NCBI GenBank assembly: GCA_003280485.1
Contig: QCEU01000002.1
Coordinates: 1 to 64,000, forward strand
DNA: 64,000 bases
DNA from: Pelagibacteraceae bacterium AG-359-O02
GTDB lineage: Bacteria > Pseudomonadota > Alphaproteobacteria > Pelagibacterales > Pelagibacteraceae
Direction of reading: 5' to 3'
The position numbers were made by a program, and so were the translations under genes. Of the stretch, positions 1 to 64,000 are shown in pieces. The number at the start of each line of letters is the position of its first letter. Position 1 is the stretch's first letter. Below the pieces are notes generated by a model, which saw only the letters and a list, made by a program, of their open reading frames with translations, made no database searches and was not told the DNA's origin.

Positions 1-925
1 AAAACGATACAATGCAAATATTGATGCTGAAAGAATTTTGATTATGCCAGGTGGTAAGCCTACAATGAGTTATGCAATTCAATGTTTTGGTGAACCAGGA
101 GCAGAAATAATTCATCCTACACCTGCCTTCCCAATTTATGAGTCAATGATAAATTATACTGGTTCAACACCAGTACCATACGATCTTACTGAAGACAAAG
201 ATCTTAAATTTGATCCAGATAAAATATTATCTTTAATTAATGATAAAACTAGATTGTTAATTTTAATAAACCCAAATAACCCAACGGGGAGTTTTGTTGA
301 AAAACCAGTGGTAGATTATTTTGCTAAAGAGTTAGAAAAACATCCTCATGTTACAATCTTAAGCGATGAAATCTATAGTAGACAAATTTTTGACTACAAA
401 GAAATGCCATCATTTTTTCATTATGAAAATTTAAGAGATAGATTAATTGTATTAGAAGGTTGGAGTAAAGCATATTCAATGACTGGATGGAGATTAGGTT
501 GGAGTTTTTGGCCGAAAGAACTAGTTGAGCATGTGAATAAATTATTAATCAACAGTGTATCTTGTGTAAATGCAGCAGCGCAATTTGCTGGTATAGCTGC
601 ATTGGATGGACCAGATGATTCAATTAAAGATATGTTAGATAAGTTTACTTTAAGAAGAAATTTAATTCATAAAGGTTTAAATGATTTACCAGGAATAGAA
701 TGCAGTCTTCCAGGTGGAGCTTTTTATGCATTTCCAAATGTAAAAGGTACTGGAATGACAGGTGCAGAATTTTGTAAAAAAGCAATGCATGAAGCAGGTG
801 TAGCAATTGTACCTGGAACAGCATTTGGACAAACTTGCCAAGACTACGTAAGATTTAGTTTTGCCGCATCTAGAGATAACATACAGCAGGCCTTAGAAAA
901 TATAGGCAAGATGCTTTCTAAATAG
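1..925 (+). CDS. Class I/II PLP aminotransferase, 5' end cut by window
   Basis: This is the C-terminal part of a fold-type I aminotransferase of the aspartate aminotransferase family, which moves an amino group between an amino acid and a 2-oxo acid using PLP. The reading frame is open from base 2, so the true start lies upstream of the window. Visible motifs are NPNNPTG, then SDEIYS (the Asp contacting the PLP pyridine nitrogen), then GWSKAYSMTGWRLGW with the Schiff-base lysine, and near the end YVRFSFAA, which holds the substrate-carboxylate arginine. The next three genes act on 2-hydroxy acids or alcohols, so a role in glyoxylate or 2-oxo-acid amination is plausible, but the substrate cannot be read from the sequence. 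Confidence 0.85.
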   Translation, partial: KRYNANIDAERILIMPGGKPTMSYAIQCFGEPGAEIIHPTPAFPIYESMINYTGSTPVPYDLTEDKDLKFDPDKILSLINDKTRLLILINPNNPTGSFVEKPVVDYFAKELEKHPHVTILSDEIYSRQIFDYKEMPSFFHYENLRDRLIVLEGWSKAYSMTGWRLGWSFWPKELVEHVNKLLINSVSCVNAAAQFAGIAALDGPDDSIKDMLDKFTLRRNLIHKGLNDLPGIECSLPGGAFYAFPNVKGTGMTGAEFCKKAMHEAGVAIVPGTAFGQTCQDYVRFSFAASRDNIQQALENIGKMLSK

Positions 926-962
926 GCTATATTTTTAAAAGATTTTTCTGTAATATTTACTT

Positions 963-2336
963 ATGAATGAGATTGTACAAACAGAATTGAAAAAAATATT
1001 TAATGGAAGATTTTCAACCTCAGAGTCCACTCGAGCAAATTATGCAAGAGGTGAAGATACGTATGATCCAATTCTTTCAAAAGCTGTAGTATTTCCAGAA
1101 ACAAATGAGGAAGTTTCTCAATTATTAAAACTATGTAACGAACACAAAATACCAGTAGTTCCATTTGGTACAGGCACTTCTTTAGAAGGTCACGTTGTGG
1201 GAAATCAAAACGGTATTACTATTTCTCTTGAAAAAATGAATAAGGTTTTAAGTGTCAATGCTGAGGACTTTGATTGTAGAGTTCAAGCAAATGTCACAAG
1301 AAAGCAATTAAATGAATATTTAAGAGAGGACGGAGTATTTTTTCCAATTGATCCAGGAGCAGATGCTGCTCTTGGTGGAATGGCAGCAACATCAGCTTCA
1401 GGGACAATGGCAGTTAAATATGGAACAATGAGAACTGTAATATCAGGTCTTACAGTTGTTCTTCCAAACGGAGATATTATTAAAACAGGAGCTAGAACAA
1501 AAAAAACTTCTGCTGGATATAATCTCACAAATTTATTTATAGGTTCAGAGGGAACACTTGGAATCATTACTGAAGTACAATTAAGATTATCACCCATACC
1601 TGAAAGCATTATGAGTGCAGTTTGTTATTTTCCAGATTTAGACTCTGCAGTTAAAGCATCTCAAGAAGTTATCCAATATGGTGTTCCGATTGCAAGAATT
1701 GAAATGCTTAATAAAGATCAAATGGAAATTAGTATTAAATATTCAAAATTAGATAACATAAAAGCTTCACCTACTCTATTTTTTGAATTTCATGGAAGTG
1801 AAGCATCAAATAATGAAAATATTGGAATTGTAGAAGAAATTTCAAAAAGTAATGGTGGAAGTGATTTTCAATGGGCATCTTCTCCCGAAGAGCAAAAAAA
1901 ATTATGGAAAGCAAGACATGATGTTTACTATTCTGTTAAAGCTTTGGGAAATGATATGAAAGTTTATTCTACAGACGTATGTGTGCCAATTTCAAGATTA
2001 GTTGAGTGTATTTCATGGGCAGAAAAAGAAGTTCAAAAACTGGGGCTAACTGCTCCAATGGTAGGTCATGTTGGTGATGGAAATTTTCATTCTATAGTTC
2101 TTTATGATCCAGATGACGAAGATAAACAAAAAAGAATAAGACAATATAGTGATGATTTAATAAATAAAGCACTTGAACTTGAAGGAACTATAACTGGAGA
2201 ACATGGTATAGGGCTTCAAAAAAAACATTACTTACTTAGAGAACATCCAGATAACGTACCTGTTATGAAATCTATTAAACGATCAATAGATGTAAATAAT
2301 ATAATGAATCCTGGTAAAATATTCGATTTAAATTAA
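963..2336 (+). CDS. FAD-binding 2-hydroxyacid oxidase (GlcD/D-lactate dehydrogenase family)
   Basis: A 457-residue flavoprotein of the VAO/PCMH type that oxidises a 2-hydroxy acid such as D-lactate, glycolate or D-2-hydroxyglutarate to the 2-oxo acid and passes electrons to the respiratory chain. The N-terminal FAD domain shows PFGTGTSLEGH near residue 66 and a Gly/Ala-rich FAD loop (GGMAATSASGT). The C-terminal domain shows HVGDGNFH near residue 370 and GEHGIGLQKKH near 412, which are typical of GlcD and LDHD. No signal peptide or transmembrane helix is evident. It lies 37 bp after the aminotransferase and 9 bp before a hydroxyacid dehydrogenase. GlcE and GlcF subunits are not adjacent, which favours a single-subunit enzyme; the substrate is not determined. 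Confidence 0.85.
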   Translation: MNEIVQTELKKIFNGRFSTSESTRANYARGEDTYDPILSKAVVFPETNEEVSQLLKLCNEHKIPVVPFGTGTSLEGHVVGNQNGITISLEKMNKVLSVNAEDFDCRVQANVTRKQLNEYLREDGVFFPIDPGADAALGGMAATSASGTMAVKYGTMRTVISGLTVVLPNGDIIKTGARTKKTSAGYNLTNLFIGSEGTLGIITEVQLRLSPIPESIMSAVCYFPDLDSAVKASQEVIQYGVPIARIEMLNKDQMEISIKYSKLDNIKASPTLFFEFHGSEASNNENIGIVEEISKSNGGSDFQWASSPEEQKKLWKARHDVYYSVKALGNDMKVYSTDVCVPISRLVECISWAEKEVQKLGLTAPMVGHVGDGNFHSIVLYDPDDEDKQKRIRQYSDDLINKALELEGTITGEHGIGLQKKHYLLREHPDNVPVMKSIKRSIDVNNIMNPGKIFDLN

Positions 2337-2345
2337 TCTAACTTA

Positions 2346-3299
2346 ATGAAAAAAATATTGGTCACGAGAAGATTGCTAAGACCTTGTGAGGAAAAAGCAA
2401 AAGAGATTTTTGATGCAAATTTAAATCTTAACGATGAACTATATTCACAAAAAAAATTAATTGAAATGAGCGAAGGCTGTGATGGTATACTATCGGCTTT
2501 AACTGATAAGCTTGATGCTGATACAATCAATAAATTACCAGACTCTGTTAAAATACTTTCTAACTTTGCAGTTGGATTTGGAAATATTGATTTAGAAGCA
2601 GCAAAAATAAGGGGAATAGCTGTAACTAACACCCCAGATGTTTTAACTGATGCAACAGCAGAAATTGGAGTTCTTTTAATTCTTGGTGCTTGTAGAAGAG
2701 CTTCAGAGGGAATTGAAAGAGCTAGAGAAGGCGGATGGATTTGGTCAGCAGATTTATTAATTGGAAAACAATTAACAGGTACAAGGCTAGGTATATTAGG
2801 TATGGGAAGAATAGGACAAAAAATTGCAAAAGTTGCTAAATCCCTTGGAATGATAATTCATTATCATAACAGATCAAAACTTAGTGAGGAAAAAGAACAA
2901 GGTGCAATTTATCATGATAATTTAAAAGATCTTCTATCTGTATCAGATGTGTTATCTGTATGTTGTCCAGCATCAAAAGAGACAATTGATATGATTAATA
3001 AAGACACAATCGAATACCTACCAAAAGGCGCAGTGGTTACTAATGTTGCAAGAGGAGATATAATTGAAGATGAGGCAATGGTTGATGCACTGGATAGAAG
3101 AAAAGTTTATGCAGTTGGGTTAGATGTTTATAAAAATGAGCCAAACCTAAACAAAGGTTATTACAAACATAAAAGTGCGTTTATACTTCCTCATTTAGGC
3201 AGTGCTACAAAGGAAACTAGAACAGCTATGGCCAATCTAGCTATCGATAACTTGGATGAATACTTCAAAACTGGACACTGCAAAAACAAAGTTAACTAA
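2346..3299 (+). CDS. NAD(P)-dependent D-isomer-specific 2-hydroxyacid dehydrogenase (glyoxylate reductase-like)
   Basis: A 317-residue member of the D-2-hydroxyacid dehydrogenase family, which interconverts 2-oxo acids such as glyoxylate or hydroxypyruvate with D-2-hydroxy acids. The Rossmann motif GMGRIG is near residue 152. The catalytic triad is recognisable: Arg in NVARGD (about 236), Glu in KNEP (about 265) and His in LPHLG (about 282). The length is normal for GyaR/GhrB-type enzymes. It starts 9 bp after the flavin oxidase stop and is followed by a probable terminator, so it likely closes the first operon. Together with the oxidase it could cycle glycolate/glyoxylate or lactate/pyruvate. 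Confidence 0.85.
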   Translation: MKKILVTRRLLRPCEEKAKEIFDANLNLNDELYSQKKLIEMSEGCDGILSALTDKLDADTINKLPDSVKILSNFAVGFGNIDLEAAKIRGIAVTNTPDVLTDATAEIGVLLILGACRRASEGIERAREGGWIWSADLLIGKQLTGTRLGILGMGRIGQKIAKVAKSLGMIIHYHNRSKLSEEKEQGAIYHDNLKDLLSVSDVLSVCCPASKETIDMINKDTIEYLPKGAVVTNVARGDIIEDEAMVDALDRRKVYAVGLDVYKNEPNLNKGYYKHKSAFILPHLGSATKETRTAMANLAIDNLDEYFKTGHCKNKVN

Positions 3300-3342
3300 C
3301 AATCTCAAGTTGTACTCTTTAATTCCTGTGACAAAAAAAAGG

Positions 3343-3365
3343 TATGTCATCTAGACATATTTTTT
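3343..3365 (+). terminator. Probable intrinsic terminator after the hydroxyacid dehydrogenase
   Basis: TATGTC and GACATA form a 6-bp stem around the loop ATCTA, followed directly by six T and preceded by an A-tract at 3333-3340 that would extend the pairing. The stem is short and A/T-rich, so strength is uncertain. It sits in the 113-bp gap between the hydroxyacid dehydrogenase and the alcohol dehydrogenase. Confidence 0.55.
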
Positions 3366-3412
3366 GATTCAATCTACAATTTAAAAATAAATTTTTAATT
3401 GAGAGGAATAAA

Positions 3413-4474
3413 ATGAAAGCTCAGGTTTTGCACAAGTATGATCCAGAAATGAAAGAAGAAGTTTGGGTCACAGAACAAGAAATGCCAGATCCAAAATTAG
3501 AAAAATCATCAGATGTAATAGTAAAAATAGGTGCTGCAGGAGTTTGCAGAACAGATTTACATATTATTGAGGGTGTATGGAAACATATTCAAGATCCAGA
3601 TGGAGATTTACTTCCATGTGTTATGGGTCATGAAAATGCTGGTTGGATTGAGGAAGTCGGCAAAGATGTAACAAATTTTAAAAAAGGAGACCCAGTTATT
3701 CTTCATCCTTTAATATCAGGTACTGATGGCACTTGTCTAGATTGCAGAAGAGGTAATGATATGCATGCAGAGGCAGGAGCATTTCCAGGATTGAGTATGA
3801 AAGAAGGAGGTTATTCTGAATTACTAAAAACTAGTGTGAGAAATTTAATTAAAATTCCTAAAATTTTAACCCCAAAAGATGTAGCACCATTTTCAGATGC
3901 TGGACTTACAGCTTATAGAGTTGTTAAAAAAGCAACTAGGCTTTTATTGCCAGGAGATAGTTGTGTAGTTATTGGCGCTGGTGGTTTAGGTCATATTGCA
4001 ATTCAATGCCTGAGAGCAATGTGTGCTGCTCATATTATAATCGTTGAAAAATCCCAAAAAGCACTTGATCATGCAATGTCATTAGGTGGAGATCATGGAG
4101 TATTAATTGATGGTAATGAAGTAGAAAAAGTAAAAGAACTTACCAAAGGAAAGGGTGCTGAGGCTGTCATAGATTTTGTTGGTGAGAAAGGATCAACATC
4201 AATGGGTTTAAATATGACAAGACCTGGAGGTTACTTTTATATTGTAGGATATGGTGAAGAAATTAAAATTCTTGCAGTAGATGTGATTTTTACTGAGAGA
4301 AATATTATAGGAAATTTAGTAGGAACGTGGTCTGAATTATATGAACTAATGGAGTTGGCTGACAAGGGGTTGGTCAAACTTTCAATGGCTGAATATAGAT
4401 TAGACGATGCTAACAAAGCGCTACATGATCTTAATGATGGAAAAGTCAAAGGTCGTGCAGTGTTAGTTCCATAA
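3413..4474 (+). CDS. Zinc-dependent medium-chain alcohol dehydrogenase
   Basis: A 353-residue MDR-superfamily NAD(P)-dependent dehydrogenase oxidising an alcohol or polyol to an aldehyde or ketone. Catalytic-zinc ligands are visible in GVCRTD (Cys near 45) and GHENAG (His near 72). The nucleotide fold is marked by GAGGLG near residue 188. The structural-zinc lobe is degenerate: in GTCLDCRRG followed by NDMHAE only two of the usual four cysteines remain. A good Shine-Dalgarno GAGAGG (3401-3406) lies 6 bases before the ATG, supporting this start. It is 23 bp upstream of an ABC importer binding protein, so it may oxidise the imported alcohol or polyol; this is inference from position only. Confidence 0.85.
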   Translation: MKAQVLHKYDPEMKEEVWVTEQEMPDPKLEKSSDVIVKIGAAGVCRTDLHIIEGVWKHIQDPDGDLLPCVMGHENAGWIEEVGKDVTNFKKGDPVILHPLISGTDGTCLDCRRGNDMHAEAGAFPGLSMKEGGYSELLKTSVRNLIKIPKILTPKDVAPFSDAGLTAYRVVKKATRLLLPGDSCVVIGAGGLGHIAIQCLRAMCAAHIIIVEKSQKALDHAMSLGGDHGVLIDGNEVEKVKELTKGKGAEAVIDFVGEKGSTSMGLNMTRPGGYFYIVGYGEEIKILAVDVIFTERNIIGNLVGTWSELYELMELADKGLVKLSMAEYRLDDANKALHDLNDGKVKGRAVLVP

Positions 4475-4497
4475 ATAACAAAAGAGAGGAAATGAAG

Positions 4498-6033
4498 ATG
4501 AAGACAATAAAAACTTGCGTAACTGCTCTTATATCAGCTTTGTTGGTATTCAGTCCTGTTGCGTATGCTGATAAGTGGAGTGATCAATTTCCACATATCA
4601 AAACTACTGGGGATATTCCCGGTGAGTGTTCTTACGAGTCAATGTCAAAAAAAGACTACTCTGGTAAAACACTAAAAATAAATACACATGCTGTGCCAGT
4701 TATGGGTGAGCCAACAGCTCTTCATGCTGAACAGTTTGCTAAGTTAACTGGAGCAAAAGTTGATGTAACTCACACACCAGCTGGAGATCTATATGCAAAA
4801 GCTATGGTTCCTTTCCAAGCAGGTCAAGCTCCATATGATATCGTATTTGGATTTTCTAATTTCATTAATGATTGGAGAAGATACTTAGAACCAGTTCCAA
4901 AAAAATATGTTGAAATGAAACAAATGCAGGACGTTACCCCATCGCACATTGGTGTAGCATCTTGGGATGGTGTTATGTATCAGTTTCCGGTTGATGGAGA
5001 CAGACATTATCTAAAATATAGAAAAGATGTAATTGATAATCCTGAGTACCAAAAACAATATAAGGAAGCTACTGGTAAAGAACTAAGAGTTCCACAAACT
5101 TGGAAAGAGTATGGAGAAATGGCAGCTTACTTTAATAATTGGGACTGGGATGGAGATGGAGAGAAAGAATACGGATCTGCTGAAGTGATGAAAAAAGACG
5201 ATCTAATGTATGCTGCTTTCTATTCAAGATCTGCTGCTTACTCAAAAAATCCTAAAACACCAGGTGGTTTTTTCTTTGATCTAGAAACAATGACTCCACT
5301 TATTAATAATCCAGGATTTGTTGAAGCTTTAACTGACTGGGTTGCTGCTACCAAATACGTTCCACCAGGAGGAATTAACTTCGGTCTAGGTGATGAAATT
5401 GGATCATTTGGTGGTGGACAAACTTTATTTAGTTTTTCATGGGATGATGCATTTGTTGCAGCTATGCAACCTGACAGCCCAATTAACAATAAAGTTGGTG
5501 CTGCACAATTACCAGGTGCTATGAAAGTTTGGAATAGAAAATCTAATTCTTGGGATGAAGGTTTTAACCAAGCTCCTTTCTTCGTATGGGGATGGGCAGT
5601 TGGTGTAGCTAAGAAAAGTAAAGAGAAAGAAATGGCATTTGACTATTTGTGTTTCTTTGCTAACGAGGCAAATCACCAAGCTGATATAGGAATTGGTAGA
5701 TTTGGAGTAAACCCATTTAGAAATGACGATTTTAAAGCTGAAGTTTGGACGCAGATCGGTTGGGATAAAGATATTGCTGAGTCTTATGTAGATACTCTTG
5801 CAAAAATGGAAGAAAGTAAAAATAGAGTTTTTCCATTAAGAGTTCCAGGCACATTTGAGTTTAATGCTGCACTAGCAACTGCTGCTGCAAAAGCTTTAGC
5901 CGGACAATTATCACCACAAGCTGCTTTAGATGAAGCTGCTAAACAGTGGAATGATATACTTAATAGAGTAGGAAAAGATAACGTAAGAAAAGCTTACTCT
6001 GTTGGTGTAGCAATGGAAGATAATAAGCTTTAA
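4498..6033 (+). CDS. ABC importer periplasmic substrate-binding protein (sugar/polyol type)
   Basis: A solute-binding protein of about 511 residues for the ABC importer encoded downstream; it captures substrate in the periplasm. A Sec signal peptide (Lys-rich start, hydrophobic core, probable cut after VAYA before DKW) is clear. The mature protein has the composition and length of a family-1 carbohydrate binding protein and contains an acidic DWDGDGEKE loop near residue 213 that resembles a calcium site. ATG also occurs at 4492, but the Shine-Dalgarno GAGAGGA (4484-4490) is 7 bases from the ATG at 4498 and only 1 base from that at 4492, so I chose 4498. The adjacent ATPases are GlpS/GlpT-like, which makes glycerol or a related polyol a candidate substrate. 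Confidence 0.85.
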   Translation: MKTIKTCVTALISALLVFSPVAYADKWSDQFPHIKTTGDIPGECSYESMSKKDYSGKTLKINTHAVPVMGEPTALHAEQFAKLTGAKVDVTHTPAGDLYAKAMVPFQAGQAPYDIVFGFSNFINDWRRYLEPVPKKYVEMKQMQDVTPSHIGVASWDGVMYQFPVDGDRHYLKYRKDVIDNPEYQKQYKEATGKELRVPQTWKEYGEMAAYFNNWDWDGDGEKEYGSAEVMKKDDLMYAAFYSRSAAYSKNPKTPGGFFFDLETMTPLINNPGFVEALTDWVAATKYVPPGGINFGLGDEIGSFGGGQTLFSFSWDDAFVAAMQPDSPINNKVGAAQLPGAMKVWNRKSNSWDEGFNQAPFFVWGWAVGVAKKSKEKEMAFDYLCFFANEANHQADIGIGRFGVNPFRNDDFKAEVWTQIGWDKDIAESYVDTLAKMEESKNRVFPLRVPGTFEFNAALATAAAKALAGQLSPQAALDEAAKQWNDILNRVGKDNVRKAYSVGVAMEDNKL

Positions 6034-6042
6034 AAATACTTA

Positions 6043-6069
6043 TTGTGGCCGTCAACTCGACGGCCACAA
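6043..6069 (+). promoter_or_regulatory. GC-rich stem-loop between binding protein and permease genes
   Basis: A perfect 11-bp inverted repeat (6043-6053 with 6059-6069, core GTGGCCGTC) closes a 5-base loop AACTC. There is no T-run after it, so it is not a classic terminator. In ABC importer operons such intercistronic hairpins often protect the 3' end of the binding-protein mRNA and lower expression of the permeases; that role is inferred here from position. Confidence 0.7.
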
Positions 6070-6096
6070 ATTAAATAAATCCAAAAAACTATATTT

Positions 6097-6963
6097 ATGA
6101 ATTTTAAGCACAAGTTTGTTTTTTTATTTCCAGGTTTATTTGTGCTAATAGGAATACTTATATTTCCTATCATTTTTACAATAAGATTAAGTTTGTCGGG
6201 ATGGAATAGTTATACGCCTGAAATGAATTTTATTGGGATAACAAACTATATAAGACTATTTACAGATGACCCAAGATTTTGGGAATCTTTTTTTAGATTA
6301 AGTTTTTTATCCGTAACAACAGTTATACTTCAATATGTAATAGGTTTTGCATTAGCTCTTATGGTTTGGAGAGAAATAAAATTTAAAAGGTTTTTTAGAG
6401 TAATTTTCTTGATTCCAATGATGACTACGCCAGTTATTATGACAGTAATTTGGAGAACTTTTTTCCATGAGTCTCTAGGGCCAGTAAATGACCTTTTAGG
6501 AAATATAGGGGTTAAACCCATTTTATGGCTTAGTGATCCAGTTATAGCTAAGTTTACTGTAATTATCGTTGAAGTATGGCAATGGACGCCATTTATGTTT
6601 TTATTACTACTTGCTGGACTATTATCTCTTCCAAAGGAACCTTTTTTAGCTGCTGCAATTGACGGAGCAAGTCCTTTTAGAAAGTTTGTTTATGTTACAT
6701 TTCCATTAATGGCACCTATTTCAATTGGTGCAATTATCATAAGATTAATTGAGGCCTCAAAAATAATGGATACTGTTTTTGTTTTGACATCTGGAGGACC
6801 TGGAACCGCAACAGAAACTTCAAGTTTTTATATTTATATTAAAGGATTGAGAGAGTTTCAAATGGGTTATGCTGCAACTCTATCTTTCACTTATTTAGTT
6901 ATAATGATCATAAGTCTTACGATCATAGCAAAAGTTTTAACAAAATTAATGATTAAGGAATAA
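6097..6963 (+). CDS. ABC importer permease, first subunit (GlpP-like position)
   Basis: A 288-residue inner-membrane permease of the carbohydrate ABC family (MalF-type) with about six hydrophobic segments. The EAA loop that docks to the ATPase is visible as AAAIDGASPFRKF near residue 184. The gene follows the stem-loop after the binding-protein gene, and its last base is shared with the start of the second permease, so the two are probably translationally coupled. Substrate is unknown; the ATPase partners suggest the glycerol-type GlpSTPQV transporter family known from Rhizobium. Confidence 0.88.
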   Translation: MNFKHKFVFLFPGLFVLIGILIFPIIFTIRLSLSGWNSYTPEMNFIGITNYIRLFTDDPRFWESFFRLSFLSVTTVILQYVIGFALALMVWREIKFKRFFRVIFLIPMMTTPVIMTVIWRTFFHESLGPVNDLLGNIGVKPILWLSDPVIAKFTVIIVEVWQWTPFMFLLLLAGLLSLPKEPFLAAAIDGASPFRKFVYVTFPLMAPISIGAIIIRLIEASKIMDTVFVLTSGGPGTATETSSFYIYIKGLREFQMGYAATLSFTYLVIMIISLTIIAKVLTKLMIKE

Positions 6964-7811
6964 TGCATAAACTTTATACATTTTTAAAATATACATTTAT
7001 TACATTGTGGACTGTATTTATTGTTGCACCTTTTTTGTGGGCTATTTCTACATCTTTTAAAGATTTTCAATCTGTAAATAGTAAGGTTACTTATATTCCA
7101 TGGTTAGATTTTGAACCAACTTTAGAAGGATGGCGTGTATTAGTTAAATCGCCAGCGAGAGGAGGAGTTGATATCGTTGAACCGTACTTTAATAGTATTT
7201 TTGTTACATGCACTGCTAGTTTAATTAGTATTATCCTAGGAACACTTGCTGCATATGCTCTCTCAAGATTTACTTTTAAAGCAGGATTCGTCAGAAATAA
7301 TGATATTACGTTCTTCTTTATATCTCAAAGAATTATGCCACCAATTGTTTTATCGATTCCTTTCTTTATATTTTTAAGTACTATTGGATTATTAGATAGC
7401 TTACTTGGTTTAGTAGTAGTTTACATTGTGTTGCTAATGCCTATTGCTGTTTGGATAATGGTCGACTTTTTTAACAGGGTACCAAAAGAGTTAGATGAGA
7501 CTGCATTGATTGATGGATGTAACCCCTATCAGGCATTTTATAAAGTTGTTCTTCCAAACTCAATTCCAGGATTAATTGTTGCCGGGATGTTTTGTATTAT
7601 ATTTGGTTGGATAGACTTTTTCTTTGCTTTTATTTTAACATTTACCGAAGTGCAGTTGCTACCGGTAAAAGTTGTAGCATTAAACTCATCAATTACTCCA
7701 TGGTGGAGTTTGTCAGCCTCAGCATTAATTTCAGTTGCACCTTTGATCATTGTTGCTTTTGTTGTTGAGAGATATTTATCTAAAGGGAATTTATCTGGAG
7801 CATTAAAATAA
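6963..7811 (+). CDS. ABC importer permease, second subunit (GlpQ-like position)
   Basis: A 282-residue membrane permease of the MalG type that pairs with the preceding subunit. It begins with a transmembrane segment, has a periplasmic loop of roughly 60 residues, and carries the EAA motif as ETALIDGCNPYQAF near residue 179. It shares one base with the preceding gene and one with the following ATPase gene, which is typical of a tightly coupled operon. The symbol glpQ is avoided because it also names an unrelated phosphodiesterase. Confidence 0.88.
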   Translation: MHKLYTFLKYTFITLWTVFIVAPFLWAISTSFKDFQSVNSKVTYIPWLDFEPTLEGWRVLVKSPARGGVDIVEPYFNSIFVTCTASLISIILGTLAAYALSRFTFKAGFVRNNDITFFFISQRIMPPIVLSIPFFIFLSTIGLLDSLLGLVVVYIVLLMPIAVWIMVDFFNRVPKELDETALIDGCNPYQAFYKVVLPNSIPGLIVAGMFCIIFGWIDFFFAFILTFTEVQLLPVKVVALNSSITPWWSLSASALISVAPLIIVAFVVERYLSKGNLSGALK

Positions 7812-8890
7812 TGAATTTAATCGGAAAAAATATTACATACAAACCAGATAACCAGTTCCACTTGAATGATGTATCATTCGATTTCAAAAAAGGAAATCTT
7901 TACACTATTTTAGGGAGAACTTTATCTGGAAAAACGACATTTTTAAAAACAATTGCAGGCTTGCTTAACCCAGATGCTGGAGAATTATTTTTTGAGGACA
8001 AAGATTTTAGCAAAATTCCTGTTTGGGAAAGAAATGTGGCAATGGTTTATCAACAATTTATTAATTACCCTCATCTTAATGTTTATGAGAACATAATTTT
8101 TCCGCTTAAACAAAGAAAACTAAGCGAAGAGCAAATTAAAATGGATGTAGAAGATGCACTTAAGACTGTAGGATTAGTTGGTTTTGAAAATCGTAAAATT
8201 CAAGAATTATCAGGTGGTCAACAGCAAAGAGTAGCCTTAGCCAGGTCTCTTGCAAAGAAGGCAAAGATACTTCTTCTCGATGAACCATTGGTTAATCTTG
8301 ATTATAAGCTAAGAGAGCAATTAAGAGAGGAATTTAAAAGAATATTCTCTGCAGGCCTGTCTCAAGATACAATTTTAATATACTCAACAACTGATCCTCA
8401 GGAAGTAATGGAGTTAAATGGTGAAGTAATAGTATTACACGAGGGTAAAGTTTTACAAAAAGGAGATGCTAAAGAAATATTTGAAAATCCAAAGAACCTT
8501 AGAGTAGCAGAGATCTCAAACGACCCGCCAATGAATATTTTAACAGGTATTAAAAGTTCAGATAAGTTAACCTTCGAAAATATTTCAATAAATCTGCCAG
8601 CATATTTAAAAGATTTAAAGAGTCAAAATTATTATTTCGGAATTAGAGCTTCAGAAATAAAACTTGATAAGGAAGGAGAAGAGTTTGAAATAGAACTTGC
8701 AGAAATAAGTGGTTCAGAAACTTTACTTCATTTAAAAAAAGGAAACTCAAAAGTTATAGCTTTAATTGAAGAAGTTATGAATTTCAAAATTCACGAGAAA
8801 GTAAAAGTGAAATTCAATGAAAATAAATTCTATGTATTCAATAATAATGAAGAATTAGTTTCTTCACCCTATGGAGTTAATAATGGCTAA
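7811..8890 (+). CDS. glpS: ABC importer ATPase, GlpS-like, degenerate H-loop
   Basis: A 359-residue ATPase with a nucleotide-binding domain and a C-terminal regulatory extension. Walker A is GRTLSGKT (35-42), the Q-loop region reads YQQFINYP, the signature is a perfect LSGGQ (133-137), and Walker B ends in LLLDEP. The switch histidine is absent: the expected THD reads TTD, with Thr194 at the His position. The TLSGKT Walker A, QQFINYP and TTD features are those I recognise from GlpS of the Rhizobium glycerol transporter. It should form a heterodimer with the next gene product. Its sequence places the complete LSGGQ at the partner's ATP site. Confidence 0.85.
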   Translation: MNLIGKNITYKPDNQFHLNDVSFDFKKGNLYTILGRTLSGKTTFLKTIAGLLNPDAGELFFEDKDFSKIPVWERNVAMVYQQFINYPHLNVYENIIFPLKQRKLSEEQIKMDVEDALKTVGLVGFENRKIQELSGGQQQRVALARSLAKKAKILLLDEPLVNLDYKLREQLREEFKRIFSAGLSQDTILIYSTTDPQEVMELNGEVIVLHEGKVLQKGDAKEIFENPKNLRVAEISNDPPMNILTGIKSSDKLTFENISINLPAYLKDLKSQNYYFGIRASEIKLDKEGEEFEIELAEISGSETLLHLKKGNSKVIALIEEVMNFKIHEKVKVKFNENKFYVFNNNEELVSSPYGVNNG

Positions 8891-9956
8891 AATAGATTTA
8901 TCAAATATATCTCACACCTATAATCCTAGTGATCCCAATCCAACATATGCGCTTAATCCATTTTCTATGACTTGGGAAAATGGAAAGAGATATGCAATTT
9001 TAGGACCATCAGGATGTGGAAAAACAACAATGTTAAATATAGTGTCAGGACTGGTTAAACCATCTAAAGGAAAAATTTTATTTGACGAAAATGATGTAAC
9101 TAATCTTATAACAGAGGAGAGAAATATAGCTCAAGTTTTCCAATTTCCGGTTATTTATAATACTATGACTGTTTATGACAACCTAGCTTTTCCATTAAAG
9201 TGTAGAGATTTTTCAAAAGAAAAAATAGAGGAAAGAGTTAAATCAGTTTCAGACACCCTTAGACTTTCGTCTTTCTTAAATTTACCAGCAAGAAAGCTCA
9301 CAGCAGATCAAAAACAACTTATTTCACTTGGAAGGGGACTGGTAAGAGAAGATGTTGCTGGTGTATTAATGGATGAACCCTTAACCGTAATTGACCCTGA
9401 CTTAAAATTTAGACTTAGGAGAAACTTAAAAGAAATTAATGAACAATATAAAACCACTTTAGTCTACGTCACTCATGATCAAAATGAAGCTATGACATTT
9501 GCTGATAATATTATTGTTATGGACCAGGGAGAAATAGTTCAAGTGGGACTTCCAAAAGATCTTTTTGAGAGACCAAAAACAACATTTGTAGGTTATTTTA
9601 TCGGATCTCCAGCCATGAATATTTTTGAAAGCGAGGTGTCCTCCGATTATTCAGTAAAAATTAATAACATTGAAATTAAAACAAACTCTAACCTCTCAAA
9701 AATAAAAGATAAAAATGTAAAGCTCGGAATAAGGTCAGAGTTTATAAATGTTGCTGAAAAAGAGGGACAAAATACAATTAAAGCATTACTCACAAGAGTA
9801 GAAGATTTTGGAAATTTTAAATTATTGACAGCAAATATGGGTGATTTTGTAATCAAATCCAAAGTAAACAGAGAGATGCCAATTTCACATGGAGATATCA
9901 ATCTTTATATCCCACCTGAAAAATGCTGTGTTTATATTAATGAAAAGCTGATTTAA
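8883..9956 (+). CDS. glpT: ABC importer ATPase, GlpT-like, degenerate signature motif
   Basis: A 357-residue ATPase counting from the ATG at 8883. An in-frame ATG at 8871 exists, but GGAG at 8873-8876 is well spaced for 8883. Walker A GPSGCGKT (41-48), Walker B VLMDEP and the switch His in VTHDQ (His198) are intact. The signature LSGGQ is replaced by LTADQ (139-143) within LTADQKQLISLGRG. This exact degeneration is characteristic of GlpT of the glycerol importer family. It complements GlpS, so the heterodimer should hold one complete and one impaired ATP site. The gene overlaps glpS by 8 bp and ends the operon before a terminator. Confidence 0.85.
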   Translation: MAKIDLSNISHTYNPSDPNPTYALNPFSMTWENGKRYAILGPSGCGKTTMLNIVSGLVKPSKGKILFDENDVTNLITEERNIAQVFQFPVIYNTMTVYDNLAFPLKCRDFSKEKIEERVKSVSDTLRLSSFLNLPARKLTADQKQLISLGRGLVREDVAGVLMDEPLTVIDPDLKFRLRRNLKEINEQYKTTLVYVTHDQNEAMTFADNIIVMDQGEIVQVGLPKDLFERPKTTFVGYFIGSPAMNIFESEVSSDYSVKINNIEIKTNSNLSKIKDKNVKLGIRSEFINVAEKEGQNTIKALLTRVEDFGNFKLLTANMGDFVIKSKVNREMPISHGDINLYIPPEKCCVYINEKLI

Positions 9957-9998
9957 TACAATCTAAGATTGTATTTAGTAGATTAGTACTAAATTTTT
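9955..9998 (+). terminator. Double hairpin with T-run ending the ABC importer operon
   Basis: Two consecutive stems follow the glpT stop. AATACAATC (9955-9963) pairs with GATTGTATT (9967-9975), and TTTAGTA (9974-9980) pairs with TACTAAA (9987-9993) and is followed by five T. The stems share two bases, so they may compete. The second has the form of an intrinsic terminator, though A/T-rich. Confidence 0.55.
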
Positions 9999-10063
9999 AA
10001 AATGACTCTAAGTTACATTTATGTTTAATTGTCGAGAGTTAATTAACTATAGAGGAGAAATAA

Positions 10064-11194
10064 ATGATTAAAGACAAAAAGTTGAAAGGTAAAAAATTAC
10101 CTTCAAGACGTAAGTTCTTTAAAGCTGCTGCTGCAACTGGTGTTGCTGCTGTAGCTGCATCATCTTTAGCTGCTCCAGCTGTTGCTGCTGAAAGAATAGA
10201 AGCATCAATGGTTGCTACTTGGGGAAGAGATTTTCCAGGTCTTGGAACAGGAGCTCAAAGATTTGCACAAAGAATTGCAGATATAAGTGATGGTAGAATT
10301 CAAGTTACTTACTATGCAGCAAATGAAAGAGTTAAAGCATTTGACTCTTTTGATGAAGTTGCATCTGGTAACTCACAAATGTACCATGCTGCTGACTACT
10401 ACTGGGTGAAGAAAGATCCAGCTTGGGGTTACTTTACAGCGGTACCATTTGGTTTTACTTACACTGAAATGAATGCATGGATTAGATTTGCAGGTGGTCA
10501 ACAGTTATGGGATGAACTAGCTGACAAATTTGGTCTTAAAAACTTTATGTGTGGAAGCACAGGAGTTCAAATGGGTGGATGGTTTAATAAAAAGATTAGA
10601 AGCCCTAATGACTTCAAAGGTTTAAAAATGCGTATGCCTGGTTTAGGTGGACAAGTAATTGGTAAACTTGGAGGATCTCCAGTTTCATTACCTGGTGGAC
10701 AAATTTACGAAAACCTTGTGTCTGGTGCAATTGATGCAACAGAATGGGTAGGTCCATGGAATGATGAAGCTATGAAATTCCAAGAAGCTGCTAAATACTA
10801 CTACTATCCTGGTATGCACGAGCCTGGATCAATGTTAGCATGTGGAACAAACAAGTCTTGGTTCACAAGCTTAAACAAATCAGATCAGTTATTGATTGAA
10901 GCTGCTGCCGCGATGGAAAATGACGTTATGATGTCAGAGTACAACGCTAAAAATGGTGCTGCTTTAGCAAGATTGATCAATGATCATGGTGTTAAACTAG
11001 AGAAGTTTAGCGACAAGGTTTATGATGGCTTTGCTGGTGCAGCTAATGAAGTGTTTGAAGAAACAAGAGCTAGCAGTGGCCTTGCTGAAAGAGTTCACTC
11101 GAGCTTCTTAAAAGCAAGAAAAGACATTGGATCTTGGACTAACTTGTCAGATTCACCTTACATTTCGCAAAGAAACAGAGCTTTAGGAATGTAA
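10064..11194 (+). CDS. dctP: TRAP transporter periplasmic binding protein (TakP-like, 2-oxoacid type)
   Basis: A 376-residue DctP-family solute receptor for a TRAP transporter. The N-terminus has a Tat-type signal (SRRKFF at 14-19, then an Ala-rich stretch ending APAVAAE). The conserved runs GSTGVQMGGWF, GLKMRMPG, IDATEWVGP and YYYYPGMHEPG match what I recall of TakP of Rhodobacter sphaeroides, which binds 2-oxo acids through a cation. That makes pyruvate or a branched 2-oxo acid the first guess for substrate. A strong Shine-Dalgarno AGAGGAG lies 6 bases upstream of the ATG. It has its own terminator before the membrane subunits, consistent with higher expression of the receptor. Confidence 0.9.
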   Translation: MIKDKKLKGKKLPSRRKFFKAAAATGVAAVAASSLAAPAVAAERIEASMVATWGRDFPGLGTGAQRFAQRIADISDGRIQVTYYAANERVKAFDSFDEVASGNSQMYHAADYYWVKKDPAWGYFTAVPFGFTYTEMNAWIRFAGGQQLWDELADKFGLKNFMCGSTGVQMGGWFNKKIRSPNDFKGLKMRMPGLGGQVIGKLGGSPVSLPGGQIYENLVSGAIDATEWVGPWNDEAMKFQEAAKYYYYPGMHEPGSMLACGTNKSWFTSLNKSDQLLIEAAAAMENDVMMSEYNAKNGAALARLINDHGVKLEKFSDKVYDGFAGAANEVFEETRASSGLAERVHSSFLKARKDIGSWTNLSDSPYISQRNRALGM

Positions 11195-11215
11195 TTGAGC
11201 TTAATTTAATAATTT

Positions 11216-11243
11216 AAAGGGCCCTTTTTGGGCCCTTTTTTTT
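11216..11243 (+). terminator. Strong intrinsic terminator after TRAP binding protein
   Basis: AAAGGGCCC (11216-11224) and GGGCCCTTT (11230-11238) form a perfect 9-bp GC-rich stem with a TTTTT loop, running straight into eight T. It is the clearest terminator in the window. It lies between dctP and dctQ, so the permease genes probably depend on read-through or their own promoter. Confidence 0.9.
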
Positions 11244-11284
11244 ATTTTAAAATTAAGTATTACTTTTAAAAAATTTAAAATCAT

Positions 11285-12331
11285 ATGGGTCCAGAAAATA
11301 GTAAATTGTCTACTTATTTAAGAGTTTTAAGCTACTCAGTCTTAGCATTTACTCTAGCATTTTTAATTAATAACTTATTTACAGTTTGGGGTGGTTGGCC
11401 AGGCATTAAAAAAGTTTTTTCTCATTATGATTTGTTTGGTTATAAGCAAAAGTCTTTAGAGGCTTCTGATTTAACTTACGGTTATATTCAAATTATAATA
11501 TATGTAGTTTGTATTCTCTCAGTTGTTTTTTATGTTTTTAAGACATACTCACAAACTTTAGTTGACGATTCAAAAATATTATCAAAATTTTCAGCATATT
11601 TAATTAGAGGATCTTTTTGGGCTGTATTTTTAGTTGGTTTAGCTGATTTCATAATTTCATTTATGGTTGTTGAAAGATTGTGGGAAGCTATATTTAGTCC
11701 TGAGGTAAAAGCTTTCATGGTTAAAGCTCCAGAAAGAATAACTTATATACATTTTCCAATAATATTAGTTTCATTTATAATAGGTTACTTTACAAAATCT
11801 GTTGGTTTTATATGGCTTGCAGTATTGGTAGTCCTAAGTGAATTTGTAATTGTTTTATCTAGATTTGTTTTCTCTTATGAACAAGCTTTTCAAGGAGATT
11901 TAGTTAGATTTTGGTATGCAGCTTTATATTTATTTGCAAGTGCTTATGCTTTAATTCACGAAGGTCATGTTAGAGTTGACGTACTTTATTCATCTTTTAG
12001 TGAGAAAAAAAAGGCTTGGACTAATATGGTTGGTTCAGCATTATTAGGTGTCCCTCTTTGTTTAATAGTTTTATTTTTAGGTTTAAATGGTAAAGCAAGT
12101 ATTATTAATGGACCTGTAGTTGCTTTCGAAGTCACACAACAAGGTTCTAATGGATTATACCTTCTTTATTTGATGGCAGTTTATTTAGCAGTTTTTGCCG
12201 TCACAATGCTATTACAATTTACTAGCTATTTTATGTCTAGTAGCCATAAAATTATTTTTAATAATATTGAAGATCAAACTCAATCAGACAATCCAGATCA
12301 AGTCAGATTAGAAAAAGTCGAAAGTAATTAA
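11285..12331 (+). CDS. dctQ: TRAP transporter small permease (DctQ) with long N-terminal membrane extension
   Basis: A 348-residue membrane protein; DctQ subunits are usually about 160-230 residues with four helices. The recognisable DctQ core is in the C-terminal half, around SEFVIVLSRFVFSYE and FASAYALIHEGHVRVDVLYS. The first roughly 180 residues add several extra hydrophobic segments with no family I recognise. The gene shares one base with dctM, so the two are coupled. With DctM it forms the membrane part of the transporter fed by the TakP-like receptor. Confidence 0.82.
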   Translation: MGPENSKLSTYLRVLSYSVLAFTLAFLINNLFTVWGGWPGIKKVFSHYDLFGYKQKSLEASDLTYGYIQIIIYVVCILSVVFYVFKTYSQTLVDDSKILSKFSAYLIRGSFWAVFLVGLADFIISFMVVERLWEAIFSPEVKAFMVKAPERITYIHFPIILVSFIIGYFTKSVGFIWLAVLVVLSEFVIVLSRFVFSYEQAFQGDLVRFWYAALYLFASAYALIHEGHVRVDVLYSSFSEKKKAWTNMVGSALLGVPLCLIVLFLGLNGKASIINGPVVAFEVTQQGSNGLYLLYLMAVYLAVFAVTMLLQFTSYFMSSSHKIIFNNIEDQTQSDNPDQVRLEKVESN

Positions 12332-14982
12332 TGGAATTATTATTTTTAGCTATTCTGGTTTTAATTATGATTGCGGCACTTGCTTCAGGTTATCCAGTGG
12401 CTTTTGCTCTTCCTGGTTCAGCAATAATTTCCATCGGTTTAGCTGCATTTTTTGGAGCAATATTTGAGGGAGACTCAAGTGCTTATTTCACAGTTGATGG
12501 ACCTATAGAATGGTTAGTAGCTGGAATTACTAACTTTAGAAGTAACTATTGGGATGTTGAAACAGATACTTTAATTGCAATTCCTTTGTTCATTTTTATG
12601 GGGATAATGCTTCAGAAATCTAAAATAGCTGAGGACTTACTAATTACTATGGGTCAACTATTTGGTCCTATTCCCGGTGGATTGGGTATATCGGTAATTT
12701 TTGTAGGAGCCTTACTTGCTGCAACTACAGGAATAGTTGGTGCTACCGTTATCGCAATGGGACTAATTTCTTTACCAACAATGTTGAATAATAATTATGA
12801 CCGTAAACTTGCGAGTGGTATTGTTTGTTCATCTGGAACTCTTGGACAGATAATTCCTCCTTCAATTGTTTTAATTATTATTGCTGACCAATTAGCTAGT
12901 GCCTCAGATGTTGCTAATAATATTAGACAAAATGATTACAAAGCTATCACAGGTGAATTTAATATGCCTGGTGAGTTTAGAGTTGGATCATCTAGTGCTG
13001 GAGATATGTTCTTGGGCGCTTTGTTACCAGGACTAGTTCTAGTAGCATTATATATGATATATGTCTTCATTTATGCAAGAATTAAAAAGGGAGTTGCACC
13101 CCCTGTTCCATTTAAAGGAACTTTTGATTTTAAATTTTGGTTGAGAGTTATAGTTATTATCATCCCTCCTCTTGCACTTATATTTGCTGTATTAGGATCA
13201 ATATTAATGGGTATTGCAACTGTTAACCAAGCTGGTTCTATTGGAGCAATTGGCGCAACTTTAATGGCTGGATATAGGTTGTTTGAAGGTAAGAAAAGTG
13301 CATTTTATCCTTTAATACTAATTATAGGATCAATAATACCTATTACTTTTCTTGCTTCAACTTATGAGCTCAATGTAAAAAATTTAGAAGAAAGAGATTT
13401 GGGTGCAATCTACATTACAGCATTTTTTGTAATTATACTTGTTTATGGAATAGCATGGAGCTTCTGGAGAAGTTATAAAACAGATAATGTACTAAAAGAA
13501 GTTGTTACAGAAACTTGTATTACCACTTCAATGGTTTTCATAATTCTATTAGGTGCTGCAATGCTTACATCAGGATTTAGAGCATTTGGTGGAGAAGAGT
13601 TGGTAAGAGATTTTCTTCAAGATCTGCCTGGAGGTTTCTGGACACAGTTTATTGTTGTTATGGTTGTAATTTTTCTTCTAGGCTTCTTTTTAGATTTTAT
13701 AGAAATAGCTGTTGTGGTAGTTCCGATTATTGCACCAATATTACTTGCAGAAACTGGAGCGAATGTTACAGCAGTATGGCTAGGAGTAATGATAGGTGTA
13801 AATCTACAGACATCATTCTTAACCCCTCCATTTGGGTTTGCTTTATTTTATTTAAAAGGAGTAGCTCCAAAAATAATTCAGACATTGGATATATGGAAAG
13901 GTGTTGTGCCTTTCATAATGCTACAGCTAATTGGCCTTGGTATTGTAGGTTTTTATCCAAGTCTTGTTAATTATCTGCCTAACAGAGTTTATTTAACCTC
14001 TAATGTTGCCCCACCTCCAATGAACCCTAAACTTCAATACTGTTTGCAAGAGTACAAATTTGCAAACTTTGAAACTAACGGAGATCAAATTAAAACTAGT
14101 ATTAATGAATTTGATGATATCATTTTAGCAAATTTACCCGCAGATAAATTAAGTTACTTCCAACGTCATGTTGATAATTCTAAATACTCTTTTGAATTGG
14201 TAGATGAAGTTAAGAGTGCTCAGTCAATCTATGATGACTATGCGGTTGATTATAGAGATTTACATTTTAAAACAAGAAAAAAACAGAAGAAAATTATAAA
14301 ATTAAATAAAAAGATAGATAAGTTTAAAGCTGAAATAAGAAATCTAGATGATGAGGATGTATCAGATAAAAATAAAATTTTGCAAAAAATTGAAAATGTC
14401 AAGCTAGAGATAGAAGAAATTCAAAATACAATCCCTCAGGAGTGGAAAGCTAAAAATGATGAGTTTAATAAAATTAATAAAGCAAAAAATTTAGCTGTAA
14501 AAAAATATAAAAAGACTGTGGATAATGCATATGAAGATTTATTATTAATTAAGGAATTTATAAATGATGGTGAAAAATTTGAAGAATTAAGTCAAGATAT
14601 GAAACTTCTTAAGTCAAAAATAGATAATAGAGGTTATATTGATGCAATAGAATTTATTGATAATATTTTTGAAAAAGTTGGAGAAATTTCAGGATCAGAT
14701 GAATTTGCTGATAAGCTAGATTATTTAATTACCCTTATGGATGAAGATGAAGTTGATTTTGAAAAACTTCAAAGTTCAGCAAATGATACTTATGATTTAT
14801 TCCAGCAAGAGATTGACTGGAGAAAAAATTTTAAGAAAAAACACATGGATAAAATAACTGCTCATGATAAAGTTATTAGTGAAACTATTGGATTACGTCT
14901 GCAATCAAAACTTACAAAAGAGCAAGCGATTTATGTCTCAAGATGTAATTCAATACATAGAGACATTTCTCTAAACTTTTAA
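12331..14982 (+). CDS. dctM: TRAP transporter large permease (DctM) with C-terminal coiled-coil tail
   Basis: An 883-residue protein in which about the first 550 residues form the multi-helix TRAP large permease (ion-driven transport across the inner membrane) and about residues 552-883 are soluble. The permease part has the conserved GATVIAMGLISLPTM and SSGTLGQIIPPSIVLIIIADQ segments, plus an insertion near residues 187-225. The tail is highly charged and strongly predicted by eye to form coiled coil around residues 640-725 (repeated Lys/Glu with spaced Ile and Leu). DctM proteins are normally about 430 residues. The tail has no recognised domain. The gene ends directly against the convergent gene at 14983. 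Confidence 0.85.
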   Translation: MELLFLAILVLIMIAALASGYPVAFALPGSAIISIGLAAFFGAIFEGDSSAYFTVDGPIEWLVAGITNFRSNYWDVETDTLIAIPLFIFMGIMLQKSKIAEDLLITMGQLFGPIPGGLGISVIFVGALLAATTGIVGATVIAMGLISLPTMLNNNYDRKLASGIVCSSGTLGQIIPPSIVLIIIADQLASASDVANNIRQNDYKAITGEFNMPGEFRVGSSSAGDMFLGALLPGLVLVALYMIYVFIYARIKKGVAPPVPFKGTFDFKFWLRVIVIIIPPLALIFAVLGSILMGIATVNQAGSIGAIGATLMAGYRLFEGKKSAFYPLILIIGSIIPITFLASTYELNVKNLEERDLGAIYITAFFVIILVYGIAWSFWRSYKTDNVLKEVVTETCITTSMVFIILLGAAMLTSGFRAFGGEELVRDFLQDLPGGFWTQFIVVMVVIFLLGFFLDFIEIAVVVVPIIAPILLAETGANVTAVWLGVMIGVNLQTSFLTPPFGFALFYLKGVAPKIIQTLDIWKGVVPFIMLQLIGLGIVGFYPSLVNYLPNRVYLTSNVAPPPMNPKLQYCLQEYKFANFETNGDQIKTSINEFDDIILANLPADKLSYFQRHVDNSKYSFELVDEVKSAQSIYDDYAVDYRDLHFKTRKKQKKIIKLNKKIDKFKAEIRNLDDEDVSDKNKILQKIENVKLEIEEIQNTIPQEWKAKNDEFNKINKAKNLAVKKYKKTVDNAYEDLLLIKEFINDGEKFEELSQDMKLLKSKIDNRGYIDAIEFIDNIFEKVGEISGSDEFADKLDYLITLMDEDEVDFEKLQSSANDTYDLFQQEIDWRKNFKKKHMDKITAHDKVISETIGLRLQSKLTKEQAIYVSRCNSIHRDISLNF

Positions 14983-15999
14983 TTAATTCGTAATCTGATC
15001 AATTATTTTCGATCTTTTATATAATCCTAAGCCTTCAGCTTTTTGTTTTAACTTGTTATATTCAGACTTTAAGTTTTCAGTATTTACATTAATTTTATTT
15101 CCAATTTCAATTATTGATCCAATAATTGGATCAATTTCTAAGGGACGTTTTGCATATAAATCTTGAGTAGTTGATGGTTTATGGCCTTTTATTGAAATTG
15201 CTGCCTTAATTCTATGATCTATCGAAACATTAAATTTAACTCCAATTTTTTCTCCAACTGACTGACATTCTTCCATCAATTTTTTCACTATATTCAATAG
15301 TTCTGGGTCGTTACCAATTTCATCTAAAGATTTATCGTGTAGTGCACTTATAATATTAAACGAGCAATTACCCCAGAGCTTTATCCATATTTCATCTCTT
15401 AGATTACTTTTTTGTGGAGCTTTTAAACCGCCTGCAATTAATAAGTCTGCAATAATTTTAAGTCTTTCTGATTTTGACCCATCTGGTTCGCCTAATGTAA
15501 ATCTTTCACCTCCATTGTGTTTAATAACACCAGGTTCAGTAATTTCAGCTGCTGGATAAACCACACATCCAAGAGCTCTTGAAGGCCTCAAAGAATTCCA
15601 AATTTTACCATCGGGATCAACACTTTCTATGTGTTTCTCATCTAAGTTTGTCCCCGTGTTAGCTTTATGAAAATACCACCATGGTAAACCATTCACAGCT
15701 GATATTATAGTTGTATTTTCTCCAATTAAGCTTTGAAGAGACTCAACTATATTAGAAATTGCATGAGCTTTTACTGAAATAAAAATATAATCTTGAATTC
15801 CAAGTTCTTTGGGATCATCTGTTACTTTTAATTTAAAGTTTTCTGTTTTATCTTTTTTAATTAATGTTAAACCATTTTCCTCAATAGCTTTTTTGTGTGG
15901 ACCTCTAGCTATAAGTGATAAATCAATATTATTTTTACTTAAACATGCAGCTAAATATCCACCAATTGATCCTGCACCAAATATACAAACTTTTATCAT
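14983..15999 (-). CDS. Ketopantoate reductase family (PanE/ApbA) oxidoreductase
   Basis: A 338-residue NADPH-dependent reductase of the 2-dehydropantoate 2-reductase family, which in the pantothenate pathway reduces ketopantoate to pantoate. The nucleotide-binding motif GAGSIGG is at residues 8-14, SVKAHA near 75, and the C-terminal domain contains IWIKLWGN. The family includes many paralogues of other function, and no panB or panC is nearby, so the pathway assignment is tentative. Its start overlaps the stop of the upstream CoA ligase gene by one base, so the pair is co-translated. It is possibly part of a catabolic operon with the ligase and the gamma-glutamyltransferase-like gene. Confidence 0.75.
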   Translation of the reverse strand: MIKVCIFGAGSIGGYLAACLSKNNIDLSLIARGPHKKAIEENGLTLIKKDKTENFKLKVTDDPKELGIQDYIFISVKAHAISNIVESLQSLIGENTTIISAVNGLPWWYFHKANTGTNLDEKHIESVDPDGKIWNSLRPSRALGCVVYPAAEITEPGVIKHNGGERFTLGEPDGSKSERLKIIADLLIAGGLKAPQKSNLRDEIWIKLWGNCSFNIISALHDKSLDEIGNDPELLNIVKKLMEECQSVGEKIGVKFNVSIDHRIKAAISIKGHKPSTTQDLYAKRPLEIDPIIGSIIEIGNKINVNTENLKSEYNKLKQKAEGLGLYKRSKIIDQITN

Positions 16000-17507
16000 T
16001 AATTATTTAAACCAAATTTTTTTGCTAAAACATTTCTTTGTAATTTTCCTGTTGCTCCTTTTGGAATTTCTTCAACAAAAAAAATTTTTTTTGGTATTTT
16101 AAACTTAGCAAGTTTTTCTTTTGCATATTCTAAAACATCATTTTCTGAACATATCTCACCACTTTTTATTATAATTGCACTAGCAATATTTTCTCCAAGC
16201 ATTTTGTCTTCATACCCAAAACAAACTGCTTGATCTATTAATGGATGGTCCATTAATACATTATCAACTTCTAATGGAGATATTTTTTCTCCACCTTTAT
16301 TAATTATTTCTTTCAATCTTCCTGAAATCTTTAAATAACCCTCATTATCGAAATAACCTTGATCGCCAGTTCTAAACCAACCATTGGTAAAACTTGTTTT
16401 GTTTGCTTCTTCATTATTATCGTATCCAAGAGTTACATTTTCACCTTTTATACACACTTCTCCTTCATCACCTTGTTTTAGCACTTCACCATTTTCATTC
16501 ATAACACATACCTCTGGACCTGCTGGAAGGCCTACAAATCCTGCTTTTTGTTGCTTAGGTGGTAATGGATTAGAAGTCATTTGATGTGTGGCTTCTGTCA
16601 TACCGTATGCTTCAATTACTGGACAACTAAAAACATCATTTAAATCATTAAATACTGCTGGTGGTAAAGATGCAGATGATGACCTAATTAATCTTAGTTC
16701 TAACCCCTTAGCAATTTCTAAATTTTTATGTGCTCTTAACAAAATAGTTTGATGCATTGTGGGTACTCCAGAGTACCAAGTTATTTTTTCTGATTTAGCT
16801 ATATCTAAAAACTTGATAGCATTAAAACCATTTGATGCACATACAGATGCACCAGCTTTCATAGATGAAGCTAAAATAGCTATTAGACCATGTATATGAA
16901 AAAGTGGCATAATATTAAGACAATGGTCATTTTCTGAAAGATTTAAACTTTTAGAAATATTTTCTGCTGAAGAAAAAATATTTTTATTTGTTAAAGGAAC
17001 AATCTTTGGTCTGGATGTAGTACCAGAAGTGTGTAGCACTAATGCTTCATCATTTTCATTGGGTAAAGAATATTCACTTTCTTTTTCGTAAATATTAAAT
17101 ATTCCTGAAGGTCCATCCTTTTCAGGATTAATTTCACATAATTCTATTTTTAATTTTTTTGCTACATCTACAACTGGATTCTCAGAATTTTTCTCAACCA
17201 AAACAATTTTTGGATTTAAATCTTTTAAATAAAATTCATACTCCTCAGATTTATATGATGGATTTAAAGGGGCAGCAGACATATAGCTTGAAATAGCCAA
17301 AAAACTCGAAGCCATGTACGGTCCATTTGGTAAAACTATCGCTGCTCTATCTTTGTTTGATAATCCATTTCCAGCCAGTTGTTTAGATATTTTATTAATA
17401 AATAATTTTAAATCTTTGTAACTTAGTTTTGTACTGATTTCAGAGGTTAGAGCAATATTTTCATCATTCACATTTTCAAAAATGTTTCTAACAATTCTTT
17501 TTGACAT
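15999..17507 (-). CDS. AMP-forming acyl-CoA synthetase, oxalyl-CoA synthetase-like
   Basis: A 502-residue ANL-superfamily ligase that adenylates a carboxylate and transfers it to CoA. The P-loop TSGTTSRPK is near residue 155, the acidic A5 region reads EAYGMTEATHQMTSNPLPP, GDQGYF and the hinge GRLKEII follow, and the adenylation lysine is in ATGKLQ near 487. The runs MPLFHIHGL, SSSASLPP and MTEATHQMTSNPLPP are those I associate with the peroxisomal Pcs60/AAE3 group of oxalyl-CoA synthetases. Oxalate is therefore the best guess, but frc and oxc are not nearby, and related enzymes use other acids. It lies 3 bp after the gamma-glutamyltransferase-like gene. Confidence 0.8.
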   Translation of the reverse strand: MSKRIVRNIFENVNDENIALTSEISTKLSYKDLKLFINKISKQLAGNGLSNKDRAAIVLPNGPYMASSFLAISSYMSAAPLNPSYKSEEYEFYLKDLNPKIVLVEKNSENPVVDVAKKLKIELCEINPEKDGPSGIFNIYEKESEYSLPNENDEALVLHTSGTTSRPKIVPLTNKNIFSSAENISKSLNLSENDHCLNIMPLFHIHGLIAILASSMKAGASVCASNGFNAIKFLDIAKSEKITWYSGVPTMHQTILLRAHKNLEIAKGLELRLIRSSSASLPPAVFNDLNDVFSCPVIEAYGMTEATHQMTSNPLPPKQQKAGFVGLPAGPEVCVMNENGEVLKQGDEGEVCIKGENVTLGYDNNEEANKTSFTNGWFRTGDQGYFDNEGYLKISGRLKEIINKGGEKISPLEVDNVLMDHPLIDQAVCFGYEDKMLGENIASAIIIKSGEICSENDVLEYAKEKLAKFKIPKKIFFVEEIPKGATGKLQRNVLAKKFGLNN

Positions 17508-17510
17508 TAT

Positions 17511-19094
17511 TTAGTACCCTTTTGCGTAACCGTCTTTTCTAGGGTCAGATCCTCCTAAAAGGTCCCCTTCTGATCGATTTATTTTAATAGCTTGACCTCC
17601 ACCATGAGTACCATCAATATACTCAACATTATGACCGATTTCTCTCAATTCACTAAAAATTTGATTATCGACTGATTTTTCAAGCTTATAAATATTGTTA
17701 AAATGAAAAGCTCTAGGAAAACTTAAAGCCTTTTGAGGACCCATACCGTAATCAATCATATTATTTAAAACATGCACCTGTCCTACTGGTTGATATTGTC
17801 CTCCCATAACTCCATAACTCAAAGTTGTGTTGTTATCTTTGTCAATGACCATACCTGGAATAATAGTGTGTAATGGTCTTTTTAAGCCCTCAATACAGTT
17901 TGGATGTCCATGCTCTACTCTGAAATTTGTACCCCTATTATGTAAAAGTATTCCACTTTTATTTGTAGTAATACCTGATCCAAATACATAACAAACTGAA
18001 TTAATGATGGACACACTATTTAAGTCTTTATCTACAACTGTTAGATAAATAGTTTCTGGATGAGCTGGAATATTTAAGTCACCAACATCACTGCATGAAT
18101 TGAGATTAATTTTATTAAAAATATTCTCAATATTTTTATCACTTAAAATTTCATCTAAATCAAAATTTACAAAATTTGGATCGCCTAAACTTGTTTCTTT
18201 AACTTTATAAGCTTGTTTTGTAACTTCGGCTTCAAGATGAAATCTTTCTGTACTGTTGAATTTATAGTTTTGAATATTTAGTTTTTCCAACAATTTCATC
18301 ATAATCAAAACAGTTACGCCAGGTCCATTTGGAGGACATTGATGAATAAAATCACCCTTATAAATAGATTTTATTGTTTCTGATCTTATTGTGTTCTGTT
18401 TAGAAAAATCCTCAAAAGTATGCACACCTCCTAATTCATTTAAACTATCAATTATATCTTTTGCAGTTTCACCTTCATAAAATTCTTTACTTCCATTTTT
18501 ACTAATTGCCTCTAATGTTTCTCCTAATGGAATATTCTTCATTAGTTCATTTTCTTGATAAGTACGACCTTCTTTCAAAAAAATTTTTTTAGAATTTTCA
18601 TTTCCATTAATTTTATTTATACTATTAAGCCAAGCATTTGACACTACTTTAGAAATCTTGTGACCGTTTTTTGCAATCTCTATTGCGCCTGTAAATAATT
18701 GTTCAAAATCTAATTTTCCAAATTCTTTATGAATGGTTTCCCAAGCATGAACTGCACCAGGAATCGTTACTGAATGAGGACTTGTTAATCCAATTTTATC
18801 TATATTTTTTTCCTTGAAGAAATCATAACTTAATTTCTCTGGTGCTAACCCAGATCCATTAAAAGATACTGCATCCTTATTATTCATTTTGACAATTGCA
18901 AAACAGTCTCCACCAATACTTGTTGCATTAGGCTCAACTACAGATAAAACAATTGAAGCTGCTATAGAAGCATCTACTGCATTTCCACCCATTTTTAGTA
19001 TTTTTAAGGCCTCTTCGGTCGCTAATGGATGAGAAGTTGCAGCCATAGCATTTGATGAGCGTGCATCTTTATCTTTTGTTGATTGATTATTCAT
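17511..19094 (-). CDS. Gamma-glutamyltransferase/hydrolase family protein, probably cytoplasmic
   Basis: A 527-residue Ntn-hydrolase of the gamma-glutamyltranspeptidase family, made as a precursor that self-cleaves before a catalytic threonine. The start of the mature small subunit aligns to TIYLTVVDKD with Thr348 as the likely nucleophile (E. coli has TTHYSVVDKD). GGNAVDA near residue 36 and GSGITTNKSGILLHN are typical family motifs. Unlike E. coli Ggt there is no signal peptide, so it probably acts in the cytoplasm. Members hydrolyse glutathione, gamma-glutamyl amides or other acyl amides; the substrate is unknown. It is divergent, by 29 bp, from an MFS permease and leads an operon with the CoA ligase and the PanE-like reductase. 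Confidence 0.82.
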   Translation of the reverse strand: MNNQSTKDKDARSSNAMAATSHPLATEEALKILKMGGNAVDASIAASIVLSVVEPNATSIGGDCFAIVKMNNKDAVSFNGSGLAPEKLSYDFFKEKNIDKIGLTSPHSVTIPGAVHAWETIHKEFGKLDFEQLFTGAIEIAKNGHKISKVVSNAWLNSINKINGNENSKKIFLKEGRTYQENELMKNIPLGETLEAISKNGSKEFYEGETAKDIIDSLNELGGVHTFEDFSKQNTIRSETIKSIYKGDFIHQCPPNGPGVTVLIMMKLLEKLNIQNYKFNSTERFHLEAEVTKQAYKVKETSLGDPNFVNFDLDEILSDKNIENIFNKINLNSCSDVGDLNIPAHPETIYLTVVDKDLNSVSIINSVCYVFGSGITTNKSGILLHNRGTNFRVEHGHPNCIEGLKRPLHTIIPGMVIDKDNNTTLSYGVMGGQYQPVGQVHVLNNMIDYGMGPQKALSFPRAFHFNNIYKLEKSVDNQIFSELREIGHNVEYIDGTHGGGQAIKINRSEGDLLGGSDPRKDGYAKGY

Positions 19095-19123
19095 AGTACA
19101 GATTAAATCTCAAAAATTTATAA

Positions 19124-20335
19124 ATGATTACTAAAGTAAATAAAAGCATTATCATATTCTGTATTTTTGCCTTTGGTTTTTTATTATCAAATCTTGTTAG
19201 ATCTATTACTGCAACATTAACGCCAGTCCTGACATATGAATTCGATTTAACAGCAGGGAATTTAGGACTGTTAGCAGGAGGCTATTTTATTGGCTTTTCA
19301 ATTATGCAAGTCCCAATAGGACTACTACTTGATAAATTCGGACCAAAAAAGGTTGTTGGGTATTTTTTGATAATTGCATTGGTAGGAACCGTATCATTTG
19401 CATTAGCAAAAAGTTTTTCTGGGTTGCTTATTTCAAGAATATTTATTGGGATCGGCGTGAGCGCTTGTATGATGGGACCTCTAACAGGATACAGAGTTTG
19501 GTTTGCTGAAAAATATCAACAGCGCGCTAATTCATGGATGTTAATGGTGGCAAATATAGGTTTTGTATCATCTACTTTACCAGTACAGATTTTATTACCA
19601 TATATAGGATGGAGATGGATTTTCATTTTAATAGCTATACTTATTTTAATAAGTATTATTTTAATTTTCTTATTCACTCCAAATTGGGAACAGAAAGAAA
19701 ACTTCACTATAGATGAGGAAAAAAAAGGTTTAGCTCAAATTTGGAAGAATAAGTTCTTTATCAGCATGGTACCATTAGCATTTATTAATTATGGTGGTAT
19801 ACAGGCAATCCAAACGCTTTGGGCCGGTCCTTGGATGCTAAATGTTACAGGTTATTCTCCATTTCAAAGTGCTACAGGCTTGTTTTGGATCAATGTAACT
19901 ATGTTAGCATCATACTTTTTATGGGGATATATTCTCCCCAAACTCTCAGATTATGGAATAAGTAGTGTTAAACTTATTAAATTTGGACTTCCAATTAGTT
20001 ACTTTGTTTTTTTTCTAATAATCTTCTTTGGTCCTAAAGCTGGAGCTTTTTTATTTGCAATATACATTATGACTTCAATTGTAATTTCTCTAACTCAACC
20101 AGCAATAGCTTTAAACTTTTCACAAAATTTAGCAGGCAAGTCACTTACTTCATATAATGTATTCATTCATTCAGGAACATTCTTTATGCAATGGGGTATT
20201 GGATTATTTATAGACTTATTTAATTTTAAAGGATTTGATATTTTAAGTAGTTATAGAATTTCTTTTTCAATTTTTTTAATTCTTTGTATATTAAGTTATA
20301 TTTTTTTCATTTATCTAAACAGAAATAATGATTAA
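19124..20335 (+). CDS. Major facilitator superfamily transporter
   Basis: A 403-residue inner-membrane protein with about twelve hydrophobic segments. The MFS motif A loop is visible as GLLLDKFGPKK after the second helix, and RIFIGIGVSACMMGP matches helix 4. The subfamily and substrate cannot be assigned. It is transcribed away from the gamma-glutamyltransferase-like gene, and the 29-bp spacer must hold or adjoin both start regions. Its 3' end overlaps the following hydrolase gene by 8 bp. Transport of the substrate or product of the divergent operon is a reasonable inference but unsupported directly. Confidence 0.85.
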   Translation: MITKVNKSIIIFCIFAFGFLLSNLVRSITATLTPVLTYEFDLTAGNLGLLAGGYFIGFSIMQVPIGLLLDKFGPKKVVGYFLIIALVGTVSFALAKSFSGLLISRIFIGIGVSACMMGPLTGYRVWFAEKYQQRANSWMLMVANIGFVSSTLPVQILLPYIGWRWIFILIAILILISIILIFLFTPNWEQKENFTIDEEKKGLAQIWKNKFFISMVPLAFINYGGIQAIQTLWAGPWMLNVTGYSPFQSATGLFWINVTMLASYFLWGYILPKLSDYGISSVKLIKFGLPISYFVFFLIIFFGPKAGAFLFAIYIMTSIVISLTQPAIALNFSQNLAGKSLTSYNVFIHSGTFFMQWGIGLFIDLFNFKGFDILSSYRISFSIFLILCILSYIFFIYLNRNND

Positions 20336-21137
20336 TAAAAAAATGATACTAACAAATATATTATTATTAATATTAATAATTTATACGTTTATTTGTATTT
20401 TTATTTTTTTTTATCAAAGAAATCTTCTGTACCATCCAAGTGAAAATAATTATTTAGACGAAGGACCTTTAAATCATAAAATTGAAAAGGTACTTATTAA
20501 CTCTGAAAGTAGTTTGGTTGGATGGTACTTTCAAAAAAAGGAAAATTATAAGACTATATTACTTTTTCATGGCAATGCTGGAAAACTTGATAACCGTATT
20601 TATAAGTTAAATGAATTCTCAAAAATGAATGTTAACTATTTGATATTTGCTTACAGGGGGTTTAGTGGAAATGATGGAAAACCATCAGAAATAGGCCTTT
20701 ATGAAGATGCTTTGGCAGCAAAGAAATGGCTAAATTCTAAGAAAATTGAAGATAAAAATATAATCTTGTACGGAGAGTCTTTGGGTACAGCAATTGCATT
20801 AAATCTAGCACAAGATTATTCTTTTAGTGGTGTGATATTAGAGTCACCGTTCACATCTATGGAAACACTAGCAAAAATTTCTTATCCATATTTACCAGTT
20901 AAATATTTGTTAAAAGATAAATACAATTCGATTAGCAAATTGAATAAAAATACATCTCCAATTCTTGTAATGCATGGGATGAAAGATAAAATTGTGCCAT
21001 TTAAAATGGGAAAAGAAATTTATGATAAATTTAATGGAAAAAAATCAAGTTTTTTTGTTGAAAATGATGATCATATGATGGATTTTAACGAAAATCTCAT
21101 AAACTCAATTGAGTTATTTATTACAGAATTAAATTAA
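20328..21137 (+). CDS. Membrane-anchored alpha/beta hydrolase (BEM46/YfhR-like)
   Basis: A 269-residue serine hydrolase of unknown substrate. An N-terminal hydrophobic helix (residues about 6-29) probably anchors it in the inner membrane. The oxyanion HGNAG motif is at 81-85, the nucleophile elbow GESLG places Ser151, and the acid and base are likely Asp220 (MKDKIVPF) and His249 (DDHMMDF). This layout matches the BEM46/ABHD13 group. It overlaps the MFS gene by 8 bp, so they are probably co-transcribed. Confidence 0.82.
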   Translation: MINKKMILTNILLLILIIYTFICIFIFFYQRNLLYHPSENNYLDEGPLNHKIEKVLINSESSLVGWYFQKKENYKTILLFHGNAGKLDNRIYKLNEFSKMNVNYLIFAYRGFSGNDGKPSEIGLYEDALAAKKWLNSKKIEDKNIILYGESLGTAIALNLAQDYSFSGVILESPFTSMETLAKISYPYLPVKYLLKDKYNSISKLNKNTSPILVMHGMKDKIVPFKMGKEIYDKFNGKKSSFFVENDDHMMDFNENLINSIELFITELN

Positions 21138-21186
21138 GACACAATTCAAACAAATATTAAGCAACTTTATATTTTTAAAGTCATAT

Positions 21187-21747
21187 ATGGTAAGAATTTT
21201 ATCTATTTTAATTGTAATTTTTTTTTCAAATTTTTCTTATGCTGAAATTAGCAACGAAACTAGGAATAAATATTTTTATGTTGGTAAAATGAAATCATAT
21301 AATAGTCAATTTACATTATATTTCAAAACAAGAGACAAAGCCATTTTAGCTAGAGGAGAAGATGCAAACTATATTAATGATTATCCACAAGATCTATATA
21401 TTTATAATCATAATTCAAAAGAGGATTTTCCTTTACTAACATATGAATGGTTTCCTAAAAAAGTTAAAAAACTTGTAAAAAATTATACCTATCCAGTTTT
21501 TCCTGAGGACTTTGCATATTATTTAATGAAAGATAATAATACTTTAATTTTAGTAAGTGGTAAAAAAAATTTTCATCAAAATCTAGAATATAATATTCAG
21601 TCTAAAAAATTAAAAAATTTCGAGAATGACGGGAAACTAAATTTCATTATTTCAAGTTATGCAAAAGTTTGTGGATATGAAACAAATAAGAATAATTTTG
21701 AATGTTCTATTGAAAAACCTTTAATTTCTAAAAATCTAATTAATTAA
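21187..21747 (+). CDS. Exported protein of unknown function
   Basis: A 186-residue protein that I do not recognise. Residues 1-20 look like a Sec signal peptide (MVRILSILIVIFF, cut probably after SYA). The mature part is rich in Tyr, Asn and Lys, and includes two cysteines near the C-terminus (CGYETNKNNFEC) that could form a disulphide in the periplasm. No transmembrane helix or repeat is seen beyond the signal. It lies 49 bp after the hydrolase gene and its 3' end overlaps convergent ftsY by 8 bp. Confidence 0.65.
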   Translation: MVRILSILIVIFFSNFSYAEISNETRNKYFYVGKMKSYNSQFTLYFKTRDKAILARGEDANYINDYPQDLYIYNHNSKEDFPLLTYEWFPKKVKKLVKNYTYPVFPEDFAYYLMKDNNTLILVSGKKNFHQNLEYNIQSKKLKNFENDGKLNFIISSYAKVCGYETNKNNFECSIEKPLISKNLIN

Positions 21748-22657
21748 ATTGAGTAAATGCATCTGCAAATTGTTCAGCATTGAAAATTTGTAAATCGTCT
21801 TCTTTTTCTCCAAGTCCAAGGCCTAAAATTGGAACCTTATATTTTTTTGAAATTGCAATTAGCACTCCTCCTTTTGCTGTCCCATCAAGTTTTGTCATAA
21901 TTAAACCGGTAATTTTTATAATTTTATCAAATTCTTCAAGTTGATTTATTATATTTTGCCCGGAGGTTGCATCTAGAACTAAAACAACATCATGAGGTGC
22001 ACTTTCATCTGTTTTTTTTATAACATTTGCAATTTTTTTGAATTCATCCATTAAATTTTTCTTATTTTGCAATCTGCCAGCGGTATCAATTAGTACCCGT
22101 TTAATATTGTTGTTTTTTGCATGTTCTATCGCTTTGTAAGCTACTGAAGCAGGGTCAGACCCTGGATTTGATTTGATAATTGACGCTCCAATCTTATCAG
22201 ACCAAGACTCTAATTGCTCTATTGCTGCTGCCCTAAAGGTATCACAAGCAGAAAATATAACTTCTGAGCCGTTATCTTTAAATATTTTACCAATTTTACC
22301 GATAGTGGTCGTCTTACCTACCCCATTTACACCAGAAATTAATGTTACGTTTAAATTTTCTTTATTTTCAAAAAAATCTTTTTTTTCTAAGGGTACCATT
22401 AACTCTAAAATATATTCTTTTAAAATAGCATTTATTTCCTCAACCGCATTTTTCTTAGGATCAATTTTTTTTTGAGAGATAATATTTTTTATTTCAGCTG
22501 AAGCGTCAATGCCAACGTCAGAACTAATCAAAAATTCCTCTATTTTGTTTAATGTCTCATCATCAATTTCTTTTTTTACTATTATATCTCTAAGTCCTGA
22601 GGAAATACTATCAGCACTTTTTTTAAAGCCCAATTTAAACTTTTCGAAAATACCCAT
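21740..22657 (-). CDS. ftsY: Signal recognition particle receptor FtsY
   Basis: A 305-residue SRP GTPase that docks SRP-ribosome complexes at the membrane. The N-terminal helical bundle is followed by the G domain with G1 GVNGVGKTTTIGK (about 115), the insertion-box motif DTFRAAA, DTAGR, and the TKLDG G4 motif. It lacks the long acidic A domain of E. coli FtsY, as is common in small genomes. Its start codon overlaps the dapF stop by one base. The partner gene ffh lies about 1 kb away in divergent orientation. Confidence 0.95.
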   Translation of the reverse strand: MGIFEKFKLGFKKSADSISSGLRDIIVKKEIDDETLNKIEEFLISSDVGIDASAEIKNIISQKKIDPKKNAVEEINAILKEYILELMVPLEKKDFFENKENLNVTLISGVNGVGKTTTIGKIGKIFKDNGSEVIFSACDTFRAAAIEQLESWSDKIGASIIKSNPGSDPASVAYKAIEHAKNNNIKRVLIDTAGRLQNKKNLMDEFKKIANVIKKTDESAPHDVVLVLDATSGQNIINQLEEFDKIIKITGLIMTKLDGTAKGGVLIAISKKYKVPILGLGLGEKEDDLQIFNAEQFADAFTQFN

Positions 22658-23481
22658 TAAATATTTATATCTATTTCTTTGATACTAGATACAGGTCCTT
22701 TCATATGAATTTGTTGACTTTCATCAATAGAAATTATTAATTTTCCTAAACTGAATTCAATTTCAGTTCTAGAATTTTCTAATTTTTCTAAATTTGCAGC
22801 TACTGCTGTTGCACATGCAGCAGTTCCACATGCTTTTGTTAAACCTGCACCTCTTTCCCAAACTTTAATTTTATAATGATTTTCATTTAATTTTTGAGCA
22901 AGGGTGAAATTACATTTTTCCGGAAAAAATTCATGATTTTCGATCTCAGGTCCAATTTTTTCTAAATTGAAATTTTCTACATCATTTACAAAAAAAATAG
23001 CATGAGGATTACCTACGTTAATAGCTATACCGCCACTCACTGCTTGGTTATTGTTATCTTCTATAATTATTCCTAAATTTTTAGTGTCTAGTTTTTTAGA
23101 TAAAGGAATTTCATTCCAATTAGTTTTTGGTATACCAATTGTTGTTTCAACTTGACCATCATCAAGTAACTTTGAATTTAACTGTTTTGATGCTACTTGA
23201 ACGCTTATATTTTTTGTATTTTTTTCTTTTGATAATAAAAAGGCTACACATCTTGTACCGTTTCCACATGCGTCAGCTGCCGAACCATCAGAATTATAAA
23301 ACTCTAGATCAGCATCAGCATTATCACTGTTGTTAATATAGACTAGTTGGTCACAACCAATAAAGTTTCGATCACAAATTTTAATAATTTGATCCTTGTT
23401 TAATTCGACAGTATTTGACCTATTATCAATAATTACAAAATCATTTCCAAGACCATCCATTTTAAAAGCTTTAAATTCCAT
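22657..23481 (-). CDS. dapF: Diaminopimelate epimerase
   Basis: A 274-residue cofactor-independent racemase converting LL- to meso-diaminopimelate for lysine and peptidoglycan synthesis. The two catalytic cysteines are visible at Cys72 (DACGNGTR) and Cys218 (KACGTAACA), and the length is standard. The start MEFKAFKMDGLGNDFV is canonical. It heads a minus-strand operon with ftsY; the 160-bp gap upstream is shared with divergent ffh. Confidence 0.95.
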   Translation of the reverse strand: MEFKAFKMDGLGNDFVIIDNRSNTVELNKDQIIKICDRNFIGCDQLVYINNSDNADADLEFYNSDGSAADACGNGTRCVAFLLSKEKNTKNISVQVASKQLNSKLLDDGQVETTIGIPKTNWNEIPLSKKLDTKNLGIIIEDNNNQAVSGGIAINVGNPHAIFFVNDVENFNLEKIGPEIENHEFFPEKCNFTLAQKLNENHYKIKVWERGAGLTKACGTAACATAVAANLEKLENSRTEIEFSLGKLIISIDESQQIHMKGPVSSIKEIDINI

Positions 23482-23523
23482 ATACTTCAGTATTTAACTT
23501 ATTTATTGACATTTTGAACCTCT

Positions 23524-23529
23524 ATTATA
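23524..23529 (-). promoter_or_regulatory. Possible -10 element for dapF-ftsY
   Basis: Read on the minus strand, these bases are a perfect TATAAT about 43 bases upstream of the dapF start. No good -35 is present at the usual spacing, because that position falls in the G/C-rich ffh leader. On the plus strand the overlapping TATAGT (23526-23531) could serve ffh, with a TTGACA at 23506-23511 only 14 bases upstream. The site is weakly supported. Confidence 0.3.
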
Positions 23530-23535
23530 GTTTAT

Positions 23536-23641
23536 CGCCGTTTCCGCAAAATACAGCAATTTGCGGTGTCTTTGGTAACAAAGAGATCGACACCAGTCAG
23601 CGAGAGTTCGCCCACTGGTGCGATACTTGCTGGATGTGATT
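23536..23641 (+). ncRNA. Structured 5' leader of ffh (SAR11 ffh-type candidate cis-regulatory RNA)
   Basis: This stretch is conspicuously G/C-rich for the window and folds into three hairpins. CCGCAAA (23544-23550) pairs with TTTGCGG (23560-23566). CTTTG (23570-23574) pairs with CAAAG (23579-23583) around GTAA. CACCAGT (23591-23597) pairs with ACTGGTG (23614-23620), with an inner GCGA/TCGC stem (23600-23603 with 23608-23611). A structured RNA upstream of the gene for the cytoplasmic SRP protein has been described from 'Ca. P. ubique' intergenic regions, and this element sits in the same place. I identify it by position and structure, not by alignment. It probably tunes Ffh synthesis. Confidence 0.75.
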
Positions 23642-25000
23642 ATGTTTGAAAATTTAACAAATAAATTTGAAGAAATATTTTCTTCTTTAAAAAAGGCGCC
23701 TTCGCTTGATGAAAAGCAAGTAGATGAGGGTTTAAGAGAGATTAGGCTTGCTCTTTTAGAAGCGGATGTATCTTTAGAAGTTGTAAAAGAATTTATAAAT
23801 AGAGTGAAACCCAAAGCTCTTGGTCAAGAGATCATTAGGTCTACTTCACCAGGACAGATGGTAGTTAAAGTTGTTAACGATGAGTTAATTTCTTTCTTAG
23901 GGGATAAAAATTCTGATATTGAATTAAATGCAGTACCTCCTGTTCCAGTGATGTTAGTTGGGTTACAGGGTTCAGGAAAGACTACAACTACAGCTAAGTT
24001 AGCAAGATTTTTAGAGGCTAACAAAAAGAAAAAAGTTATGATGGCTAGTCTAGACGTTTACAGACCTGCTGCACAAGAGCAACTAAGACTTTTGGGTGAG
24101 CAAAATAATATAATAACGCTTCCAGTTATCAAAGATCAACTTCCTGCAGATATTTGTAGAAGAGCGATTAGTGCTGCTAATCTTAATGGAGCAGATGTAA
24201 TTCTATTTGATACAGCCGGAAGAACTCAGATTGATTTACAAATGATGAGTGAGATTAAACAAATTGAAAGTATTATAAATCCGTCAGAGACAATTCTTGT
24301 CGCAGATTCTTTGACTGGCCAAGTAGCAGCTAATGTAGCTAAAGAATTTAAAAGTACTGTTAATCTGACAGGTATTATTCTTACAAGATCAGATGGTGAT
24401 GGAAGAGGTGGAGCAGCATTAAGTATGAAATATGTTGCAGATGTTCCAATTAAATTTTTAGGAGTTGGTGAAAAGATAGAAAATTTTGAAGTTTTTCACC
24501 CAGACAGAATTGCCAATAGAATTTTAGGTATGGGAGATATTGTTTCCCTTGTTGAAAAGGCTGCAGAAGATCTAGATGAAGAAAAATTAAAAAAAACAGA
24601 GGAAAAATTAAAAAAAGGTCAGTTCTCGTTAGAGGATTATCTTACTCAGCTAAGACAAATGAAAAAAATGGGTGGTATTGAAGGTATAATGTCTTTTTTG
24701 CCTGGTGTTTCAAAAGTTAAATCTCAAATGGATCAAGCTGGAGTGGATGAAAAAATAATTACTCAAAACGAGGCGGTAATATTATCTATGACTAAAAAAG
24801 AGCGTGAAAACCCTAAGATTATAGATGGTTCTAGAAAAAAAAGAATTGCTAATGGCTCAGGAACAGACGTAGCCACTATCAATAAATTGCTTAAGCAATT
24901 TAAGATGATGTCAGAAATGATGAAAAAAATGTCTAAAGGAAATACAAAAGGGATGATGGATAAAGGCATACCACCAGAACTTTTTAATCAATTAAAATAA
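23642..25000 (+). CDS. ffh: Signal recognition particle protein Ffh (SRP54)
   Basis: A 452-residue GTPase that binds signal sequences and SRP RNA. The N domain begins MFENLTNKFEEIF, the G domain has G1 GLQGSGKTTTTAKLA near residue 106, DVYRPAA, DTAGR and TRSDGDGRGG, and the methionine-rich M domain ends the protein with the RNA-binding region. Translation upstream to a GTG at 23618 is possible in frame, but that segment is the hairpin-rich leader and the family N-terminus starts at the ATG at 23642. It heads the ffh-rpsP-trmD-rplS operon. Confidence 0.96.
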   Translation: MFENLTNKFEEIFSSLKKAPSLDEKQVDEGLREIRLALLEADVSLEVVKEFINRVKPKALGQEIIRSTSPGQMVVKVVNDELISFLGDKNSDIELNAVPPVPVMLVGLQGSGKTTTTAKLARFLEANKKKKVMMASLDVYRPAAQEQLRLLGEQNNIITLPVIKDQLPADICRRAISAANLNGADVILFDTAGRTQIDLQMMSEIKQIESIINPSETILVADSLTGQVAANVAKEFKSTVNLTGIILTRSDGDGRGGAALSMKYVADVPIKFLGVGEKIENFEVFHPDRIANRILGMGDIVSLVEKAAEDLDEEKLKKTEEKLKKGQFSLEDYLTQLRQMKKMGGIEGIMSFLPGVSKVKSQMDQAGVDEKIITQNEAVILSMTKKERENPKIIDGSRKKRIANGSGTDVATINKLLKQFKMMSEMMKKMSKGNTKGMMDKGIPPELFNQLK

Positions 25001-25012
25001 ATAGGAGAACAA

Positions 25013-25441
25013 ATGTTAAAGATGCGTTTATCAATGGGAGGAACTAAGAAGAGACCAGTTTATAAGATAGTGGTTGCAGATAGTAGATTTCCAAGGGATG
25101 GAAGGTTTATAGAAAAATTAGGTTTTTTTAATCCTCTAATTCCAAGAGAAAAAAAAGAAAGAATGGGATTAGATGTTGAGAGAGTTAAGTATTGGCTGGG
25201 TCAAGGGGCACAACCAACAACTAGAGTTGCAAGGTTATTAGGAGAAAATGAGATTATGCCTATGCCAGCAAAAGGTAATAATCCTCAAAAAGCAATTCCA
25301 AAAAAAGATAGAAAAAAAACTGATGAGGGTGGCGAAGCTAAAGCAGATGCTCCTAAAACAGAAGCTCCAAAAGAGGAAGCTAAAACAGAAGCTCCAAAAG
25401 AGGAAGCTAAAACAGAAGCTCCGAAGGAAGAAGCTAAATAG
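25013..25441 (+). CDS. rpsP: 30S ribosomal protein S16 with repetitive acidic/basic tail
   Basis: A 142-residue S16. The first roughly 85 residues are the conserved small-subunit protein ([20 protein letters not shown], then [19 protein letters not shown]). The tail from about residue 95 is low complexity and ends in three tandem copies of [13 protein letters not shown] in the spacer gives a good ribosome-binding site. S16 in most bacteria is 80-90 residues, so the tail is an addition. It is followed after 4 bp by trmD, with no rimM between. Confidence 0.95.
25355..25435 (+). repeat. Tandem 27-bp repeat in rpsP tail
   Basis: Three in-frame units (25355-25381, 25382-25408, 25409-25435) encode KTEAPKEEA. 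The first two are identical and the third differs at a few third-codon positions. A degenerate half unit precedes them at 25340. Confidence 0.9.
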
Positions 25442-25445
25442 AATA

Positions 25446-26129
25446 ATGTTTTTGTCTAGAGTATTTACGTTGTATCCTGAATATTTTCCTGGTTATTTGA
25501 GTAAAGGCCTTTTTGGAAAGTCAAAAGGAAAAGAATGGGATTTAGAAACAGTAAACATAAGAGATTATGCTTTAGATAAACATAAAACTGTTGACGACAC
25601 TCCTTATGGTGGAGGAAATGGAATGATTATGAAAGCAGATGTTTTGGCAAATTCATTAGATGCAAATATTAAGGCTAAAGAAAAAACCCTCTATTTAAGT
25701 CCAAGAGGAAAAGTATTTAATTCCAAACTTGCAAGAGAATTTTCGAATGAAAAAACAATCAATTTAATTTGTGGACACTTCGAAGGAGTAGATGAGAGAA
25801 TACTAGAAAGTAGAGATATTGAAGAGATTAGCATTGGTGACTTTATACTGTCAGGGGGTGAAGTTGCTGCATTTGTTGTAACAGACTCTATTTTAAGATT
25901 TATTCCAGGAATTCTGGGTAATATTAATTCCTCAAAAGACGAGAGTTTTGAGAATGGCCTTCTTGAATATCCGCAATTCACAAAACCTCAAGTTTGGGAG
26001 GAAAAAAAGGTCCCAAATGTGCTAATTTCAGGTGATCACGCCAAAATTAAAGACTGGCGTTTATCTCAATCTGAGGCTATAACACGCGACCGAAGACCAG
26101 ACTTGTGGCAAAAATATAAGAAAAATTAA
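25446..26129 (+). CDS. trmD: tRNA (guanine-N1)-methyltransferase TrmD
   Basis: A 227-residue SPOUT methyltransferase that makes m1G37 in tRNAs with G36, preventing frameshifting. The trefoil-knot SAM region is visible in [23 protein letters not shown] and [13 protein letters not shown], and the N-terminus [15 protein letters not shown] fits the family. The frame stays open upstream into rpsP, but that part is an out-of-frame reading of the S16 tail; the ATG at 25446 is the sensible start. It lies between rpsP and rplS as usual. Confidence 0.95.
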
Positions 26130-26130
26130 A

Positions 26131-26700
26131 ATGAAAAATATTGAAGAAATAAACAGATCAAATTTAAACAAGATTATTTCTGAGAGAAAACATCCTGATT
26201 TTTTCCCCGGAGACATCGTTAAAGTTGGGGTTAGGATAACAGAGGGTAAAAGAGACAGAATTCAATATTTTGAAGGTGTATGTATCGCAAAAAAGAGTAG
26301 AGACATCAATTCATCTTTTACTGTTAGAAAAATTTCTTTTGGTGAGGGAGTAGAAAGAACTTTTGCATTATACAGCCCAATTGTAGATACAATAAAAGTT
26401 GTAAGATCAGGAAAAGTAAGAAGAGCAAAATTATACTATCTAAGAGATAGAACTGGTAAATCTGCTAGAATAGCTGAAAAAATTAAGAAGACGATTGGTA
26501 TTGATTTAGAAACTAAAATTAATGAAGTTACTGAGGAAAACGTAATGCCTTCAACTGATCCTCAAACAGAAGCTTCAAAAGAAGAAGTTAAAGCAGAAGC
26601 TCCAAAAGAAGAAGTTAAAGCTGAAGCTACAAAAGAAGAAGTTAAAGTAGAGCCTGTAAAAACAGAAGAACCGAAAGAAAATCAAGAACAGAAAAAATAA
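26131..26700 (+). CDS. rplS: 50S ribosomal protein L19 with repetitive tail
   Basis: A 189-residue L19; the conserved part is about the first 120 residues ([20 protein letters not shown], then [15 protein letters not shown], then [15 protein letters not shown]). The remaining 60 or so residues are low complexity with three copies of a nine-residue unit of the form KAEAPKEEV. It starts one base after the trmD stop. The tail closely resembles that of S16 on the other side of trmD. Confidence 0.95.
26563..26643 (+). repeat. Tandem 27-bp repeat in rplS tail
   Basis: Three in-frame units (26563-26589, 26590-26616, 26617-26643) encode [18 protein letters not shown] and KAEATKEEV; a decayed fourth follows. 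They match the rpsP repeat in length and encode almost the same peptide, suggesting a shared origin or convergent low-complexity growth. Confidence 0.88.
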
Positions 26701-26711
26701 TTTTTTTCTAA

Positions 26712-28115
26712 ATGCCTTTTACAACTTACGATAAAATTTGGAACGATCATCTAGTTGATGAACAACCTGATGGTACATCACTTTTGTTTGTAGATAGACA
26801 TTTGATTCATGAAGTTACAAGCCCTCAAGCATTTGAAGGCTTAAGAAATTCAAACAGAAAAGTAAGACACCCTAAACTAACTCTTGCTGTTGCAGATCAC
26901 AACGTTCCAACAACTGACAGGTCAAAAGGTATCGCAGATGAAGACTCGAGAATTCAAGTTGAAACTTTGAACAAAAACTGTAAGGAATTTGGAGTAGAGA
27001 TTTTTGGAATGGATGATAAAAGACAAGGCATTGTCCATATCATAGGGCCTGAACAAGGTTTTACACAGCCTGGAAATATTATTGTTTGTGGTGATAGTCA
27101 TACCGCAACTCATGGAGCATTTGGAGCTTTAGCTTTTGGTATTGGAACTTCAGAAGTAGAACACGTTTTAGCAACACAAACTTTAGTTCAAAAAAAATCA
27201 AAAAACTTTAGAATTAGCGTAAATGGTTCATTACCTATTGGCGTAACATCAAAGGATGTCATCTTGCAGATAATTGGAAAAATAGGAACAGCTGGTGGTA
27301 CTGGTTATGTGATTGAGTATGCCGGTAACCTTATATCTAATCTAAGTGTTGAACAAAGAATGACGATTTGCAACATGACGATTGAAGGTGGGGCAAGAGC
27401 AGGATTAATTCAACCAGATGAAAAGATTTTCCAATATTTAAAAGGTAAACCAATGTCACCAAAAGGAGAAAACTGGGAAAAAGCTTTAGAATATTGGCAT
27501 ACATTAAAATCTGATAAGGATGCAAACTTTGATAAAGAATTAACGTTAGATGGATCTCAAATTAAGCCAATGGTAACTTGGGGAACATCTCCCCAGGATG
27601 TGGTTGAAATAGACGGTAAAGTTCCCAATCCTGAAAGTGAAACTGACCCAGATAGAAAAAATTCAATTAACAGATCATTAAATTATATGGGATTAAAACC
27701 AAATACGAATATTCAAGATATTAAGATTGATAAAGTTTTTATAGGAAGCTGCACTAACGGGAGAATAGAAGATATAAGAGAGGCAGCTAAAATATTAAAA
27801 GATAAAAAAGTTGCATCACATGTACATGCAATGATTGTTCCAGGTTCTGGTTTAGTTAAAGAACAAGCAGAGCAAGAGGGTCTGGATAAAATATTTTTAG
27901 AATCAGGCTTTGAATGGAGAGAGCCAGGCTGTTCAATGTGTCTAGCAATGAATGCGGATAAGCTTAAACCTGAAGAAAGATGTGCATCTACCTCTAATAG
28001 AAATTTTGAGGGTAGACAGGGAAGAGGTGGTAGAACACATTTAGTTAGTCCAGCAATGGCTGCAGCAGCTGCAATTTCTGGAAACTTAGATGATGTTAGA
28101 AAATACCAAAATTAA
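26712..28115 (+). CDS. leuC: 3-isopropylmalate dehydratase large subunit
   Basis: A 467-residue aconitase-family subunit that with LeuD isomerises 2-isopropylmalate to 3-isopropylmalate in leucine synthesis. The [4Fe-4S] ligands are visible as the Cys of IGSCTNGR and the two Cys of GCSMCLAMN. The N-terminus and the [21 protein letters not shown] run are canonical. It lies 11 bp after rplS and is immediately followed by leuD. Confidence 0.97.
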
Positions 28116-28721
28116 ATGAATAAATTTATCTCAATAAAAAGTATTCCAGCTTATCTACCTATCGTCAATATAGATACAGACATGATAATTCCTAAACAGT
28201 TTTTAAAAACCATAAAAAGAACTGGACTTGGAAAAAATTTATTTTTTGAAATGAGATATGATCAAAGTGGTAAAGAGATAGATGACTTTATTTTAAATAA
28301 TAGTCCGTATAATAATTCTAAAATTTTAATTGCAGGAAAGAATTTTGGATGTGGCTCTTCTAGAGAACATGCTCCTTGGGCTTTAATGGATTTTGGAATA
28401 ACTTGTGTAATTAGTTCAAGTTATGCAGATATATTTTATAATAACTGTTTTAAGAATGGGATTCTCCCAATTACAATTTCAGAGAATCAAATCAAAGAAA
28501 TTTCAGAGTACTCGAATAGAAAAGAGGAAATTTCTGTAAATTTGCCTGAGCAAACAATAAGTTTTGGTAATAAAGAAATAAAATTTGAAATAGATCAATT
28601 TAAGAAAAAATGTCTAATAGAGGGATTAGATGATATTGCGTTATCTCTAGAAAAATCTGAAAAAATAGTTTCATACGAAAATAAAATTAAAGAGGCAAAA
28701 CCTTGGATATTTAATGATTAA
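28116..28721 (+). CDS. leuD: 3-isopropylmalate dehydratase small subunit
   Basis: A 201-residue swivel-domain partner of LeuC. The substrate-binding [17 protein letters not shown] motif is intact, as is the N-terminal [14 protein letters not shown]. It begins directly after the leuC stop and overlaps leuB by 8 bp, so the three genes form one unit. Confidence 0.97.
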
Positions 28722-29819
28722 AATTAAAAAAAGAAAAATTTTATTATTACCAGGAGATGGTATCGGACCAGAGGTAATTGCTGAGGTCAAAAAAATAATC
28801 GAATGGTTTAACTCAAATAAATCCTTGGATTTTGAAATTGACCAAGATTTGGTTGGTGGTGCTGCTTATGACAAACATGGAACCCCAATAACTGATGAAG
28901 CATTTTATAAGGCACAAGAAAGTGCTGCAGTAATACAGGTGCTGTTGGTGGACCAAAATGGGATAATATTGATTTTTCAAAAAAACCAGAGAGAGCTCTA
29001 TTAAAATTAAGAAAAGAATTAAAATTATTTGCAAATTTGAGACCTGCAATTTGTTTTAAACAACTCGTTGATGCCTCAAGTTTAAAGCCTGAATTTGTTT
29101 CTAATTTAGATATTCTTTTTGTTAGGGAATTAACGGGTGGGATTTACTTTGGTGAACCTAGAGGGATAAAACCAATTGATAATGGTGAAAGAAAAGGAAT
29201 TAATACTCATGTCTATACTACTAGTGAAATCGAGAGAGTAGCCCGTGTTGCATTTGATCTAGCCAGAAAAAGGAATAATAAAGTTACTTCCTGTGAAAAG
29301 TCGAATGTCATGGAGGCAGGTCAATTATGGAAAGAAGAAGTGCAAGCAATTCATGAAAAAGAATATAGTGTTGTAGAATTAAAACATATGCTAGCAGATA
29401 ACTGTGCAATGCAGTTAGTTAGAAATCCTAAACAATTTGATGTGATAGTAACAGATAATCTTTTTGGCGACATGTTATCAGATGAAGCTGCAATGTTGAC
29501 TGGTTCTCTAGGGCTCTTGCCATCTGCGTCCCTTGGAGCCAAAGATAAAAACGGTAATATGAGATCTTTATATGAGCCAGTTCATGGATCAGCACCCGAT
29601 ATAGCAGGTCAAGGTATTGCTAATCCAATAGCAACAATACTGAGTTTTGCAATGGCTTTAAGATATTCTTTAGATCTAGATAAAGAGGCAGATAGTTTAG
29701 AAAAAGCTGTTCAAGGTGTGCTTGATGAGGGTCTTAGAACTAAAGACATTATTTCTAAGGGAATGAAAGAAGTATCAACATCAGTGATGGGAGATGCGAT
29801 AATTTCAAAATTGCAATAA
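28714..29819 (+). pseudogene. leuB: 3-isopropylmalate dehydrogenase LeuB, frameshifted by one base
   Basis: LeuB oxidatively decarboxylates 3-isopropylmalate with NAD+. The reading frame is split: residues up to AAVIQ are in the first frame, which then reads 22 wrong residues to a stop at 29004, while [10 protein letters not shown] through to the C-terminus continues in another frame from about 28939. Restoring one G in the pair at 28938-28939 (CAGGTG to CAGGGTG) rebuilds a normal protein of about 368 residues, with [14 protein letters not shown], the metal-site [13 protein letters not shown] and the C-terminal [18 protein letters not shown] all present. No other damage is visible, so an assembly or base-calling error is more likely than true inactivation. 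Confidence 0.9.
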
Positions 29820-29845
29820 TTAAACATTTATTCTAAAGTATACTT

Positions 29846-31609
29846 ATGCCAACTTACAACGCACCAGTAGATGATATGATGTTTCTCTTTGATAAATTGA
29901 GGAACAATAAAAAATATAATGAAATTGAAAAATATAAAGAAGTTAATACAGAATTAGTTAAAGATATTTTAGAAGAAGCAGCAAAAATTACTCAAAACTT
30001 AATCTTACCTCTTGCAAAAAGTGGAGATGAAACTCCAGCTGTTTTAGAAAATGGCGTGGTTAGAACACCGCCAGGATATAAGGAAGCTTATCAAAAATTT
30101 ATAGAAGATGGATGGATTTCCTTATCTTGTGATCCGAAATATGGTGGTCAGGGAATGCCTAAAACAGTAAGCACTTTCTTTGATGAGATGTTATCATCTG
30201 CAAGTTTATCTTTTAAACTTTACAGTGAATTGACTATAGGAGCATATAACTGTTTGTTAAGGCATGCTGATGATGAAATAAAAAATACTTATTTACCTAA
30301 AATGGTTGAGGGTAAATGGAGCGGCACAATGTGTTTAACAGAACCAGTATGCGGAACAGACTTAGGTCTTCTAAAAACTAAAGCAGTAGATCAAAATGAT
30401 GGAACTTACAAAATTAGTGGTCAAAAAATTTTTATTACTTCAGGTGATCAAGATTTAACAGAAAATATTATTCATTTAGTATTAGCTCGATCAACAGACT
30501 CACCAGCAGGAACAAAAGGTATCAGTTTATTTTTAGTTCCAAAATTCGTTTTAAATAAAGATGGATCAGTTGGGCCAAGAAACGGAGTTTCAACAGGATC
30601 AATAGAAAACAAAATGGGCATTAAGGGATCTGCAACATGTGTATTAAATTTTGATGATGCTGTTGGTTATATGATTGGACCAAAAAACAAAGGCCTTAAC
30701 TCTATGTTCACAATGATGAATTTGGAGAGAATTATTGTTGGGATTCAAGGGTTAGGTATTTCTGAAATTGCATACCAAAATTCCCTTACTTACGCCAAAG
30801 AAAGAAAACAAGGTAAGGCATTTAATTCAAAATCAAATAATGGTGCAGATTTTATTATTGATCACGTTGATATTAGACGGTCACTTTTGAGTATGAAGTC
30901 TATGATAGAGGGACAAAGAGCCTTGAGTTTCTGGCTGTCTCAACAAATTGAAGTTAGCTTAAATCATTCTGATGAAAAAATAAAACAAGAAGCATCAGAT
31001 CTTGTTTCATTAATGACTCCAGTTGTTAAATCGCTTTTCACAGATAATGCAATGGAAATAACAAGTGAAGCAATGCAAATTCATGGAGGATACGGATTTA
31101 CTAAAGATCAAGGTATTGAACAATTCTACAGAGACAATAGAATTACACCTATTTATGAGGGAACAAATTCAGTTCAGGCTGCTGACTTAGTCTTCAGAAA
31201 ATTAATCAATAAAAATGGTGATATTATTGAAAACTATCTAAATTTGGTTAAAGACGAGATTAAAATTACTGACAAAAGAGCCGAGCCTTTTGTAAAACAA
31301 CTTAACTATCATCTTGATATTTTGTCAAAATTTACTGATTGGATGAAGGAAAAAATAAAAAATTCTCCAGAAGATGCAAGTGGAGCATGTAACGATTATT
31401 TAAAAGTTCTTGGTTTAGTTGCAACCGGACATGCTTGGTTAAAAGTTCTAGAAGTTTCCTTCAAAGAATATGAGAGTAATAAAGATTTTTATGATGACAA
31501 AATCCAAACTGCCAACTTTTTCTTTAATAGAGTACTTCCTAGGATAGAAAGCAGTTATATTACTGCAACTACTGGAAGTAATTATATTATGAATTACAAA
31601 TTTAATTAG
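29846..31609 (+). CDS. dmdC: Acyl-CoA dehydrogenase, 3-methylmercaptopropionyl-CoA dehydrogenase DmdC
   Basis: A 587-residue flavoprotein of the long acyl-CoA dehydrogenase type with a C-terminal extension. In the DMSP demethylation pathway DmdC oxidises 3-methylmercaptopropionyl-CoA to methylthioacryloyl-CoA. Visible features are the FAD/substrate region MCLTEPVCGTDLG, the IHGGYGFTKDQGIEQ run and the catalytic Glu in ITPIYEGTNSVQA. Length matches DmdC rather than shorter generic dehydrogenases. It lies one base upstream of a CoA ligase and is close to dmdA, which makes the assignment strong. dmdD, the hydratase for the next step, is not in the window. Confidence 0.85.
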   Translation: MPTYNAPVDDMMFLFDKLRNNKKYNEIEKYKEVNTELVKDILEEAAKITQNLILPLAKSGDETPAVLENGVVRTPPGYKEAYQKFIEDGWISLSCDPKYGGQGMPKTVSTFFDEMLSSASLSFKLYSELTIGAYNCLLRHADDEIKNTYLPKMVEGKWSGTMCLTEPVCGTDLGLLKTKAVDQNDGTYKISGQKIFITSGDQDLTENIIHLVLARSTDSPAGTKGISLFLVPKFVLNKDGSVGPRNGVSTGSIENKMGIKGSATCVLNFDDAVGYMIGPKNKGLNSMFTMMNLERIIVGIQGLGISEIAYQNSLTYAKERKQGKAFNSKSNNGADFIIDHVDIRRSLLSMKSMIEGQRALSFWLSQQIEVSLNHSDEKIKQEASDLVSLMTPVVKSLFTDNAMEITSEAMQIHGGYGFTKDQGIEQFYRDNRITPIYEGTNSVQAADLVFRKLINKNGDIIENYLNLVKDEIKITDKRAEPFVKQLNYHLDILSKFTDWMKEKIKNSPEDASGACNDYLKVLGLVATGHAWLKVLEVSFKEYESNKDFYDDKIQTANFFFNRVLPRIESSYITATTGSNYIMNYKFN

Positions 31610-31610
31610 A

Positions 31611-33239
31611 ATGAACCCTTATGAAACAAATTTGGATAAAAACGAAGCCAATTATGTTCCATTAACCCCTTTATCATTTCTAGAAAGAGCAAAAGATATT
31701 TATCCAAACTACGAAGCAGTAGTTTATGAAAGTAGGAAATACACTTGGAGTGAAGTTTACAAAAGATGTATTAAGTTTGCTAGTGCATTAGATAAATTGG
31801 GAATTAAAACAGGTGATACGGTATCTGTCTTGGCTTTTAACACACCTGAAATATTTGAAGCGCATTATTCCATTCCTATGGTTGGAGCAGTTATAAATGC
31901 CATTAATACAAGACTAGACTCAAAAACAATTAGTTATATTTTAAATCACAGTGATGCGAAGGTGCTAATTGTAGATAGACAATTTCATGATGTAGTAAAA
32001 AAAGCTTTAGAAGAAGTTAATTCAAAAATTACTATAATTGATATAGATGATAAAGATGCAAAGCTAACCGACTCAAAAAATATAGGATCTTTGGAATATG
32101 AGGAGTTTTTAAATTCTGGAGATGAAAATTTTAAATGGAAAATGCCAAAAGATGAGTGGCAAGCTATAGCATTAGGTTATACTTCTGGAACAACTGGTAA
32201 TCCAAAAGGAGTTGTTTATCATCATAGAGGATCATATTTAATGGCAACAGGAAGTGCAGTTGCATGGAATATGCCTAATCAGTTAAATTTTTTATACACA
32301 GTACCAATGTTTCATTGTAATGGCTGGTGTTATCCTTGGACAATGTCAATGATTCATGGTCGAGTAATTTGTCTGAGAAATATTGATGTAAAAAAGATAT
32401 TTGAATTAATTGATAAATATGAAGTTACTCATTTTGGTGGAGCACCAATAGTTTTAAACATGTTAGCTAATGCACCTGAGGATCAGCAAAAGGAATTAAA
32501 AAGGAAGGTATATGTATTAACAGCAGGTGCTCCTCCTCCTAGTATAATTTTTGAAAAAATGCAAAAATTAGGCTTTGAAGTAATGCATGTATATGGTCTT
32601 ACAGAAACCTATGGTCATATTTTGCAGTGTGCATGGAATCAAGAATGGGATGAATTAGATCAAAATAACCAAAACGAAATAAGAGCAAGACAAGGCGTAA
32701 GGTATCCCAATACAGAAGGCGTCATTGTAATGGACCCTGAAACCATGAAGCCAGTTCCTCATGATGGAAAAACAATGGGTGAAATTATGATTAGAGGAAA
32801 TGTGGTGATGAAGGGTTATTTTAAAGATAAAGAAGCGACAGAAAAATCAATGGATGGAGGATGGTTTCATTCTGGCGACTTAGCTGTAACTCATCCAAGT
32901 GGTTACATAAAAATACAAGACCGATCAAAAGATATTATAATTTCAGGAGGAGAAAATATTTCATCTATCGAAATTGAAAATACGATTTCAAAACATCCTG
33001 CTGTATCACTGGCAGCTGTTGTAGCAAAACCAGATGAAAAATGGGGTGAAACACCTTGTGCTTTTGTTGAATTAATCGAAGGAAAATCAAGTTCAGAGGA
33101 AGAAATTATTAAATTTTGTCGAGAAACTCTTGCTGGATTTAAACTTCCTAAGAAGGTTGTGTTTACTCCGCTACCAAAGACATCCACTGGAAAGATTCAA
33201 AAGTTTGAACTGAGAAAACAAGCTAAGGAATTAAACTAA
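31611..33239 (+). CDS. dmdB: AMP-forming CoA ligase, methylmercaptopropionate-CoA ligase DmdB
   Basis: A 542-residue ANL ligase that activates 3-methylmercaptopropionate to its CoA thioester. The P-loop reads YTSGTTGNPKGV, the A5 region VYGLTETYGH, GGWFHSGDLAV and the hinge DRSKDIIISGGENISS follow, and the catalytic lysine is in KTSTGKIQ. These long runs are typical of the medium-chain ligase group containing DmdB. It begins one base after dmdC and ends 51 bp before dmdA. Specificity for methylmercaptopropionate is inferred from the cluster. Confidence 0.85.
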   Translation: MNPYETNLDKNEANYVPLTPLSFLERAKDIYPNYEAVVYESRKYTWSEVYKRCIKFASALDKLGIKTGDTVSVLAFNTPEIFEAHYSIPMVGAVINAINTRLDSKTISYILNHSDAKVLIVDRQFHDVVKKALEEVNSKITIIDIDDKDAKLTDSKNIGSLEYEEFLNSGDENFKWKMPKDEWQAIALGYTSGTTGNPKGVVYHHRGSYLMATGSAVAWNMPNQLNFLYTVPMFHCNGWCYPWTMSMIHGRVICLRNIDVKKIFELIDKYEVTHFGGAPIVLNMLANAPEDQQKELKRKVYVLTAGAPPPSIIFEKMQKLGFEVMHVYGLTETYGHILQCAWNQEWDELDQNNQNEIRARQGVRYPNTEGVIVMDPETMKPVPHDGKTMGEIMIRGNVVMKGYFKDKEATEKSMDGGWFHSGDLAVTHPSGYIKIQDRSKDIIISGGENISSIEIENTISKHPAVSLAAVVAKPDEKWGETPCAFVELIEGKSSSEEEIIKFCRETLAGFKLPKKVVFTPLPKTSTGKIQKFELRKQAKELN

Positions 33240-33290
33240 TATAGTTTCTTTACAAAAATCAAATAAGATGGCAGTAATGCTCAAAAAAAA

Positions 33291-34400
33291 ATGAAAACTT
33301 TTTTAATAGCAAAATCAAGAAGGCTTAGAGGTACACCGTACACCTCTAGAATTGAAAAACAAGGTGTAACTGCTTATACTATATATAATCATATGTTGCT
33401 GCCAGCAGCATTTGGTTCTGTAGAAGATGCTTATCATCACTTGAAAGAGCATGTTCAGATTTGGGATGTTGCCGCTGAAAGACAAGTTGAAATTTCTGGA
33501 AAAGACTCAGCAAAATTGGTTCAATTGATGACTTGCAGAGATTTATCAAAATCCAAAGATGGAAGATGTTATTACTGCCCAATCATTGATGACAATGCAG
33601 GTTTAATTAATGATCCTGTAGTTCTAAGATTAAATGAAAATAGGTGGTGGGTCTCTTTAGCTGACTCAGATGTAATTCTATTTGCCAAAGGATTAGCGAT
33701 TGGAAACAAATTTGATGTAAAAATTTCTGAACCTGATGTTGATATAATGGCAGTTCAAGGACCAAAATCATTTCAATTAATGGAAAAAGTTTTTGGAGAA
33801 AAAATTGTAAATTTAAAATTTTTTGGTTTTGATTATTTTGAATTTGGTGGCGATAAACACCTTATTGCAAAGTCTGGATGGTCTAAACAAGGTGGCTATG
33901 AAATTTATATGGAACACAACGAGTCAGGTTTAAAACTATACGATCATCTTTTTGAAATTGGAAAGGAATTCAATATTAGACCAGGTGGACCAAACCTTAT
34001 CGAACGTATTGAGAGTGGTTTACTTTCCCATGGTAACGATATGGACAATGGAGATAATCCATATGAGTGTGGTTTTGACAAGTATGTAAATATAGATAGT
34101 GATGTTGATTTCTTAGGTAAAGAAAAACTAAAAAAAATTAAAGCTGAAGGAATTAAAAAAAAACTTATGGGAGTAAAAATTGATGCCAAGGAAATAAGTG
34201 TTAATGGCTCAATGGATCTAGTAGATGAAGATAATAATGTAATTGGAGAATTAAGATCTGGTTGTTACAATCCAACTTTTAAACAAGTCATTGGGATTGC
34301 AATGATTAACAAACCACACTTTCAGACTTCGAAATCCTTTAAAATCAATATAAATGGCTCTGATTTTCATGGAAAAGTTTGTGATTTACCTTTCATTTAG
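33291..34400 (+). CDS. dmdA: Dimethylsulfoniopropionate demethylase DmdA
   Basis: A 369-residue GcvT-fold enzyme that transfers a methyl group from DMSP to tetrahydrofolate, giving methylmercaptopropionate. Length and many runs match the SAR11 DmdA as I remember it: [24 protein letters not shown] followed by the GND and [15 protein letters not shown] segments, and the ending GKVCDLPFI. Glycine-cleavage T-proteins lack several of these. It is the third gene of the dmdCBA set. Its gap from dmdB is longer than most here, but no convincing promoter is visible in it. Confidence 0.92.
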
Positions 34401-34419
34401 TATAAAACTTTAAAATATC

Positions 34420-35430
34420 ATGAATATAGCAATAGTAGGAGCGACAGGAAACGTAGGTCGAAAATTAATAGAAGTTTTGGAAAAAAAAAACTTTCCAATA
34501 ACAGAGGCGTACTTAGTTGCGTCTCCAAATAGTGAAGGAAAAAAAATTAATTTTTTAGGAAAAGAGCATACTGTTAGTAATTTAGAACAATTTGATTTCT
34601 CAAAAGTAAAAATTGCTTTTTTTGCAGCTGGTTCTTCAATTGCTGAAAAATGGGCACCGATCGCAGCAGAAAAAACAATTGTAATAGATAATTCAAAATT
34701 CTTTAGAAAAGATCCAGAAATTCCTTTAATTGTTCCAGAGGTAAATTCCAAAGAATTACCTAAATTTAAAAATAAGAATATTATAGCAAATGCCAATTGT
34801 TCAGTAATACCAATAGTTGTAGCTCTCAAACCATTACATGATTTGTATAATGTAAAAAGAATAGTTGCATCAACTTATCAATCTGTATCAGGAGCAGGCA
34901 AGGCAGGAATGGATGAACTTATATCCCAAACTAAAGAAGTCTTGGAAAATAAAGATGTTGAGTCAAAAAATTTTACTAAGCAAATTGCTTTTAATGCTAT
35001 ACCACATATCGATAGTTTTCTTGAAAATGGAAGCACAAAAGAAGAGCAAAAAAATCATGATGAGGTAAAAAAAATTTTAGATAGTAAAATTAATATAACA
35101 TCTACTTGTGTAAGAATCCCTGTTCTTGTTTCTCACTCCATAAGTGTGAATGTTGAATTTAACAAAAAACATGACTTAGAAGAAATAAGAAATGTCTTAT
35201 CATCATCACCAGGATGCAAGGTAGTTGATGAGCAAAAAGATGGAGGATACATTACGCCTGTTGAAGCTGAAGACAAATTTGAAACATTCATATCAAGAAT
35301 TCGTGAGGACTCTTCTCAACCAAATTCAATTAATTTGTGGGTTGTGTCTGATAACTTATTAAAAGGTGCTGCACTTAATGCAGTTGAAATTGCTGAGGCT
35401 TTAGTAGAAAAAGATTTTTATGGAAAATAA
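34420..35430 (+). CDS. asd: Aspartate-semialdehyde dehydrogenase
   Basis: A 336-residue enzyme reducing aspartyl phosphate to the semialdehyde for lysine, threonine and methionine synthesis. The NADP site GATGNVGRKL is at the N-terminus, the nucleophile Cys is in NANCSVIP near residue 127, and TYQSVSGAGKAGMDEL follows. A ten-base A-run near 34482 is in frame and intact. It overlaps sdhC by 11 bp. Confidence 0.96.
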   Translation: MNIAIVGATGNVGRKLIEVLEKKNFPITEAYLVASPNSEGKKINFLGKEHTVSNLEQFDFSKVKIAFFAAGSSIAEKWAPIAAEKTIVIDNSKFFRKDPEIPLIVPEVNSKELPKFKNKNIIANANCSVIPIVVALKPLHDLYNVKRIVASTYQSVSGAGKAGMDELISQTKEVLENKDVESKNFTKQIAFNAIPHIDSFLENGSTKEEQKNHDEVKKILDSKINITSTCVRIPVLVSHSISVNVEFNKKHDLEEIRNVLSSSPGCKVVDEQKDGGYITPVEAEDKFETFISRIREDSSQPNSINLWVVSDNLLKGAALNAVEIAEALVEKDFYGK

Positions 35431-35803
35431 AAATCCAATATCGCCACATATACAAATTTATAATTGGCACATTTCCTCACTGGTTTCAATTTCACACAGA
35501 ATAACTGGTATAATAAACTTTTTCACTATAACTTTAATAGGTATATGGATAGCCTCTTTATTATTGGGTGAACAGAGTTATCAGAATATTAATTTGTTCT
35601 TATCATCTTTTTTAGGCAAATTTTTTTGTCTTGGAATTATTTGGTCTTTTTCATTTCAAATGCTTAGTGAAATAAGACATTTGTTTATGGATTTAGGTTA
35701 TGGTTTTGAGCAAAAAACTACAAAAATAACAGGATTAATTGTGCTAATCGGATCATTTCCACTTACTGTAATAATCTTTATTATTGGAAGAGTTTTAATT
35801 TAA
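35420..35803 (+). CDS. sdhC: Succinate dehydrogenase cytochrome b556 subunit SdhC, heme ligand missing
   Basis: A 127-residue three-helix membrane anchor of complex II. The N-terminal SPHIQIYNW and quinone-site SISHRITG (Ser and Arg equivalent to E. coli Ser27 and Arg31) are conserved, and IRHLFMDLGYG matches E. coli IRHMMMDFGY. The residue seven before that His, which is the heme ligand His84 in E. coli, is Gln80 here. No other His lies in the second helix. The quinone site therefore looks intact while heme b ligation looks lost. Its stop overlaps the sdhD start by one base. Confidence 0.93.
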   Translation: MENKNPISPHIQIYNWHISSLVSISHRITGIINFFTITLIGIWIASLLLGEQSYQNINLFLSSFLGKFFCLGIIWSFSFQMLSEIRHLFMDLGYGFEQKTTKITGLIVLIGSFPLTVIIFIIGRVLI

Positions 35804-36126
35804 TGGGATCAGTTACAAAAAAATGGTTGTTCTTAAAAGTAAGTTCAGCAATATTAGTGCCATTAATGCTATGGTTTGCGATTAATCTAGCTTCTATTTA
35901 CGACAAAGGCTTTGAACAGGTATTACTGTTTGTGTCTTCTCAACCTTCAAAGTTTTTGTTAAGTCTTTTTTTGATTTTTGCATATTTTTTCTCTGCACTA
36001 AGTATTAGTGAGGTTTTTGAGGACTATATCGAAGATCAAAAAATCAAAAATGCCGCAAATAAATCTTTAAATATCTTTGCTATAGTATTTCCATTATTAA
36101 TCATTATCTTAATATTTAGTTTATAG
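35803..36126 (+). CDS. sdhD: Succinate dehydrogenase membrane anchor SdhD, no histidine
   Basis: A 107-residue three-helix anchor. The conserved EDY before the third helix (Asp74 and Tyr75, equivalent to E. coli Asp82 and quinone-contacting Tyr83) marks it as SdhD. The heme ligand His71 of E. coli aligns with Phe63, and the entire protein contains no histidine. Together with Gln80 in SdhC this predicts a complex II without heme b. Position between sdhC and sdhA confirms the identity. Confidence 0.9.
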
Positions 36127-36128
36127 TT

Positions 36129-37904
36129 ATGAGTGCATACAAAATTATTGATCATGAATATGATGTTGTTGTTCTAGGTGCAGGTGGTTCTGGGCTAAGA
36201 GCAGCTGTAGGATTAAGTGAAGCGGGATTAAAAACTGCATGTGTCTCTAAAGTGTTCCCAACCAGAAGCCACACCTCCGCAGCACAAGGTGGTATTTCAG
36301 CAGCACTTGGAAATATGGGTGAAGATGATTGGAGATGGCATATGTACGACACTGTTAAAGGTGCTGATTGGTTAGGAGACCAGGACTCTATAGAATATTT
36401 ATGTAAGGAAGCGCCAGCTGCTGTTCTAGAATTAGAAAAGTATGGAGTTCCATTTAGCAGAACAGATGATGGCAAAATTTATCAAAGACCTTTTGGTGGC
36501 ATGACAAAAAACTATGGAAATGAGACTGTGCAAAGAACTTGTGCAGCAGCAGATAGAACTGGACATGCAATACTTCACACATTGTATGGACAAGCTTTAA
36601 AACATAATACCGAATTTTTTATAGAATACTTCGCACTAGATTTAATAATGAAAGATGGAGCATGCAAAGGTATAATTGCTTGGAACCTTAATGACGGAAC
36701 AATTCACAGATTTAAGTCCCATACAACAATTATAGCAACAGGTGGTTATGGAAAAGTGTATTACTCAGCTACTTCAGCTCATACGTGCACTGGAGATGGA
36801 AATGCTATGGCTTTAAGAGCTGGATTACCATTACAAGATATGGAATTTGTACAATTTCATCCAACAGGTATTTATGGTCATGGAACATTAATTTCAGAGG
36901 GTGTAAGAGGAGAAGGTGGTTATCTAGTAAATTCAAAAGGAGAAAGATTTATGGAGCGTTATGCTCCTAAAGCAAAAGATTTAGCATCTAGAGATGTCGT
37001 GAGTAGATCAATTGCAGTAGAAATTAATGAAGGCAGAGGTATAGGAAAAGAACAAGATCACGTTCATCTTCATATTGATCATTTGGACCCAAAAGTTATA
37101 GATGAGAGGCTTCCAGGAATATCAGAAGCATCTAAATTATTTGCAAACGTTGATGTAACCAAGGAGCCTATACCAGTAGTACCCACAGTGCATTATAATA
37201 TGGGTGGAATACCAACAAATTATAAAGCAGAGGTTCTTACATTAAATGGATCTGAAAAAACTGTACCCGGGTTAATGGCTATTGGCGAAGCAGCATGTGT
37301 TTCTGTTCACGGTGCAAATAGATTAGGTTCAAATTCATTAATAGATTTAGTAGTTTTTGGAAGAGCTGCAGCGAAAAGAGCAGCAGAGTTAGTAAAACCC
37401 GGAATGAAGCATGAAGAAATTGATAAAAATGAAACGGATAGATGTTTAGATAGATTTGATAAATTAAGAAACTCAGAAGGTTCAAATCCAACATCTGAAC
37501 TAAGACTTTCAATGCAAAAAACGATGCAATCAAAATGTGCTGTATTTAGAACTGAGAAAACATTAAAGGAGGGCGTTGATGAAATTAGAAAACCTTATGA
37601 TGGAATGGACTCTCTTTCTGTAAAAGATAAGTCATTAATCTTTAATACAGATTTAGTTGAAACACTAGAATTTGACAACTTAATAAGACAAGCAATAACT
37701 ACAATGGACTCTGCTTATCATAGAAAAGAAAGCAGAGGAGCTCATGCAAGAGAAGATTTTCCAAAGAGAGATGACGAAAATTATATGCAACACACTCTGT
37801 CTTGGTGTAATGGTTCAAAAACTAAAATTAATTACAGACCTGTTCATAGATCTACACTTACAAATGATGTACAATATTTTCCTCCACAGGAAAGAGTATA
37901 TTAA
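36129..37904 (+). CDS. sdhA: Succinate dehydrogenase flavoprotein subunit
   Basis: A 591-residue catalytic subunit oxidising succinate to fumarate. The FAD site [12 protein letters not shown] is near residue 17, and the His that binds FAD covalently is in [17 protein letters not shown]. The active-site region [13 protein letters not shown] and [11 protein letters not shown] are intact, and the length is standard. It is followed by sdhB with a one-base overlap. Confidence 0.97.
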
Positions 37905-38674
37905 TGGTTCAATTAAATTTACCTGCAAACTCAAAGGTAGAAAAAGGGCAATATTATAAAGATAAAACAGGTTCAAAAAATATTAGAAAAATAAATATTT
38001 ATAGATGGGATCCATCTAAAAATGAAAATCCAAGACTTGATACCTATGAAGTTGATATGGATAATTGTTCATCTAAAGTCCTTGATGTTTTAAACAAAAT
38101 AAAAAATGAAATAGATCCCTCTATAGCTTACAGAAGATCTTGTGCCCATGGAGTTTGTGGATCTTGTGCAATGAATATGAATGGAAAAAATGGTTTAGCA
38201 TGCACGAAGTCCCATACTGAACTGGATGGAGATATTGATATTTATCCTTTACCACATCTAAAAGTCTTAAAAGATTTAATCGGTGATTTAAGTACATTGT
38301 ATAAACAATATGAGTCCGTTGAACCTTGGTTAAAAACATCAAAGGTAAATGATAAAGAAAATATTCAATCTAAAGATGACAGAGCAAAATTAGATGGATT
38401 GTATGAATGTATAATGTGTGCATGTTGTTCAACATCTTGCCCAAGTTATTGGTGGAACGGTGAAAAATATTTAGGTCCTGCAGTTTTACTTCAAGCTTAC
38501 AGATGGATAATTGATAGTAGAGACGAGGACAGAAAAGAAAGACTAAAAAAGGTTGCTGACGAACTTAAGCTTTATAGATGTCATACTATCTTGAATTGTA
38601 CAAATGCTTGTCCCAAGGGCTTAAATCCTGCAAAAGCTATTGCGGAGATAAAGAAAATGCTTGCAACAGCTTAA
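37904..38674 (+). CDS. sdhB: Succinate dehydrogenase iron-sulfur subunit
   Basis: A 256-residue electron-transfer subunit. The [2Fe-2S] ligands lie in [16 protein letters not shown] with a later LAC, the [4Fe-4S] cluster in [12 protein letters not shown], and the [3Fe-4S] cluster in [14 protein letters not shown]. All three cluster motifs are complete, so electrons can reach the quinone even without heme. It is followed 24 bp on by mmsA. Confidence 0.97.
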
Positions 38675-38698
38675 TTACTTAATTAAATAATTTCAATC

Positions 38699-41159
<2,461 letters not shown>

Positions 41160-42320
41160 ATGAATATCCACGAGCACCAGGCAAAAGAAATACTTAAAAA
41201 GTATGGCGCGGTTGTACCCGAAGGCGTTTATGCTCTTAATGTAAATGAATTAATTGAAAAAGTAAAAAATCTCAACGCCGATAAGTATGTATTAAAGGCT
41301 CAAATTCATGCAGGAGGTAGAGGAAAGGCTGGAGGAGTAAAAATTGTTGATAATATTTCTCTTTTGGAAGAGGAAGCGAAAAAATTGTTTGGTAAAACAT
41401 TAGTTACTCATCAAACTGGACCCTCAGGAAGAGAAGTGAAAAGATTGTATGTTGAAAATGCATCAGAAATAGAAAAAGAATTCTATCTGTCTTGTCTTGT
41501 TGACAGAGCATCAGCGAAAATTGCATTTATTTCCAGTGATCAGGGTGGAATGAATATTGAGGAAGTTGCTGTAAAATCACCAGAGAAAATAATCACTACT
41601 AAAGTAGATTTTAATGAAAGTATTTCAGAGGAAGACTGTAACAAAATTATTAAAATTTTTGATTTAGATAAAGATGCAAGTAAACAAGCAATCAATTTAA
41701 TAAAATCAATTTATAAAATGTTCATTGATACAGATGCAAATTTAGTAGAGATAAATCCTCTCATTTTAACCAAAAAAAACAAAATTGTATGTTTGGATGC
41801 AAAGATGACTTTTGATGAAAATGCATTATTTAAACATCCAGAAATTCAAAAACTTAGAGACTTTAATGAAGAAGAAGAAACTGAAATTGAAGCAAGCAAA
41901 TATGATCTTGCATACATTAAATTGGACGGAAATATAGGATGTATGGTAAATGGTGCTGGATTAGCAATGGCTACTATGGATATTATTAAATTATATGGAG
42001 AAGAGCCTGCAAATTTTTTAGATGTAGGTGGTGGTGCCTCTAAAGAAAAAGTTTCAGCAGCATTTAAAATTATCTTATCTGACAAAAATGTAAAAGGAAT
42101 ACTAATAAATATTTTTGGAGGAATAATGCGATGTGACGTACTCGCACAAGGTGTTGTAGATGCAGCAAAAGAAATTAAAATTAAAGTTCCTTTAGTAGTG
42201 AGACTAGCAGGTACAAATTTCAAAGAGGGAAAAGAAATTTTAGATAATTCAGGATTAGAGATTATTTCTGCAAATGATTTATCCGATGCAGCAAAAAAAA
42301 TTGTTGAGGCAATTAAATAA
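41160..42320 (+). CDS. sucC: Succinyl-CoA ligase beta subunit
   Basis: A 386-residue ATP-grasp subunit that with SucD makes ATP or GTP from succinyl-CoA. [34 protein letters not shown] and the C-terminal [17 protein letters not shown] are canonical. It overlaps sucD by one base. Confidence 0.97.
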
Positions 42321-43195
42321 TGTCAGTTTTAATTAACAAGGACACAAAAGTAATTTGTCAAGGTTTCACTGGCGCTCATGGAACTTTTCATTCTGAACAA
42401 TCTATTAAGTACGGAACTAACTTGGTTGGTGGAGTTACTCCTAAAAAAGGAGGTCAAATTCATTTGGAAAGACCAGTATTTAATACTGTTAAAGAAGCTA
42501 AAGATCAGACAGGTGCAAATGCAACAATGATTTATGTTCCTGCAAAGTTTGCAGCTTCAGCAATTATAGAGGCAATAGATTCATCTATAGAATTGATTGT
42601 ATGTATAAGTGAGGGAATTCCAGTTTTAGACATGCTTAAAGTAAAAAAAAGACTTTTTAACTCTAAATCGAGACTTATTGGTCCCAACTGTCCAGGTATA
42701 ATAACTCCTGATGAATGTAAAATTGGAATAATGCCTGGAAATATTCATAAAAAAGGAACAGTAGGAATTGTTTCTAGGTCAGGAACATTAACTTACGAGG
42801 CTGTAGCCCAAACCTCAGAAAATGGCCTCGGTCAATCTACATGTATAGGAATAGGTGGAGATCCAATACATGGTACAAATTTTATTGATTGTCTAGATCT
42901 GTTTTTAAATGATGAAAAAACTGAGTCTATAGTAATGATTGGTGAGATCGGAGGGACTGCTGAAGAAGAAGCTGCTGAATTTATAAAAAATCATAAGATA
43001 AAAAAACCAATGGTTGGATTTGTAGCTGGAATTACAGCACCACCTGGCAGACGAATGGGTCATGCTGGTGCAATAATATCAGGGGGAAAAGGTAACGCTG
43101 ATGAAAAAATTAAAATTATGGAAAAATCTGGTATTACAATGGCAAAATCACCATCTGAAATTGGAATAACTCTATTGAATAAATTGTCTAATTGA
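42320..43195 (+). CDS. sucD: Succinyl-CoA ligase alpha subunit
   Basis: A 291-residue CoA-binding subunit. The phosphorylated His is in [13 protein letters not shown] near residue 246, and [13 protein letters not shown] and [10 protein letters not shown] match the family. It is followed by 33 bp and then sucA. Confidence 0.97.
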
Positions 43196-43228
43196 TAACA
43201 CCTTATTCGTGTATAGTTATATTTAAAA

Positions 43229-46123
43229 ATGTCATCATCTAAAAATTTAGAATACAAAAAAACTTCATTCCTTAATAAATCAAATAGTGCATTTATAGAA
43301 CAAATGTATGTGAAGTATGTAAATAATGATCCAAATTTACCTGAGAGTTGGAAAAAATATTTTATAGATATTGGTGATGATATTAATTCAATTGTTAAAG
43401 AGGTTAATGGACCATCTTGGAGTCCAAGTAAAAATAAAATTGATGAGAGTAAAATACTTGAAAATGAAATTGAGATTCTAGAAAGTCAAAATAAAGAAAT
43501 AGATCAAAACGATATAGTTGCAAGTAACAGTAATTCTATTAAAGCAGTCTCTTTGATTAGAGCTTATAGACAGCGTGGTCATTTATTATCTAAAGTTGAT
43601 CCATTAGAAATGAGAGAAAGTGAGTATCTTGACGAACTACATCCTGAAAATTATGGATTTAAAAAAGATGATTATAGTAAAAAAATTTACTTAGATGGTG
43701 TCTTAAATAAAGAATATTCTAACATAAAAGAAATTCTCTCCGTATTAAGAAAAATTTATTGTGGAAATATTGGTTACGAATATATGCATATTTCAAATCC
43801 AACAGAGAGAAAATGGTTTCGTGATAGAGTTGAAAAAGATGAAAATGCATTGAAATTTACAGAAAATGGTAAAAGTGCAATTTTAAACAAATTAATACAA
43901 GCTGAGGGATTTGAGAAATTTTTGCATACTAAATATGTGGGATCAAAAAGATTTGGTCTTGATGGTGGTGAAAGTTTGATACCTGCGTTAGAGCAAATAA
44001 TAAAAATTGGCGGTCAGTCAAATATTAAAGAAGTTAAAATTGGAATGTCTCACAGAGGAAGACTAAATGTTTTAGCTAACGTTTTGCAAAAATCTTATAA
44101 AAGAATATTTAATGAATTTGCTGGTGAATTAAATAATACTGATGAAGACAGTGCTGGCGATGTGAAATATCATTTGGGAGCTTCATCTGATAGAGAATTT
44201 GACGGAAATTCTGTTCATGTAAGTCTAACAGATAATCCTTCGCATTTGGAAGCAGTTAATCCAGTAGTATTGGGTCAGACTAGAGCCAAACAATTTTTTC
44301 ATAAAGATACTGAGAGAAACAAAGTAATTCCGATTTTAATTCATGGTGATGCTGCTTTTGCAGGACAAGGTGTTGTTGCTGAATGTTTTGCAATGTCGGG
44401 TTTACCTGGACACAATACAGGTGGAACTATTCATATAATAGTTAATAATCAAATAGGATTTACAACAAGTCCAAGGTTTGCAAGATCTTCACCTCACCCA
44501 TCAGATATTGCAAAAATGGTTGATGCCCCTATCATCCATGTTAATGGAGATGACCCAGAAGCTGTTGTTTATGGCTCAAGAATTGCAACTGAATTTAGAT
44601 TAAAGTTTAATAGAGATGTAGTCATCGACTTAGTTTGTTACAGACGATTTGGACATAATGAGGGAGATGAGCCATCATTCACTCAACCATTGATGTATAA
44701 AAAAATTAGATCACATCAATCAACAGCAAATATATATGGATCTAAGCTTATTAATGAAAATTTAATATCTAAAGAAGGTTTAAATGATCAAATAAAAAAA
44801 TTTAAAGATCTTTTAAATGATCAATTTAAGACAGCTAAAGATTATAATCCTAAAATTGAATGGTTTGAGGGAGCATGGTCCAGCTATAAACCTAAAAAGG
44901 GGAAAGATAAAAGAGGAATTACTGGAGCAGATGAAAAAATACTTAAAAATATTTCAAATAAAATAAATGTCGTTCCATCCGAAATAAGTATTCACAAAAC
45001 TATTAGCAAAATCTTGCAAACTAGAAAAAAATCTGTCGATGATGGTTTAAATATTGACTGGTCTACTGCTGAATCATTAGCTTTTGGTTCATTATTAGAT
45101 GAAGGTTTTCCAGTTCGATTTGTAGGACAGGACTCTGGTAGAGGTACTTTTAGTCAGAGACATTCAGTTTTAAGAGATCAGATGGATAACTCTAGATATA
45201 TTCCGTTAAATAATATTTCAAAAAACCAAAAAAAATTTGAAATAGTAGATAGTTTTTTATCTGAACTTGCAGTTTTAGGATTTGAATATGGGTATAGTTT
45301 AGTAGAACCAAATACTCTTACTATTTGGGAAGCTCAATTTGGTGATTTTGCCAATGGTGCACAAGTTATAATTGATCAATTTATCTCTTCAGGTGAAAGA
45401 AAATGGCAAAGAGCTTCAGGTTTAGTCATGTTATTACCTCACGGCTATGAAGGTCAAGGACCAGAACATTCATCAGCTAGACTTGAAAGATTTCTACAAT
45501 TGTGTGCAAATGATAATCTTCAAGTTATGAATTGTACAACGCCAGCAAATTATTTTCACGCTTTACGTAGACAAATACATCGTGATTTTAGAAAACCACT
45601 TGTAATTATGACACCTAAATCTTTGTTAAGAAATAAGTTTTGTATATCAACCATTGATGATTTTGGTAAGCAAACATCATTTCACAGAATAATGTGGGAT
45701 CATGCATTAAGTGATCAATCAAAAAATTTTATTAAATTAAAAAAATCTAGTGAAATTAAAAAAGTTATAATCTGTTCAGGAAAAGTATACTTCGATCTTT
45801 TAAATGCTAGAGAAAAGCTAAAAAGAGATGATGTGGTAATGTTTAGAATAGAACAACTTTATCCTTTTCCAGTTAAAAGTTTAGTAAAAGAACTTAAACC
45901 ATACGCTAAAAATGCTAATTTCTATTGGTGTCAAGAAGAGCCAAAAAATATGGGTGCATGGTTTTCAGTGAGAGATTATATACAATGGACATTGGATACC
46001 ATTAAAGCTAAAAATAACAAAGTTTCTTATATTGGAAGAAGTCCTGATGCATCACCAGCCACTGGATATGCTAAAAGGCATCAACTTGAGCAACAAGAAA
46101 TTATAAATGAAGTATTTAATTAA
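43229..46123 (+). CDS. sucA: 2-oxoglutarate dehydrogenase E1 component
   Basis: A 964-residue thiamine-diphosphate enzyme that decarboxylates 2-oxoglutarate. The N-terminal docking segment ([17 protein letters not shown]), the [14 protein letters not shown] region, the TPP-binding [14 protein letters not shown] with the following NNQIGFTT, and the C-terminal pyrimidine domain ([14 protein letters not shown]) are present. Its length is slightly above the E. coli 933 residues. It shares one base with sucB. Confidence 0.97.
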
Positions 46124-47445
46124 TGAGTGAAAAAATTTTAGTACCTACTTTAGGTGAAAGTATTACAGAAGCAACAGTTTCTAAATGGTTGAAAAAAGAA
46201 GGTGAAACAGTTCAGGCGGATGAAGCAATAGTTGAACTGGAAACTGATAAAGTAAATTTAGAAGTTCCTTCCCCTATTAGTGGGACATTATCAGAGATTA
46301 GTTTTAGAGATGGAGATACAGTTGAAGTTGGAGCTGTTTTGGGCTCAATTTCTGAGGGGAATGTTGATATTAAAAATGAACCCGAAAGCAAAAAACAACT
46401 TGAGGATAATGAAGAGAAAGAATTTAAAGATCAGAAAAGCAATGTAATTAATTTAGATATAGAAAAAAAACCTCAAACTAAGTTAGAAGAACCATTAGTA
46501 TTAACTGAAGATAAATCAATGGAGCTATTAGAGGAAGAGCCTTTACTTTTAACTGAAGAAGTAGAAACAGAGGAAACCTCACAACAACCAATTATTCTTT
46601 CACCTGCAGTTAGAAAAATGGTTGCAGAAAAAAACATCAACCTAGATAATGTAAAGGGAACAGGTAAAGCAGGAAGAATTTTAAAAGGTGATCTAATTAC
46701 TATGATGGGAGCCAACCCACAACCCAACCAAAGAAGAATTCAATACGGTGAAGAAGAAAGAATTAAAATGACCCGTTTAAGACAAACAATTGCAAAAAGA
46801 TTAAAACAAGCTCAAGAAAATGCAGCAATGTTAACTACTTTTAACGAGGTAGATATGTCTGGGATTATGGCAATGAGAAAAGATAACCAAGAAGATTTCA
46901 AAAGCAGATACGGAATAAAGCTCGGTCTAATGTCATTTTTTATTAAAGCTTGTGTCGTTGGACTAAAATTATTTCCAGCAATTAACGCTGAGATTGAAGA
47001 TCAAGACATAATTTATAAGAATTATTATAATATTAGTTTCGCTGTTGGAACTGAAAGGGGTTTAGTAGTTCCAGTGCTTAGAAATGCAGATGAGATGTCA
47101 TTTGCTGAAATAGAAAAAGAAATAAAAAAATTATCTGAAAAAGCAAATACAGGTAGTTTAACAATTGAGGACTTGCAAGGAGGTACATTTACAATTAGCA
47201 ATGGAGGTGTATATGGTTCCATGCTTTCAACACCAATATTGAACCCTCCTCAATCAGGTGTATTAGGTATGCATAACATTGTTGAAAGACCAGTAAATGA
47301 TAATGGTGATATAAAAATAAAACCAATAATGTACTTGGCCTTGTCATATGATCATAGAATTATTGATGGAAAGGAATCCGTGTCGTTCTTAAAAACTGTT
47401 AAAGAAAATTTAGAAGACCCTAGAAGATTATTTTTAAATATTTAA
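46123..47445 (+). CDS. sucB: 2-oxoglutarate dehydrogenase E2, dihydrolipoyl succinyltransferase
   Basis: A 440-residue core acyltransferase. The single lipoyl domain has its lysine in [11 protein letters not shown], a charged linker with two copies of an EEPL-x-LTE unit follows, then the E3-binding domain ([13 protein letters not shown]) and the catalytic domain ending with [10 protein letters not shown]. It is followed directly by lpd with a one-base overlap, giving a complete E1-E2-E3 set. Confidence 0.96.
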
Positions 47446-48839
47446 TGGCTGAAAAATTTGATGTCACTGTAATTGGAGGAGGACCTGCAGGATATGTATG
47501 TGCAATTAGATTATCTCAATTAGGCTTAAAAACTGCATGTATAGAGTCTAGAGGATCTTTGGGAGGCACTTGCCTTAATATAGGGTGTATTCCTTCTAAA
47601 AGTCTTTTAAATATGTCAGAAAGTTTTCATAGAGCAAAGAACTTCTCAAATATTGGTATTGAAACTGGAGAAATTAAGCTAAATCTTGAAAAAATGATGA
47701 GTAATAAAGACAGCTCGGTTGCAACACTTACAAAAGGAGTGGAGTTCTTATTTAAAAAAAATAAGGTCACTTATATTAAAGGGTTTGGATCTTTTAACGA
47801 AAAAAACGAAATTTTAGTCAAAAATGGTAAATCAGAAATAAAAATTAAAACTGATAAAACCATAATAAGTACTGGATCAGAGCCTTTATCTCTTCCAGGA
47901 ATAGATTTTGATGAAAAAATAATTCTTTCATCAACAGGAGCTCTTAACATTTCAAAACTTCCAAAAAAAATGGTTGTTGTTGGAGGTGGGTATATTGGAT
48001 TAGAGATGGGTTCTGTGTGGTCAAGACTAGGAACTGAGGTTCATGTTATAGAATATTTAGACCACATAACACCAGGACTTGATAAAGAAATTTCAAATGA
48101 ATTTATGAAAATATTAAAAAAACAGGGTATTCAATTTGAATTAAATACTAAAGTTGAAAAAATTGCTAAAAATGATCAAGGAGTAATAATAGAAACCTCT
48201 AATAAAGATGCAAAAAATAAAATTGAAGCTGATGTAGTTTTAATTTCTGTTGGAAGAAAACCTTACACTGATAAATTAAATTTAGAAAAAATTGGTGTAA
48301 ATCTCGATAAAAAAGGAAAAATTATAGTTAATAAAAATTTTGAGACTAATGTTAAAAATGTTTATGCGATAGGAGATGTCATAGATGGTCCAATGTTGGC
48401 TCATAAAGCTGAGGAGGAAGGAATAGCAGTAGCAGAGTTAATTGCTGGACAGTCTGGTCATGTAAATTATGATATTATACCTGGAGTAATTTATACTTCA
48501 CCCGAGGTAGCCTATGTTGGTAAAAATGAGGAAGAATTAAAAGAAAAAAAAGTAAACTACAAAGTAGGTAAATTTCCATTTATGGCAAACTCAAGAGCTA
48601 AAGCAATAAATGAGCCAGAGGGATTCGTTAAAATATTAGCTGAAAGTAAAACAGACAGAGTGTTGGGAGTACATATAATCGGACCTCATGCTGGAGAAAT
48701 GATTGCAGAAATGTCCGTAGCAATGGAATTTGGCGCTAGTTCCGAAGATATTGCAAGAACATGTCATGCTCATCCTACTTTTTCAGAAGCGATAAAAGAA
48801 GCTGCTTTATCTGTAGATAAAAGACAAATTCACTCTTAA
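47445..48839 (+). CDS. lpd: Dihydrolipoamide dehydrogenase (E3)
   Basis: A 464-residue flavoprotein disulphide reductase that reoxidises lipoate on SucB. The FAD site GGGPAGYVCAIRLSQLG, the redox pair in GGTCLNIGCIPSKSLL, the NAD site GGGYIGLEMGSVWSRLG and the C-terminal His-Glu pair in HAHPTFSE are intact. It ends the TCA operon. Confidence 0.97.
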   Translation: MAEKFDVTVIGGGPAGYVCAIRLSQLGLKTACIESRGSLGGTCLNIGCIPSKSLLNMSESFHRAKNFSNIGIETGEIKLNLEKMMSNKDSSVATLTKGVEFLFKKNKVTYIKGFGSFNEKNEILVKNGKSEIKIKTDKTIISTGSEPLSLPGIDFDEKIILSSTGALNISKLPKKMVVVGGGYIGLEMGSVWSRLGTEVHVIEYLDHITPGLDKEISNEFMKILKKQGIQFELNTKVEKIAKNDQGVIIETSNKDAKNKIEADVVLISVGRKPYTDKLNLEKIGVNLDKKGKIIVNKNFETNVKNVYAIGDVIDGPMLAHKAEEEGIAVAELIAGQSGHVNYDIIPGVIYTSPEVAYVGKNEEELKEKKVNYKVGKFPFMANSRAKAINEPEGFVKILAESKTDRVLGVHIIGPHAGEMIAEMSVAMEFGASSEDIARTCHAHPTFSEAIKEAALSVDKRQIHS

Positions 48840-48858
48840 TATATTTCATAATTTATTT

Positions 48859-50823
48859 ATGAAATATCCTGTCCTAATACCTAATATATTTAACTTCCCT
48901 TTTACATATGAAAGTGACTTGGATCTTAAAGTTGGAGATTATGTTTATGTTCCCTTTGGAAAATCAAAAATAACAGGAGTTGTATGGAATGAATTTGAAA
49001 AAAAAAATAAAAAAAATAAAAAAAATTTCCAGATAAAAAAAATTCTTAAAAAAATAGAAATTGAACCACTTAAAAAAGAAATTATTACTTTTTTGAATTG
49101 GTTTTCGGAATACAACTTAGTGCCAAAAGGAATGTGTTTAAAACTACATTTACTTAGTGGAGAAGCAATCACTAATTATGAAGACGAAAATTATCTACCC
49201 TATAATAGCCAAAAGTTTGTAAATAAGTTTACCCTGTCTTCAGATCAAAGAGAAATATTTGAGGAAATGTCAAAAAAAAATAATAAATTTAGAGTCCATC
49301 TTTTACAAGGGACTACAGGTTCAGGAAAAACAATTGTTTATTTTAAGCATATAAAACAATTTTTAGAAAAAGGGCATCAAGCGATGATTTTACTACCTGA
49401 AATTGGTTTAACTGCAGAATTTGAAAATAAATTTAAAGAATTTTTCGGTTTCAGTGCTGCAGTATGGCACTCTGGAATAACACCTAAAAAAAAGAAAATT
49501 ATTTGGAGTGGAGTATCATCAGGAAAAATTAATGTAATTATTGGTGCTCGTTCCTCATTATTTTTACCATTTAAAAATCTTGGAATTATAATTGTAGACG
49601 AAGAGCACGATCAATCATTCAAACAAGATGAAGGAGTAATTTACAATGCAAGAGACATGGCAATTGCGAGGGCTAATTTTGAAAATATCCCTATCAATCT
49701 TGTTACTGCTGTACCCTCAATAGAAACATATGCAAATATTAAGAAAAAAAAATATTCTGTATCACGTTTAACTAAAAGATATAAAGATGCAAATTTACCT
49801 TCATATGAAATAATAGACTTAAATAAAAATAAGTTAGATAAACAATTATGGATTGCCAATGAAACTTTGGAAAAGGTAAATAATCACTTAAAAAAAAATG
49901 ACCAAGTATTATTTTTTATTAATAGAAGAGGTTTTGCTCCATATGCTCTTTGTAAAAGATGTTTAAATGTTTACTCTTGTCCAAATTGTTCAATAAATTT
50001 AGTATATCACAAACATAAAAATAAATTACTTTGTCATTATTGTGGTTTTCAATCTCAGTTAAGTAGAAATTGCAATAAAGGTGAGGTATGTGATTTTGTT
50101 TTTAGTGGTCCTGGAGTTGAGCGAATTTCTGAAGAGGTTAAACTTAAATTCCCAAATAAAAAAATATCAATTTTTTCAAGTGATACCATGAATAAAAAAT
50201 CTTCTAAAAAAAAACTAGAAGATATAGTTAAAGGAAAAATTGATATACTTATTGGAACACAATTAATTTCTAAAGGTTTTCATTTTCCAAAATTAAACTG
50301 CATTGTTATTTTAGATATTGATCTTAATTCAAATGGACACGATTTAAGAACTGCAGAAAAAAACCTACAACTCTATCACCAATTATCTGGACGTGCTGGA
50401 AGAACTGGTAAACCAGCTAAAGTATATTTTCAAACATATAACTCAAACCAAAGTATTATAAATCAAATAACAAATCCTGATCCTTTTATTTTTTTAGAAA
50501 ATGAATTGAAATTAAGAGAGAAAAATAATCTACCACCTTATGAAAGATTTGTTTCATTAATACTCACCTCTTCAAATGAAAGAAGTTTAGAAAAAGAATC
50601 AATGCACATAAAAAAAATGTTATCAGAATCCTTAAACGACAAAATTTTGGGACCTGTTAATGCACCTATATATCGAGTTAGACGAAAGTATAGGCAGAGA
50701 CTTTTGATAAGATCTAAAAAGGGTTCTAATATTCAAAAAAGATTGAGTGAAATCTTAATTACATACAAATTACCTAAAGAAATAAAACTAACAGTTGATG
50801 TTGACCCAATAACCTTTAATTAA
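48859..50823 (+). CDS. priA: Primosomal replication helicase PriA
   Basis: A 654-residue superfamily-2 helicase that reloads the replisome at stalled forks; somewhat shorter than the E. coli protein (732). Walker A GTTGSGKT and the DEEH box (VDEEHDQSF) are present. Eight cysteines bind the two zincs, beginning CKRCLNVYSCPNC. The motif usually read as GSATPS is TAVPS here. The position just upstream of the ATP synthase genes is the normal alphaproteobacterial arrangement. Confidence 0.94.
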   Translation: MKYPVLIPNIFNFPFTYESDLDLKVGDYVYVPFGKSKITGVVWNEFEKKNKKNKKNFQIKKILKKIEIEPLKKEIITFLNWFSEYNLVPKGMCLKLHLLSGEAITNYEDENYLPYNSQKFVNKFTLSSDQREIFEEMSKKNNKFRVHLLQGTTGSGKTIVYFKHIKQFLEKGHQAMILLPEIGLTAEFENKFKEFFGFSAAVWHSGITPKKKKIIWSGVSSGKINVIIGARSSLFLPFKNLGIIIVDEEHDQSFKQDEGVIYNARDMAIARANFENIPINLVTAVPSIETYANIKKKKYSVSRLTKRYKDANLPSYEIIDLNKNKLDKQLWIANETLEKVNNHLKKNDQVLFFINRRGFAPYALCKRCLNVYSCPNCSINLVYHKHKNKLLCHYCGFQSQLSRNCNKGEVCDFVFSGPGVERISEEVKLKFPNKKISIFSSDTMNKKSSKKKLEDIVKGKIDILIGTQLISKGFHFPKLNCIVILDIDLNSNGHDLRTAEKNLQLYHQLSGRAGRTGKPAKVYFQTYNSNQSIINQITNPDPFIFLENELKLREKNNLPPYERFVSLILTSSNERSLEKESMHIKKMLSESLNDKILGPVNAPIYRVRRKYRQRLLIRSKKGSNIQKRLSEILITYKLPKEIKLTVDVDPITFN

Positions 50824-50922
50824 TTGACAAATTTTGTACTATTTAGTCAATCTGTTACTTGAAGACACCAAACTCATATGCTACTTAATCCAAAAAAAAT
50901 CTTCTAAAATAAAGAGTTAAAA

Positions 50923-51480
50923 TTGAGCAAAAATAACAGTTTTTCAGCAACTACAGCAAGCAGGTATTCTTTAGCACTATATGAACTGGCTAATGAAAAT
51001 AATTCAATAGATGAGGTTGAAAAACAATCAATATCTTTTTTAAGATTAATAGATGAAAGCAAAGATTTTAGTTCATTAATAAAAGATCCAACTAACTCTG
51101 TAAATGAACTTCAGGATGTAATTAACAAAATTGCCGAAAATTATAAATTAAACTCTTTAATGTCAAAATTTTTAGGTTTTCTAATATCTAAAAGAAGATT
51201 TTTTTATGTAAGAACAATTCTTCAAGATTTTATAGACACTTGTTCGAAAAAAAGAGGAGAAGTAAAAGCTGAACTAATTTCCTCTAAAGAATTATCAGGA
51301 GAACAAGTAAATAAAATAAAAGACGAACTATCTCAAAATTTTAACGCAAAAATAAAATTAGACTATAAATATGACAAAAGTTTAATTGGAGGTTTAGTAA
51401 TACAAGTTGGCAGTATTATGGTAGACACCTCTATTAAAAATAAATTACAACAAATCGAAAATACAATGATAGAGGCTTAA
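50923..51480 (+). CDS. atpH: ATP synthase F1 delta subunit
   Basis: A 185-residue OSCP/delta stalk subunit linking F1 to the b stator. The N-terminal AGRYSLALYELA-like start reads ASRYSLALYELA, and the C-terminal region DKSLIGGLVIQVGSIMVDTSIKNKL is typical. The first codon appears to be TTG at 50923, with AAAGAG about 7 bases upstream; no ATG fits better. The 99-bp gap before it is the only sizeable gap near here and may carry the atp promoter, although a TTGACA at 50824-50829 lacks a good -10. Confidence 0.93.
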   Translation: MSKNNSFSATTASRYSLALYELANENNSIDEVEKQSISFLRLIDESKDFSSLIKDPTNSVNELQDVINKIAENYKLNSLMSKFLGFLISKRRFFYVRTILQDFIDTCSKKRGEVKAELISSKELSGEQVNKIKDELSQNFNAKIKLDYKYDKSLIGGLVIQVGSIMVDTSIKNKLQQIENTMIEA

Positions 51481-53016
51481 ATGGAAATAAATCCTTCAGA
51501 AGTAACACAAATATTAAAAGAACAAATTAAAAAGTTTGGAGATAAAGCTGAGGTTACAGAGGTTGGTCAAGTTTTATCAGTAGGTGATGGTATAGCAAGA
51601 ATATATGGATTAGATAATGTTCAAGCTGGAGAAATGGTAGAATTTTCTGACGGCTCGAAAGGAATGGCATTAAACCTAGAGAGTGAAAATGTAGGTGTAG
51701 TAATTTTTGGTGATGATAGAGCAGTAAAAGAAGGTGATACTGTAAAAAGAACTGGTGCAATTGTTGATACACCAGTTGGGAAAGAATTGCTTGGTAGAGT
51801 AGTTGATGGTTTAGGAAACCCAATTGATGGAAAAGGTGCGTTAGATAAAAGTTTAAAAAGAAGTAGGGTTGAGGTTAAAGCTCCTGGTATAATTCCACGT
51901 AAATCTGTAAGTGAACCAATGCAGACTGGTCTTAAATCAATTGATAGTCTAGTTCCAATTGGAAGAGGACAAAGAGAATTAATTATTGGTGACAGACAAA
52001 CAGGCAAAACAGCAGTTGCAATTGATGCTATAATAAACCAGAAAAAAATTAACGAGTCAGGTGATGAGAAGAAAAAATTATATTGTATTTATGTGGCCGT
52101 AGGTCAAAAGAGATCTACAGTTAGACAGATTGAAAAAACACTAGAAGAAGCTGGTGCGATGGAATATACAACAATAGTTGCAGCAACTGCATCAGATGCA
52201 GCACCTTTACAATTTTTAGCCCCTTATACTGGATGCACTATGGGTGAGTATTTTAGAGATAATGGGATGCATGCCTTGATTATATATGATGATTTATCAA
52301 AACAAGCTGTAGCATATAGACAAATGTCACTTCTATTAAGAAGACCTCCCGGAAGAGAAGCATATCCTGGAGATGTGTTTTACTTACATAGTAGATTACT
52401 TGAAAGAGCTGCAAAATTAAGTGATGAGCATGGTGGAGGATCATTAACCGCTCTTCCAATAATCGAAACCCAAGGTGGTGATGTCTCTGCATTTATACCA
52501 ACAAATGTTATTTCAATTACTGATGGTCAAATATTTCTTGAAACAGAACTTTTTAACCAAGGTATAAGACCTGCCATAAATGTTGGATTATCCGTATCAA
52601 GAGTTGGATCATCTGCTCAAACTAAAGCGATGAAGAAAGTTTCAGGGTCCATGAAATTGGAGCTCGCGCAATATCGTGAAATGGCTGCGTTTGCACAATT
52701 TGGTTCAGACCTTGATGCGTCTACTCAGAAATTACTTAACAGAGGATCAAAGTTAACTGAACTTTTAAAGCAAAATCAATATTCTCCCATGACAGTTGCA
52801 GAACAAGTCATTTCTGTATTTTGTGGAGTTAGAGGGCATCTTGATGATATTGAACAAAAGGATATTTCAAGTTTTGAGAGTAAAATTATTGAAAAATGTA
52901 AATCTGAAAAGCCAGACATTATTGAGTCAATAACAGCTTCAGGAAAACTTGAAGATGATAAAGAAAAAGAATTGAATGAAATTATTTTACAACTTAAGAA
53001 AGATTTTAACTCATAA
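51481..53016 (+). CDS. atpA: ATP synthase F1 alpha subunit
   Basis: A 511-residue non-catalytic nucleotide-binding subunit of F1. The P-loop [15 protein letters not shown] starts near residue 170, and the C-terminal [19 protein letters not shown] region and SRVGSSAQ are canonical. It starts directly after atpH. Confidence 0.98.
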
Positions 53017-53022
53017 AAAATA

Positions 53023-55319
<2,297 letters not shown>

Positions 55320-55320
<1 letters not shown>

Positions 55321-55712
55321 TGAGTGAAGAATATTCTGTAGAAATAGTAAACCCTGAAAAATCATTTTTATCAAAAAATGATGTCACCGAGGTAGTTGTC
55401 CCTGCATTTGAAGGTGAGATAGGGATTTTAAAAGACCATATTTCTATTATTTCTTTTTTAAAACCAGGAATAATTAAAATATTTTCAAAGTCTGGCGAGG
55501 AAAGTTTTTATGTAAATGATGGAATAATTGAATTTAAAGATAATAATCTTTCTATACTTACAAGTCTTATTTTAAATTTAAAAGACATTGATAAAGAAAA
55601 AATTTCAGAAATTCAGAAATCTGCAGAGGAAGAACTTAATAAGTCTGATATAAATGATCAGGAAAAATATTTGCTTGATCAAAAACTTGAAGTATTAAAA
55701 TCAATTAACTAA
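55320..55712 (+). CDS. atpC: ATP synthase F1 epsilon subunit
   Basis: A 130-residue subunit with the beta-sandwich N-domain (VEIVNPEKSFLSKNDVTEVVVPAFEGEIGIL) and a short helical C-domain. It overlaps the atpD stop by one base and converges on rppH with a 12-bp overlap. Confidence 0.93.
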
Positions 55713-56182
55713 AATTTTTTTTACTTCTTCTTGAATTTTTTCGTATACATGTAGTTTAAATTCTACCACAAGTTCAGTAATTTTATCTGGATCTACCCAT
55801 CTCCATTCAAGAAATTCTGGATGTTTTGTATTAATATTAATTTCTTTTTCTTCACCATTAAATCTCATTATATACCATTGTTGTTTTTTGACCTTTAAAC
55901 TTACCTTTCCAAATAATTCCTAATAATTCATTTGGTAAGTGGTAGGTAAGTAAGCCATCAATTTTTTTAATTAAACTTACTGATTTAATACTAGTTTCTT
56001 CTTTTAATTCTCTAATTGCAGCCTCATAAAAGTCTTCACCCTTATCAACCCCACCTTGCGGCATTTGCCAAAAGTTTTTTTTATTATCTATTCTTTTTTG
56101 CAACAAAAATTTTATTTTCTTTATTTAAAACAACTATCCCAACACCACTTCTAAGTGGTAAATTTTTATATTTCTCTTTCAT
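55701..56182 (-). pseudogene. rppH: RNA pyrophosphohydrolase RppH (Nudix), two frameshifts
   Basis: RppH removes pyrophosphate from mRNA 5' ends, starting decay. Three reading frames are needed to recover it. MKEKYKNLPLRSGVGIVV and IFVAK are in the first frame from the ATG at 56182. RIDNKKNFWQMPQGGVDKGE through the Nudix box REL-KEE to KGKFKGQK is in the second. QQWYIMRFNGEEKEI to KKILVN is in the third, ending at 55701. Each break lies in a run of six T on the plus strand, at 56094-56099 and 55884-55889. Removing one base from each gives a normal 159-residue RppH. Sequence error is the likeliest cause. Confidence 0.88.
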
Positions 56183-56183
56183 T

Positions 56184-57329
56184 TTAGCCGTTTAAAAGCT
56201 CTAGAGCGAATTGAAGTTGATTGTCTGTATCAGTATTAAACCTAAAGTCATCAGATCCTTCAGCTACCTCAATATCAGGCGAGACACCTATTTCTGATAT
56301 AGATTTTCCTGATGGAAGATAATATTTAGATACAGTCAATCTTATTGCACCTTTATTTTTTAGAGGAATGATTGATTGTACAGAGCCTTTACCATAGCTA
56401 TTTTCTCCAATTATTATTGCTCTTTTGTGATCCTTTAGCGCCCCTGCTACAATTTCAGATGCAGATGCTGAACCATAATTTATTAGTACAACAATTGTAT
56501 CTCCATCTAATATATCACCTTTTCTTGCAAAGAATTTTCTACTTTCATATTTTCTTTTACTTTTTGTTGAAACAATTTCTCCACTATCTATAAAAAAATC
56601 TGTAATTTTAATTGCCTGAGAAAGTAGTCCACCAGGATTATTTCTTAAATCTAAAATATAATTTTTAACATTTTCATTTTTTTTAAACTCTTTAATTTTG
56701 TCCCTAATTTGACCACTGCTGTTTTCATTAAAAGAAGTAAGTCTTAAGTAACCAGTTTGATTACCTAATATCTCAGATTTTACTGATGAAACTTTAATTT
56801 TTTCTCTAGTAATATTAAAAACTAATGCCTTTCGTTCACCCCTTCTTCTAACAGTTATTTCAATATCTGATCCAACAGGACCCCTCATTATGTCAACTGC
56901 TTCACTTAAAGATTTACCTTGAACCTGAATATCATTAATTCTTACTATATAATCACCAGCTTTAACTCCTGCTTCAGCCGCAGGTGAATCGTCCATAGGT
57001 GTTATTACCTTTATTACTCCAGCTTCCATACTTACTTCAATTCCTAGTCCTCCAAATTCTCCACTAGTTTCTGTTTGCATACTTTGATAAGAGTCTGGTG
57101 ACATATAAGCAGAATAAGGATCTAAGGATTGAAGAACACCATTGATTGCAGCATCCATTGCATCACTTTGGTTTACCTCATCAACAAATTCTTTATTAAT
57201 TTTATCTAAGACTTCTGAAAAAACATCTATTTTTTTATAAATATCATTCTCTTCTGATACGGCAACAATACTAGTTACAAAAAAATAAATAAATAATGAT
57301 AAAAAATATGTTTTAAGTTTTTTCATCAT
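56184..57329 (-). CDS. ctpA: Carboxy-terminal processing protease CtpA (S41 family)
   Basis: A 381-residue periplasmic serine protease. An N-terminal hydrophobic segment (residues about 5-24) acts as signal or anchor. A PDZ domain lies at about 90-160 (GGLGIEVSMEAGVIKV), followed by the S41 core. The catalytic dyad is Ser289 in NYGSASASE and Lys314 in SYGKGSVQ. It shares four bases with rsfS and is followed at once by rppH. Confidence 0.93.
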   Translation of the reverse strand: MMKKLKTYFLSLFIYFFVTSIVAVSEENDIYKKIDVFSEVLDKINKEFVDEVNQSDAMDAAINGVLQSLDPYSAYMSPDSYQSMQTETSGEFGGLGIEVSMEAGVIKVITPMDDSPAAEAGVKAGDYIVRINDIQVQGKSLSEAVDIMRGPVGSDIEITVRRRGERKALVFNITREKIKVSSVKSEILGNQTGYLRLTSFNENSSGQIRDKIKEFKKNENVKNYILDLRNNPGGLLSQAIKITDFFIDSGEIVSTKSKRKYESRKFFARKGDILDGDTIVVLINYGSASASEIVAGALKDHKRAIIIGENSYGKGSVQSIIPLKNKGAIRLTVSKYYLPSGKSISEIGVSPDIEVAEGSDDFRFNTDTDNQLQFALELLNG

Positions 57330-57676
57330 ATAATTACTTTTTCTTTAGGAATCAATTCAGACCATATTTTTTCTAATTCATAAAATTTTCTTTTTTCAGG
57401 ATTGAAAATATGAATAATAAGATCAATTCCATCTACAAGTTTCCAATCACTACTTTCTCTTCCTTCAATTTTACAATTGCTAACACCATTTTTTTTTAAG
57501 TATTCATATACTTGCTCTGATAAAGCTTGGATATGTCTTGAAGACGTCCCGCTAGCGATTATCATTTGATCCGCTATTGATGATTTTCCATCTAAATCTA
57601 TTGAAACAATATCTAGGGCTTTATTTGCATCTAAGAGATTGACCACATCTTTGTGAAGAGTAGAGATTTTGTCCAT
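57326..57676 (-). CDS. rsfS: Ribosomal silencing factor RsfS
   Basis: A 116-residue DUF143/Iojap protein that binds L14 and blocks subunit joining in starvation. The core ADQMIIASGTSSRHIQALSEQV and the EGRESSDWKLVDGIDLIIHIF run are diagnostic. It lies between nadD and ctpA as in other alphaproteobacteria. Confidence 0.94.
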   Translation of the reverse strand: MDKISTLHKDVVNLLDANKALDIVSIDLDGKSSIADQMIIASGTSSRHIQALSEQVYEYLKKNGVSNCKIEGRESSDWKLVDGIDLIIHIFNPEKRKFYELEKIWSELIPKEKVII

Positions 57677-57693
57677 TAATTATTAAAAGAGTA

Positions 57694-58239
57694 TCAAATT
57701 TTTCTTAATTTAGAAGATGAAATATTGACCTTATTAAATTTTATAAATTTTAAGCTTTTCTTACTATATTTTTTAAAGCTTCTAGAAGTTAATGATTTAG
57801 CCTTATATCTGTCTCTATCAAATACTAGAATGTTACAAATAGATGAAATTAAATCAGAGTTTTTCCATTTATGAAAATTAATCAAACTATCTGCTCCCAT
57901 TATAAAATAAATATCAGTGTTTTTATTATTTTTTTTTATATGCTTTATAAGGTCAATTGTTCTATTTGATTTAATTTTATCCTCAAAATATTTTACTTTT
58001 ATAAATAGATTTTTTTTAGAAATTTTTTTTGCAAAATTAATTCTTTTATTTAAACTTAAACTACTTTTTCCTTTAAATGGATTTTTTTTGGTTACTGCCC
58101 AAATAATTTTATCAATATCAAATCTTTTTTTTGCCTCTTTAGAGATACTTAAATGTCCTTTATGTGCTGGATCAAAAGTGCCTCCAAGAATACCAATTTT
58201 TTTTTTATTTCCTTGTTTGTCCAGATCCATATATCTCAT
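57694..58239 (-). CDS. nadD: Nicotinate-nucleotide adenylyltransferase
   Basis: A 181-residue NAD-biosynthesis enzyme with the nucleotidyltransferase signature GGTFDPAHKGHLS and the C-terminal motif reading ISSSKLRK (usually ISSTxIR). The start is uncertain: ATG at 58239 overlaps proA by 35 bp, while ATG at 58230 gives 178 residues and overlaps by 26. Its poly-Lys stretch near residue 11 comes from an A-run that is in frame. Confidence 0.9.
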   Translation of the reverse strand: MRYMDLDKQGNKKKIGILGGTFDPAHKGHLSISKEAKKRFDIDKIIWAVTKKNPFKGKSSLSLNKRINFAKKISKKNLFIKVKYFEDKIKSNRTIDLIKHIKKNNKNTDIYFIMGADSLINFHKWKNSDLISSICNILVFDRDRYKAKSLTSRSFKKYSKKSLKFIKFNKVNISSSKLRKI

Positions 58240-59448
58240 ATTTATAACTAACTAGCTGGTTTAGTCCAACAGGACCTCTTGGTGGAAGTTTATTTGTTGA
58301 AATTCCAACCTCACCACCAAAACCAAATTCTCCTCCATCAGCATACTGTGTTGAAGAATTATGAATAGCGATCGAACTTTTAATATTTTTTATAAAAAAT
58401 TTTGCAGAAATTTTATTATTTGTAATTATCGCATCAGTATGCATTGTTCCGTATTTATTAATATGATTTACTGCATCATTAATATTGTTTACTAATTTTA
58501 CAGATATTTTTGCAGATAAATGTTCCTTCGACCATGTTTTATTATTTGCTAATTTTGAATTCCCATTAAACAATTTAGAAATTTTTCTATCAGCATAAAT
58601 ATAGCAACCTCTTTCAGTGAGTTCATTTAATATCTCATTTACATTTTTAGATTTATTTTTATGTATTAAGAGTGTCTCAGTAGCTCCACAAATGCTAGTA
58701 TTGCGCAACTTAGCATTGATTAATATTTTTTTTGCCATTGAAAGATTAGCATCTTTATCAATATATGTATGACACATACCTTCAAGGTGACCAATTACAG
58801 GAACAGAGGATAAATCTTGAACTTTTTTTACAAGATTTTTTCCACCCCTTGGAATAATAACATCTATATATTTTGACATTTTTGACAGCATATAGTCGAC
58901 TAGTTTTCTATTTTTATTCTCTATAAACTGAACAAAATTCTTATTTATTTTATTTTTTTCTAAAGATTTTCTAAAAAGATCAGCTAAAATTTTATTACTA
59001 AAGTAAGCCTCTGACCCTCCTCTTAATATTACGCAGTTCCCAGATTTAAAACAAAGTGTGGACACATCCGAAGTAACATTTGGTCTACTTTCATAAATTA
59101 CACCAATAATACCAATTGGAATTGATACTTTCTTAAGTTTTAAGCCGTTTGGTCTTTTCCAGGTTTCTATATCAACATCTACTGGATCCTTAAATTTTGA
59201 AATAGTTTTAATTGACTTAATAATTGAGCTTATTTTGTCATTATTAAGAGCCAGTCTTTTAATTAAATTCTCTTTAAGTTTTTTAGATTTGGCAATTTTA
59301 ATATCTTTTGCGTTTTCGACCAAAATTTTGTTTTGGTTTTTTAAAATAAGTTGAATGTAATAATTTAATACTTTATTTTTTCTTTTATTACTTATTTTGT
59401 TTTGAAAAGCAATTTTTGCATTTAAACCAATTTTTTCTAAAGTTTTAC

Positions 59449-59452
<4 letters not shown>
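58205..59452 (-). CDS. proA: Gamma-glutamyl phosphate reductase
   Basis: A 415-residue NADPH-dependent enzyme for the second step of proline synthesis. The catalytic Cys lies in RNTSICGATETLLIH; the IGIIGVIYESRPNVTSD and the PPRGPVGLNQLVSYKY runs are canonical. It follows proB directly with a 4-bp overlap. Confidence 0.95.
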
Positions 59453-61544
<2,092 letters not shown>

Positions 61545-61559
61545 TTAATTAGCTGTCTA

Positions 61560-61814
61560 CTAATTAGGCTTTACTGATACGTAAGTTCTGTCTGATTTGC
61601 TTTTTTTAAAAACAACTTTTCCTTTAACAACAGAAAAAATTGAATGGTCTTTACCCATCCCAACATTTTCTCCAGGAAAAATTTTAGTGCCTCTTTGTCT
61701 TACAATAATATTTCCAGGTATTACTAATTCACCACCATATTTTTTTACACCTAGTCTACGGCCTGCACTATCCCTTCCGTTTCTCGACGATCCACCTGCT
61801 TTTTTTGTTGCCAT
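61560..61814 (-). CDS. rpmA: 50S ribosomal protein L27
   Basis: An 84-residue L27 with the canonical [28 protein letters not shown] start and [22 protein letters not shown]. It lies 11 bp downstream of rplU. Confidence 0.97.
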
Positions 61815-61825
61815 AAATTACCTAT

Positions 61826-62236
61826 TTATTTTGAAGCCTCAGTTTTTTCTTTTTTAGCTTCTTTAACTACAACTTCCTTTTTTTTCATCTTTTCAGCCTC
61901 TGATAAAACTTTACCATCTTTTGAAAAAATTTTGTTAATTCTTATTAGTGAATACTGTTGTCTGTGTCCGTTTTTACGTCTTGAATTTTTTCTTCTTCTT
62001 TTTTTAAAAATTAGAACAGTTCTTTCTTTGCCATTTTTTAATAGTTCAGCTTCAACTTTCGCACCATCTACAGTTGGTGCACCTAATTCAATGCTCTTAT
62101 CATCTCCATAAGCTAAAATTTCATTAAATTCCACTTTAGTGGCTGGATTTGACTCAGCTAATTTTTCTATTTTAATTATTTCACCAGCTGAGACTTTGTA
62201 CTGTTTTCCACCTGTTTGTATAACTGCGTATGACAT
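61826..62236 (-). CDS. rplU: 50S ribosomal protein L21 with Lys/Glu tail
   Basis: A 136-residue L21. The first roughly 103 residues are standard (MSYAVIQTGGKQYKVSAGE, KKRRRKNSRRKNGHRQQYSLIRI). The extra C-terminal segment is a short charged tail (KKKEVVVKEAKKEKTEASK), a further case in this window of a ribosomal protein with an added Lys/Glu/Ala end. Confidence 0.96.
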   Translation of the reverse strand: MSYAVIQTGGKQYKVSAGEIIKIEKLAESNPATKVEFNEILAYGDDKSIELGAPTVDGAKVEAELLKNGKERTVLIFKKRRRKNSRRKNGHRQQYSLIRINKIFSKDGKVLSEAEKMKKKEVVVKEAKKEKTEASK

Positions 62237-62263
62237 TAACGACCCTAATTTTTAATTATCAGC

Positions 62264-62291
62264 AATATAGTCAGGGCCTTATTTTAGTCAA
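62264..62291 (-). promoter_or_regulatory. Sigma70-type promoter for rplU-rpmA-obgE-proBA
   Basis: On the minus strand TTGACT (62291-62286) and TATATT (62269-62264) are separated by 16 bases, which is the best -35/-10 pair I found in the window. It would start transcription near 62257, about 20 bases before the rplU ATG. Confidence 0.6.
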
Positions 62292-62301
62292 GCTGAATAA
62301 C

Positions 62302-63021
62302 CTAGAAATTATCCTTTAAATCTCTCAATTTTGAGAAGTTTTCAACATTTTTTGATCTTAAAAAAATATTAGTTTGTAGCTCTTCTTCAAGTGTCGATGG
62401 AATAGTTGGCTGGCCTTTGGCCAGACGATTTTTTATAAACTCAATTTTCGAAATTAAAGCTTTATTTTCTGGATCGTGTTTTAGGCAAAAATCTGAATTT
62501 TTTAATGTATATTCATGTCCACAATAAATTTCTGTCTCAATTGGTAAATTCTTTAACAACTGCAAAGAATTAAACATCTGTTCATGAGTGCCCTCAAACA
62601 CTCTTCCACAACCTAATGAAAATAATGTATCTCCAGAAAATAATGCATTTTCATTAAAAAAATAGAAACATATATGGCCTGAAGTATGCCCTGGAATATG
62701 AAAAACTTTTGCTTCAAATATACCGTCTTTCCAAGTTTCATCATTTTTTAAAGATATATCTATTTCAGGTATTCTATGTTTATCCTTATTAAAACCTATA
62801 ACCTTAGCATTATATAATTGCTTGAGCTCTTTATTGCCTCCAACGTGATCATAATGATGGTGAGTATTCATTATGAATCTTAATTTTAGATTAAGACTTT
62901 CAATCTTATTTATAATAGGCTCTGCTTCACTAGGATCAATTACAATGGTAGACTTTGTTAACTCATCAATTAATAAATATGAAAAATTATCTTCTAAACA
63001 TTTTACAATTTCTATTTTCAT
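62302..63021 (-). CDS. gloB: Hydroxyacylglutathione hydrolase (glyoxalase II)
   Basis: A 239-residue metallo-beta-lactamase-fold enzyme that hydrolyses S-lactoylglutathione. The metal motif THHHYDHVGG is near residue 53, HIPGHTSGHICFYF and SGDTLFSLGCGRVFEG follow, and the C-terminal CGHEYT has a further ligand. The C-terminal substrate domain is present though short. It lies one base after metW. Confidence 0.93.
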   Translation of the reverse strand: MKIEIVKCLEDNFSYLLIDELTKSTIVIDPSEAEPIINKIESLNLKLRFIMNTHHHYDHVGGNKELKQLYNAKVIGFNKDKHRIPEIDISLKNDETWKDGIFEAKVFHIPGHTSGHICFYFFNENALFSGDTLFSLGCGRVFEGTHEQMFNSLQLLKNLPIETEIYCGHEYTLKNSDFCLKHDPENKALISKIEFIKNRLAKGQPTIPSTLEEELQTNIFLRSKNVENFSKLRDLKDNF

Positions 63022-63022
63022 T

Positions 63023-63619
63023 TTACTTTTCTAACAAAAAAATACCTAATTCAGATATTAGGTTTTTATATTTTAAATTTGAAGTTGTAATATTTGAAAT
63101 TTTCTCTCCATTTAAAGAAATTGATTTATAAATATTGACTCTTTTGTTGTTACAAAAATTAAAAAAGTCTTGAATTGTACACATATGAAGGTTGGGAGTA
63201 TTATACCATTGATAAGGTAAATATTTTGTAACTGGCATTTCTCCTTTTAATAGCAAATCTAATCTAACTTTCCAATGTCCAAAATTTGGAATTGTAACAA
63301 TTACCTTTTTTCCTACTCGTAATAAATTTTCAATAACATTTTCTGGGCTCATAAATGCTTGAAGAGTTTGACTTAATATTACGTAATCAAATGATAAATC
63401 TGGAAATTGCTTTAAATCATTCTCTGCGTTACCTTCAATAACAGCTAAACCTTTAGATAAACATTTTTTTACTTTTTCTTTAGAAATTTCAAGTCCTCTA
63501 ACATCTACCACTTTATTTTTTGATAGATATTCCATCAAAATTCCATCACCACATCCAACGTCCAAGACTCTTGATTTTTCCTCAATAAACTTAGAAATAA
63601 CTTTAAATTCTTCTTTCAT
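63023..63619 (-). CDS. metW: Methionine biosynthesis protein MetW
   Basis: A 198-residue SAM-methyltransferase-fold protein that partners MetX in homoserine acylation. The motif I region [18 protein letters not shown] and the [24 protein letters not shown] run are typical of MetW. It overlaps the metX 3' end by 17 bp, as usual for the metXW pair. Confidence 0.93.
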
Positions 63620-64000
63620 TAATATTAGAATAAGTTGTATTTAAATAATTTTTAATAGTGCTTAAAAAATCTGGTACGTCTAACAAAAAGGAATCGTGAC
63701 CTTTGTCAGTTTTAATTTCTACAAAACCAACATCAGCACCAATTGCATTAAGCGCTATTACAATATCTTTATTCTCAGAGGTTGGGTATAACCAATCAGA
63801 AGTAAAGGAAATGACGAAAAATTTTGTTTTGGTATCTTTAAATGCTTTGGAAAGGTTTCCTCCAAATTGTTTAGTTAAATCAAAATAATCCATCGCTCTG
63901 GTGATATACAAATAACTATTTGCATCGAATCTATCTACAAATACAGAACCTTGATATCTCAGATAACTCTCAATTTGAAAGTCAGCATCAAATCCAAATT
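63603..64000 (-). CDS. metX: Homoserine O-acyltransferase MetX, 5' part beyond window
   Basis: The C-terminal 132 residues of MetX, an alpha/beta-hydrolase-fold enzyme that acylates homoserine for methionine synthesis. The frame is open to the window edge, reading [35 protein letters not shown], a family hallmark. The catalytic Asp (SDWLYPTSE) and His (GHDSFLLD) are present. Confidence 0.93.

Follow-up and report, generated by a model that had tools for sequence, protein, structure and literature searches.

Predicted loss of heme b from the succinate dehydrogenase of a SAR11 lineage

In type C succinate:quinone oxidoreductases, one heme b is ligated by one residue from each of the two membrane anchors. 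The anchors encoded at 35420-36126 in the window (the whole 64,000-nucleotide stretch analysed here) lack both ligand residues in our alignments. The question raised by this locus is whether its complex II still carries heme and, if it does not, whether the enzyme still works.

The sdhCDAB operon and the register of its anchors

The window's genome, a 1.1-Mb draft from SAR11 (Pelagibacteraceae), contains an intact sdhCDAB operon at 35420-38674 on the forward strand. The sdhC gene (35420..35803, +) encodes a 127-aa cytochrome b556-type anchor without the heme ligand, which matched PF01127 (98.9 bits), TIGR02970 and, by phmmer, chicken and E. coli SdhC. The sdhD gene (35803..36126, +) encodes a 107-aa hydrophobic anchor identified by TIGR02968 and by its structural match to E. 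coli SdhD (Z 14). The flavoprotein subunit is encoded by sdhA (36129..37904, +; TIGR01816, 950 bits) and the iron-sulfur subunit by sdhB (37904..38674, +; PRK05950/TIGR00384), and all four products scored above curated family cut-offs (TIGR02970, TIGR02968, TIGR01816 and PRK05950). The gene content is thus that of type C, with SDH-lineage SdhA and SdhB beside two Sdh_cyt-family anchor genes; the Fumarate_red_D match to SdhC was sub-threshold (21.6 against 25 bits), and anchors of type D (FrdC/FrdD) were not recognized. The start of sdhC (35420-35430) overlaps the final codons of an upstream ORF (34420-35430) that reads as aspartate-semialdehyde-dehydrogenase-like. An identical copy of the window's SdhC is present in the single-cell genome AG-457-O03 (uncultured Pelagibacteraceae).

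The window's genome (approximately 85% complete) contains a single Sdh_cyt (PF01127) gene pair, as do near-complete genomes of the same genus, and no second, heme-bearing complex II was found in any of them. Genes for ferrochelatase and cytochrome c oxidase subunit 1 are present in the window's genome, indicating that heme is made in the cell and serves other proteins.

SdhC Gln80 (caa, 35657..35659, +) and SdhD Phe63 (ttc, 35989..35991, +) occupy the positions of the E. coli heme-b ligands His84 and His71, as an earlier note on this DNA had read by eye. Our phmmer alignment placed Gln80 opposite the heme-ligand His of chicken SdhC (SYHTWNGIRHL vs SFQMLSEIRHL), and the SHR and IRH-x3-D motifs anchor the alignment to both chicken and E. 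coli SdhC. SdhD was too divergent for a single-sequence search against the PDB, which gave no match; a 40-sequence SdhD profile, however, aligned with E. coli SdhD without gaps across the ligand helix, with Phe63 facing His71. The single-chain AlphaFold2 model of SdhD (pLDDT 91.5) superposed on E. coli chain 2wdq_D over 105 of 105 residues (Z 14.1, rmsd 1.7), model residues 3-107 corresponding to chain residues 11-115; in the model, this constant offset equates Phe63 with His71, Lys12 with Arg20, Ser67 with Gly75, Asp74 with Asp82 and Tyr75 with Tyr83. Since the superposition of the SdhC model on E. coli SdhC (Z 14.6 over 118 residues) contained small gaps and had an rmsd of 4.0, the SdhC register rests on the sequence motifs. 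The only histidines in SdhC are His10, His17, His26 and His87, and SdhD has none, which bears out the earlier reading.

Both models have the three-helix fold of E. coli and mitochondrial SdhC and SdhD. E. coli fumarate reductase (FrdCD, type D) also has two anchors and no heme, but its anchors belong to another family and the SdhD model is nearer to E. coli SdhD (Z 14.1) than to the FrdCD chain 1kf6_D (Z 9.7); the ancestry of the SAR11 anchors is SdhCD.

Ligand states in SAR11 and the integrity of the enzyme

We compared SdhC/SdhD pairs taken from genomes that share the window's genus, family, order or class, together with named records, and scored the residues at SdhC84/SdhD71 (E. coli numbering). 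Both ligands were missing in 103 of 182 SAR11 pairs; the others were His/non-His (27), non-His/His (17) and His/His (35). By comparison, 74 of the 79 sampled alphaproteobacterial pairs from outside SAR11 were His/His. Because the same changes are seen in dozens of single-cell genomes and MAGs obtained independently, they are not due to chance or assembly error, and on these sequences ligand loss is a trait of a clade and not a local error.

Within the window's genus (g1), all pairs of the first set had Gln with Phe or Tyr except L014 (His/Phe), and 19 of 20 additional genomes lacked both ligands; ligand loss is therefore nearly fixed in this genus. The remaining genome (G184, pair L338) has SdhD71 His together with SdhC Gln84 and Glu88, possibly a Tyr-to-His reversion at a drifting site. 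Among SAR11 ligand-losers, SdhD71 drifts between Phe, Tyr and Asn (with one His) and not toward another ligand. Across the other genera the trait is mixed in g2, half-way in g4, and absent in g3, g5, g8, g9, g12 and f2-g14. In the sister SAR11 family f2 (genera g13, g15 and g16; L131-L147, n = 17), SdhC84 is Tyr or Asn and SdhD His71 is kept; SdhC Gly88 is replaced by Cys, Ser or Asp in these pairs. The earlier note had staked its reading on most SAR11 genomes not having His at the two positions. This holds for genus g1, nearly all of which lacks both. In other SAR11 genera, however, one or both His remain, and ligand loss therefore does not extend to the whole of SAR11.

That residues conserved elsewhere are missing could also mean that the anchors are decaying or that the enzyme has ceased to reduce quinone, a reading to which we give almost no credence since the reading frames are intact, omega is 0.2-0.3 and the quinone-site residues are invariant. 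SdhC Ser27 and Arg31 and SdhD Asp82 and Tyr83 (E. coli numbering) were identical in 182/182 SAR11 pairs, the last two being SdhD Asp74-Tyr75 of the window (36022..36027, +), and the SdhB translation retains all three Cys motifs for the Fe-S clusters. Pairwise omega in the ligand-less set was 0.20 for SdhC and 0.29 for SdhD, no higher than in SAR11 pairs with both ligands (0.28 and 0.45, respectively). The sdhC and sdhD genes of ligand-less SAR11 are under purifying selection, which rules out pseudogene decay of the anchors. Subunits, fold, quinone-site residues and Fe-S motifs are thus shared with E. coli SdhCDAB (type C, PDB 1NEK), which differs in carrying heme b on His84 and His71. The E. 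coli heme lies off the electron path, and an E. coli variant engineered to be heme-free still grows on succinate (PMC3290573); the earlier note had pointed out that such an enzyme functions. That variant presumably lacks the Glu, Lys and Ser changes described below.

The remodelled pocket

The distal heme propionate of E. coli complex II is held by SdhC His91, SdhB His207 and SdhD Arg20, and the proximal one by SdhD Gln78 and SdhC Arg31; a pyrrole at the other end of the heme from the propionates is packed against by SdhD Ala23 (PMC3290573). In the window, Arg20 is replaced by SdhD Lys12 (aaa, 35836..35838, +), SdhC Gly88 by Glu84 (gaa, 35669..35671, +) and SdhD Gly75 by Ser67 (agt, 36001..36003, +), both glycines being one helical turn from a ligand position. 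The propionate partner His91 is retained as SdhC His87 (cat, 35678..35680, +), and Asp95 as SdhC Asp91 (35690..35692, +).

Two of these replacements go together with the loss of the SdhD ligand across SAR11. All 130 SAR11 pairs lacking that ligand had Glu at SdhC88, and 128 of them had Lys in place of SdhD Arg20; these counts are not independent within one family, because the joint change of Gly88 to Glu and Arg20 to Lys may have happened once, on a single branch. SdhC88 was Gly in 35/35 His/His SAR11 pairs and in 73 of 74 His/His outgroup pairs. Where the SdhD ligand is missing, SdhD Gly75 has become Ser, Thr or Asn, and Ser or Gly mostly takes the place of the heme-facing Ala23. SdhC His91 and Asp95 were invariant in 182/182 SAR11 pairs, and His30 was found in 181.

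It is improbable that heme b is still bound in these enzymes, whether through SdhC His26 or His87, Gln80 or SdhD Met22, in five-coordinate form, or as a passenger held non-covalently. SdhC His26 and His87 are invariant or nearly so, and their closeness to the original pocket might let them bind a heme loosely; E. coli mutants in a single ligand are reported to retain heme (Maklashina 2001, cited in PMC13066397). The two histidines are, however, equally conserved in ligand-keeping enzymes, and their E. coli counterparts contact the pyrrole ring and a propionate (PMC3290573); we rejected them as alternative ligands, as they are old residues with other roles. A search for conserved His, Met or Cys exclusive to ligand-less SAR11 SdhC and SdhD gave a single new membrane candidate, SdhD Met22 (35866-35868; E. 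coli position 30), found in 97 of the 103 ligand-less proteins as against Leu in most His/His SAR11. Position 30 lies two helical turns past Ala23, itself the contact of the pyrrole farthest from the propionates. Met22 would sit beyond the far edge of the heme, and the substitution is probably a change in packing. A buried Glu at SdhC88, combined with the loss of Arg20, would also disfavour a porphyrin, and SdhD71 varies freely. No conserved residue emerged from this search as an alternative axial ligand, for which the earlier note had proposed to look.

We conclude that sdhCDAB, the sole complex II detected, very probably encodes a succinate:ubiquinone oxidoreductase of type C, heme-b descent that has lost its heme, remodelled the pocket and continued to work. 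The earlier prediction of a working heme-free enzyme is well supported at the level of sequence, now with the propionate Arg and two glycines replaced in addition to the ligands and with the quinone site and purifying selection kept; the absence of heme itself is what we infer from these changes. Electrons would pass from FAD through [2Fe-2S], [4Fe-4S] and [3Fe-4S] to ubiquinone without heme, as in the heme-free E. coli variant and yeast.

The cryo-EM structures of Saccharomyces cerevisiae complex II (PDB 9qdl/9qdm) are heme-free; Sdh4 Lys73, Glu112, Tyr108 and Thr84 replace the heme contacts through the pairs Arg97(Sdh3)-Glu112(Sdh4), Asp167(Sdh3)-Lys73(Sdh4) and Tyr157-Thr84, and Tyr108 is set against the remaining Sdh3 His156 (PMC13066397). 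From the spacing of the yeast residues (108/112 against 71/75, and 156/167 against 84/95), Tyr108, Glu112 and Asp167 would correspond to SdhD71, SdhD75 and SdhC95, with Lys73 acting as Arg20. The SAR11 enzyme, as predicted here, resembles that of yeast in its type-C fold and quinone site without heme, an aromatic residue at the SdhD ligand position (Tyr108 in yeast, Phe or Tyr in SAR11), a Lys for the propionate Arg (Lys73 and Lys12) facing a conserved SdhC Asp, and a newly acquired Glu that is a single turn away from a ligand position. It differs in that yeast keeps the SdhC His (His156), like the SAR11 group that has lost only the SdhD ligand, and carries its Glu on SdhD (Glu112); the SAR11 Glu is at SdhC88, pseudo-symmetric to SdhD75, and would be of independent origin. 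With Lys at Arg20, an aromatic residue at His71 and Glu at the mirror position, the SAR11 enzyme may belong to the sub-division of type C that PMC13066397 calls for, a heme-free SdhC/SdhD lineage in which Lys, Glu, Tyr and Thr substitutions replace heme contacts.

By analogy, Phe or Tyr and Gln would fill the former heme cavity in SAR11, and salt bridges between the proteins would take the place of the heme propionates. The proposed bridge is SdhD Lys12 to SdhC Asp91, equivalent to yeast Lys73-Asp167. Lys12 probably also pairs with the new SdhC Glu84, which would be the mirror image of yeast Sdh4 Glu112 across the SdhC/SdhD pseudo-twofold axis. Direct SdhC-SdhD contacts would then replace heme as the staple between the subunits.

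Outside SAR11, Glu occurs at the yeast position itself. It occupies SdhD75 in each of four alphaproteobacterial families whose SdhC84 is Tyr, and was present there in 4 of 5 ligand-losers and in 0 of 90 others (Fisher p = 1.6e-6, in a test that ignores phylogeny); a second sampling round added one more such ligand-loser, L306 (Phe84/Glu75). Of the five pairs (L195, L196, L199, L200 and L306), L199 lacks both ligands. Two His/His lineages, L310 and L313, nevertheless carry Glu at SdhD75 (with Arg or Glu at SdhC88); these exceptions to the idea that Glu stands in for a propionate rule out a universal Glu rule, so the association with ligand loss is strong without being exclusive.

Order of loss and possible motives

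The order of loss was traced on a maximum-likelihood tree of SdhA and SdhB that left out the trait-bearing SdhC and SdhD and was built twice, quickly with 95 rows and with bootstraps for 56. The genera without the SdhD ligand formed one supported clade together with the His/His genus g3; because the deepest fork of this clade is open, the simplest history, in which the SdhD ligand was lost once, is not proven. The SdhC Gln form fell into two separate clades, g1 (100/100) and another (95/90) inside a 100/100 group with His/Phe relatives, and one pair, L275, has lost the SdhC ligand separately, with Phe. Together with the SdhC loss in family f2, this indicates that ligand loss happened more than once and took either order. 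In Pelagibacteraceae, the SdhD ligand would have been lost first, with Gly88 changing to Glu, and the SdhC ligand later and more than once, in which case heme is probably also missing from relatives that have only the SdhC His left.

One genus g2 pair, L057, belongs to a hybrid sdh operon with a g2/g4-like SdhA (94% identity) and g3-like SdhC and SdhD that carry both His; its anchors are 82% and 79% identical to those of L124, against about 56% and 43% to those of its own clade. Heme-binding anchors may have been regained by recombination, or the contig may be chimeric.

We put at about even the chance that heme loss follows a defined, recurrent route. One axial His would be lost while a Gly-to-Glu change one turn from a ligand position stands in for a propionate, and the second His would drift away later; SAR11 would hold intermediates in both orders, yeast would have taken the mirror-image route independently, and the SAR11 genera with only the SdhC His would already be heme-free.

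Why heme was lost is a separate question, and both motives considered here are compatible with a heme-free enzyme. The earlier note had linked the loss to the low iron of the open ocean, and we regard such an adaptation as rather doubtful. Iron in the surface ocean averages about 70 pM (PMC2864753), the sources of the ligand-less proteins are Pelagibacteraceae, for the most part single cells from the environment, and L276, possibly lake-derived by its name, keeps both ligands. The saving, however, is at most one Fe in ten per complex, as the Fe-S clusters still need nine; the cell has kept ferrochelatase and cytochrome oxidase, several other SAR11 genera keep both ligands, and yeast lost its heme without an open-ocean habitat. 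The SAR11 iron-limitation paper (PMC2864753) mentions neither sdh nor succinate, and we treat the iron-saving motive as a hypothesis. A neutral or assembly-driven loss, in which a structural staple replaceable by subunit contacts disappears by drift or through streamlined assembly, seems to us an evenly balanced proposition. The E. coli heme is dispensable (PMC3290573), and the losses are recurrent and mosaic, SdhD first in one SAR11 family and SdhC first in its sister, with further cases in other alphaproteobacterial lineages and yeast. On the other hand, the retention of both ligands in most other Alphaproteobacteria implies that heme is usually selected for, and the losses cluster in SAR11.

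Heme-free complex II of SdhCD descent is known from yeast and has been reported for the mitochondria of Tetrahymena and Perkinsus (cited in PMC13066397), whose enzymes differ in being highly divergent and inside supercomplexes; SAR11 would extend it to bacteria. Titles and abstracts that we searched, which covered few subscription papers, contained no report on heme or iron in the succinate dehydrogenase of SAR11 or Pelagibacter, and none of a heme-free complex II in other bacteria of the SAR11 lineage. Since the complex II heme lies away from the route of the electrons, its role has been a matter of long dispute. If our reading is true, SAR11 is a natural experiment, with heme-bearing, one-ligand and heme-free forms of one enzyme in one order; a Glu one turn from the ligand may serve as a sequence signature of heme loss, and the label 'cytochrome b556 subunit' in an annotation may be mistaken. 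The most numerous respiring bacteria of the ocean would then run an enzyme of the TCA cycle without heme, while sister genera still run it with heme.
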